IMG/VR virus record: IMGVR_UViG_3300036770_001405
Span: 1-32,930 of that record
Reading direction: 5' to 3' (one strand)
DNA: 32,930 nt
Source of the DNA: a virus
Shown here piece by piece: positions 1 through 32,930 of this stretch. The notes below the pieces were generated by a model. The model was not told the origin of the DNA, made no database searches, and worked only from the letters and a program-made list of their open reading frames with translations. The translations under genes were made by a program, and so were the position numbers. Within the stretch, counting starts at the first letter, position 1, and each line of letters starts with the position of its first letter.

Positions 1-127
1 GGAACTGCGTAATTAATTATTAATTAGAAAAGGAAGATATGAACGTAATAGATAGAGTGAAGGCACAATTTGAATCTTTAGGCATTAAAAAGATTGAGGT
101 AGCTGAGTGGGGCGAGGAAGGCAAACC
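1..127. repeat. Terminal direct repeat (copy 1), assembly circularisation overlap
   Basis: The first 127 bases are identical to the last 127 (32804-32930). The repeat covers the end of the major tail protein gene, the intergenic gap and the first codons of the tail chaperone. A 127-base overlap equals a commonly used maximum assembler k-mer and lies inside genes. It is therefore best read as the closing overlap of a circular or circularly permuted genome, not as a biological terminal repeat. Seen directly; the assembler explanation is inference. Confidence 0.95.
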
Positions 128-374
128 TTTAATAATATACTGCTCACCATTTACATTAGGAGAAAAAAGAAACCTATTTAAAGGTGCCAAGAATGATGAT
201 CTAGCAGTATTAGTAGATGCAATCGTTTTAAAAGCAAAAGACTCAGAAGGAAACAAATTATTTAAGCTAGATGACAAGCTAACATTATTGAATAATGCTG
301 ATGCAAATGTTATAGCTAGAGTAGCAACAGAAATGTTGAATGGTGTTTCTTACGAGGAAGCTGAAAAAAAGTAA
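39..374 (+). CDS. Tail assembly chaperone, short (zero-frame) product
   Basis: A 111-residue protein between the major tail protein and the tape measure gene, the invariant place of the tail assembly chaperone (lambda gpG position) in siphoviruses. The chaperone coats the tape measure protein in the cytoplasm and recruits tail tube subunits. It starts at ATG 39 behind the ribosome site AAAAGGAAG. It ends GAA AAA AAG TAA, so the stop follows directly after a slippery heptamer (see the frameshifted form). No catalytic motif is visible. The role rests on position plus the frameshift architecture; the sequence itself was not recognised. Confidence 0.8.
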   Translation: MNVIDRVKAQFESLGIKKIEVAEWGEEGKPLIIYCSPFTLGEKRNLFKGAKNDDLAVLVDAIVLKAKDSEGNKLFKLDDKLTLLNNADANVIARVATEMLNGVSYEEAEKK

Positions 375-550
375 GAACTGATACAGAGTTATATTCTATA
401 CTTGCTCTTGGTCAGGAATTAAACAAAAGTATAGAAGAAATTTGTCTTATGACACAAGACGAGTTTTATTATTGGATAGCTTACTTTAAAGTGAAGGCAG
501 AAAAAGAGAAACTTTATAATGGCAGATCAGCAACTAAACATAAAACTTAA
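39..550 (+). CDS. Tail assembly chaperone, -1 frameshifted long form (GT-like)
   Basis: Slipping back one base on A-AAA-AAG (365-371) lets ribosomes read on through 371-550. This adds 59 residues beginning V-R-T-D-T-E-L and containing the aromatic segment EFYYWIAYFKVKAEKE, for a total of about 170 residues. The extension is open with no stop and has no good start of its own. It ends 32 bases inside the tape measure gene. This fills the otherwise unexplained gap 375-518. In lambda (G/GT) and many siphoviruses the long form binds the tape measure through its extension while the short form binds tail tube protein. Slippage efficiency cannot be read from sequence. Confidence 0.85.
365..371 (+). 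other. Programmed -1 ribosomal frameshift slippery site A AAA AAG
   Basis: The phase is exactly X-XXY-YYZ: gaA AAA AAG in the zero frame, followed at once by TAA. A AAA AAG is among the most efficient -1 slippery heptamers known in bacteria. Re-pairing of both tRNALys anticodons is perfect after the slip. No strong stimulatory hairpin was obvious by eye immediately downstream. Confidence 0.85.
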
Positions 551-2375
551 TGTTATAGATAATGCTACAAAAGCTTTCGTAGAAATTAAAAACTCAATCT
601 TTAATTTAAGAAATGCTTTAATTGGTTTAGGTGGTGGAGTTGCTTTAAGAGGTTTGGCTAAAGTAGGAAGCGAAGCAGAATTAACAGAAAATAAACTATC
701 ATTCTTATTTGGTTCTGTAGAAAAAGGTTCTCAGGCATTTAAAACATTAAATTCATTTGCAAGTAAATCACCATTTGCATTTCAAGATATAATTTCTTCT
801 GCTGGTAATTTAGCAGTAGTATCTAAAGACTCAGAAGAACTAGCAAGAAATTTACAAATAGTTGGTAATGTATCTGCAATAACTGGATTAGATTTTCAAA
901 CATCTGCTGAACAAATATCAAAAGCTTTTACAAAAGGAATTAACTCAGCAAGACTTTTCCAAGACAAAGGTATTGCTAGTTTATTAGGATTTCAAAATGG
1001 TGCTGAAGTAAGTGCATTTGCAACACAAGAAGCTTTTGTTAGAGTATTTGGAACTGGTGGTAGATTTGCACAAGCTTCTAATGTTTTATCAAATACATTT
1101 CAAGGAACATTAACTAAGATCACTAACTCATTTGTTAAATTTCAAAATGATATTAACAAAGGTGGTTTCTTTAATTTTATAAGTTCAGGATTATCAGTAA
1201 TAAACGATAACCTAGACAAAAACAGTGCAACACTACAAAAGTTTGCTATAGCATTTGGAGAGCAATTAACGAAAGCAATAAAAGGTTTATTATTAGGTAC
1301 TGGTTTAGTTATTGATGCTGTTGCACCTATATTTAAGTTTGTAGCAAGTGGTATTGAAGGATTGTTAAAAGCTTTAGATGCACTTCCAAGTGGTGTTAGA
1401 GAATTAGGTGTTATAGGATTTTTATTATTAGGAACTGGTGGAAAGTTAATAGCATTAGCACTTGGTTCATTATTAGATCAACAAAGAAAATTTGTAGAAC
1501 AATTTAGCGATCAAAAATTCTTCTTAGAAAAAAACACAGGTGAGTTAAATAAACAATCTGGTGCTTATGGAGTTATTAAAGAATTCTTAAATGAAATAGA
1601 TTTAAAAACACAATCTATTAATGAAAAAAACCAGCAAAAGAATGAACTAATTAATAATGCTAATAGTGGTTTGCAAAAAGAATCAAGTCTATTAGATGAA
1701 ATTATAGAAAAGTTTGGAAGAATTAATACTGAAGCTTTAGATCAGCTTAAAAAAACATCTGATGTAGTAGTACAAACTCTTAATCAAGGTATAAAAGATT
1801 TTTCAAAAGGTATTGCACAATCTATTGTTTTAGGAAAGTCTTTAGGAGAAGCTTTAAAATCTGCAGTACAAAATGCTCTAGTAAATATATTAGCAACTCA
1901 AATTGAAATATTAATTAGAGAAGGATTAAAATTAGCTGGTCTTAAATTACAAACAGCAGAAATTATAAAACAAAATGCTTTACTATCTCAAAGACAAGCT
2001 ATTGGTGGTGGTGATGATGGTGGATTATTTGGTTCTTTATTAAGTTTTGGAACTAGTTTATTTGGTGGTAGTGGTGGTGGATTTAATCCTGACATTGGTG
2101 GAATACCAGATACTTATGTAGGAATGGCAGAAGGTGGTTCTGTTAGAGGTGGTATGCCAATCACAGTAGGAGAACGTGGTAGAGAATTATTCATACCTTC
2201 ATCAAATGGAACTATTGTACCAAACCATGATTTAGGAAGTGGAATGAATATAACATTTAATATTCAAGCAAATGATGTTAGAGGTATTAAAGAATTATTA
2301 ATTGATAATAGAGCAACTATAATTAACTTAGTTAATCAAGGTGCTAATGCGAAAGGAAAATCTAATATAGTATGA
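519..2375 (+). CDS. Tail tape measure protein
   Basis: At 618 residues this is one of the largest proteins, placed after the chaperone and before the distal tail genes. It determines tail length and is threaded through the tube. The N-terminal part is typical of tape measures (NVIDNATKAF, then helical). A hydrophobic stretch lies near residues 290-320, a helical Gln/Lys/Glu-rich part spans about 350-480, and a Gly-rich C-terminal segment leads into the common tape measure ending (GGMPITVGERGRELFIPS, about 540-560). At roughly 0.15 nm per residue the length predicts a tail near 90 nm. The start overlaps the frameshifted chaperone extension by 32 bases and the stop overlaps the next ATG. No lytic transglycosylase or peptidase domain was recognised. 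Confidence 0.9.
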   Translation: MADQQLNIKLNVIDNATKAFVEIKNSIFNLRNALIGLGGGVALRGLAKVGSEAELTENKLSFLFGSVEKGSQAFKTLNSFASKSPFAFQDIISSAGNLAVVSKDSEELARNLQIVGNVSAITGLDFQTSAEQISKAFTKGINSARLFQDKGIASLLGFQNGAEVSAFATQEAFVRVFGTGGRFAQASNVLSNTFQGTLTKITNSFVKFQNDINKGGFFNFISSGLSVINDNLDKNSATLQKFAIAFGEQLTKAIKGLLLGTGLVIDAVAPIFKFVASGIEGLLKALDALPSGVRELGVIGFLLLGTGGKLIALALGSLLDQQRKFVEQFSDQKFFLEKNTGELNKQSGAYGVIKEFLNEIDLKTQSINEKNQQKNELINNANSGLQKESSLLDEIIEKFGRINTEALDQLKKTSDVVVQTLNQGIKDFSKGIAQSIVLGKSLGEALKSAVQNALVNILATQIEILIREGLKLAGLKLQTAEIIKQNALLSQRQAIGGGDDGGLFGSLLSFGTSLFGGSGGGFNPDIGGIPDTYVGMAEGGSVRGGMPITVGERGRELFIPSSNGTIVPNHDLGSGMNITFNIQANDVRGIKELLIDNRATIINLVNQGANAKGKSNIV

Positions 2376-2974
2376 GTGGCACATTCCCATCAAGTCCAGC
2401 ACCAAGAGATGTAGCAATATCATCTAATCAAAATACTATTGTTACGACTACTGCTTCTGGCAGACGACAAGCTAGACAAATAGATGGACAAAAATTTAGA
2501 TTAAGAATTAGATTTCCTGTTATGACTAGAGCAGAATTTGCACCTATTAATGCTTTCATAATGAAACAAAGATCTCAAATGGAATCTTTCCAATATGTTC
2601 CACCAACAATAGATGATTCTTTAGGAGTTGCTTCAGGAGTTATATCTGTAAATGGTTCTGTAAGTGCTGGTGCTACATCTTGCTCAATAGATGGTATGGC
2701 AAATAGTACATCAGGAATATTTAAAGCTGGAGATTATTTTAGATTTACTGGACAGAATAAAGTTTACATGGTTGTAGCTGATGTTAATTCAAATGGTTCT
2801 GGTGCAGGAACATTAACTTTTGAACCACCATTAAGAGCAAACGTATCTGACAATACAGTTCTAATTTATTCTAATGTAGATTTTACAGTTGGTTTAACTG
2901 GAGATATTCAAGAATTTACTATTGGCACAGAAAACTATTTTCAATACGAAGTTGATCTTATAGAGGTATTGTAA
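2372..2974 (+). CDS. Distal tail / minor tail protein
   Basis: A 200-residue beta-rich protein starting in ATGA overlap with the tape measure stop and ending in TAATG overlap with the next gene. Its place directly after the tape measure is that of the distal tail protein (lambda gpM-like, GTA gp12-like), the ring that ends the tube and supports the hub. The central part, residues about 90-150, is a Ser/Gly-rich domain that could be a beta-sandwich insertion. The function is inferred from gene order and size; no diagnostic motif was recognised. Confidence 0.65.
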   Translation: MSGTFPSSPAPRDVAISSNQNTIVTTTASGRRQARQIDGQKFRLRIRFPVMTRAEFAPINAFIMKQRSQMESFQYVPPTIDDSLGVASGVISVNGSVSAGATSCSIDGMANSTSGIFKAGDYFRFTGQNKVYMVVADVNSNGSGAGTLTFEPPLRANVSDNTVLIYSNVDFTVGLTGDIQEFTIGTENYFQYEVDLIEVL

Positions 2975-3528
2975 TGACTAGATCATTAAGTGCTTCGTTA
3001 ATAACAGAACTTGCAACTAATAAACTTAATCCAGTTGAATTAGTTTATTTAGGTATAAGCACAGGAACATATTACACAGATCATTACAAAGATATTACTT
3101 ATGATGGAAATACTTATACAGCTTCATCATTATTTTTAGGTAGTTCAGAAGTACAAGAAACTGCTGATGTTGCAGTTAATAATCTTACACTTAAATTCTC
3201 AGGTGCAGACACAACTATTATAAGTCTTTTATTAAACAACAACTACATGAACAAACAGGCAAAAGTTTATAGAGGTTTCTTAAATGATTCTCAGGAATTA
3301 ATAGCAGACCCATTTCTTTTATTTGATGGAAGAATAGCTAATTTTGCTCTTGAAGAAAATGCAACTACATCTTCAATTAATATTGTCATAGCATCACATT
3401 GGGCAGATTTTGAAAAAGTATCTGGTAGAAGAACTGCTGAGAACTCTCAAAAACTTTATTTCCCAAATGACAAAGGAATGGAGTTTGCAAGTAAGACTGC
3501 ACAAAAAATTAAATGGGGTTCAGCTTAA
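2974..3528 (+). CDS. Tail hub-like minor tail protein (DUF2163 / gpL-like)
   Basis: 184 residues. The N-terminal pattern (start of helix, then TDHYKDITYDGNTY, then GSSEVQETADVAVNNLTL) resembles the DUF2163/lambda gpL class that forms the tail hub. The C-terminus (RRTAENSQKLYFPNDKG, ending in K-W-G) matches a pattern common in marine siphophages. It is shorter than GTA gp13-type proteins and lacks an evident Cys-rich Fe-S C-terminal domain like that of lambda gpL. Translationally coupled at both ends (TAATG). Assignment by pattern and position. Confidence 0.65.
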   Translation: MTRSLSASLITELATNKLNPVELVYLGISTGTYYTDHYKDITYDGNTYTASSLFLGSSEVQETADVAVNNLTLKFSGADTTIISLLLNNNYMNKQAKVYRGFLNDSQELIADPFLLFDGRIANFALEENATTSSINIVIASHWADFEKVSGRRTAENSQKLYFPNDKGMEFASKTAQKIKWGSA

Positions 3529-3941
3529 TGACTGACTTATATAGAGTTATTCATTTATACAGACAGTTTAAACAATATGATAAATTTACTTACGCAGAAT
3601 TAGTTAAAATGATAACACCATCTTTAAACTTAGATCAATACCAAATTCATAGATTAGGCAATCAAGATATTGGATTTACTAACTGGGCTTTCCTAAGCGA
3701 TACAGTAGAGGAAAGATTTAAACTATCATTAAGATTAAAAGATAATGAATGGAACTGTGGAGATAATATTTGGGTTATGCAAATACTTGCTAAAAGCCAC
3801 GCAAAAGAAATTATGAAATGGGTTAAAGATTACTTTAGAGATAAAATTGAAGTTAATGAATCTGTTAAGTGGATTAGAGCAGATGAGAACTTTAAGATTT
3901 ACAGAAGATCAGAAAAATTTAAAAGAGAGTTTCATATATGA
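3528..3941 (+). CDS. HlyC-like (toxin-activating lysine acyltransferase fold) tail-module protein, probably inactive
   Basis: 137 residues from ATG 3528, chosen because it overlaps the preceding stop as TAATG; an in-frame ATG at 3513 would add five residues. The body matches the RTX toxin acyltransferase family (HlyC) by eye: DQY near residue 37, FTNWAFLSDTVEERF (50-64), EWNCGDNIW (74-82), then a helical part and KWIRADENFKIYRR. Family members transfer fatty acids to toxin lysines using a His and an Asp (His23 and Asp92 in HlyC). In my alignment these positions are Tyr17 and Gln85, so the enzyme is probably not catalytic. It occupies the slot where GTA and lambda-type tails carry an NlpC/P60 peptidase, suggesting a structural or tail-tip role. 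Confidence 0.7.
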   Translation: MTDLYRVIHLYRQFKQYDKFTYAELVKMITPSLNLDQYQIHRLGNQDIGFTNWAFLSDTVEERFKLSLRLKDNEWNCGDNIWVMQILAKSHAKEIMKWVKDYFRDKIEVNESVKWIRADENFKIYRRSEKFKREFHI

Positions 3942-6796
3942 GTCCCCCTATTATATCAGCGATTATAACTACAATCATTACTACAGCAATAAGTTATTTA
4001 ATTGCACCAAAACCAAAAGCACCTAGATTTAATTCAACTGATGAAGCTAAAGGAACTTTAGTAAATAAAGATTCTAACAACAATCCTATTCCTGTTATTT
4101 ATGGTAAAAGACAAGTAGGATTAACTAGAGTGTTTGTTGAAAGTTCTGGTTCTGATAATCAATATCTTTATGTTGCAGGAGTATTATGTGAAGGTGGTGG
4201 TGCAGGAATCACTGCAATAGATGAAGTTTATGTAGATGATAAATTAGTAACATTTGATGGTGCATTAACTGATGGAACTTTAAGACAAGTAAGTAGTTCA
4301 GATACTAACTTTTATAAAGGTGGTGAAAGTTTAATATCTATTCAATCATTTTTTGGATTAGATAATCAATCAGCTTCTTCTTTGCTTGACGAAACAACTA
4401 ACTGGACAACAGACCATAAACTATCTGGTCTTGCTTATGTTGCTTTAAGATTTAAGTGGAATCAAGATGCTTTTAATGGATTACCAGAAGTTAGAGTAAC
4501 TGTTAGAGGTAAAAAAGTTTATGACCCAAGATTAGATTCTACTAAAGGTGGTTCTGGTTCTCACAGACAAGATGACCCAACTACTTGGGCTTATTCTAAT
4601 AATTCATCATTAGTTCTTTTAGATTATTTAAGAAATAGCAGATATGGAAAAGGATTACCTAATGATGCTTTTGAAACTAATTATGATTCATTTAAGACTT
4701 CAGCAAATACCTGCGACACACAAGTTACACCTTATTCAGGTGCAGTAAGCGATATAAATTTATTTGAAACAAACGCAGTTATAGATAGTGAAAAAAAGGT
4801 ATTAGAGAATGTAAGAGAATTGCTTGTGCCAATGAGAGCAATCTTTAATTACACACAAGGTAAATACAAAGTTATTATTGAAGGAACAGGAAGTTCACAA
4901 TTATTATTAACTAAAGATAATGTTGTAAGTGAAGTTAAATTACAAGGAGAAAACAAATCTGAGAAATATAATAGAGTTGTAGGAACATTTACAAACCCTG
5001 AAAAAGATTATCAATCAGACACAGTTTCATACCCACCTTATGATGATTCTGTATTAGACCCAGCAGATCAATTTGCTACAATGCTAACTGAAGATAATGA
5101 AACCTTATTAGAGAGAAGCTTTGATATGATTCACGTTACATCACCTTATCAAGCTGAAGAAATTTGCGAGAACATATTAAAAAGATCAAGAAACAATTTA
5201 AAAGCAGAAGTTACAGTTACATCAGAAGCACTTAATTTATCTATTGGAGATATAGTAACAGCAACGTATGAGACTGCTGGATTTGTAAACAAACCATTTC
5301 GTGTAATGTCTCTTGCTATTAATTCAGACTCAACAGTAACTTTAGGATTAGAATCACATCAAGATAACTTCTATACTTGGGAAGAAAAAGGCGAAGCACC
5401 TACAATAGCTGATACTGTATTACCAAATCCTTTTTCTGTATCTCCACCAGCTTCTATTACTTTAGATGACCAATTAATTGAATACTCAGACGGAGTTGTT
5501 ATTACAGCTTTAGATATAACAATCGGTGCATCACCAGATAACTTTGTAGATTACTACCAAGTAGAATATAAACTAAGCACAGATACTGATTATCTTATAT
5601 CTGGTCAGGTTACAGGATTATTTCATAGAATACTAAACGTAAAAGATGGATTTACTTACAACGTAAGAGTTAAAGCATTTAATACATTAGGAGTATCTTC
5701 TACATACACATCTGCAACAAGAACTATTGTTGGTGGAATTGCACCACCTTCTGATGTAACAGATTTCTCTTGTAATATTATTGGTGGAGATGCACATTTA
5801 TCTTGGCAACAAATAGCAGACCTAGATTTAGCACATTATCAAATCAGATATTCTACATTAACAACAGGTGCTTCTTGGGGTAACTCAGTTTCTTTAGTTG
5901 AAAAGGTTGCAAGACCAGCTACTTCAGTAACAGTTCCAGCAAGAGTAGGTTCATATCTTATAAAAGCAGTAGATAAAAATGGTAACTATTCTTCTAATGA
6001 AACAATCATTGAAACAAATGTATTAGCAATAGGAAATTACAATGCTGTTGCAAGTCAAACAGAATCTCCTACATTCTCAGGAGTAAAAACTAATGTAATA
6101 GTTTCTGATGGAACATTAAGATTAGATTCATCAGAACTTTTTGATTCTGCAATAGGAAACTTTGATGATGCTACTTCATTCTTTGATTCTGGTGTAACTG
6201 CTTATGACTTATATTCTGAAGGAACTTATTTATTCTCATCACCAATAGATATAGGTGGAGTTTATACTTCAAGAGTAACTGCTTCTATTACACAGACATC
6301 AGATAACTTAGATGATTTATTTGATTCAAGAACTGGAGATTTTGATGACGCACAATCTAACTTTGATGGCGATACTCCAGCTAATTGTAATGCTCATATT
6401 GAGATTGCTTTATCAAATGACAATATAACTTATACTACATTTAGAAACTTTGTTGTTGGCGATTACACAGCTAGATATTATAAATTTAGAGTAACATTGA
6501 GGTCTTTTGATTTATCATCTACTCCAGTTATTAGTGCTTTATCAGTAAGTATAGATATGCCAGATAGAATATTTAGTGGAAATGATATAACTTCAGGAAC
6601 AGGAACTTATACTGTTACATTTACTTTGCCTTTTTATTCAAATTCTTATGCAGTAGGAATAACAGCACAAGGTATGAACACAGGAGATTACTTTACAATT
6701 TCAAATAAAACTGTTAATGGTTTTGATGTTGCTTTTAAAAATAGTAGCAATAGTGGAGTATCAAAAGTTTTTGATTATTTAAGCAAAGGATATTAG
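3938..6796 (+). CDS. Tail tip / host specificity protein (gpJ-like)
   Basis: 952 residues, the largest protein of the genome, starting in ATGA overlap with the HlyC-like gene. The N-terminus has a short hydrophobic helix (about 4-22) and then the J-like pattern NNPIPVIYGKRQVG, typical of lambda gpJ and related central tail fibre proteins. Residues about 80-480 look like the gp27-like hub region. Residues about 500-700 contain two fibronectin-III-like stretches (VDYYQVEYKLS; DLDLAHYQIRYST). The C-terminal third is beta-rich with repeats of FDSAIGNFDDATSFFDSG type. It should form the trimeric tail tip and may contact the receptor. It sits between the hub genes and the fibre cassette. Confidence 0.85.
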   Translation: MSPPIISAIITTIITTAISYLIAPKPKAPRFNSTDEAKGTLVNKDSNNNPIPVIYGKRQVGLTRVFVESSGSDNQYLYVAGVLCEGGGAGITAIDEVYVDDKLVTFDGALTDGTLRQVSSSDTNFYKGGESLISIQSFFGLDNQSASSLLDETTNWTTDHKLSGLAYVALRFKWNQDAFNGLPEVRVTVRGKKVYDPRLDSTKGGSGSHRQDDPTTWAYSNNSSLVLLDYLRNSRYGKGLPNDAFETNYDSFKTSANTCDTQVTPYSGAVSDINLFETNAVIDSEKKVLENVRELLVPMRAIFNYTQGKYKVIIEGTGSSQLLLTKDNVVSEVKLQGENKSEKYNRVVGTFTNPEKDYQSDTVSYPPYDDSVLDPADQFATMLTEDNETLLERSFDMIHVTSPYQAEEICENILKRSRNNLKAEVTVTSEALNLSIGDIVTATYETAGFVNKPFRVMSLAINSDSTVTLGLESHQDNFYTWEEKGEAPTIADTVLPNPFSVSPPASITLDDQLIEYSDGVVITALDITIGASPDNFVDYYQVEYKLSTDTDYLISGQVTGLFHRILNVKDGFTYNVRVKAFNTLGVSSTYTSATRTIVGGIAPPSDVTDFSCNIIGGDAHLSWQQIADLDLAHYQIRYSTLTTGASWGNSVSLVEKVARPATSVTVPARVGSYLIKAVDKNGNYSSNETIIETNVLAIGNYNAVASQTESPTFSGVKTNVIVSDGTLRLDSSELFDSAIGNFDDATSFFDSGVTAYDLYSEGTYLFSSPIDIGGVYTSRVTASITQTSDNLDDLFDSRTGDFDDAQSNFDGDTPANCNAHIEIALSNDNITYTTFRNFVVGDYTARYYKFRVTLRSFDLSSTPVISALSVSIDMPDRIFSGNDITSGTGTYTVTFTLPFYSNSYAVGITAQGMNTGDYFTISNKTVNGFDVAFKNSSNSGVSKVFDYLSKGY

Positions 6797-7663
6797 ATGG
6801 CACAACATAGTGATTATAACATAGCAAATCAGGGTTTCCCTGCATTTAGAACAGATTTAAACAACGTACTATCAGCAATCAATACATTAAACTCAGGAAC
6901 ATCTAGACCATCTTCTGCTGTAGCAAATTCTCTTTGGTTAGATACAACAACTTCTACTGCACCTACTTTAAAATATTATGATGGTGCTGATGACATATCA
7001 CTAGCAACTATTGACCATGTCGCAAACACAGTAAACTGGTTAGATTCAACAGTATCAATTACTGGACTATCTACTTCTGCAACAGGAACAGTTTTAACAC
7101 TTACTGACACTTATCTTAATTCAACAGTTTCAATTAGATTACCAAATGCAACAGCAATTTCAGATGATTCAGGAAATGAATATATCAAGTTTGCAAAAAC
7201 ATCTTCAGCAGTAAATGAAATATCAGTTACAAATTCTGCTACTGGAAACAATCCAATAGTATCTGCAACTGGTTCTGATACAAACATTGGACTTACTTTA
7301 ACTGCTAAAGGAACAGGATTAATTAAACTTACATCTGGTGGATATTACCCAGAAGCTACACTTACTGATGGTGCTACTATTTCTTGGGACGTATCTTTAT
7401 ATCCAGTTGCTAAAGTAACTCTTGGAGATAACAGAACTTTATCTGCACCTACTAATGGTGCTACTGGACAATTTGTATCATTACTTGTTATTCAAGATGG
7501 TACAGGTTCAAGAACATTAACTTGGAACTCAGCTTATGAATTTGCTTCAGACACAGCGCCTACACTTACAACTACTGCTAATCTTGGAGACTTATTTACA
7601 TTTAGATACAATGGAACTAAATGGTTAGAAGTTGGTAGAAACCTTAAATTAACTTTATCTTAA
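6797..7663 (+). CDS. Tail fibre protein
   Basis: 288 residues directly abutting the J-like stop. The N-terminus (ITDLN-like segment RTDLNNVLSAINTLNSGTSRP, split here as positions 17-37) is characteristic of marine phage fibres and short tail proteins. The remainder is Ser/Thr/Gly-rich repetitive beta structure, with a C-terminal segment (TLSAPTNGATGQFVSLLVIQ and TWNSAYEF) seen in many phage fibre and appendage proteins. It probably attaches to the tip complex and extends outward. The substrate cannot be read from sequence. Confidence 0.7.
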   Translation: MAQHSDYNIANQGFPAFRTDLNNVLSAINTLNSGTSRPSSAVANSLWLDTTTSTAPTLKYYDGADDISLATIDHVANTVNWLDSTVSITGLSTSATGTVLTLTDTYLNSTVSIRLPNATAISDDSGNEYIKFAKTSSAVNEISVTNSATGNNPIVSATGSDTNIGLTLTAKGTGLIKLTSGGYYPEATLTDGATISWDVSLYPVAKVTLGDNRTLSAPTNGATGQFVSLLVIQDGTGSRTLTWNSAYEFASDTAPTLTTTANLGDLFTFRYNGTKWLEVGRNLKLTLS

Positions 7664-7664
7664 T

Positions 7665-8279
7665 ATGTACGCACTAGTAATTAATAACGAAATAGTAAAA
7701 GTATTTGCAAACCCAGAAGGTTTTACTTTAAATGATAATCAATACTCATCTCAAATCTTTACCGCTTGGTCTAAAGAAGAAAAACAAGCAATAGGTATTT
7801 ATGAAGTTGAAACAGATTCTACTAATTTAAAAGATGAATCTTATTACAATAATACTAATGAGATATTTGAATTTAAAAAAGGTAAAGCAATTAGAAAATG
7901 GGGAACTGCAACTCCTAAACAATTAGAAGATGTTAATGCTACTGATGAAGATGGTGAACCAGTGATTCAAGATGGTAAGCAAGTAGTTATTAAAGGTTTA
8001 AAATCTCAAAAAATACAAATCGTAAAGCAACAAACTGCTGGACTATTACAATCAACTGATTGGTATGTAACTAGAAAAGCTGATACTGGAACTGCTATAC
8101 CACAAGCAATACAAGATTTTAGAAATGAAGTAAGAGAAGTTAGTAATCAACAAGAAACACAAATAAATGCTTGTACTACTGTGGAAGAATTGAAGGCATT
8201 GTATGAGTATGTAAATACAGGCACAGAAAAATCTCCAATCTACACTAGACAGTTAGCAGAATTTCCAAAGGTAGCTTAA
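7665..8279 (+). CDS. Tail fibre assembly chaperone-like / fibre-associated protein
   Basis: 204 residues, mostly hydrophilic. The C-terminal half contains LLQSTDWYVTRKADTGTAIP followed by QAIQDFRNEVRE, which resembles the helical C-terminal motif of phage tail fibre assembly proteins and DUF4376-like fibre-adjacent proteins (TDW ... YR..LR). The N-terminal half begins MYALVINNEIVKVF, a pattern also seen in such proteins. It lies between two fibre genes, which supports a chaperone role. It could instead be a virion component. Confidence 0.55.
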   Translation: MYALVINNEIVKVFANPEGFTLNDNQYSSQIFTAWSKEEKQAIGIYEVETDSTNLKDESYYNNTNEIFEFKKGKAIRKWGTATPKQLEDVNATDEDGEPVIQDGKQVVIKGLKSQKIQIVKQQTAGLLQSTDWYVTRKADTGTAIPQAIQDFRNEVREVSNQQETQINACTTVEELKALYEYVNTGTEKSPIYTRQLAEFPKVA

Positions 8280-9680
8280 ATGCCATTTGTTATATTACCA
8301 ACAAATAGTGCTTCTGGTGGCTATGAGATAACTAACTCATTAAGATTTAATTCTGGTAGTTCAGATTACTTATCAAGAACTTATGGAACACCAACTAATA
8401 ACAAAATTTGGACTTTGTCTTTTTGGGTTAAAAGAACAGAATTAGGTAGAGAACAACATATTTTAAATGGTGGTGGACAACAATTTTATTTTAGTTCTGG
8501 AGATGTATTGTCTTTTGGAGATACTGGTTCTGCTCAGTTAGTTACTTCACAAGTATTTAGAGATGTTTCAGCTTGGTATCATATAATATTAGCAGTTGAT
8601 ACAACACAAGCAACATCTACAAATAGAGATAAAATATATATTAATGGTACAGAAGTAACATCATTTAGTACAAGTACTTATCCTTCACAAAATTCAAGTT
8701 CATCTTGGAATACAGCTTCAACTGCATATTATATTGGAAGATATAATCCTTCACCATCTGGCTATTATTGGAGTACATATTTATCAGACGTATTTTTCAT
8801 TGATGGACAACAATTAACACCATCATCATTCGGTGAAACAGATGAAGATACAGGAATATGGAAACCAAAAGCATATACAGGTACTTATGGAACTAATGGT
8901 TTCTACCTGCAATTTAAAAACTCATCATCTCTTGGTACAGATTCTTCAGGAAATGGAAATAACTTTACAGTAAATAATTTAACTTCAGTAGATCAAAGCA
9001 CAGACACACCAACTAATAATTTTGCTACAATGAATCCGTTAAGAGTTCCAACTGGAAATCCAGCTACATTTACAAATGGTAATTTAACAGTAGCATCTAA
9101 TACAGGTGGTGGTTATTATGATGGAAGAAGTACAATTACAATGACAACAGGTAAATGGTATTTTGAAGCTAAATTAGTTTCAGAATCAAGTTCAAATGTT
9201 GGATTTATAGGAATTCAAAATGCAGATTCATATCAAGCAGAAATGTACAATAGTGGACAAGGTGTTTATGCTTCTTATTATTCTGGTGGTTGGCAATATC
9301 AAGGAACTGGTAATTTTGTTAATAACGATACAACTTCTTATACTGGAAGTTCTTATACTGCTGGAGATATAATATCTGTTGCTTTAGATTGTGATAATGC
9401 AAAATTATATTTTGGTAAAAATGGAACTTGGCAAAATTCAGGAGTTCCAACTTCAGGTGCGACAGGAACTGGTGCAGTTTCTATAACAAGTGGATTACCT
9501 TATTTATTTGCAGTTGATGATGCATCAAATGGACAAACTGTAACTTGGGATTGTAATTTTGGTTCACCACCATACTCAGCTAATTCATATACTGATGGTG
9601 CTGGGAGAGGAAATTTTTCGTATGCTGTTCCCAGTGGTTATTTTGCACTCTGCACAGCAAATTTGAGTTTGTATGGTTAA
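8280..9680 (+). CDS. Receptor-binding / fibre protein with LamG and SPRY-like domains, 3'-truncated by HNH gene
   Basis: 466 residues beginning right after the previous stop. Residues about 15-195 form a concanavalin/LamG-like domain (LRFNSGSSDYLSRT, WTLSFWVKRTE, DKIYINGTEV). Residues about 275-440 form a SPRY/B30.2-like domain (GKWYFEAKLVSESSSNVGFI, DIISVALDCDNAKLYFGKNG, VTWDCNFGSPPY). The end SGYFALCTANL is where marine phage fibres of this type normally continue into a segment beginning like YFNTVLYTGN. That segment is found instead at the start of the 10557 gene, beyond the HNH gene. The protein is thus probably the N-terminal half of a split receptor-binding protein. Confidence 0.75.
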   Translation: MPFVILPTNSASGGYEITNSLRFNSGSSDYLSRTYGTPTNNKIWTLSFWVKRTELGREQHILNGGGQQFYFSSGDVLSFGDTGSAQLVTSQVFRDVSAWYHIILAVDTTQATSTNRDKIYINGTEVTSFSTSTYPSQNSSSSWNTASTAYYIGRYNPSPSGYYWSTYLSDVFFIDGQQLTPSSFGETDEDTGIWKPKAYTGTYGTNGFYLQFKNSSSLGTDSSGNGNNFTVNNLTSVDQSTDTPTNNFATMNPLRVPTGNPATFTNGNLTVASNTGGGYYDGRSTITMTTGKWYFEAKLVSESSSNVGFIGIQNADSYQAEMYNSGQGVYASYYSGGWQYQGTGNFVNNDTTSYTGSSYTAGDIISVALDCDNAKLYFGKNGTWQNSGVPTSGATGTGAVSITSGLPYLFAVDDASNGQTVTWDCNFGSPPYSANSYTDGAGRGNFSYAVPSGYFALCTANLSLYG

Positions 9681-10557
9681 TAAAATGGAAACAATAAACA
9701 ATAAATACAAAGTTTGGCATGACAATATAATTGCTAGAGGTAAGAATAGAGTTTTAACTGGTTATCAAGAAAAACACCATATCATTCCTAAATCATTAGG
9801 TGGTAGCAATTCAAAAGATAATCTTGTTGCTTTAACTCCTAAAGAACATTTCATTATACATATTCTTCTTTGCAAATTTACAATAGGTAAATCAAGAATT
9901 AAAATGCTTAATGCTTTACATGCTATGATGTTCTTTACCACAAAACGCAGAGGTTATAAAACCTCATCAAGAATTGTTGCAAATCTAAGAATAGAATTTC
10001 AAAAAAACAATCCAGTATTTGACCCTGAAGTTAGAAAAAAAATAGGATTAGGTAACAAAGGTAAAATAGTAAGTGCTGAAGGAAGAAGAAATATGAGTTT
10101 AGCACACATGGGATTAAGAAACTCTCTTGGCTTTAAACACCCTAAAGAATTTGGCGAAAGAATAAGCAGAATGAATAAAGGAACTAAATATAGTCTTGGA
10201 TTAAAACACATGAACAAAGATGGAAAAGGTTATTTTATTAAAAAAGAATTAGTACAAGAATATTTAGACAAAGGTTATAAATTAGGAATGGAAAGAAGTT
10301 ATATAACAGATGCGTATAGAAAATTACAGTCAGACAAAGCAAAAGGTAAATATCATGTTAAAGGCAGAATCTTCATTACTAAAGATGGTAAGAATAAATT
10401 AATAAAAAAAGAACAACTTAACGAATACCAAAACTTAGGATATACAGTTGGTAGAGATGAATCTCATGTTACAAAAGAAGTGAGAGAAAAAATATCATAT
10501 ATGCGTAAATTGTATTGGAAGAATAAAAAAGAACAACAACTAACTAAGGTAGCATAA
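9673..10557 (+). CDS. HNH homing endonuclease with NUMOD-like DNA-binding repeats
   Basis: 294 residues, overlapping the end of the SPRY gene by 8 bases; an alternative ATG lies at 9685. An HNH fold is visible at residues 31-63: QEKHHIIPKSLGGSNSKDNL, then KEHFIIH, with His35/His36, Asn50, His59 and His63 as likely active-site or metal residues. The middle is basic with NUMOD3-like helices (RKKIGLGNKGK, SAEGRRNMS). The C-terminal part carries a tandem pair of about 31-residue units (NKDGKGYFIKKELVQEYLDK and TKDGKNKLIKKEQLNEYQNL, each followed by GY..G..RS/DES), probably DNA-binding modules. The stop overlaps the following ATG (TAATG). It acts as a selfish site-specific nuclease gene. Confidence 0.85.
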   Translation: MVNKMETINNKYKVWHDNIIARGKNRVLTGYQEKHHIIPKSLGGSNSKDNLVALTPKEHFIIHILLCKFTIGKSRIKMLNALHAMMFFTTKRRGYKTSSRIVANLRIEFQKNNPVFDPEVRKKIGLGNKGKIVSAEGRRNMSLAHMGLRNSLGFKHPKEFGERISRMNKGTKYSLGLKHMNKDGKGYFIKKELVQEYLDKGYKLGMERSYITDAYRKLQSDKAKGKYHVKGRIFITKDGKNKLIKKEQLNEYQNLGYTVGRDESHVTKEVREKISYMRKLYWKNKKEQQLTKVA

Positions 10558-11621
10558 TGAGTTTTTCTAGCATAGACAAACCTAGTAAATATTTTAATAC
10601 AGTTCTTTATACTGGTAATATAACAGCACCAAGAACAATAACTGGAGTAGGTTTTAATCCTGATTTAGTTTGGGTTAAAGATAGAAGTAATGCTAATTGG
10701 CATTTTTTATCAGATACAGTAAGGGGTTCAAATAAAAATTTAGCAACAAATGCAACAGACGCAGAAGCAAATCCAACAACTTATGGAAATGGTGGAATAG
10801 GAACTCCAACAACAGATGGTTTTACAATAGTAAGTGGAACAACAAATTCTGGTAATGTTAATACTAATGGTAGTTTATATACTTCTTGGAACTGGTTAGC
10901 TGGTGGAACTGGTGTATCAAACACATCAGGAACAATATCAAGCACAGTATCAGCTAATACAACAAGCGGATTTAGTATTGTAAGTTATACTGGTAATGGA
11001 ACAAATGGTGCTACTTTTGGTCATGGATTAGGAGTTACACCTAAAATGGTAATTGTAAAAAGAAGATCAACATCAGGAACTGGTTGGTTTACTTATCATG
11101 TTGGGTTAACAAATAATCAATATTATATATATTTAAACTCAACAAACGCACAAGCAACAGGTGGACAAACAACTTGGAATATTAATTCATCAACAGTTGG
11201 TATGTACACATATACTGATTACAATGGTAATGGTGATACTTACATCGCCTACTGCTTTGCTGAAGTAAAAGGATATTCTAAATTTGGTTCTTACACAGGT
11301 AATGGTTCAACTGATGGAACATTCGTATATACAGGTTTTAAACCTGCGTTTGTTCTGTTTAAAAGAACAGATGCGATTGATGATTGGATAATAGAAGATA
11401 ATAAAAGAAGTACATACAATGTAATAGATGCAAGATTATTTCCAAGTGATAGTAGTGCTGAATTAAGTAATGGAAATGGTAAAGTTGATTATTTATCTAA
11501 TGGTTTTAAAATAAGACATACTGCCGCAAATATGAATGCTTCTGGTGGAACATATATCTACATGGCATTTGCAGAAAATCCTTTTGTAAGTTCTAAAGGT
11601 TTACCTACGACTGCAAGATGA
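10557..11621 (+). CDS. Fibre protein C-terminal partner (YTGN / DUF7483-like)
   Basis: 354 residues. It starts KPSKYFNTVLYTGN and continues TGVGFNPDLVWVKDRS, NWHFLSDTVRGSNK, and a second related unit FSIVSYTGNGTNG with LGVTPKMVIVKRRS. It ends FAENPFVSSKGLP. In related marine phage fibres as I remember them, this module follows the LamG/SPRY part in one polypeptide. Here it begins at an ATG created at the stop of the HNH gene. It probably reassociates with the 466-residue protein in the virion, but a stand-alone fibre is possible. Composition is like the other fibre genes (Gly/Asn/Thr/Ser-rich). Confidence 0.7.
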   Translation: MSFSSIDKPSKYFNTVLYTGNITAPRTITGVGFNPDLVWVKDRSNANWHFLSDTVRGSNKNLATNATDAEANPTTYGNGGIGTPTTDGFTIVSGTTNSGNVNTNGSLYTSWNWLAGGTGVSNTSGTISSTVSANTTSGFSIVSYTGNGTNGATFGHGLGVTPKMVIVKRRSTSGTGWFTYHVGLTNNQYYIYLNSTNAQATGGQTTWNINSSTVGMYTYTDYNGNGDTYIAYCFAEVKGYSKFGSYTGNGSTDGTFVYTGFKPAFVLFKRTDAIDDWIIEDNKRSTYNVIDARLFPSDSSAELSNGNGKVDYLSNGFKIRHTAANMNASGGTYIYMAFAENPFVSSKGLPTTAR

Positions 11622-11725
11622 TTTGGTTTATCTTAGGAATAATTATAGGCATCTGGTTTGAGTGGCGATACCAAAATGCTAATCATATTATAGAATCAAT
11701 TAAAGAACATTTAAATATTAAGTAG
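11618..11725 (+). CDS. 35-residue membrane microprotein
   Basis: An ATGA overlap with the fibre gene stop starts MIWFILGIIIGIWFEWRYQN, followed by a short hydrophilic tail ending HLNIK. One N-terminal membrane helix (residues 2-14) with a cytoplasmic tail is likely. The coupled start supports translation. It lies between the fibre gene and the second HNH gene. The function is unknown; a small membrane protein aiding lysis is conceivable, but nothing in the sequence shows it. Confidence 0.55.
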   Translation: MIWFILGIIIGIWFEWRYQNANHIIESIKEHLNIK

Positions 11726-11727
11726 TC

Positions 11728-12252
11728 TTGTCATCTATTTGCCTAAATACTCTTTGCAATAAACAATATTTTAAAAAAAGATCAGATCAAAATTTTTGCT
11801 CAAACAAATGTAATAAAAAACACTTTTATGACAATAATAAAGATTTAATAAAGTTAAGATTAAAGTCGTCTTATAAAAAGTTTAGAAAACAAAGATTAAA
11901 AAAAGTAAAAGAAAATTACAAAATAAATAGAGAAAAAATATTAAAATATAGAAAAGGATATTACCAAAAAAATTCAGAGCATATAAAACTTTATGTAAGA
12001 AATTGGAGAAAAACTAACAAGAAGATAACAAACTCATATAAAGCCAAAAGAAAATTAATGCAAAAAAATGCAATACCTAAATGGGCTAATCTTAAAAAGA
12101 TTAAAGAAATATATGCCAAATGCCCAGATGGATACCACGTAGATCATATTATACCAATTAACAGTAAGGTAGTTTGTGGTTTGCACGTAGAGTGGAACTT
12201 ACAATATCTTCCAGCTAAAGAAAATTTAGCTAAAAGCAATAAACTATCTTGA
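11728..12252 (+). CDS. HNH homing endonuclease with N-terminal zinc ribbon
   Basis: 174 residues with a TTG start at 11728, chosen because it keeps the complete Cys4 ribbon (Cys5, Cys10, Cys24, Cys28; SDQNFCSNKC). The middle is very basic and helical with Tyr/Lys repeats, typical of this phage endonuclease class. The C-terminus carries the HNH core YHVDHIIPINSK, then VCGLHVEWNLQYLPAKEN. It lies just downstream of the fibre cassette, so together the two HNH genes bracket the fibre segment at 10557-11621. No ribosome site is obvious; expression may depend on coupling to the microprotein two bases upstream. Confidence 0.8.
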   Translation: MSSICLNTLCNKQYFKKRSDQNFCSNKCNKKHFYDNNKDLIKLRLKSSYKKFRKQRLKKVKENYKINREKILKYRKGYYQKNSEHIKLYVRNWRKTNKKITNSYKAKRKLMQKNAIPKWANLKKIKEIYAKCPDGYHVDHIIPINSKVVCGLHVEWNLQYLPAKENLAKSNKLS

Positions 12253-12256
12253 AATT

Positions 12257-12271
12257 TGTTGCAACGCAACA
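12257..12271. other. Small hairpin after the HNH gene
   Basis: TGTTGC-AAC-GCAACA forms a perfect 6-bp stem with a 3-base loop, five bases after the HNH stop. No T-run follows, so it is not a convincing intrinsic terminator. The stem core GTTGC/GCAAC also occurs in the 29344 hairpin. Confidence 0.4.
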
Positions 12272-12302
12272 TATATATCCTAAAACTAAATAGGAGAATA
12301 AA

Positions 12303-12425
12303 ATGTTTACATTTAAACTACCGACTTACGAAGAACTAAAACAAAACTACGAAACATACTTAAAAGATGTTCAGAAGTTTTATAAAGACTGGTATTCGGA
12401 TATACAAAAGACTTTTAACAAATAA
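12303..12425 (+). CDS. 40-residue amphipathic small protein
   Basis: ATG 12303 follows the good ribosome site TAGGAG with correct spacing. The protein (MFTFKLPTYEEL..., ending IQKTFNK) is rich in Tyr, Lys and Phe and looks like one amphipathic helix. It carries no recognisable domain. It begins a new cluster downstream of the second HNH gene. Strong initiation signals make translation likely; the function is unknown. Confidence 0.55.
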   Translation: MFTFKLPTYEELKQNYETYLKDVQKFYKDWYSDIQKTFNK

Positions 12426-12455
12426 CTTTATTAAAACACAATAGTTTGATATTAC

Positions 12456-12476
12456 TGCACAAAAATTTAATGTGCA
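12456..12476. other. Weak intergenic stem-loop
   Basis: TGCACA and TGTGCA flank a 9-base A/T loop in the gap between two small genes. The short T-run after it is interrupted by ACA. It could be a weak terminator or a processing site; support is only the inverted repeat. Confidence 0.3.
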
Positions 12477-12536
12477 TTTACAAACTTTGGATTGGTGGGT
12501 GTGTCTTGCTAAAGTCTTGCAAATGCTTAAAAGACA

Positions 12537-12725
12537 ATGGCAAGAACACAGAACGAAGAACTAATATCTCTAAAGGGACATATCACAGGAATTAAGAGAG
12601 AAGTTAAATTACTTGGTTGCTCAGTATATAAGCTGGAAAAGAAACTAGAAACTCTATTCTGGTCTATATTATGTGGACTTGGTGCTTTATCATTGGCTTT
12701 GATTACAATATTTCTTGCTAAGTAA
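12537..12725 (+). CDS. XhlA-like coiled-coil membrane protein (candidate holin partner)
   Basis: 62 residues: a hydrophilic, probably coiled-coil N-terminal half (LKGHITGIKREVKLL ... YKLEKKLETL) followed by one membrane helix, FWSILCGLGALSLALITIFL (residues about 41-60), and a short AK tail. This layout matches the haemolysin XhlA family, membrane proteins found beside phage holins and endolysins. It lies upstream of the metallophosphoesterase and M15 endolysin genes, fitting a lysis cluster. The family assignment is by layout only. Confidence 0.5.
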   Translation: MARTQNEELISLKGHITGIKREVKLLGCSVYKLEKKLETLFWSILCGLGALSLALITIFLAK

Positions 12726-12766
12726 GTATTGCTTAAAACGGCAAATACAACTAACAGAATAGGTAT

Positions 12767-13474
12767 ATGAAAAATAAAAGAATATTAGTCATATCTGATT
12801 TACACTTTCCATTTGCTCATAAAGACTGGCATGGATTTCTTACAAAGTTAAAAGCTAAATACAAACCTGATACTATTGTAAATATTGGTGATGAAATGGA
12901 TTTTCATTCTATCAATGTATCTCACACAATAGACCCTGATCTTCCATCTCCTAAAGATGAATTAGAACTTGGTAAAAAAGAAATACACAGACTTCATAAA
13001 CTATTCCCACAAATGACTTTATTAGAATCAAATCATGGTTCTATGGTTTTAAGACGTGCTATGGCAAAAGGAATGACCAAATCTTTTATTAAGTCTTACA
13101 ATCAAATATTAGAAGTTGGTAAAGGTTGGGAATGGAAAGAAAAACATTTTATAGACACAGATAAAGGTAGAATACTTTTTGCACATCAATTCTCACCTGA
13201 TGTTTCTAAAGCTGTTGCTCAGTATGCTCTATCAGTTGTTCAGGGTCATTATCATACAATTAGCGAAGTAAGATTTCATGGAAACGATTTTCATTTAAAC
13301 TTTGGAATGACTGTTGGTTGCTTAATTAATAAAGATGCACTTGCTATGAATTACATGAGACTTAACTTAAAGAAACCTATTTTATCTTGTGGACTAATTA
13401 CAAATGGTATGCCACATTTAACACCAATGTATTTGAAACGTAACGGAGATTGGGATAACAATATCTATATATGA
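12767..13474 (+). CDS. Calcineurin-like metallophosphoesterase
   Basis: 235 residues with the ordered metal-binding motifs of the calcineurin-like phosphoesterase family: D-L-H (Asp11, His13), GDEMD (Gly41-Asp42), SNHG (Asn89-His90, in place of the usual GNHD/E), a lone His140 (FAHQF) and GHYH (160-163). All dimetal ligands appear present, so an active phosphodiesterase or phosphatase is expected. The substrate is unknown; phage relatives are proposed to act on nucleotides or nucleic-acid ends. It starts after AATAGG and its stop overlaps the endolysin ATG. The ESNHGS variant after the conserved Asn-His is the only oddity. Confidence 0.85.
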   Translation: MKNKRILVISDLHFPFAHKDWHGFLTKLKAKYKPDTIVNIGDEMDFHSINVSHTIDPDLPSPKDELELGKKEIHRLHKLFPQMTLLESNHGSMVLRRAMAKGMTKSFIKSYNQILEVGKGWEWKEKHFIDTDKGRILFAHQFSPDVSKAVAQYALSVVQGHYHTISEVRFHGNDFHLNFGMTVGCLINKDALAMNYMRLNLKKPILSCGLITNGMPHLTPMYLKRNGDWDNNIYI

Positions 13475-13914
13475 AAGAAGTAAGTTTGAAGGAACTGCTT
13501 TTTAGTGAGACTGCTACAAGACTAAACATTCCAAACGAAGCTACCGATTCAATCTTAATCAATCTACAAATATTAATCTACGAAGTTATCAATCCAATCA
13601 TAAATCAATTTGGAGACATTAAAATAACTTCTGGTTATCGTTCTCCTGAATTATGCAAAGCAATAGGAAGTTCTACAACATCACAACATACTCTTGGTCA
13701 AGCTGTTGATTGCGAAGTTCTAGGAGTGCCTAATAAACAACTTGCTGACTGGGTAGTTAATCATTTAGAATTTGACCAATGTATTTTAGAATTTTGGAAA
13801 CCAGAAGAAACTAATTCAGGTTGGGTTCATATCTCTTACAACAAAGGTAATAATCGTAAAATGTATTTAAGAGCATACAAAGCTAATGGAAGAACAGTAT
13901 ATGAAGTCTTATAA
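13471..13914 (+). CDS. Peptidase M15-type endolysin (D-Ala peptidase)
   Basis: 147 residues of the M15_3 type: SGYRSPELCKAIG (54-66), then SQHTLGQAVDCE with zinc ligands His73 and Asp80, and GWVHIS with His120. These enzymes cut peptide bonds in peptidoglycan stems. There is no signal peptide, so release needs a holin. It overlaps the phosphoesterase stop (ATGA) and precedes the DUF3310 gene. It is one of two cell-wall hydrolases here; the other is the glucosaminidase at 22205. Confidence 0.9.
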   Translation: MKEVSLKELLFSETATRLNIPNEATDSILINLQILIYEVINPIINQFGDIKITSGYRSPELCKAIGSSTTSQHTLGQAVDCEVLGVPNKQLADWVVNHLEFDQCILEFWKPEETNSGWVHISYNKGNNRKMYLRAYKANGRTVYEVL

Positions 13915-14110
13915 AAAACAAGTTGGTGGAAGCCACTATAAAAAATACAAGATTCAACCAGTTGAGTTTATAGTTAAAAATAATATTGGATTTGTAGAAG
14001 GAAACATAATAAAGTACGTATTGCGATTTAAAGAGAAGGGTGGTGTTCAAGACTTAGAAAAGGCAAAACACTACATAGAACTGCTAATAGATTCAACTAA
14101 AAGTAGATAA
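13901..14110 (+). CDS. DUF3310 family small protein
   Basis: 69 residues from ATG 13901, preferred over the in-frame ATG 13886 because GGAAGA lies upstream at usable spacing. The DUF3310 signature is clear: VGGSHYKKYKIQPVEFI, then GNIIKYVLRFKEKGG and DLEKAKHYIELL. This small helical family is widespread in phages and sometimes annotated as a nucleotide kinase without solid proof. It overlaps the end of the endolysin gene, so it is co-translated with the lysis cluster. Confidence 0.8.
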   Translation: MKSYKKQVGGSHYKKYKIQPVEFIVKNNIGFVEGNIIKYVLRFKEKGGVQDLEKAKHYIELLIDSTKSR

Positions 14111-14248
14111 TATCATTTAAAACGATTTATAGCTTGTTTTAACGCACGTGGCTTTAAATACAAGAAAACGACAACCGAACCTATAATATCAAAAAAAAAG
14201 GGTAATTTGTCGGTTTAAATAGGCAAATTTAAGGAGTTTAAAGTTACA
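14111..14248 (+). promoter_or_regulatory. Intergenic promoter region upstream of the 240-residue protein
   Basis: A perfect -10 hexamer TATAAT lies at 14182-14187; the -35 at the right distance (near 14159) is poor. The hexamer is bracketed by an imperfect inverted repeat, AAACGACAA (14166-14174) and TTGTCGGTTT (14207-14216), which might be an operator. Upstream, TTAAAAC (14117-14123) and GTTTTAA (14136-14142) can form a 7-bp stem that might end the previous unit. A strong ribosome site AAGGAG (about 14231) precedes ATG 14249. This would give the downstream gene its own transcript. Confidence 0.45.
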
Positions 14249-14971
14249 ATGGCATTTAATATACAAAATAAGGAAGAAAACCAGAACGCACCATTTGGTT
14301 TATTAGTACAAAAAGGATTAGTAGAAGATTTTTCAGCTTATGGCACTTATGGCTATAATGCAGATGTAAGCACATCATTTGAAACAATATGGACTGGTGG
14401 TGGATTGTATTCATATCCAACTACTGCAAGTACAGCTTCAGTAACAAGTTCAGACACAGTTTCTGACAATGGTGGAACAGTTGATCTTTACGGATTAAAC
14501 GCAAGTTACCAATTACAAACTGAAAGAGTTGCTATTGGACAAACATCTACAAATACTTGGATTAGAGTTTTTTCTGCAACTTTAGTAAATGCAACAACTG
14601 GAAATGCCAATGTTGGCACAATTACAGTTACTGTTGATTCTAAATCTGTTGCTGTCATTCCTGCGACTTATGGAAAATCTTTAGCTTGTATTTATACTGT
14701 GCCTGCAAACTGCAGAGCATTTATTATGACTTCTGGTATCGGTGTTTCCAAGCAAAAAGAAATAGAAGCTAAATTAATGATTAGAAAATTAACTGATGGA
14801 AATGCTTTTAATACTATTGGTTATCAAACTTTATTTGGTGGAAATGCTTATCAAGAATTTACTGTACCATTTTTAGTAGATCAAAAAACAGACATAGAAA
14901 TTAGAGCAAAAGCAGATGCTACTACTGCTGTATCAGCTACATTTTCTTTATACGTTGAGGAATATCATTAA
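14249..14971 (+). CDS. Beta-rich probable virion protein
   Basis: 240 residues, Thr/Ser/Ala/Gly-rich, mostly predicted beta. The segment TSFETIWTGGGLYSYPTTAS followed by alternating Thr/Ser/Val resembles a recurring domain in marine phage structural proteins of unknown role (ETIW..GG.Y.YP, then a GQT repeat and R-V-F...). Strong translation signals and a probable promoter of its own suggest high expression, fitting a decoration protein or an appendage subunit. It lies away from the main morphogenesis cluster, directly before the holin-like gene. The role is inference. Confidence 0.55.
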   Translation: MAFNIQNKEENQNAPFGLLVQKGLVEDFSAYGTYGYNADVSTSFETIWTGGGLYSYPTTASTASVTSSDTVSDNGGTVDLYGLNASYQLQTERVAIGQTSTNTWIRVFSATLVNATTGNANVGTITVTVDSKSVAVIPATYGKSLACIYTVPANCRAFIMTSGIGVSKQKEIEAKLMIRKLTDGNAFNTIGYQTLFGGNAYQEFTVPFLVDQKTDIEIRAKADATTAVSATFSLYVEEYH

Positions 14972-15348
14972 TGTGGTGGAACATCATACCTACAGTAGTA
15001 AAAACTGGTGCTGAGATTTATAAGAATCATAAGCAATCAGAACTATTAGAATCTGAAGCTGAACGTAGATACTATGAACGTATGGCAAAAGGTGAGATAG
15101 AGTACACTAGAGATGTTTACGATCAACAAGATAAATCAATTAAAGACGAAATAGTATTATTTGTTGTTTGCATACCCATTGTCGTATTGTCTTATGCTAT
15201 CATTAGTGATGATGCTAATATCAAATCTAAACTAGATTTATTTTTTGATTACTTTGGTAAGTTTCCTTCTTGGTATCAATGGTTAATAGTAGGTATATTT
15301 TCTGCAATTTACGGATTAAAACCCACTCTTGATATATTCAAAAAGTAG
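14971..15348 (+). CDS. Holin-like membrane protein
   Basis: 125 residues starting in TAATG overlap with the previous gene. The N-terminal half is charged and helical (KQSELLESEAERRYYERMAK). Two membrane helices follow, at about 59-78 (EIVLFVVCIPIVVLSYAIIS) and 102-120 (YQWLIVGIFSAIYGLKPTL), with a basic end. The layout resembles phage and GTA holins of the multi-helix type that permeabilise the inner membrane to release endolysin. It is the best holin candidate here, with the 62-residue XhlA-like protein second. Confidence 0.6.
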   Translation: MWWNIIPTVVKTGAEIYKNHKQSELLESEAERRYYERMAKGEIEYTRDVYDQQDKSIKDEIVLFVVCIPIVVLSYAIISDDANIKSKLDLFFDYFGKFPSWYQWLIVGIFSAIYGLKPTLDIFKK

Positions 15349-15353
15349 TTGAA

Positions 15354-15587
15354 ATGAACTTTTACTTAATCACTTATGCTGTAAGCTTTGTGAAAGTAAA
15401 TGATGAGAGTATAAAAGAAGATATAGCTTATTGCAGATTCTTTGACACAGATTGTTTTGTAAATGCTAGTTCATTTTTAGCTTCATTAAAACAAGTTAAG
15501 AAACTTAGAATCACAGGAGTTGAATTTGAAGTAGAGGAATGTGGTTGGCACGATTATTATGAAGATATTTCAAATACTATTCACTAA
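15354..15587 (+). CDS. Hypothetical 77-residue protein
   Basis: A small mixed-composition protein beginning MNFYLITYAVSFVKVNDE, with acidic Cys/Trp/Tyr-rich residues near the end (EECGWHDYYEDIS). It resembles small alpha/beta proteins but was not recognised. It follows the holin-like gene by five bases and ends the rightward transcript. Its TAA overlaps the stop of the facing leftward gene (stops at 15584-15587), leaving no room for a terminator. Confidence 0.65.
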   Translation: MNFYLITYAVSFVKVNDESIKEDIAYCRFFDTDCFVNASSFLASLKQVKKLRITGVEFEVEECGWHDYYEDISNTIH

Positions 15588-16105
15588 CTTAACTGTACTT
15601 CAAAGTATTCTATACCATCATTGGGAAAGCTTTTTAATTGCGATTTTGGCAATAGCTTTAATATTTGGTCTACACTTTTAAAAATAATTTTATCAGCTAA
15701 AGGAAAGCAAATAGTAAACTTAGTATGATAGTTTGTAAAAGCTTGTTCAAAATAAATATATCTTTTAACATCTCTAACTTTGATCTTAGTTAAAGTCTTA
15801 CCATGTTCCCAAGTTGCATTTTTTAATTCAACAAAGAACTGCTCTTGCTTATGTGCTTCTTTAGGTGCGTAAACGAAGTAGTCTGGGAAAGCTTTGATAA
15901 GGGTTGGGAGTTTGGCAAACAAAGGTATAACACTTTCAGCGAAAGATTGAGAATCGCTAACAGCATTAAGACCAAGCTTCCTATAAAGATAGCCACGACT
16001 ATTGCAATACTGAACGAAACGATCTTCACTAATGTTAAGATAATTAGTTGTGCGATTTTCATAAGACTGTTCATTGAAGTTATTAATATATTTTTTTTCA
16101 TTCAT
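15584..16105 (-). CDS. PD-(D/E)XK-type nuclease-like protein
   Basis: 173 residues, last gene of the leftward operon, starting immediately after the preceding stop (TAA then ATG). A PD-(D/E)XK core is visible: FPDYFVYAP with Asp75, then FFVELKNATW with Glu93 and Lys95. A helix containing Glu28 (SEDRF) could supply the first acidic residue. The C-terminal part (DVKRYIYFEQAF, FTICFPLADKIIF) fits the rest of a Vsr/Holliday-resolvase/VRR-NUC-like fold. A role in recombination-intermediate resolution or host DNA breakdown is plausible. The substrate cannot be told. Confidence 0.6.
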   Translation of the reverse strand: MNEKKYINNFNEQSYENRTTNYLNISEDRFVQYCNSRGYLYRKLGLNAVSDSQSFAESVIPLFAKLPTLIKAFPDYFVYAPKEAHKQEQFFVELKNATWEHGKTLTKIKVRDVKRYIYFEQAFTNYHTKFTICFPLADKIIFKSVDQILKLLPKSQLKSFPNDGIEYFEVQLS

Positions 16106-16444
16106 TTAGCGACTCAGTTCACGATTAGTAACTAACCAACTTCTGTATAAATCTACCCAAGACTGTAAGTTTGCATACTTGCCTTTTAGAATTGAATAGT
16201 TCTTTTCTGCAACTAATAAACCTTCTACTAATGTTGCATAGTTATCATCAGCATAAGCCCACTTTTCTGCTTCACTTACACTGCAATTCTTTTCTAATTT
16301 CTTAGTAATAGTTAATTGTGCAAATGTTATTTTCTTAAATTCTTCGCAACGTCTAAATGTATATAACGCATTAGACATTTCTTCTGAAATAGTATCTAGT
16401 TCTTGTTTTATCGTATCGGGATTCTTTAGAGCAAAATCTTCCAT
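16106..16444 (-). CDS. Coiled-coil early protein of unknown function
   Basis: 112 residues, largely alpha-helical (DTIKQELDTISEEMSNALYT; KNYSILKGKYANLQSWVDLY), with no membrane segment or catalytic motif. It starts behind AAAGGAAGG and ends directly against the ATG of the PD-(D/E)XK gene. Similar-looking small helical proteins occur among phage early and recombination genes, but I do not recognise this one. Confidence 0.65.
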   Translation of the reverse strand: MEDFALKNPDTIKQELDTISEEMSNALYTFRRCEEFKKITFAQLTITKKLEKNCSVSEAEKWAYADDNYATLVEGLLVAEKNYSILKGKYANLQSWVDLYRSWLVTNRELSR

Positions 16445-16479
16445 AACCTTCCTTTACATTTTTAAGTTGTGTTACTAGA

Positions 16480-16629
16480 CTAAGCTAGTAATTCTTCAAA
16501 TTTCAAAACCACTTTTGTTTCTAAAGCATCTTTAAGTCTTTTTGCCTTTTCCATTTTATGCTTTAGTTCAAAATATTTCATAGATACTCTATGATGCCTG
16601 TCTCTTAGGTTCTGAACTTGAGTTTTCAT
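16480..16629 (-). CDS. 49-residue helical basic microprotein
   Basis: Start ATG at 16629, overlapping the end of the previous gene by 41 bases. The protein (MKTQVQNLRDRHHRVSMKYF..., ending KFEELLA) is one long Lys/Glu-rich helix, probably a coiled coil. It fills the gap between the 112- and 68-residue genes and keeps the operon continuous. The upstream GGAGAAA sequence is a plausible ribosome site. Function unknown. Confidence 0.55.
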   Translation of the reverse strand: MKTQVQNLRDRHHRVSMKYFELKHKMEKAKRLKDALETKVVLKFEELLA

Positions 16630-16795
16630 TTTCTCCATCAGCTATTTTAATATTATTTCTAATAAACTTTGTATTCAATATGTTTACCGAAATAATCTTT
16701 CCTTCCTTTTTTTCTGTTAGAGCATCTTCTGTGTTATCAAAGAGTTCCTTAACTACAATGCTACACTCAATTAACTTTTCTCTAACAACCTTCAT
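16589..16795 (-). CDS. Hypothetical 68-residue protein
   Basis: The ATG at 16795 (MKVVREKLIECSIVVKELFD) is chosen over an upstream ATG at 16891. The 32 residues added by the longer start are unlike the rest and would run through the 16835-16911 inverted repeat. The C-terminus is polar (NENSSSEPKRQAS). No domain recognised. No clear ribosome site precedes either start, so initiation may depend on the structured leader. Confidence 0.5.
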   Translation of the reverse strand: MKVVREKLIECSIVVKELFDNTEDALTEKKEGKIISVNILNTKFIRNNIKIADGENENSSSEPKRQAS

Positions 16796-16834
16796 TATGT
16801 TTTTTATATATAATATTTCATTAAATTGCAAGGA

Positions 16835-16911
16835 TATGGCGAGGGAAAACAAAAGGGAATTTGTGTTTTTAGACAAACCAATAAAGAGCATCTAAAAAAA
16901 CCCTCGCCATA
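16835..16911 (-). promoter_or_regulatory. Structured intercistronic element: 11-bp inverted repeat with nested hairpins
   Basis: TATGGCGAGGG (16835-16845) and CCCTCGCCATA (16901-16911) are perfectly complementary over 11 bp, around a 55-base interior. Read on the minus strand, the interior can itself form an 8-bp stem (TTTTTAGA with TCTAAAAA) and a 5-bp hairpin (ACAAA-TTCCCT-TTTGT), giving a three-way-junction fold. It lies seven bases after the stop of the 166-residue gene and ahead of the 68-residue gene. Possible roles are a cis-regulatory leader, an RNA-processing site or a small RNA. The pairing is seen; the role is inference. Confidence 0.55.
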
Positions 16912-16917
16912 AGAATC

Positions 16918-17418
16918 TTAGTTATGGAAATTCATCTGAAATAAAAACTTATAATCTTTTATTTTCAAATCAATTTCTTCCTTTGTAACACCAATTTTGC
17001 CAGATTCAATACCTGATTTTAATAAAGCCATAGTGAACATATATTCATCTTTATTAAATCCTTTACTAGGTGCAGAAGAACTAGCCATTTCTTTTTCAAT
17101 AGTAGTTACTGCTTCGTTAAAGTTTTCTGATTCAAAATCATCAACATTAAAGCTAGTATCTGGTTTAGCAGTTGGTAGTTCTTGTATCATTGGACTTTTA
17201 TCTTCTTTGGTAAGAACAAATAAACTTCCATTCTTTTTTGAAGCACCACAAGTTACGGAAACATTTTTTCCTTTAGCTATGGCAGGGTGCAAGATAGATG
17301 ACCAAAGAACTATCTCTTGTTCGCCTACTTTAAACTTGAAATTTGGAAACTTATTAGCAGTTCCATCTTTACCAAGTCTATTATCGTAAACGTATTTTAT
17401 TACTCCTTGTACGTTCAT
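16918..17418 (-). CDS. Possible OB-fold single-stranded DNA-binding protein
   Basis: 166 residues. The first 75 residues (GVIKYVYDNR ... NFKFKVGEQEIVLWSSI, then KGKNVSVTCGASKKNGSLFV) have the alternating beta pattern and basic/aromatic residues of an OB fold. The middle is disordered and acidic. The C-terminus is helical (DEYMFTMALLKSGIESGKIG). It lies one base downstream of a RecB-like nuclease gene, the usual pairing of phage recombination/replication genes. The C-terminal end lacks the acidic DDIPF-type tail of bacterial SSB. The OB-fold call is by eye and uncertain. Confidence 0.5.
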   Translation of the reverse strand: MNVQGVIKYVYDNRLGKDGTANKFPNFKFKVGEQEIVLWSSILHPAIAKGKNVSVTCGASKKNGSLFVLTKEDKSPMIQELPTAKPDTSFNVDDFESENFNEAVTTIEKEMASSSAPSKGFNKDEYMFTMALLKSGIESGKIGVTKEEIDLKIKDYKFLFQMNFHN

Positions 17419-17419
17419 A

Positions 17420-18154
17420 TTACTTCTCCTTATTGTTTAGGTAGCGATACATTTTTAAACAGGCAATCGCCACTTCTTCCTGTGCATCTCCGATTGGAAA
17501 TTCCTTAATATTTAATTTTCCAGTTTTGGTACAATTAACTATGATGCCTTTTTTGACATCAATATTTAATTCTTCTTTTACACAAATCTTATAAAGATAG
17601 ATTTGCACTAACATAGAATCTCTTATTCCTGATGATGACTTCCAATCATAAATAATATGCTCTCCTGATTTGTTTTTAAATATAGCATCAAGAGTTCCAG
17701 TAAATTTATGAATACGACTAAGAACTTTGCGTTCAGTAAATACAATCTCTAAACCTTCTTGCTTATCGTACCATTCTTTAAACTTACCAAATGATTTTTT
17801 AATTTCAGGGTTTATAATCTCAGGAACAATTCCTTTATGAATATAATCTTCAATTAAATTATGTACTTGAGTTCCAACTAAACCAGCATCACCCATGCTT
17901 TGATTTGGTGCTTTTTTAATTTGATCTGCAATCTTGGCCAATTCAATCTCATCATAGCTAACACCTGCTCTAATTAACTTTTTAAATTCTTCAGAACATA
18001 TCTTGGCAGACCACAAGCCAATTACATTAGCTGGAGTTAATAGTTTAGTTATTCCAGTAGCAGATGGAAGTTGCTCATCATTCCAAAAGTATTGATGTTG
18101 TATTGGGTCAAATAATAAAGTTTCTTGACCATTGTATAGTTTTATTTCTTCCAT
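17420..18154 (-). CDS. RecB/Cas4-like PD-(D/E)XK exonuclease
   Basis: 244 residues with the RecB-family nuclease motif series: GTQVHNLIEDYI (His98, Glu102), FTGTLDAIF (Asp156), IIYDWKSSSG (Asp170, Lys172) and QIYLYKI (Gln184 to Tyr188, the QxxxY motif). All catalytic residues appear intact. Such phage nucleases process DNA ends for recombination or degrade host DNA. No Cys cluster for an Fe-S centre was seen, unlike many Cas4 proteins. It sits between the Xre-type regulator and the OB-fold candidate. Confidence 0.85.
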   Translation of the reverse strand: MEEIKLYNGQETLLFDPIQHQYFWNDEQLPSATGITKLLTPANVIGLWSAKICSEEFKKLIRAGVSYDEIELAKIADQIKKAPNQSMGDAGLVGTQVHNLIEDYIHKGIVPEIINPEIKKSFGKFKEWYDKQEGLEIVFTERKVLSRIHKFTGTLDAIFKNKSGEHIIYDWKSSSGIRDSMLVQIYLYKICVKEELNIDVKKGIIVNCTKTGKLNIKEFPIGDAQEEVAIACLKMYRYLNNKEK

Positions 18155-18172
18155 TTTGCCTTCCCTTTTTGT

Positions 18173-18475
18173 TTAGTTATAAATATCCTGCTTAATTATT
18201 TTACTGTAGTCTGATTTGATTAAATTTGCATCAAATAATTTATCTACAGGCAAACCAAATACTTTGCCAACTTTGTATAATTGAACTGCACTTAGTTGAT
18301 TAGTTCCAAGTTCAAATTTAGATACCTGCTGTGTCGCAGAGCCAATAAATTCTGCCAACATTCTCTGGCTCATAAATTTTACTTTTCCTGTTATAGGTTC
18401 TTCAACTTTAGTATTGTGTCGCAAGTATCTTAAATTACTTGCTAGAGTATTTACTATTTGGATTCTTGATTCCAT
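18173..18475 (-). CDS. Xre-type helix-turn-helix regulator
   Basis: 100 residues from ATG 18475, preferred over ATG 18508 because GGAAGG lies just upstream of it. The Xre/Cro HTH is clear: SQRMLAEFIGSATQQVSKFE, then GTNQLSAVQLYKVGKVFGLP and VDKLFD. The N-terminal part includes an unusual insertion before the HTH (HNTKVEEPITGKVKFM). It is probably the regulator of the leftward operon, possibly binding near 20.3 kb. No partner repressor gene or integrase was found, so a lysogeny switch is not supported. Confidence 0.8.
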   Translation of the reverse strand: MESRIQIVNTLASNLRYLRHNTKVEEPITGKVKFMSQRMLAEFIGSATQQVSKFELGTNQLSAVQLYKVGKVFGLPVDKLFDANLIKSDYSKIIKQDIYN

Positions 18476-18687
18476 ATTTCCTTCCATCTGTTGTGTTGAG
18501 TTTGCCAATATTCACAATTTATATCTGGGTTATGATAAGGAAATGACTTATAGAAATCATCTAAAGTTATTGTCTTGTCTTTTACCGAACATAAATCATA
18601 ATAGTATGGTGCTTCATTAGAAACTATCCATTTGTTGGTAGTAGATTCTAATAGCAATCTATTTATTTCTTGTTGTACTGTTTTCAT
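18454..18687 (-). CDS. Hypothetical 77-residue protein
   Basis: Starts behind the strong ribosome site AAGGGGG. It begins MKTVQQEINRLLLESTTNKW and is aromatic-rich further on (FYKSFPYHNPDINCEYW, then HNRWKEIWN). It overlaps the Xre gene start by 22 bases. Small, soluble and unrecognised. Confidence 0.6.
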   Translation of the reverse strand: MKTVQQEINRLLLESTTNKWIVSNEAPYYYDLCSVKDKTITLDDFYKSFPYHNPDINCEYWQTQHNRWKEIWNQESK

Positions 18688-18695
18688 ATTCCCCC

Positions 18696-19004
18696 TTAGT
18701 TCAATATGCTGTGTCCACGATTAATCATACATTTTCTAATGTAATTTTTTCTCGTATCATCAGCTTTACTTACAACACCTAAACTAGCTGGTCTTAAAAC
18801 ATTATCAATAATCCAAGATTGAAATTCTTGGCTATCAGATAAAGTATTTTCAGCAAATTTAGTACATAAGATTGTGTCGTTGGTTATGTTCTCAGATTTA
18901 CCATCAGGGAACGTACCCGATCTTCCAGCAGTATCAACTACTGGTTTGTATGTGCTACAATTACTTATTGTTATAATAAGTATTAAACCTAATAATGTTT
19001 TCAT
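18696..19004 (-). CDS. Small exported lipoprotein-like protein
   Basis: 102 residues with an N-terminal signal MKTLLGLILIITISNC and a lipobox-like ISN-C at Cys16 (Asn at -1 is atypical). The mature part has YKPVVDTAGRSG, further Cys residues and a conserved-looking end KNYIRKCMINRGHSILN. This resembles glycine-zipper/small envelope lipoproteins of marine bacteria and their phages. An outer-membrane role such as superinfection exclusion or host surface change is possible but unproven. It starts after AAAGGGA and overlaps the previous gene by 44 bases. Confidence 0.6.
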   Translation of the reverse strand: MKTLLGLILIITISNCSTYKPVVDTAGRSGTFPDGKSENITNDTILCTKFAENTLSDSQEFQSWIIDNVLRPASLGVVSKADDTRKNYIRKCMINRGHSILN

Positions 19005-19185
19005 TTTTCCCTTTGTTTATTTTAGTTAAGTAATCTTCAGTATGGATATTAGCAATATCAATTTTTTTTAATATTGGTTTTTGTTTCCAAGCCAAAGTTA
19101 TGTATTCCAATAAAGTTTCGGTTCGCTGATTCTTTATTAAAATTTCTAAGACTCTACTCGCTAGTTTGTGATCGTTGTTTTTCAT
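18961..19185 (-). CDS. Hypothetical 74-residue protein
   Basis: Begins MKNNDHKLASRVLEILIKNQ; helical N-terminal part, basic Asn-rich tail. It starts behind GAGAAGG, a convincing ribosome site, inside the preceding 50-codon gene. The 3' end overlaps the lipoprotein gene by 44 bases. No recognised domain. Confidence 0.55.
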   Translation of the reverse strand: MKNNDHKLASRVLEILIKNQRTETLLEYITLAWKQKPILKKIDIANIHTEDYLTKINKGKNENIIRFNTYYNNK

Positions 19186-19306
19186 TTGCCTTCTCTAATT
19201 GTTGTTTTTCTTTTTTTAACTCAGCTTCTTTAAGTGCTTGTTTAAGCTTCTCAGCAAATACTGATTCGCCTAGTTTAGTACTTAAATCTTTATTTGAAAA
19301 GTTCAT
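19154..19306 (-). CDS. 50-residue Lys/Glu-rich coiled-coil microprotein
   Basis: ATG 19306 lies behind GGGAAG. After MNFSNKDLSTKLGESVF the protein is a continuous charged helix (KQALKEAELKKEKQQLEK). It overlaps both neighbours, consistent with translational coupling. Function unknown. Confidence 0.55.
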   Translation of the reverse strand: MNFSNKDLSTKLGESVFAEKLKQALKEAELKKEKQQLEKANEKQRSQTSE

Positions 19307-19460
19307 CTTTTTTCTTCCCATTTATACTTTTTAGTAAAGCATTGTAAAGTGCCTTTTCGTAACTTGTAATTTTAGTTCCTGAAAATTCTTGAACTATAAA
19401 ATAGTTTTTAATTATCTCGGAACAACCTTTTAGAATATCAATATCAACAGATTTTTTCAT
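19290..19460 (-). CDS. 56-residue microprotein
   Basis: From ATG 19460: MKKSVDIDILKGCSEIIKNY, then a small helical or mixed protein ending KKKDELFK. It sits two bases after the stop of the 30-residue membrane gene and overlaps the next gene by 17 bases. Unrecognised. Confidence 0.5.
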   Translation of the reverse strand: MKKSVDIDILKGCSEIIKNYFIVQEFSGTKITSYEKALYNALLKSINGKKKDELFK

Positions 19461-19461
19461 T

Positions 19462-19554
19462 CTAATTAATTGCTAAATGTATTAATATTATACTTGCACC
19501 AAGCAATATAGCTGTGATAACGAACCCTATTCCGTCTTTAGTTTCTCTAGTCAT
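19462..19554 (-). CDS. 30-residue single-pass membrane microprotein
   Basis: ATG 19554 follows GGGAGAAC. A short polar N-terminus (MTRETKDG) is followed by one membrane helix (IGFVITAILLGASIILIHLA). Start and stop are coupled to the neighbours (ATGA overlap with the 28-residue gene). Function unknown. Confidence 0.5.
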   Translation of the reverse strand: MTRETKDGIGFVITAILLGASIILIHLAIN

Positions 19555-19637
19555 TTATTGTTCTCCCATATTAAGATTGCCAAAAACACTGCGAAACAGA
19601 AGTACCAAAACCCTAAATCATTTATAACTTCTAGCAT
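19551..19637 (-). CDS. 28-residue single-pass membrane microprotein
   Basis: From ATG 19637: MLEVINDLG, then an aromatic-rich membrane helix (FWYFCFAVFLAILIW), ending ENNK. Its coding sequence contains the ribosome site for the next gene. The tiny size lowers confidence, but it sits in a chain of coupled starts. Confidence 0.45.
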   Translation of the reverse strand: MLEVINDLGFWYFCFAVFLAILIWENNK

Positions 19638-19798
19638 TGTTTTGTCATCATGTTGTTAAGTTTATTTATTAGAGTAGTAATACGTTTCTTTGTATGCTCT
19701 CCTCTAATTTCATTATCCAATAAGATTCTTGATAGAACTGCTGTCATCAATTTCATTTCATAATAACTCATTGAACAAATTACACCTGTGTTTCTCAT
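19631..19798 (-). CDS. 55-residue helical microprotein
   Basis: ATG 19798 lies behind AAGGAAAC. MRNTGVICSMSYYEMKLMTA continues with LSRILLDNEIRGEHTKKR and a basic helical end. It overlaps the preceding 27-residue gene by four bases. Unrecognised. Confidence 0.55.
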   Translation of the reverse strand: MRNTGVICSMSYYEMKLMTAVLSRILLDNEIRGEHTKKRITTLINKLNNMMTKQC

Positions 19799-19878
19799 TT
19801 ACGTTTCCTTCTTTTGTTACCAAAGCAATCCCATTTCTTATGATATGATTTGAGTAATTTTGCTAGTTGTTTTTTCAT
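19795..19878 (-). CDS. 27-residue basic microprotein
   Basis: MKKQLAKLLKSYHKKWDCFG ending NKRRKRK, one strongly basic amphipathic helix. It starts two bases after the stop of the 139-residue gene and its stop overlaps the next ATG. No separate ribosome site is seen, so reinitiation would be needed. Tentative. Confidence 0.4.
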   Translation of the reverse strand: MKKQLAKLLKSYHKKWDCFGNKRRKRK

Positions 19879-19879
19879 A

Positions 19880-20299
19880 TTAATTAATTGTTAAGTTGTA
19901 AGTAGCTATTGTGTTATCCTCTTGTTTTGTTTGTCCACGTTTTAATGCTTCTTCTGCTATTATAGGAGAAAAATAATTCATAAGCTTAACAAACAATTCC
20001 ATGCGTTCTGCGTGTAAATCTTTATTGTACTTTAAGCCAGTTTGTTTTGATTCTAAACTTGTTTCATTTTTTTCAAACAACCACCAAAAATACCAAATCT
20101 TAAATTCTTCTTGTTTTATATTAATGGTAGTTTCTTTTGGCTTTAAAAGACCATAAGGATTAAATTCATAAAGATAATTATTTATTTGTTTTCTAATCTT
20201 ATATGCTTTTTTATCTTCTTCCATTGATGGTAATGATGAAAGATATTTTAATTCTTCTAGCATATTACCACTAACTTTTATTTGTATTTCTTTTTTCAT
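19880..20299 (-). CDS. First gene of the leftward operon, unknown function
   Basis: 139 residues behind AAAGGGAAAT. MKKEIQIKVSGNMLEELKYL looks like a short beta strand plus helix, as in small DNA-binding or regulatory proteins. Later segments are Trp/Tyr-rich (FKIWYFWWLFEKNE) and the end is helical (MNYFSPIIAEEALKRG). As the promoter-proximal gene it is probably made earliest. I do not recognise the family. Confidence 0.65.
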   Translation of the reverse strand: MKKEIQIKVSGNMLEELKYLSSLPSMEEDKKAYKIRKQINNYLYEFNPYGLLKPKETTINIKQEEFKIWYFWWLFEKNETSLESKQTGLKYNKDLHAERMELFVKLMNYFSPIIAEEALKRGQTKQEDNTIATYNLTIN

Positions 20300-20373
20300 A
20301 TTTCCCTTTTTATTTATTAATATAAAATAAATATAATTATAAAAATCCCAAAATCAACTTTAGAATGACAAAT

Positions 20374-20382
20374 TGTGGATAA
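20374..20382 (-). promoter_or_regulatory. Perfect DnaA box (TTATCCACA)
   Basis: TGTGGATAA on the plus strand is the exact consensus DnaA box on the minus strand. It lies about 30 bases from the AT-only tract in the divergent intergenic region. Confidence 0.6.
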
Positions 20383-20457
20383 TTTATACAAGAAATATAT
20401 CAATTAAAACAATGACTTATTCGTTGCTATTTTGTTCTCTTTTTGATACTAGGGATT

Positions 20458-20483
20458 GTGGGTAAGTGCCTTCCCTTACCCAC
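20458..20483. repeat. 9-bp perfect inverted repeat, DnaA-box-like arms
   Basis: GTGGGTAAG, an 8-base loop, then CTTACCCAC. Extended by a base, the left arm reads TGTGGGTAA, one mismatch from a DnaA box. No T-run follows. The site could be an operator, an iteron-like initiator site or a hairpin in the leader of the rightward transcript. Confidence 0.6.
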
Positions 20484-20504
20484 GTTATATAACTAGGAAA
20501 AATA

Positions 20505-20651
20505 ATGCCAATAATTAAAGGTTATTCTAAAAAATCAATAAGCAAGAATATAAGCCGAGAAATGAAACGTGGTAAATCACAAGCACAATCTGTGGCAATA
20601 GCTTTATCAGTTGCTAGAACTGCAAAGAAAAAAGCAAAGAAATATAAATAG
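20505..20651 (+). CDS. Small basic phage protein (ISKNI...AVAIALSVAR type)
   Basis: 48 residues: MPIIKGYSKKSISKNI, then QSVAIALSVARTAKKKAKK. This pattern is a widespread small phage protein type without known function. Start ATG 20505 follows TAGGAAAA. The stop TAG overlaps the GTG start of the next gene. It is the first gene rightward of the origin region, so probably early. The high Lys content suggests nucleic-acid or ribosome contact, which is inference. Confidence 0.65.
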   Translation: MPIIKGYSKKSISKNISREMKRGKSQAQSVAIALSVARTAKKKAKKYK

Positions 20652-21037
20652 TGCAAATAGCGAAGGCAAACATAATTCATTCTGTTAAGCATCAGAAGTT
20701 TGTGGCTTCTTTTCCATGTGTCGTTTGTGGCAACGATACTCAAGTTCAATGCTGTCATATTCGTTCTATCCCTAAAGTAGGTAATGTAGGTAAAGGCATA
20801 AGAGATGATAGATTCTGTATTCCAATGTGCTTTACTTGTCATACCCAACAGCACCTTATAGGTGAATTAGAGTTCTTTGAAAAATATAATATAAATCCTA
20901 TATTGATTTCTATGAAGATAGCTAGTATATCTCCTTGTAATAAAATTAACCAAGCCAAACAGGAAGGTGCATACAATGGAAAACTTAACTATCAAGAACA
21001 TATCCGAAATAACAAAAAAAGTTCTTTGCAATCATAA
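20651..21037 (+). CDS. Ref/DUF968-like HNH nuclease-type protein
   Basis: 128 residues with a GTG start sharing a base with the preceding TAG. A zinc/HNH core is visible: FPCVVCGNDTQVQCCHIRS, then DDRFCIPMCFTCHTQQHLIG, with Cys pairs (C-x2-C and C-x2-C) and His residues as in the DUF968/NinG/Ref class. P1 Ref is a RecA-dependent nuclease of this class. A role in recombination or DNA processing near the origin is likely. The C-terminus overlaps the next gene by 71 bases, so the true end of the conserved part is about residue 80. Confidence 0.7.
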   Translation: MQIAKANIIHSVKHQKFVASFPCVVCGNDTQVQCCHIRSIPKVGNVGKGIRDDRFCIPMCFTCHTQQHLIGELEFFEKYNINPILISMKIASISPCNKINQAKQEGAYNGKLNYQEHIRNNKKSSLQS

Positions 21038-21251
21038 ACTATACAAAGACATAAACTTCTTTGACGTTCCACATAACAAAATTTGTTTAGCAGTCATTAG
21101 AGAGATTACAGAATTATCTTATAATGAAATTGGCAAAGCTTATAACAAATCATGGTTTACAATTTATGCTTCCGTAAAAGATACACAAAAGAATGGATTA
21201 AAAGTTTTTACAAATAGAGTTATAGATTTAGTAAAGGCAGAAGTTAAATGA
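20967..21251 (+). CDS. Stand-alone DnaA domain-IV-like DNA-binding protein
   Basis: 94 residues; ATG 20967 or the ATG at 20976 (MENLTIKN) may be the start. The core IREITELSYNEIGKAY and the following TIYASVKDTQK match the C-terminal DnaA domain that binds DnaA boxes (LAR.LT..S..EIG..FG.RDHTTV..A..K). The DHTT signature that contacts DNA is changed to W-F-T-I. The AAA+ and other DnaA domains are absent, so it binds but does not remodel. It could mark the phage origin or compete with host DnaA. Its stop overlaps the initiator gene (ATGA). Confidence 0.65.
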   Translation: MHTMENLTIKNISEITKKVLCNHKLYKDINFFDVPHNKICLAVIREITELSYNEIGKAYNKSWFTIYASVKDTQKNGLKVFTNRVIDLVKAEVK

Positions 21252-21835
21252 ACGAAGGTTGGGTAAGTATATATCGCCAAATATTTGACAATAAAGATTT
21301 AAAAGACAATAATCATTTATTGATATTTATTTATATGGTTGTTCATGCAAGTCATAAACCAACTATTGTAAATTATAGAAGAAAAAGAGTTGTTTTAAAA
21401 CGTGGTCAATTAACTGTTTCTTTAAGAGACTTATGTAAGAGATTTAAGCTTACAGAACGCAAGGTTAGAACTATTTTAAGGAATTTAGAAACGACACAGT
21501 CGCTGACACACACTTTGTTCAAACAATTATCTGTTTATACCATTGTAAATTATAACAAATTTCAAGTTAATAACTTGAGTGAAGTTAAGCTAATTGACAC
21601 ACAAAACGACAGACAGAACAATAAATACTATACTAATACTACTAGTATAGGTAAAAATATGTTAAGTCTTAGCAGTATGACTAATACACCAAAGAAAATT
21701 ACTATTCCTACCTTGCAAGACTTAAAAACCAAGATCATTGAGAAACCCAAAGAAAAGAACGAGTGGGAAATTATGCGTGAAAAACTTGACGCAGAAGATT
21801 ACGAAAAATGGGTTCTGCACACATTAAACTCTTGA
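21248..21835 (+). CDS. Replication initiator-like winged-helix protein (DnaD/gpO-like)
   Basis: 195 residues. NEGWVSIYRQIFDN, then LKRGQLTVSLRDLCKRF and LTERKVRTILRNLE is the standard N-terminal helix-turn-helix of phage replication proteins (DnaD/gpO-like), with VYTIVNYNKFQ as the wing end. The middle is an Asn/Thr-rich linker. The C-terminus (EWEIMREKLDAEDYEKWV) may recruit the host helicase loader or helicase. With the preceding DnaA-like gene it forms the initiation module. No primase or helicase gene was seen. Confidence 0.75.
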   Translation: MNEGWVSIYRQIFDNKDLKDNNHLLIFIYMVVHASHKPTIVNYRRKRVVLKRGQLTVSLRDLCKRFKLTERKVRTILRNLETTQSLTHTLFKQLSVYTIVNYNKFQVNNLSEVKLIDTQNDRQNNKYYTNTTSIGKNMLSLSSMTNTPKKITIPTLQDLKTKIIEKPKEKNEWEIMREKLDAEDYEKWVLHTLNS

Positions 21836-21881
21836 AATAAAACAATAATATCATTATAACTACAAATAACTATATAGGCAT

Positions 21882-21902
21882 GGGGGTTGAAACATTACCC
21901 CC
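21882..21902 (+). terminator. GC stem-loop, possible terminator
   Basis: GGGGGT, a 9-base loop, then ACCCCC, unusually GC-rich for this genome, about 45 bases after the initiator stop. It is followed only by TTT and then an A-run, so as a plus-strand intrinsic terminator it is weak. It may attenuate transcription between the initiator and the acidic protein. Confidence 0.4.
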
Positions 21903-21976
21903 TTTAAAAAAAATATATTTACTTAATCATAAAATATCATTACTGATTCGCCTTATAACAACAGGAGAATGTAGTT

Positions 21977-22153
21977 ATGGAAAAAACAATAGAAAAAGCT
22001 TTAAAGCAATTAGACAAAATAGATGATTTAGTTGCAAAGCTTAGAGACCAACTTGAGTCAGCGATTGACGACTATGAGACAGATGATTCTGATGATTACG
22101 ATTCAGATGATGATTTCTCAGATGACGAAGATTTAGATTCTGACGAAGAATAA
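21977..22153 (+). CDS. Hyperacidic 58-residue protein (possible DNA mimic)
   Basis: ATG 21977 follows the good ribosome site AGGAGA. The first 30 residues are a coiled-coil-like helix (MEKTIEKALKQLDKIDDLVA). The remainder is almost only Asp, Glu and Ser with a few Tyr (ETDDSDDYDSDDDFSDDEDL). Strongly acidic phage proteins often imitate DNA to block restriction enzymes, nucleases or RNA polymerase (e.g. T7 Ocr), but a flexible acidic tail could do other things. It stands alone between a stem-loop and the glucosaminidase gene. Confidence 0.65.
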   Translation: MEKTIEKALKQLDKIDDLVAKLRDQLESAIDDYETDDSDDYDSDDDFSDDEDLDSDEE

Positions 22154-22179
22154 TCTAATTAGATAAGCTGTAAAGCTGG

Positions 22180-22196
22180 AAGGTTATCAAAACCTT
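22180..22196 (+). promoter_or_regulatory. Hairpin in the leader of the glucosaminidase gene
   Basis: AAGGTT-ATCAA-AACCTT forms a 6-bp stem. Its left arm contains the AGG of the only ribosome-site-like sequence (GGAAGG at 22178), which lies 21 bases before ATG 22205. When folded it could hide this site or bring it closer. Suggestive only. Confidence 0.35.
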
Positions 22197-22204
22197 AAAA
22201 ATCA

Positions 22205-22819
22205 ATGAACAGTAAAATACTAAGCATCAAGCTTTGGGATTACACAATCATTTTATTATTTTTAATGTTAGTGTTTTTAATTGGAACATTTTTTCCAAAC
22301 GATCACACTAAAGACAAAATAAGACAAAGCACTATTGATGAAATTAGGAAGATAGGTTTCTTTGAACCTAAAGTGGATAACACTTCACCAGATAAGTTTA
22401 TAGCTAGTATGCAGAAATGTATTGCTTATATAAACTTGGATTTAGAAAAAGACCAACATATACCAACATCATTAATTATTGCACAAAGCATAGTTGAAAG
22501 TAACTTCGGGACTTCAAGATTTGCTAAGGAAGGCAATAATCTATTTGGAGTTAGAGTATGGTCTAAGGAAGGTATGTTGCCATTATTACAAGACCCATCA
22601 ATTAACTGGAGAGTTAAAACTTATAAATCTAAATGCCAATCAGTTAGGCATTATATAAGCACATTAAACAATAATCATCACTATCAGGAGTTTAGACAAC
22701 TGAGAAATAGAACAAAAGACCCTATGAAATTAGTTGATACATTAGACAATTTTTCCACTAGCATTTCTTATACAAATCATGTTAAGCAGATATTAATTAA
22801 ATACAAAGGCAAGATATAA
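22205..22819 (+). CDS. Membrane-anchored glucosaminidase-type peptidoglycan hydrolase (Bax-like)
   Basis: 204 residues. One N-terminal membrane helix (about 13-30, IILLFLMLVFLIGTFF) acts as a signal-anchor. The glucosaminidase/Bax domain occupies 85-200: HIPTSLIIAQSIVESNFGTS with probable catalytic Glu98, then FAKEGNNLFGVRVW, and a Tyr-rich end (SYTNHVKQILIKYK). It cleaves glycan strands. The anchor suggests secretion by the host Sec path and activation like SAR-type endolysins, or a non-lysis wall role. It is distant from the M15 endolysin. The stop overlaps the next ATG. Confidence 0.8.
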   Translation: MNSKILSIKLWDYTIILLFLMLVFLIGTFFPNDHTKDKIRQSTIDEIRKIGFFEPKVDNTSPDKFIASMQKCIAYINLDLEKDQHIPTSLIIAQSIVESNFGTSRFAKEGNNLFGVRVWSKEGMLPLLQDPSINWRVKTYKSKCQSVRHYISTLNNNHHYQEFRQLRNRTKDPMKLVDTLDNFSTSISYTNHVKQILIKYKGKI

Positions 22820-22938
22820 TGGCTAATGAGACTACATCAACATCACTGAATTCACTTTACCAAAAAAGAGTAAAGGTTAAAGGTACTTATAGAGTTTATA
22901 AGCCAAAGCCATTAAAGATGCCTAGAAAAAAGAAATGA
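22819..22938 (+). CDS. 39-residue basic microprotein
   Basis: Start overlaps the glucosaminidase stop (TAATG). MANETTSTSLNSLYQKRVKV, then a Lys/Pro/Arg-rich end (KPKPLKMPRKKK). The stop overlaps the following ATG. Unstructured and nucleic-acid-binding by composition; unknown function. The MANETTS start resembles that of the capsid gene by coincidence or duplication. Confidence 0.5.
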   Translation: MANETTSTSLNSLYQKRVKVKGTYRVYKPKPLKMPRKKK

Positions 22939-23108
22939 AAAAACCTATTTGGGAAAGACAAAGACCATCTAAACTTGGCAGACCAAAACCATTTAACACT
23001 AAAACAAAAGCTTACAAAAAAGCTAGACGTTCTGCTGGTCAAAAATTCGGCAAGAAAAACAGCTTTGTTAAAAACCTTTACATAGCAAAGAAGCTTAAAA
23101 GAAAATGA
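22935..23108 (+). CDS. 57-residue basic microprotein
   Basis: From ATG 22935: MKKPIWERQRPSKLGRPKPF, then KTKAYKKARRSAGQKF and a Lys-rich tail. Coupled by ATGA overlaps on both sides (22938, 23108). Very basic; possibly nucleoprotein or ribosome binding. Not recognised. Confidence 0.5.
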   Translation: MKKPIWERQRPSKLGRPKPFNTKTKAYKKARRSAGQKFGKKNSFVKNLYIAKKLKRK

Positions 23109-23431
23109 GTTTACCTAACGAGATAGTCTTTGGAAGCAGACTGATTAAGTTAGACTTAATTGACAAAGAAACAGCATCTAAGAAAAAGATATTTGGCGAA
23201 ATAGACTGCGATTCAAATACACTTACCTTAGACAAATCATTAGATAATATTCAAACAATTAACACACTATTGCACGAACTGTGCCACATGATACATTCGG
23301 AATATTTAATTGAATTACCAGCAAAAGCTGAAGAACTAGTATGCAATTCAACAGCTAATGGACTTTGTCATATCCTTTATCAAAACCAAGATTTACTAGA
23401 GTTCCTTTACAAATCGTTAAAAAAAGCTTAA
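23105..23431 (+). CDS. Small HExxH metallopeptidase-like protein
   Basis: 108 residues. LLHELCHMIH gives the zinc motif His57-Glu58-x-x-His61, and AEELVCNSTANG supplies the third ligand (Glu76 or Glu77). This is the compact metallopeptidase type (ImmA/IrrE- or SprT-like) common in phages of aquatic bacteria. Just upstream of the packaging genes. Its target is unknown; ImmA-type enzymes cut repressors, so an anti-repressor role can be imagined but is not shown. Confidence 0.75.
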   Translation: MSLPNEIVFGSRLIKLDLIDKETASKKKIFGEIDCDSNTLTLDKSLDNIQTINTLLHELCHMIHSEYLIELPAKAEELVCNSTANGLCHILYQNQDLLEFLYKSLKKA

Positions 23432-23461
23432 TAGAACATTTAACGAACATAGTCGGTTAAT

Positions 23462-23872
23462 ATGGATAAGAATACACCAGTAATAGATATACCTAAGAAG
23501 GTAGGGAGACCCAATTTTGAATTTACACCTAAAATATTAGAACAAGTTAAAACTATGGCTAGTTATATGTGTACGAAAGCAGAAATAGGCAAAATAATTG
23601 GTTGTTCAGAATCCACGATTAATAGAAACGAATCAGCACAGGAAGCATGGGAACAGGGGGTTGCACTAGCAAAACAAGAGATTAGAAAAACCCAATTTGA
23701 TATAGCTACTAAATTAAAATCAAGCATAATGGCTATGTGGTTAGGTAAGGTTTATCTTGGACAAACCGATAAAATACAAAATGCTGACGACAATGTTCCA
23801 CTGCCAATCTATGATATTATTGAACACGAAGAACCTAAAGAAATAGAATTCAAGGAAGTTGAAAATGAGTAA
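23462..23872 (+). CDS. Terminase small subunit-like HTH protein
   Basis: 136 residues. Residues about 28-55 form an HTH (EQVKTMASYMCTKAEIGKII, GCSESTINRN), followed by a helical oligomerisation part with SIMAMWLGKVYLGQTDK, a segment I associate with phage terminase small subunits of this kind. The acidic C-terminus (EEPKEIEFKEVENE) may contact TerL. TerS recognises the packaging site, often in or near its own gene. Five small genes separate it from TerL, which is unusual. Confidence 0.65.
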   Translation: MDKNTPVIDIPKKVGRPNFEFTPKILEQVKTMASYMCTKAEIGKIIGCSESTINRNESAQEAWEQGVALAKQEIRKTQFDIATKLKSSIMAMWLGKVYLGQTDKIQNADDNVPLPIYDIIEHEEPKEIEFKEVENE

Positions 23873-24023
23873 ATGTATATTTTGTAAAAGAGAAATGCTT
23901 AATAAGCTTGAACAACACATCAAAGCTTGTCATAAGTGCATTGTTGATTTGCTTATGAAAAAGCATAACTTAAAAGTTAAAAAACAAGCACCAGTAACAT
24001 TGAACTTAAAAAAGTATGAGTAA
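23865..24023 (+). CDS. 52-residue zinc-ribbon-like microprotein
   Basis: ATG 23865 overlaps the TerS-like stop. MSKCIFCKREML with a second pair ACHKC gives two C-x2-C knuckles 16 residues apart, probably one zinc site, followed by a basic helix. The stop overlaps the next ATG. Function unknown. Confidence 0.55.
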   Translation: MSKCIFCKREMLNKLEQHIKACHKCIVDLLMKKHNLKVKKQAPVTLNLKKYE

Positions 24024-24339
24024 ATTTAGTTTATTAAAACGTGATAAGAATCCAAGAGGTGGTTTAAGTGCATCTGGCAGAAGAAGATATAACAAAGCAA
24101 CAGGTGGCAATCTAAGACCACCAGTTAAATCAAGACCAGATACTTTAAGCGAATACAGACGTAAAGGTTCATTCTTAGTTAGAATGGGAAGTTCACAAGG
24201 CAGGTTATTTGATTCTAAAGGTAGAAAGACTAGATTAAAATTATCTTTAGAGGCTTGGGGTTATAAAGGCAAAAGCAAATCTGAAGCAGTAGCTTTGGGA
24301 AGAAGATATTTGAGGGCATATCAGAATAAGAAAAAATAG
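24016..24339 (+). CDS. Basic Gly/Arg-rich phage protein (GGLSASGRRRYNKATGGNL type)
   Basis: 107 residues. The N-terminal segment GGLSASGRRRYNKATGGNLR and KSRPDTLSEYRRKGSFLVRM belong to a conserved small phage family of unknown function (DUF6321-like as I recall). The rest is strongly basic (WGYKGKSKSEAVALGRRYL). It lies between TerS- and TerL-related genes. A nucleic-acid-binding or packaging-associated role is inference. Confidence 0.65.
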   Translation: MSKFSLLKRDKNPRGGLSASGRRRYNKATGGNLRPPVKSRPDTLSEYRRKGSFLVRMGSSQGRLFDSKGRKTRLKLSLEAWGYKGKSKSEAVALGRRYLRAYQNKKK

Positions 24340-24560
24340 TGGAATATTTTATAGTATTCCTACTGTTTATTTCTAATGGCTATGAATATAGACCCATATT
24401 TTTGAAGATGGAAGATAACAGGACATTCCAAACTTTAGAAGATTGTAATAATTTTGGCTATAAACAAAGAGATTTAATTGTAGAAACTTTAAACGAACAA
24501 GGTATTATATATAAGGATTTAATGTTCAAATGTGTGGAAGAAAAAAGCCAACAAATATGA
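24339..24560 (+). CDS. Hypothetical 73-residue protein with N-terminal hydrophobic segment
   Basis: GTG start sharing a base with the preceding TAG. MEYFIVFLLFISNGYEYRPI may be a short signal or membrane segment. The rest is soluble with three Cys overall. Not recognised; plausible periplasmic protein. Confidence 0.5.
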   Translation: MEYFIVFLLFISNGYEYRPIFLKMEDNRTFQTLEDCNNFGYKQRDLIVETLNEQGIIYKDLMFKCVEEKSQQI

Positions 24561-24718
24561 TTGATAGGAAGCAAAGAGGGTCTAACGATCTTGAAGTAAT
24601 CATATATGGTCTAAAAAAACAAATAGATATTCTGCGAGAAGAAATACAAGCTAAAGAAATAGAAATTAAAAAGTTAAAAGAAGCAACGAACGATCAGTAT
24701 GATGAATTGGGCTACTAA
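24530..24718 (+). CDS. Coiled-coil 62-residue protein
   Basis: Overlaps the previous gene by 31 bases; an in-frame ATG at 24557 would avoid the overlap. LEVIIYGLKKQIDILREEIQ followed by AKEIEIKKLKEATN is a regular leucine/isoleucine heptad coil. The stop overlaps the methyltransferase ATG (TAATG). Function unknown. Confidence 0.5.
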   Translation: MCGRKKPTNMIDRKQRGSNDLEVIIYGLKKQIDILREEIQAKEIEIKKLKEATNDQYDELGY

Positions 24719-25191
24719 TGTCTCTTTACGATATATACTTAGAACAAGCAAAAGAGTATCATAAGAACGATAAAATATGGCAAGGCATCACACTCACAAA
24801 ATACATACCCTTAATAAACCAAATAATAAAAGACAAAGAAATTAAAACAATATTAGATTATGGTTGTGGCAAAGCAAAACATCACCCTTTAAAATGGAAC
24901 GCAACTAAGTATGACCCTGCTGTACCTGAATACCAAAACAAACCTACTGATAAATTTGATTTAGTTATTTCAACTGATGTACTAGAACATATCCCAGTAG
25001 ATAATCTTAAAGATGTTATTGATGAGATATTTAATTACTCAAAGAAGTGGGTATTCTTATCGGTATGTTGTAGAAAAGCTAATGCAATACTTCCAAATGG
25101 TTATAATGCTCATGCAACTATTGAATCAGCTAAATGGTGGCGAGAACTATTAAAACCTTATAACAACTACACACTAGAGTTTTCAGAATAA
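24718..25191 (+). CDS. SAM-dependent methyltransferase
   Basis: 157 residues. ILDYGCGKAKHH (45-56) is motif I for AdoMet binding, and KFDLVISTDVLEHIP (79-93) is the acidic motif following it, as in small class-I methyltransferases. There is no target-recognition domain and no DPPY/NPPF motif, so DNA methylation is unlikely; a small-molecule or glycan substrate is more plausible. Coupled by TAATG to the glycosyltransferase-like gene downstream, suggesting a joint pathway. Confidence 0.75.
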   Translation: MSLYDIYLEQAKEYHKNDKIWQGITLTKYIPLINQIIKDKEIKTILDYGCGKAKHHPLKWNATKYDPAVPEYQNKPTDKFDLVISTDVLEHIPVDNLKDVIDEIFNYSKKWVFLSVCCRKANAILPNGYNAHATIESAKWWRELLKPYNNYTLEFSE

Positions 25192-25736
25192 TGTTTAACC
25201 CATACGAATATTTTAAAGACAAGAATGTTTTACTCATAGGTAATGGCGAAAAGATAAATCAGATTGATTATAGTAAATTCAATTCAATCGTAAGAATGAA
25301 TCTTGGAGTTCAAGACAAACCATGTGATGTTTGGATTAACAATCTAGTTTATGGTGGACACAGTCTATTAAAAGAGATTCCACAAATACGTTGCATTGTA
25401 AGATTAAACTTTGAAAAAGATGGTAAGAGAGCAGAACGTATGCCTGATTGGGTTAAGAAAAAAGCTTGGCTATGGAACAAGGAAGAATTTAGCTTAATGA
25501 CACAAAGATACAATTACCAAAGACCAACAACTGGTTTTATTTCAATTTATTGGTTGTTGAATCATTGTAAGTGCAAAGTAACTATTACTGGATTTGATTT
25601 CTTTAAAACTAAAAACAGATATACAATGGAAGAAGTAAGTCATATTGGAACTTCTAAAGGTTATAACCATGATGTTAAATTGGAAGAAGAAATTATTACA
25701 AAGTTAATTCAAAGAGGAATTATTAATGCCATTTAG
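25191..25736 (+). CDS. GT29-like (sialyltransferase-type) glycosyltransferase
   Basis: 181 residues. NVLLIGNGEKINQ (12-24) followed by FNSIVRMN resembles sialylmotif L. RPTTGFISIYWLL (111-123) resembles motif S, GFDFF (134-138) follows, and a late His160-Asp161 with Glu165 resembles the VS region. Proteins of this sort transfer sugars, sometimes sialic acids, from CMP donors. In phages they may modify virion proteins, host glycans or DNA bases. It overlaps the TerL start by 11 bases. Confidence 0.65.
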   Translation: MFNPYEYFKDKNVLLIGNGEKINQIDYSKFNSIVRMNLGVQDKPCDVWINNLVYGGHSLLKEIPQIRCIVRLNFEKDGKRAERMPDWVKKKAWLWNKEEFSLMTQRYNYQRPTTGFISIYWLLNHCKCKVTITGFDFFKTKNRYTMEEVSHIGTSKGYNHDVKLEEEIITKLIQRGIINAI

Positions 25737-26958
25737 TAAACCACAACTAGAAGTATATACTTGTCCCAAAAGATTTAGAGTTCTAATTACAGGAAGAAGA
25801 TTCGGTAAGACACACTTAGCCATGTATGAACTACTTAGATTTGCAAGTAGAAAACCAAACTCAAAAATATTCTATGTAGCACCTACTTACAGAATGTCTA
25901 AAGAGATTATGTGGAAACAAATCAAAAGACTTACAACTGAAAAGAGATGGATTAAATATGCTAATGAAACAGAACTAACTTTAATACTTAGGAATGGTAG
26001 CCAGATAAGTTTAAAAGGTGCAGATAAATCACCAGACAATTTGCGAGGAGTAGGATTAGACTTTTTACTATTAGACGAGTATGCAGATATAGACCCTATG
26101 GCTTGGCATGAAGTATTGCGACCAACAATCTCAGATAAGCACGTTACAGGAAATGTATTATTTATAGGAACACCTAGAGGATTTGGTAACTGGTCTTATG
26201 AGATTTATCAGAAGGGTTTAGGAGATGACCCTGAGTGGAAATCTTTTAAGTACACAACATTAGATGGTGGTCAAGTTGATGCAGAAGAAATTGAACAAGC
26301 AAAAAGAGATTTAGATGAACGTACTTTTAGACAAGAATATTTAGCTTCATTTGAAACATACTCAGGAGTTGTTTATTATAACTTTGATAGAGAATACAAT
26401 GTCCAAGAATGTAAGTATGACAAAGATGCTATTATTCATATAGGCTTGGACTTTAACATAGACCCAATGTCAGCTTGTTTATTCCATGTTAAAAACGATA
26501 TAGCTTATGTCTTTGATGAGATAGTTATTTACAGTTCAAATACAGACGAATTTATTGATGAACTATTAAGCAGATACCCAAAAACTAAAATGGTTGTTTA
26601 CCCAGACCCAGCATCAAGACAACGTAAAACTTCTGCTGGTGGAAGAACTGACTTAACCATATTGCAAAATGCTGGTTTAAATGTTAAAGCTAAGAATACT
26701 CATGCTTTAGTAAGAGACAGGATTAATTCTGTTAATAGCAAACTGAAGGCATTTGATGGAAAGAGAAGTATTTTTATTAATCCTTCTTGCAAAACACTAA
26801 TTAATAGCTTAATGAAACAAGTTTACAAAGAAGGTACAAATCAACCAGAAAAAGGAAATGGTTACGATCACATGACTGATGCACTAGGTTACGCAATAGA
26901 ATATTTATTCCCAATCACATCTAATCTTCCTAAATCACAACCTAAGAGATTCTCATAA
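25726..26958 (+). CDS. terL: Terminase large subunit
   Basis: 410 residues. ATPase: Walker A GRRFGKT (23-29), Walker B FLLLDE (113-118), coupling motif IGTP (147-150). Nuclease: Asp242 (GLDFNIDP), Asp294 (YPDPAS) and Asp385 (YDHMTDALGY), the RNase H-like acidic set. It packages DNA through the portal and cuts the concatemer. All key residues are present. It overlaps the glycosyltransferase gene upstream and shares one base with the portal ATG (TAATG). The packaging strategy (pac or cos) cannot be read reliably; the circular assembly fits either. Confidence 0.97.
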   Translation: MPFSKPQLEVYTCPKRFRVLITGRRFGKTHLAMYELLRFASRKPNSKIFYVAPTYRMSKEIMWKQIKRLTTEKRWIKYANETELTLILRNGSQISLKGADKSPDNLRGVGLDFLLLDEYADIDPMAWHEVLRPTISDKHVTGNVLFIGTPRGFGNWSYEIYQKGLGDDPEWKSFKYTTLDGGQVDAEEIEQAKRDLDERTFRQEYLASFETYSGVVYYNFDREYNVQECKYDKDAIIHIGLDFNIDPMSACLFHVKNDIAYVFDEIVIYSSNTDEFIDELLSRYPKTKMVVYPDPASRQRKTSAGGRTDLTILQNAGLNVKAKNTHALVRDRINSVNSKLKAFDGKRSIFINPSCKTLINSLMKQVYKEGTNQPEKGNGYDHMTDALGYAIEYLFPITSNLPKSQPKRFS

Positions 26959-28355
26959 TGGCTTACACAAGAAAAGATATTGAACAACAAAATTCACAAT
27001 ACAAAGGTATGATGCCTAGATGGGAATATTTCATCAGATCATATTTAGGTGGCAAAGAGTTTCAAGACGGAAAGTTCCTACAAGAATACCAATTAGAATT
27101 AGAATCAGAATACTTTAAAAGACTTGCTTACACACCATTAGACAATCATTGTAGAAATATCATTCACATTTACTCAAGCTATTTATTTAGAGTACCACCA
27201 ACTAGAGAATTAGGTTCATTAGAACAAGATGCTACATTAGATTATTTCTTTGATGATGCAGATTTAGAAGGAAGAACATTTGATGCTCTTATGAGAGAAG
27301 TACAAGTTTATGCTTCTGTTTATGGACACTGCTGGATTATCGTGGACAAACCATCTTCAAATGTAATGACAAGAGGAGAAGAATTAGAACAAGGAATTAG
27401 ACCATATCTAAACATCTACACACCTGAGAATGTATTAGACTGGAAATATACAAGATCATCTAATGGATATTACTATTTAGAATATTTAAAAATTAGAGAA
27501 TCAATAGAAGATGATGGAGAGTATTATAAGATTTGGTATTTAGATAAAATTGATACAGTATTTTTACCAACTGCAAATAGAGATGAACCAAAGCTAATTG
27601 AATCAGTACCTAATCCACTAGGTAAAATACCAGCAGTTATTTTATACAATCAAAGATCACCTATGCGAGGTTTAGGAGTATCTGATTTAACTGACATAGC
27701 TGATTTACAAAAATCTATTTACAATGAACTATCTGAGATTGAACAAATAATTAGAATATCTAATCACCCATCTTTAGTTAAAACAAGAGATACTGAAGCT
27801 GTTGGTGGTGCAGGTTCTATAATTGAAATACCTGATAACATTGATGCTAATTTAAAACCTTATATCTTACAACCAAGTGGAAGTAATTTAGATGGTGTAT
27901 TAAAATCAATCGCACACAAAATAGAATCTATAAACAGATTATCTCATGTAGGTGCTATTAGAGCAACAGGAGAGAGAATACAATCTGGCATAGCACTAAG
28001 AACTGAGTTCCAATTACTAAATGCTAGACTTGCTGAAAAAGCAAAACTAATGGAACTTGCTGAAGAACAAATTTGGAGACTATATGCTCTATGGCAAGAA
28101 ACAGTATTTGATGGAGAAGTTATGTACCCTACAACATTTGACATTAGAGACTGGGCAACTGATTTAGAATTATTGCAACAAGCTAAAGCTTCTAATATTA
28201 AATCATCTACATTCACTAAAGAACTAGATAAACAAATAGCTAGAACTGTAATTGATGATGATGAGAAGTTAGTAATTATTGATGCTGAAATTGAAAACAA
28301 TACACAGACACTAGGAGAGTTTCAACAACAACCAATAACTTTACCTACAGTTTAA
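26958..28355 (+). CDS. Portal protein
   Basis: 465 residues immediately after TerL. The N-terminal part (RWEYFIRSYLGGKEF, YFKRLAYTPLDNHCRNIIHI) and the helical C-terminal half (IESINRLSHVGAIRATGERI, then QSGIALRTEFQLLNARLAEK) fit phage portals of DUF4055/SPP1-like type. A dodecamer forms the DNA entry channel of the capsid vertex and docks TerL. Length is normal for the family. Confidence 0.88.
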   Translation: MAYTRKDIEQQNSQYKGMMPRWEYFIRSYLGGKEFQDGKFLQEYQLELESEYFKRLAYTPLDNHCRNIIHIYSSYLFRVPPTRELGSLEQDATLDYFFDDADLEGRTFDALMREVQVYASVYGHCWIIVDKPSSNVMTRGEELEQGIRPYLNIYTPENVLDWKYTRSSNGYYYLEYLKIRESIEDDGEYYKIWYLDKIDTVFLPTANRDEPKLIESVPNPLGKIPAVILYNQRSPMRGLGVSDLTDIADLQKSIYNELSEIEQIIRISNHPSLVKTRDTEAVGGAGSIIEIPDNIDANLKPYILQPSGSNLDGVLKSIAHKIESINRLSHVGAIRATGERIQSGIALRTEFQLLNARLAEKAKLMELAEEQIWRLYALWQETVFDGEVMYPTTFDIRDWATDLELLQQAKASNIKSSTFTKELDKQIARTVIDDDEKLVIIDAEIENNTQTLGEFQQQPITLPTV

Positions 28356-28356
28356 T

Positions 28357-29334
28357 GTGGCACAAGATCTTCTACAACAGCTACAATTAATTAGAGAAAA
28401 AGCTGTAAACAATTTAGAAGCACAACATCAAAAACTATTAATAGATACTTTACAAAACTTAGAAAAAGAAGTTGTAAGATTAGTATCAGAACTGCCTATT
28501 CAAGAAGGTGCTTTATTTAACACAAGACTTGCAATAGAGATTAGACCAAAGCTACAAAAAGCTATTGAAGATTTATACCTAACTAAAGTTCAAACATTTA
28601 TAAATGACTATGATAAGATTGCAGGAACTATTGTTGCAACTTATGGTAAGCTTCCAATACCTAATGAGTTTAAACAAATAACTGAAGCTGATTTAACTAC
28701 TATTCAACAGTTAAAGAAAATAGCATTTACACAATTTCAAAACCTAGCAACAGAATTTAGTAACACATTAGCACAAGAAGTTTATCAATCTACATTAGTA
28801 GGTAAACCATTTGCAGATGTAGTAGAAACTGTAAGAGCAAAGATTAATGGTATCTATCAACAAGCTGATACTAGAAAACAAAAAGAACTTGTGGACTTTG
28901 TTCAAGCACAAAGAATCGCTGGGAAAACAAATACAGAAGATTTTAAAACTGCAGTAGATGAACTTAAACAATCTTATGGTTCTACAGTTACAGGTGCTAA
29001 TCTTGCAGTATATTCATCTCAAATAGTACAAGATGCTTTAATGGGGTTTGATGGACAATTTGCAAAGTTTAGAGCAGATGAATTAGGTTTAACTAGCTAT
29101 GTTTATTTTGGTTCTATTATTAGAGATAGTAGAGATTTCTGTGTAGAACATGCAAACAAAATATTTACAGAAGAAGAAGCTAGACAATTATGGCAGAATG
29201 ACTGGCAAGGTAAATCAGGTAGCGACCCATTTATTGATAGAGGTGGTTATAATTGCAGACATCATTGGCAACCAGTAGACCCTGAGTGGGGAACTGTAAA
29301 AGATGATGGTACATTTGAATACACAGTAGATTAG
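28357..29334 (+). CDS. Head morphogenesis protein (SPP1 gp7 / Mu gpF-like)
   Basis: 325 residues with a GTG start one base after the portal stop. The C-terminal motif of the family is clear: IIRDSRDFCVEHANKIFTEE (about 253-272) and GGYNCRHHWQPVDP (about 295-308), with the Cys and His residues usually conserved. The remaining part is helical. It is a minor head protein associated with the portal. A terminator-like hairpin follows. Confidence 0.88.
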   Translation: MAQDLLQQLQLIREKAVNNLEAQHQKLLIDTLQNLEKEVVRLVSELPIQEGALFNTRLAIEIRPKLQKAIEDLYLTKVQTFINDYDKIAGTIVATYGKLPIPNEFKQITEADLTTIQQLKKIAFTQFQNLATEFSNTLAQEVYQSTLVGKPFADVVETVRAKINGIYQQADTRKQKELVDFVQAQRIAGKTNTEDFKTAVDELKQSYGSTVTGANLAVYSSQIVQDALMGFDGQFAKFRADELGLTSYVYFGSIIRDSRDFCVEHANKIFTEEEARQLWQNDWQGKSGSDPFIDRGGYNCRHHWQPVDPEWGTVKDDGTFEYTVD

Positions 29335-29343
29335 AACATTTTA

Positions 29344-29365
29344 GCAACAACTTTGTTGCATTTTT
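29344..29365 (+). terminator. Intrinsic terminator after the head morphogenesis gene
   Basis: GCAACAA and TTGTTGC pair (7 bp, tiny loop; or 6 bp with a 4-base loop) and are followed by A and five T residues at 29361-29365. It lies ten bases past the stop and before the scaffold/capsid pair. It probably reduces readthrough so that capsid genes are expressed from a separate start. A perfect TTGACA lies at 29382, though no good -10 was found at the right distance. Confidence 0.6.
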
Positions 29366-29416
29366 ACAATTTCCTTGATAATTGACAATTATAACAATAT
29401 AGAAGGAGAACAAACA

Positions 29417-30151
29417 ATGAACGACAAAGTAAAAGAGTCGGTTGAGAATACAGCATCTCAAGACAATGCTGGAGTAAACGAAGTTTCTGAAACAACTTCA
29501 ACTGAGAACAAAGTTTTTACTGCTGAGCAGTTAGAACAAATAGTTCAAAGAAGATTAGAGAGATATAAAAAATCTGTTTCTAATAAACTTGATGGCATAG
29601 ATATTGAAGAAGCCAAAAAGTTACTTGAAGAAAAGAAACTTAAAGAACTAGAAATCGCTAAACAACGTGGCGAATTTGATAAAGTTCTGAAGGAAACAGT
29701 ATCAAAAAAGGATTCAAAAATTCAATCGTTGGAATCTGAATTAAAAAGGATTCGTATAGACGAAACATTAGTAAATGTAGCTAGTGGCATGAAAGCTGTT
29801 AAACCAGCAGAAGTGAAACAACTACTTAGAAATAATGTTAGACTAAACGAGCAAGGTTCTGTTGAAGTTATCAACGAAGATGGAACTCCAAGATATTCAG
29901 ATAAAGGCGAACCAATGACAGTAAATGAATTGGTAAGCGAATACTTAAAGAACAATCCACACCATGTTTTATCTACACCATCAGGTGCAGGTAGCAAGGG
30001 ACAGATTGGTGGTTCTTCGCCAAAGACAGTAAATATTGGTGATCTTGATTTAAGTAATCCTAATGACAGAAAAATTTATGCTGACATGAGGAAACAAAGA
30101 GATCAGGGTATATTTAAAATGAAAATAACTAACAACAACAACAAACTATAA
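29417..30151 (+). CDS. Capsid scaffolding protein
   Basis: 244 residues from ATG 29417, chosen for the strong AGAAGGAGAA site; a TTG at 29375 would be an unlikely start. Composition is as expected of a scaffold: acidic disordered N-terminus, then a long charged coiled coil (KKLLEEKKLKELEIAKQRGE, residues about 60-125), and a polar C-terminal end that binds capsid. Directly upstream of the major capsid gene. There is no protease motif. Confidence 0.8.
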   Translation: MNDKVKESVENTASQDNAGVNEVSETTSTENKVFTAEQLEQIVQRRLERYKKSVSNKLDGIDIEEAKKLLEEKKLKELEIAKQRGEFDKVLKETVSKKDSKIQSLESELKRIRIDETLVNVASGMKAVKPAEVKQLLRNNVRLNEQGSVEVINEDGTPRYSDKGEPMTVNELVSEYLKNNPHHVLSTPSGAGSKGQIGGSSPKTVNIGDLDLSNPNDRKIYADMRKQRDQGIFKMKITNNNNKL

Positions 30152-30157
30152 AAAACT

Positions 30158-31015
30158 ATGGCAAACGAAACAACAAGTTCAACACTAAGTGAACTTTTTA
30201 CGAATATAACTCAAGAAGCTATATTCACATTCCAAGAAACTTCAGTTATGAGACCACTTGTAACTACTTACCCAATTAGTGGTTCTGGTAAAACTATTGA
30301 AGTTCCTGTGTACCCAACAATCAGTGCTTCAGCAGTAAACGAAGCTTCTGATTTATCTAATACAGCAGTAAACCCAACTTCAGCAACTATCACTGCTTCT
30401 GAAATTGGTGTTATGACAACTTTAACTGACTTAGCTAGAGATTCAGCTAGTCGTAATGTTGGTGCTGATATCGGAAAATTATTCGGTGAAGCAATCGCTA
30501 AAAAAGTAGATACAGATTTAGCTGGTTTACTAGACGACTTTGCATCTGCAAACGATCAAGGTGGTGCTGGAACTGAACTAACTGCTGACTTGCTTTTCAA
30601 AGCACAAGCGATTTTAAGAAGTGCAAATGTACCTGCACCTTACTACGCAGTGTTTCACCCTAAAGCAACTTTCAATTTAAAGAAAACTTTAACACAACCT
30701 GCTTACACAACATCAAGTTCAGGTTATGCTATTTCTGATATTGGAAATGAAGCTTTAAGAAATGGATATATCGGTAGAATTGCTGGTATTGATATTTTTG
30801 AAAACGCAAATATTTCTATTGATGCTTATGACGATTCATTCGGTGGAGTATTTCACCCACAATCTATCGGATTGGCATTAAAAGAAGATTTCAAAGTTGA
30901 AACTCAAAGAGATGCGTCTCTAAGAGCAACTGAGATCGTAGCTTCTATCACTGTTGGTTCTGGTGTTCTAAAAGACACTTACGGAGTAACAGTTAAAGTT
31001 GATACAGCTCTTTAA
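30158..31015 (+). CDS. Major capsid protein
   Basis: 285 residues, HK97-like by position and by sequence feel: SVMRPLVTTYPISGSGKTIE near the N-arm, DLARDSASRNVGADIGKLFG (spine helix region), AVFHPKATFNLKKTL (about 165-180), IAGIDIFENANIS, and GVFHPQSIGLALKEDFKVE typical of capsid proteins of this size. There is no N-terminal delta domain; the separate scaffold replaces it. Codon choice includes more C-ending codons than its neighbours, consistent with high expression. A hairpin follows. Confidence 0.9.
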   Translation: MANETTSSTLSELFTNITQEAIFTFQETSVMRPLVTTYPISGSGKTIEVPVYPTISASAVNEASDLSNTAVNPTSATITASEIGVMTTLTDLARDSASRNVGADIGKLFGEAIAKKVDTDLAGLLDDFASANDQGGAGTELTADLLFKAQAILRSANVPAPYYAVFHPKATFNLKKTLTQPAYTTSSSGYAISDIGNEALRNGYIGRIAGIDIFENANISIDAYDDSFGGVFHPQSIGLALKEDFKVETQRDASLRATEIVASITVGSGVLKDTYGVTVKVDTAL

Positions 31016-31025
31016 TTAATAAATC

Positions 31026-31047
31026 GGTGGGGTGTAAAAGCCCCACC
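31026..31047 (+). other. Stable stem-loop downstream of the capsid gene
   Basis: GGTGGGG, an 8-base loop, then CCCCACC: a 7-bp GC-rich stem, the strongest in the genome, 11 bases after the capsid stop. No T-run follows, so it is not a classic terminator. A role in protecting the 3' end of abundant capsid mRNA, or in partial termination, is likely. Confidence 0.6.
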
Positions 31048-31065
31048 AACTAAACGGAATTAACT

Positions 31066-31530
31066 ATGGCTAATTTTTCTACAGATTCAGATTTAACATT
31101 TTACCAACCAGATATTTTAACTTTTGGAATAGCAAACTTTACTTCTCCAAATGATTACCACGCACAAGCAAGAGCAGACATTGAAAGAGATTTAAGAATA
31201 AGATGGTTTCCAGTTTACTCAAAGGAAACTTATAGAGATATAGCAATACTAAACACAACTGAAATGGACGCAACTTTATTAACTGATGCACAGTTTAAAA
31301 GAGCATCTGTATTTAGAGTAATAGGTTTTTATGCTTGTCCACAACTTACTAAATTTAATTCAAATGATAACCCAGATAGATTCCAAGTTATGATGAAACA
31401 CTATCAACAAATGTATGCTGATGAAATGGAGTCTATTTTAAGAGATGGTGTTGAATATGATGCTGATGATTCTAATACAATTCAAGACGCAGAAAAAGCA
31501 CCTTATCATAGACTTAAACTAATTAGATGA
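31066..31530 (+). CDS. Head-tail connector / adaptor protein
   Basis: 154 residues, helical, after the capsid gene. DYHAQARADIERDLRIRWFP and FRVIGFYACPQLTKF, then a Met/Glu-rich helix (KHYQQMYADEMESILRDG), resemble gp6/gp15-like adaptor proteins that bind under the portal. The role follows from position and size. The stop overlaps the next ATG. Confidence 0.65.
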   Translation: MANFSTDSDLTFYQPDILTFGIANFTSPNDYHAQARADIERDLRIRWFPVYSKETYRDIAILNTTEMDATLLTDAQFKRASVFRVIGFYACPQLTKFNSNDNPDRFQVMMKHYQQMYADEMESILRDGVEYDADDSNTIQDAEKAPYHRLKLIR

Positions 31531-31967
31531 AGATTACTGTTGAGGATAATTCATTACAAGTTGCTAGAAACTTTGAAAAACAAGTAAGAGAACAACCTCT
31601 AATAGTTAAGACTGCATTAGGCAGAACTGCTGAGTTCTTAATGGGTCTAATCAAACAAAGAACTGCAAGAGGTATCAATGCAGATGGTAATTCATTCCCA
31701 CCATACACAGAAGCTTATAAAACATTTAGACAACAAGCTGGGAGACAAACACAATATCCTGATCTTAATTTTTCTGGTCAAATGTTATCAAACATAACTC
31801 AAAGATCACAACCAACACAAGCTATTATTTATTTTGCAAATAAATTCCAAAATGTTAAAGCTTTAGGTAATCAAAAGAAACGTAAATTCTTTGCTATTGG
31901 TGCAAGAGAGATTCAACCAGTAATGAATGTATTTATGCAAACATATAAAAAACTTAGTAAGATATGA
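31527..31967 (+). CDS. Tail completion / virion morphogenesis protein (HK97 gp10- or Mu gpG-like)
   Basis: 146 residues. RTAEFLMGLIKQRTARGINA, then GNSFPPYTEAYKTFRQQAG and FSGQMLSNI resemble the phage virion morphogenesis family, whose members link head and tail (T.RG.d..G..f..Y...Y...). The C-terminal half is basic. Coupled by ATGA at both ends. Confidence 0.75.
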   Translation: MKITVEDNSLQVARNFEKQVREQPLIVKTALGRTAEFLMGLIKQRTARGINADGNSFPPYTEAYKTFRQQAGRQTQYPDLNFSGQMLSNITQRSQPTQAIIYFANKFQNVKALGNQKKRKFFAIGAREIQPVMNVFMQTYKKLSKI

Positions 31968-32404
31968 GTAAACGAGAAGATATAGCATCTAATATAGTAA
32001 CAGCAATTTCAACTGGCACATCTCCAATAACTTTAAAGAAGGTTACTAGAGAACCTTTTAATGTTGATGAATTATCTGAACAACAATATCCAGCTTGTTT
32101 CGTACAATCAGGAAACGAAGTAAGATCAGATGAAACAATGACTTCAAGCACTATTACAAGACAAGCAACTGCTGATTATGTAATTGTAGGATATGTAAAA
32201 GGAACTCCAACAAATATTGATACAAAACGTAATGAGTTAATAACTACGATTGAAACTAGACTAAATTCTGATAGAACACGAGGTGGATATGCAAAACAAA
32301 CTCAAGTAGTAGAAGTTTCTACTGATGAAGGTGTTTTGTTTCCAATAGGTGGTATCAGAATGGTAGTGCGAGTAATGTACCAATACACTTCTGGCACACC
32401 TTAA
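31964..32404 (+). CDS. Tail terminator protein (gpU-like)
   Basis: 146 residues. The fold pattern (N-terminal helix, EQQYPACFVQSGNE, central ADYVIVGYVKG, helix TKRNELITTIETRLNS and GGIRMVVRVMYQY at the end) is that of tail terminators, which cap the tail tube and join it to the head. Located between the completion and tube genes as expected. Confidence 0.75.
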   Translation: MSKREDIASNIVTAISTGTSPITLKKVTREPFNVDELSEQQYPACFVQSGNEVRSDETMTSSTITRQATADYVIVGYVKGTPTNIDTKRNELITTIETRLNSDRTRGGYAKQTQVVEVSTDEGVLFPIGGIRMVVRVMYQYTSGTP

Positions 32405-32428
32405 CATTAACTAAACAAGGAAAACAAC

Positions 32429-32815
32429 ATGGCAACTCATACTGGTTCAGAAGGAACGATTAAAGTTAGCACTACAGTAGTAGGCGAACTTAGAAGTTAT
32501 ACTTTAGAACAAACTGCTGACACTATTGAAGATACTTCAATGGGAGATACTTCAAGAAGTTACAAAAGTGCTTTAAAAGGTTGGTCTGGTTCTGCGTCAT
32601 TATTTTTTGATGAAGCTGATGCTGGTCAATTACTTTTAGTTTTAGGAACTGAAATAGCATTAAAAGTTTACCCTGAAGGTGCTTCATCTGGTGATAAATA
32701 TTACTATGGTCAAGCAATCATTACAGGTAGCAATATATCTGCATCTTTTGATGGAATGGTAGAAGCTGAAGTAACATTTACTGGAACAGGTGTATTAACA
32801 CTTGGAACTGCGTAA
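32429..32815 (+). CDS. Major tail tube protein
   Basis: 128 residues behind CAAGGAAAA. SEGTIKVSTTVVGELRSYTL, DTIEDTSMGDTSRSYKSALK, GWSGSASLFFD and the final VEAEVTFTGTGVLTL are typical of TP901-1-type tail tube proteins that stack as rings. It lies immediately before the tail chaperone once the circle is closed. The first bases of the window repeat its last codons. Confidence 0.88.
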   Translation: MATHTGSEGTIKVSTTVVGELRSYTLEQTADTIEDTSMGDTSRSYKSALKGWSGSASLFFDEADAGQLLLVLGTEIALKVYPEGASSGDKYYYGQAIITGSNISASFDGMVEAEVTFTGTGVLTLGTA

Positions 32816-32930
32816 TTAATTATTAATTAGAAAAGGAAGATATGAACGTAATAGATAGAGTGAAGGCACAATTTGAATCTTTAGGCATTAAAAAGATTGA
32901 GGTAGCTGAGTGGGGCGAGGAAGGCAAACC
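32804..32930. repeat. Terminal direct repeat (copy 2)
   Basis: Identical to bases 1-127. It includes a partial copy of the tail chaperone gene start (from 32842), which is the same gene as at 39, not a second gene. Confidence 0.95.

Follow-up and report, generated by a model that had tools for sequence, protein, structure and literature searches.

The window analysed here is the record of a phage, 32,930 bases long with a GC content of about 31%. One of its genes encodes a small free-standing protein, predicted to fold like domain IV of DnaA, in which the residues used by DnaA to contact its boxes have been lost and a different, near-invariant motif occupies their place. The gene is linked to that of a DnaD-like helicase loader. 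The protein may well be a site-specific DNA-binding factor for the initiation of phage replication that works with the DnaD-like protein at a site of the phage, a reading that we put forward tentatively.

Terminase, portal and tape-measure genes are present in the window, and its one DNA match is to Pelagibacter phage HTVC112P (72% identity over about 680 bases). A PADLOC search gave a weak CARF match (E 0.0084). The family of the DnaA-like gene comprises about 90 contigs of uncultured phages in IMG/VR. At the sensitivity used, searches of cultured phages, plasmids and GTDB genomes yielded no members, matches at E values of 6 to 7 being disregarded.

The DnaA-like gene and its predicted fold

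An open reading frame at 20967 to 21251, proposed in the first-pass annotation, is present and opens with a GTG at 20967. This GTG overlaps the Shine-Dalgarno sequence AGGAAGG of the gene (20961 to 20967, plus strand), itself kept in most relatives, whereas the ATG at 20976 is shared with the relatives. The ATG is therefore the best candidate for the start, and the gene, as delimited by its reading frame, its relatives, profile matches and the fold model, runs from 20976 to 21251 on the plus strand and encodes 91 amino acids. Comparison with 53 relatives counted 467, 318 and 1078 differences at codon positions 1, 2 and 3, respectively. The reading frame is thus under selection at the protein level and represents a real gene.

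The only Pfam match of the protein is to PF08299 (Bac_DnaA_C). The kinship proposed earlier was recovered by this profile at E 0.0062, but the score of 17 bits lies below the curated cut-off of 31.5 bits. The same profile matches 16 of 28 relatives as well as all five relatives of another test, the latter in the same register with 14.5 to 18 bits; one of these five is the protein of L246, about half identical to that of the window. The DnaA models of NCBIfam match the same stretch (E 0.004 to 0.027). A profile search of PDB sequences returned ribosomal protein L13 and EST3 as unconvincing top matches, so that sequence profiles alone are no proof of homology. Taken together, the sequence evidence for kinship with DnaA domain IV is weak but consistent.

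The structural model is clearer. AlphaFold predicted six helices with a mean pLDDT of 91.9, two of the five models being poor (pLDDT 46 to 50). A Foldseek search against the PDB placed DnaA in all six top chains, the domain IV matches spanning residues 1 to 91. With a second aligner the DnaA chains reached Z scores of 9.3 (3pvp), 8.5 (1j1v), 8.5 (8btg), 7.9, 7.3 and 6.6, against 5.1 for the best helix-turn-helix protein other than DnaA. A chance helix-turn-helix resemblance is ruled out by this margin. The model clearly has the fold of DnaA domain IV and not that of an unrelated helix bundle; the retention of the C-terminal helices of DnaA, suggested from the first inspection, is upheld. The absence of the ATPase was also correctly recognised: the 91 residues are entirely covered by the domain IV match and the AAA+ ATPase domain III is missing. 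Defining features of DnaA and of Bac_DnaA_C were looked for and not found in the protein, so neither name should be given to it, and 'DnaA-domain-IV-like fold' is the safe designation.

A rewritten and fixed DNA-reading motif

DnaA boxes are read by nearly identical residues across bacteria. In E. coli DnaA, base contacts are made by R399 of a basic loop, by P423, by R432-D433-H434-T435 and by residues 438-439 (PMC5043019; PMC7561715). The core pattern E-[IL]-T-x-x-S-x-x-x-I-G of the window protein aligns with domain IV of E. coli DnaA, and in this alignment R432-D433-H434-T435-T436-V437 corresponds to K58-S59-W60-F61-T62-I63, encoded at 21147 to 21164 (plus strand) and forming the start of the recognition helix. 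The [RK]-D-H-T-T signature is absent and K-S-W-[FY]-[TS] is found instead, near-invariant in the family. The replacement had been noted in the first-pass annotation as DHTT to W-F-T-I; the substitution is real, and its register has to be shifted by one residue, DHTT being replaced by S-W-F-T.

Apart from R432, which is present as a lysine, the published base contacts are all lost. D433-H434-T435 has become S-W-F, H439 is also replaced, and P423 is changed to N or A in most family members. The basic loop that carries the minor-groove arginine R399 is lost as well, the aligned loop reading K-D-I-N-F-F-D-V-P-H.

The new motif is firmly conserved. Among 15 members with about 49 to 100% identity, K58, S59, W60, F61 and Y64 are invariant and the adjacent positions vary; in wider sets of members F61 is replaced by Y in a few, and one fragment (L052) has G instead of W. 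An invariant motif amid variable neighbours makes a decayed surface unlikely, and this conservation points to a retained function of the new surface, reading either DNA or protein.

Operon context and possible functions

The DnaA-like gene belongs to a rightward operon on the plus strand, which begins with a lysine-rich open reading frame of 48 amino acids (20505 to 20651) and continues with an HNH-nuclease-like gene (DUF968; 20651 to 21037) that runs into the beginning of the DnaA-like gene. The DnaD-like helicase loader gene follows (21248 to 21835; phrog_2514, E 3e-18). In 78 of 80 loci, as here, the stop codon of the DnaA-like gene and the next start codon overlap as ATGA. A DnaD-like gene is present at a distance of at most 1.2 kb in 70 of 78 loci, and the order HNH, DnaA-like, DnaD-like is constant in all 11 members listed. 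Phages of the L126/L128 type carry one extra gene between the DnaA-like and DnaD-like genes. Its product of about 206 amino acids (5261 to 5881 in L128; downstream of the DnaA-like gene in L126) has no Pfam match and is presumably DNA methyltransferase-like, as judged from an HPPCTYLSNAG motif. A canonical DnaA domain IV was not found in the same slot of sister phages among the best 80 of 236 DnaD-like loci.

According to the replication reading, the protein would be a DnaA cut down to its DNA-binding part and retargeted. It would bind a conserved site within the replication or control region of the phage and initiate phage replication together with the DnaD-like protein, to which it is coupled in translation, the bound site being marked for the helicase loader encoded directly after it. 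The exclusive ranking of DnaA domain IV among the top structure matches, the five invariant residues of the motif and the constant coupling of the genes all favour this role. Some observations weigh on the other side. No origin was located, and no iteron array was detected in 19300-22300, where the only repeats are two-copy repeats at chance level, and gene overlap alone indicates co-translation and not a complex. Some DnaD-like proteins, those that carry a winged helix at the N-terminus, can bind origins unaided, so a second origin binder is not required. Moreover, GafY, the best-studied free-standing DnaA domain IV protein, activates transcription (PMC9632790).

Two elements are candidate sites for the DnaA-like protein. 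One is the block GTTGCYATTNTGTTC, highly conserved and situated in the promoter region of the operon (20423 to 20437, plus strand), which may be the target of this protein or of another regulator. The other is an AT-rich element, TTTAAAAATTATATATTTACATAA, located after the DnaD-like gene (21903 to 21922, plus strand), kept in most relatives and a candidate for an origin or a promoter. The segment 3' of the DnaD-like gene (21836 to 21925) consists of a variable hairpin, absent in some relatives, and then of this AT-rich element.

The main rival explanation is a transcription regulator of the GafY kind, which would bind upstream of phage promoters, contact RNA polymerase and control phage operons; we regard it as possible, though less probable than a role in replication. 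It has a direct precedent in the Alphaproteobacteria (PMC9632790; PMC11150451; PMC9638019). The block GTTGCYATTNTGTTC would suit such a regulator, being almost invariant in the same phages, a conservation that is overstated as the columns were partly chosen by the search pattern, and having related sites elsewhere in the window. Nevertheless, the neighbour of the gene is a DnaD-like helicase loader and not a GafZ-like partner, and the gene lies inside the operon that it would control, behind the promoter-like site. The block may equally serve the XRE repressor of the phage or a LexA-type repressor.

Several other features were noted in the control region and elsewhere in the window. The rightward operon has a -10-like GATACT (20445 to 20450, plus strand), which reads GATAAT in some relatives and was missed by a generic promoter scan requiring a spacer of 16-18 nt. 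The pattern GTTS-N7-GTTC occurs four times in the window against 1.2 expected, at 20423-20437, 23434-23448, 29334-29348 and 29408-29422 (minus strand), and we take these sites to resemble the alphaproteobacterial LexA motif GTTC-N7-GTTC. A leftward promoter-like TTGATT-16-TATATT lies within 20330-20372 (minus strand). Beside it is a partly palindromic CAACTTTAAAGTTG-like sequence, found in many relatives and possibly the operator of the phage XRE regulator.

A bolder form of the replication reading, a minimal initiator without ATPase in which the DnaA fold retargeted by K-S-W-F sits at the phage origin and delivers the DnaD-like loader without an AAA+ initiator of its own, seems rather unlikely. 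More doubtful still is a protein adaptor with the domain IV fold and no DNA binding, serving for example the DnaD-like protein or the HNH nuclease. The loss of all known base contacts and the near-invariant aromatics W60 and F61 on the former DNA-reading face would agree with an adaptor; the conserved lysines K35, K54, K58 and K72 and the intact helix-turn-helix argue against it.

An antagonist of host DnaA, occupying or masking host DnaA boxes or DnaA itself and thereby shutting down host initiation, is improbable, although a DnaA fold without ATPase resembles a dominant-negative form and a conserved perfect DnaA box is present in the phage control region. This box, TTATCCACA, already mentioned in the earlier annotation, lies between the divergent operons (20374 to 20382, minus strand). 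No second exact TTATNCACA occurs in the window, in which DnaA-box matches with at most one mismatch are scarcer than in shuffles (36 vs 63). In the region upstream of the promoter, 30 of 53 distinct sequences have the box (minus strand in 25, plus strand in 5), whereas shuffled sequences would give 0.04, the count of 30 being inflated by the relatedness of the sequences. Orientation and flanks change among relatives, and the box therefore appears to be under selection. In phages with one identical DnaA-like protein, however, it is on the minus strand in L029 and L032, on the plus strand in L030 and absent in L031. Because the box does not travel with identical proteins in this way, host DnaA is its likelier reader, and the box is probably a host DnaA site. 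The same inversions and absences speak against an antagonist, as do the replaced box-reading residues and the missing minor-groove loop, and as a site of the window protein itself the perfect box is disfavoured on both counts. The variable presence of the box among identical proteins is likewise indirect evidence against recognition of TTWTNCACA by the window protein.

A palindrome had likewise been proposed as the target of the protein, in the form of a modified DnaA box. It exists, with arms at 20458-20466 and 20475-20483 (plus strand), in a presumed 5' untranslated region between the -10-like GATACT and the ribosome-binding site of the 48-amino acid reading frame, and is laid out as GTGGGTAAG-TGCCTTCC-CTTACCCAC. 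At least 13 distinct stem sequences occur among the relatives, eleven of them in the main comparison and others in L030/L034, L112 and L125/L128 (examples are GTGTGGTAG/CTACCACAC, GTGGTGTAAG/CTTACACCAC and GTGGTGTGTA/TACACACCAC), and the 8-nt loop TGCCTTCC is invariant. All distinct stems pair over their full length, 100% against a mean of 62% when the arms are shuffled among phages. Covarying arms around a fixed loop are expected of a folded single strand, most simply an RNA hairpin, and not of a site that a protein reads in double-stranded DNA. Moreover, identical DnaA-like proteins occur with different palindromes (L029 vs L030; L037 vs L038), which rules out a fixed binding site at the palindrome. 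Recognition of GTGGGTAAG by the protein, for which only its position close upstream and one arm one base off a DnaA box could be invoked, has in our judgement almost no chance of being correct. The hairpin is found in most phages of the family, the CCTTCC of its loop is complementary to the GGAAGG in the Shine-Dalgarno sequence of the downstream DnaA-like gene, and an Rfam search for it returned nothing credible.

Comparison with known systems

The window protein resembles domain IV of DnaA from E. coli (1J1V) and Mycobacterium tuberculosis (3PVP) in helix order and in its helix-turn-helix, with Z scores of 8.5 to 9.3 over 77 to 80 residues. It differs by the lack of the AAA+ domain, of the basic loop and of the box-reading residues, and by a Pfam score under the cut-off. 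The Trp repressor shares the helix-turn-helix arrangement at Z scores of 4.3 to 4.8, clearly below the DnaA matches, and the window protein gives no sign of the dimerisation or ligand binding of that repressor.

Activation of transcription by GafY proceeds through a sigma factor and IHF. In Caulobacter, this DnaA domain IV homologue activates a phage-like gene cluster, and its action is proposed not to go through oriC (PMC9632790; PMC11150451); the N-terminal domain of GafA is of the same kind (PMC9638019). Our literature searches on phage-encoded DnaA domain IV proteins led to GafA and GafY alone. What these have in common with the window protein is a DNA-binding domain of the DnaA-IV type, free-standing in GafY or fused, in a phage-like element (PMC9632790, PMC9638019). 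By description, GafY has GafZ as its partner and is active in transcription; the window protein adjoins a DnaD-like helicase loader (phrog_2514) and has no adjacent gafZ partner. Two phage families, phrog_16091 and phrog_30669 (131 and 159 profile positions), also match domain IV of E. coli DnaA, the latter being annotated as a replication initiation protein. The window protein has no match to either family, and the phrog_16091 profile found no match in four genomes of the family.

The retained fold with a different, fixed motif would represent a natural change of specificity, from which it could be learned how DnaA-type domains select their DNA and perhaps also how phage replication starts beside host DnaA. 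Free-standing proteins of the DnaA-IV type are already known (GafY; phrog_16091 and phrog_30669), the best-studied of them being transcriptional. The position next to a helicase loader provides a second genomic setting for such proteins, and the combination of an altered yet fixed reading motif with this coupling is new.
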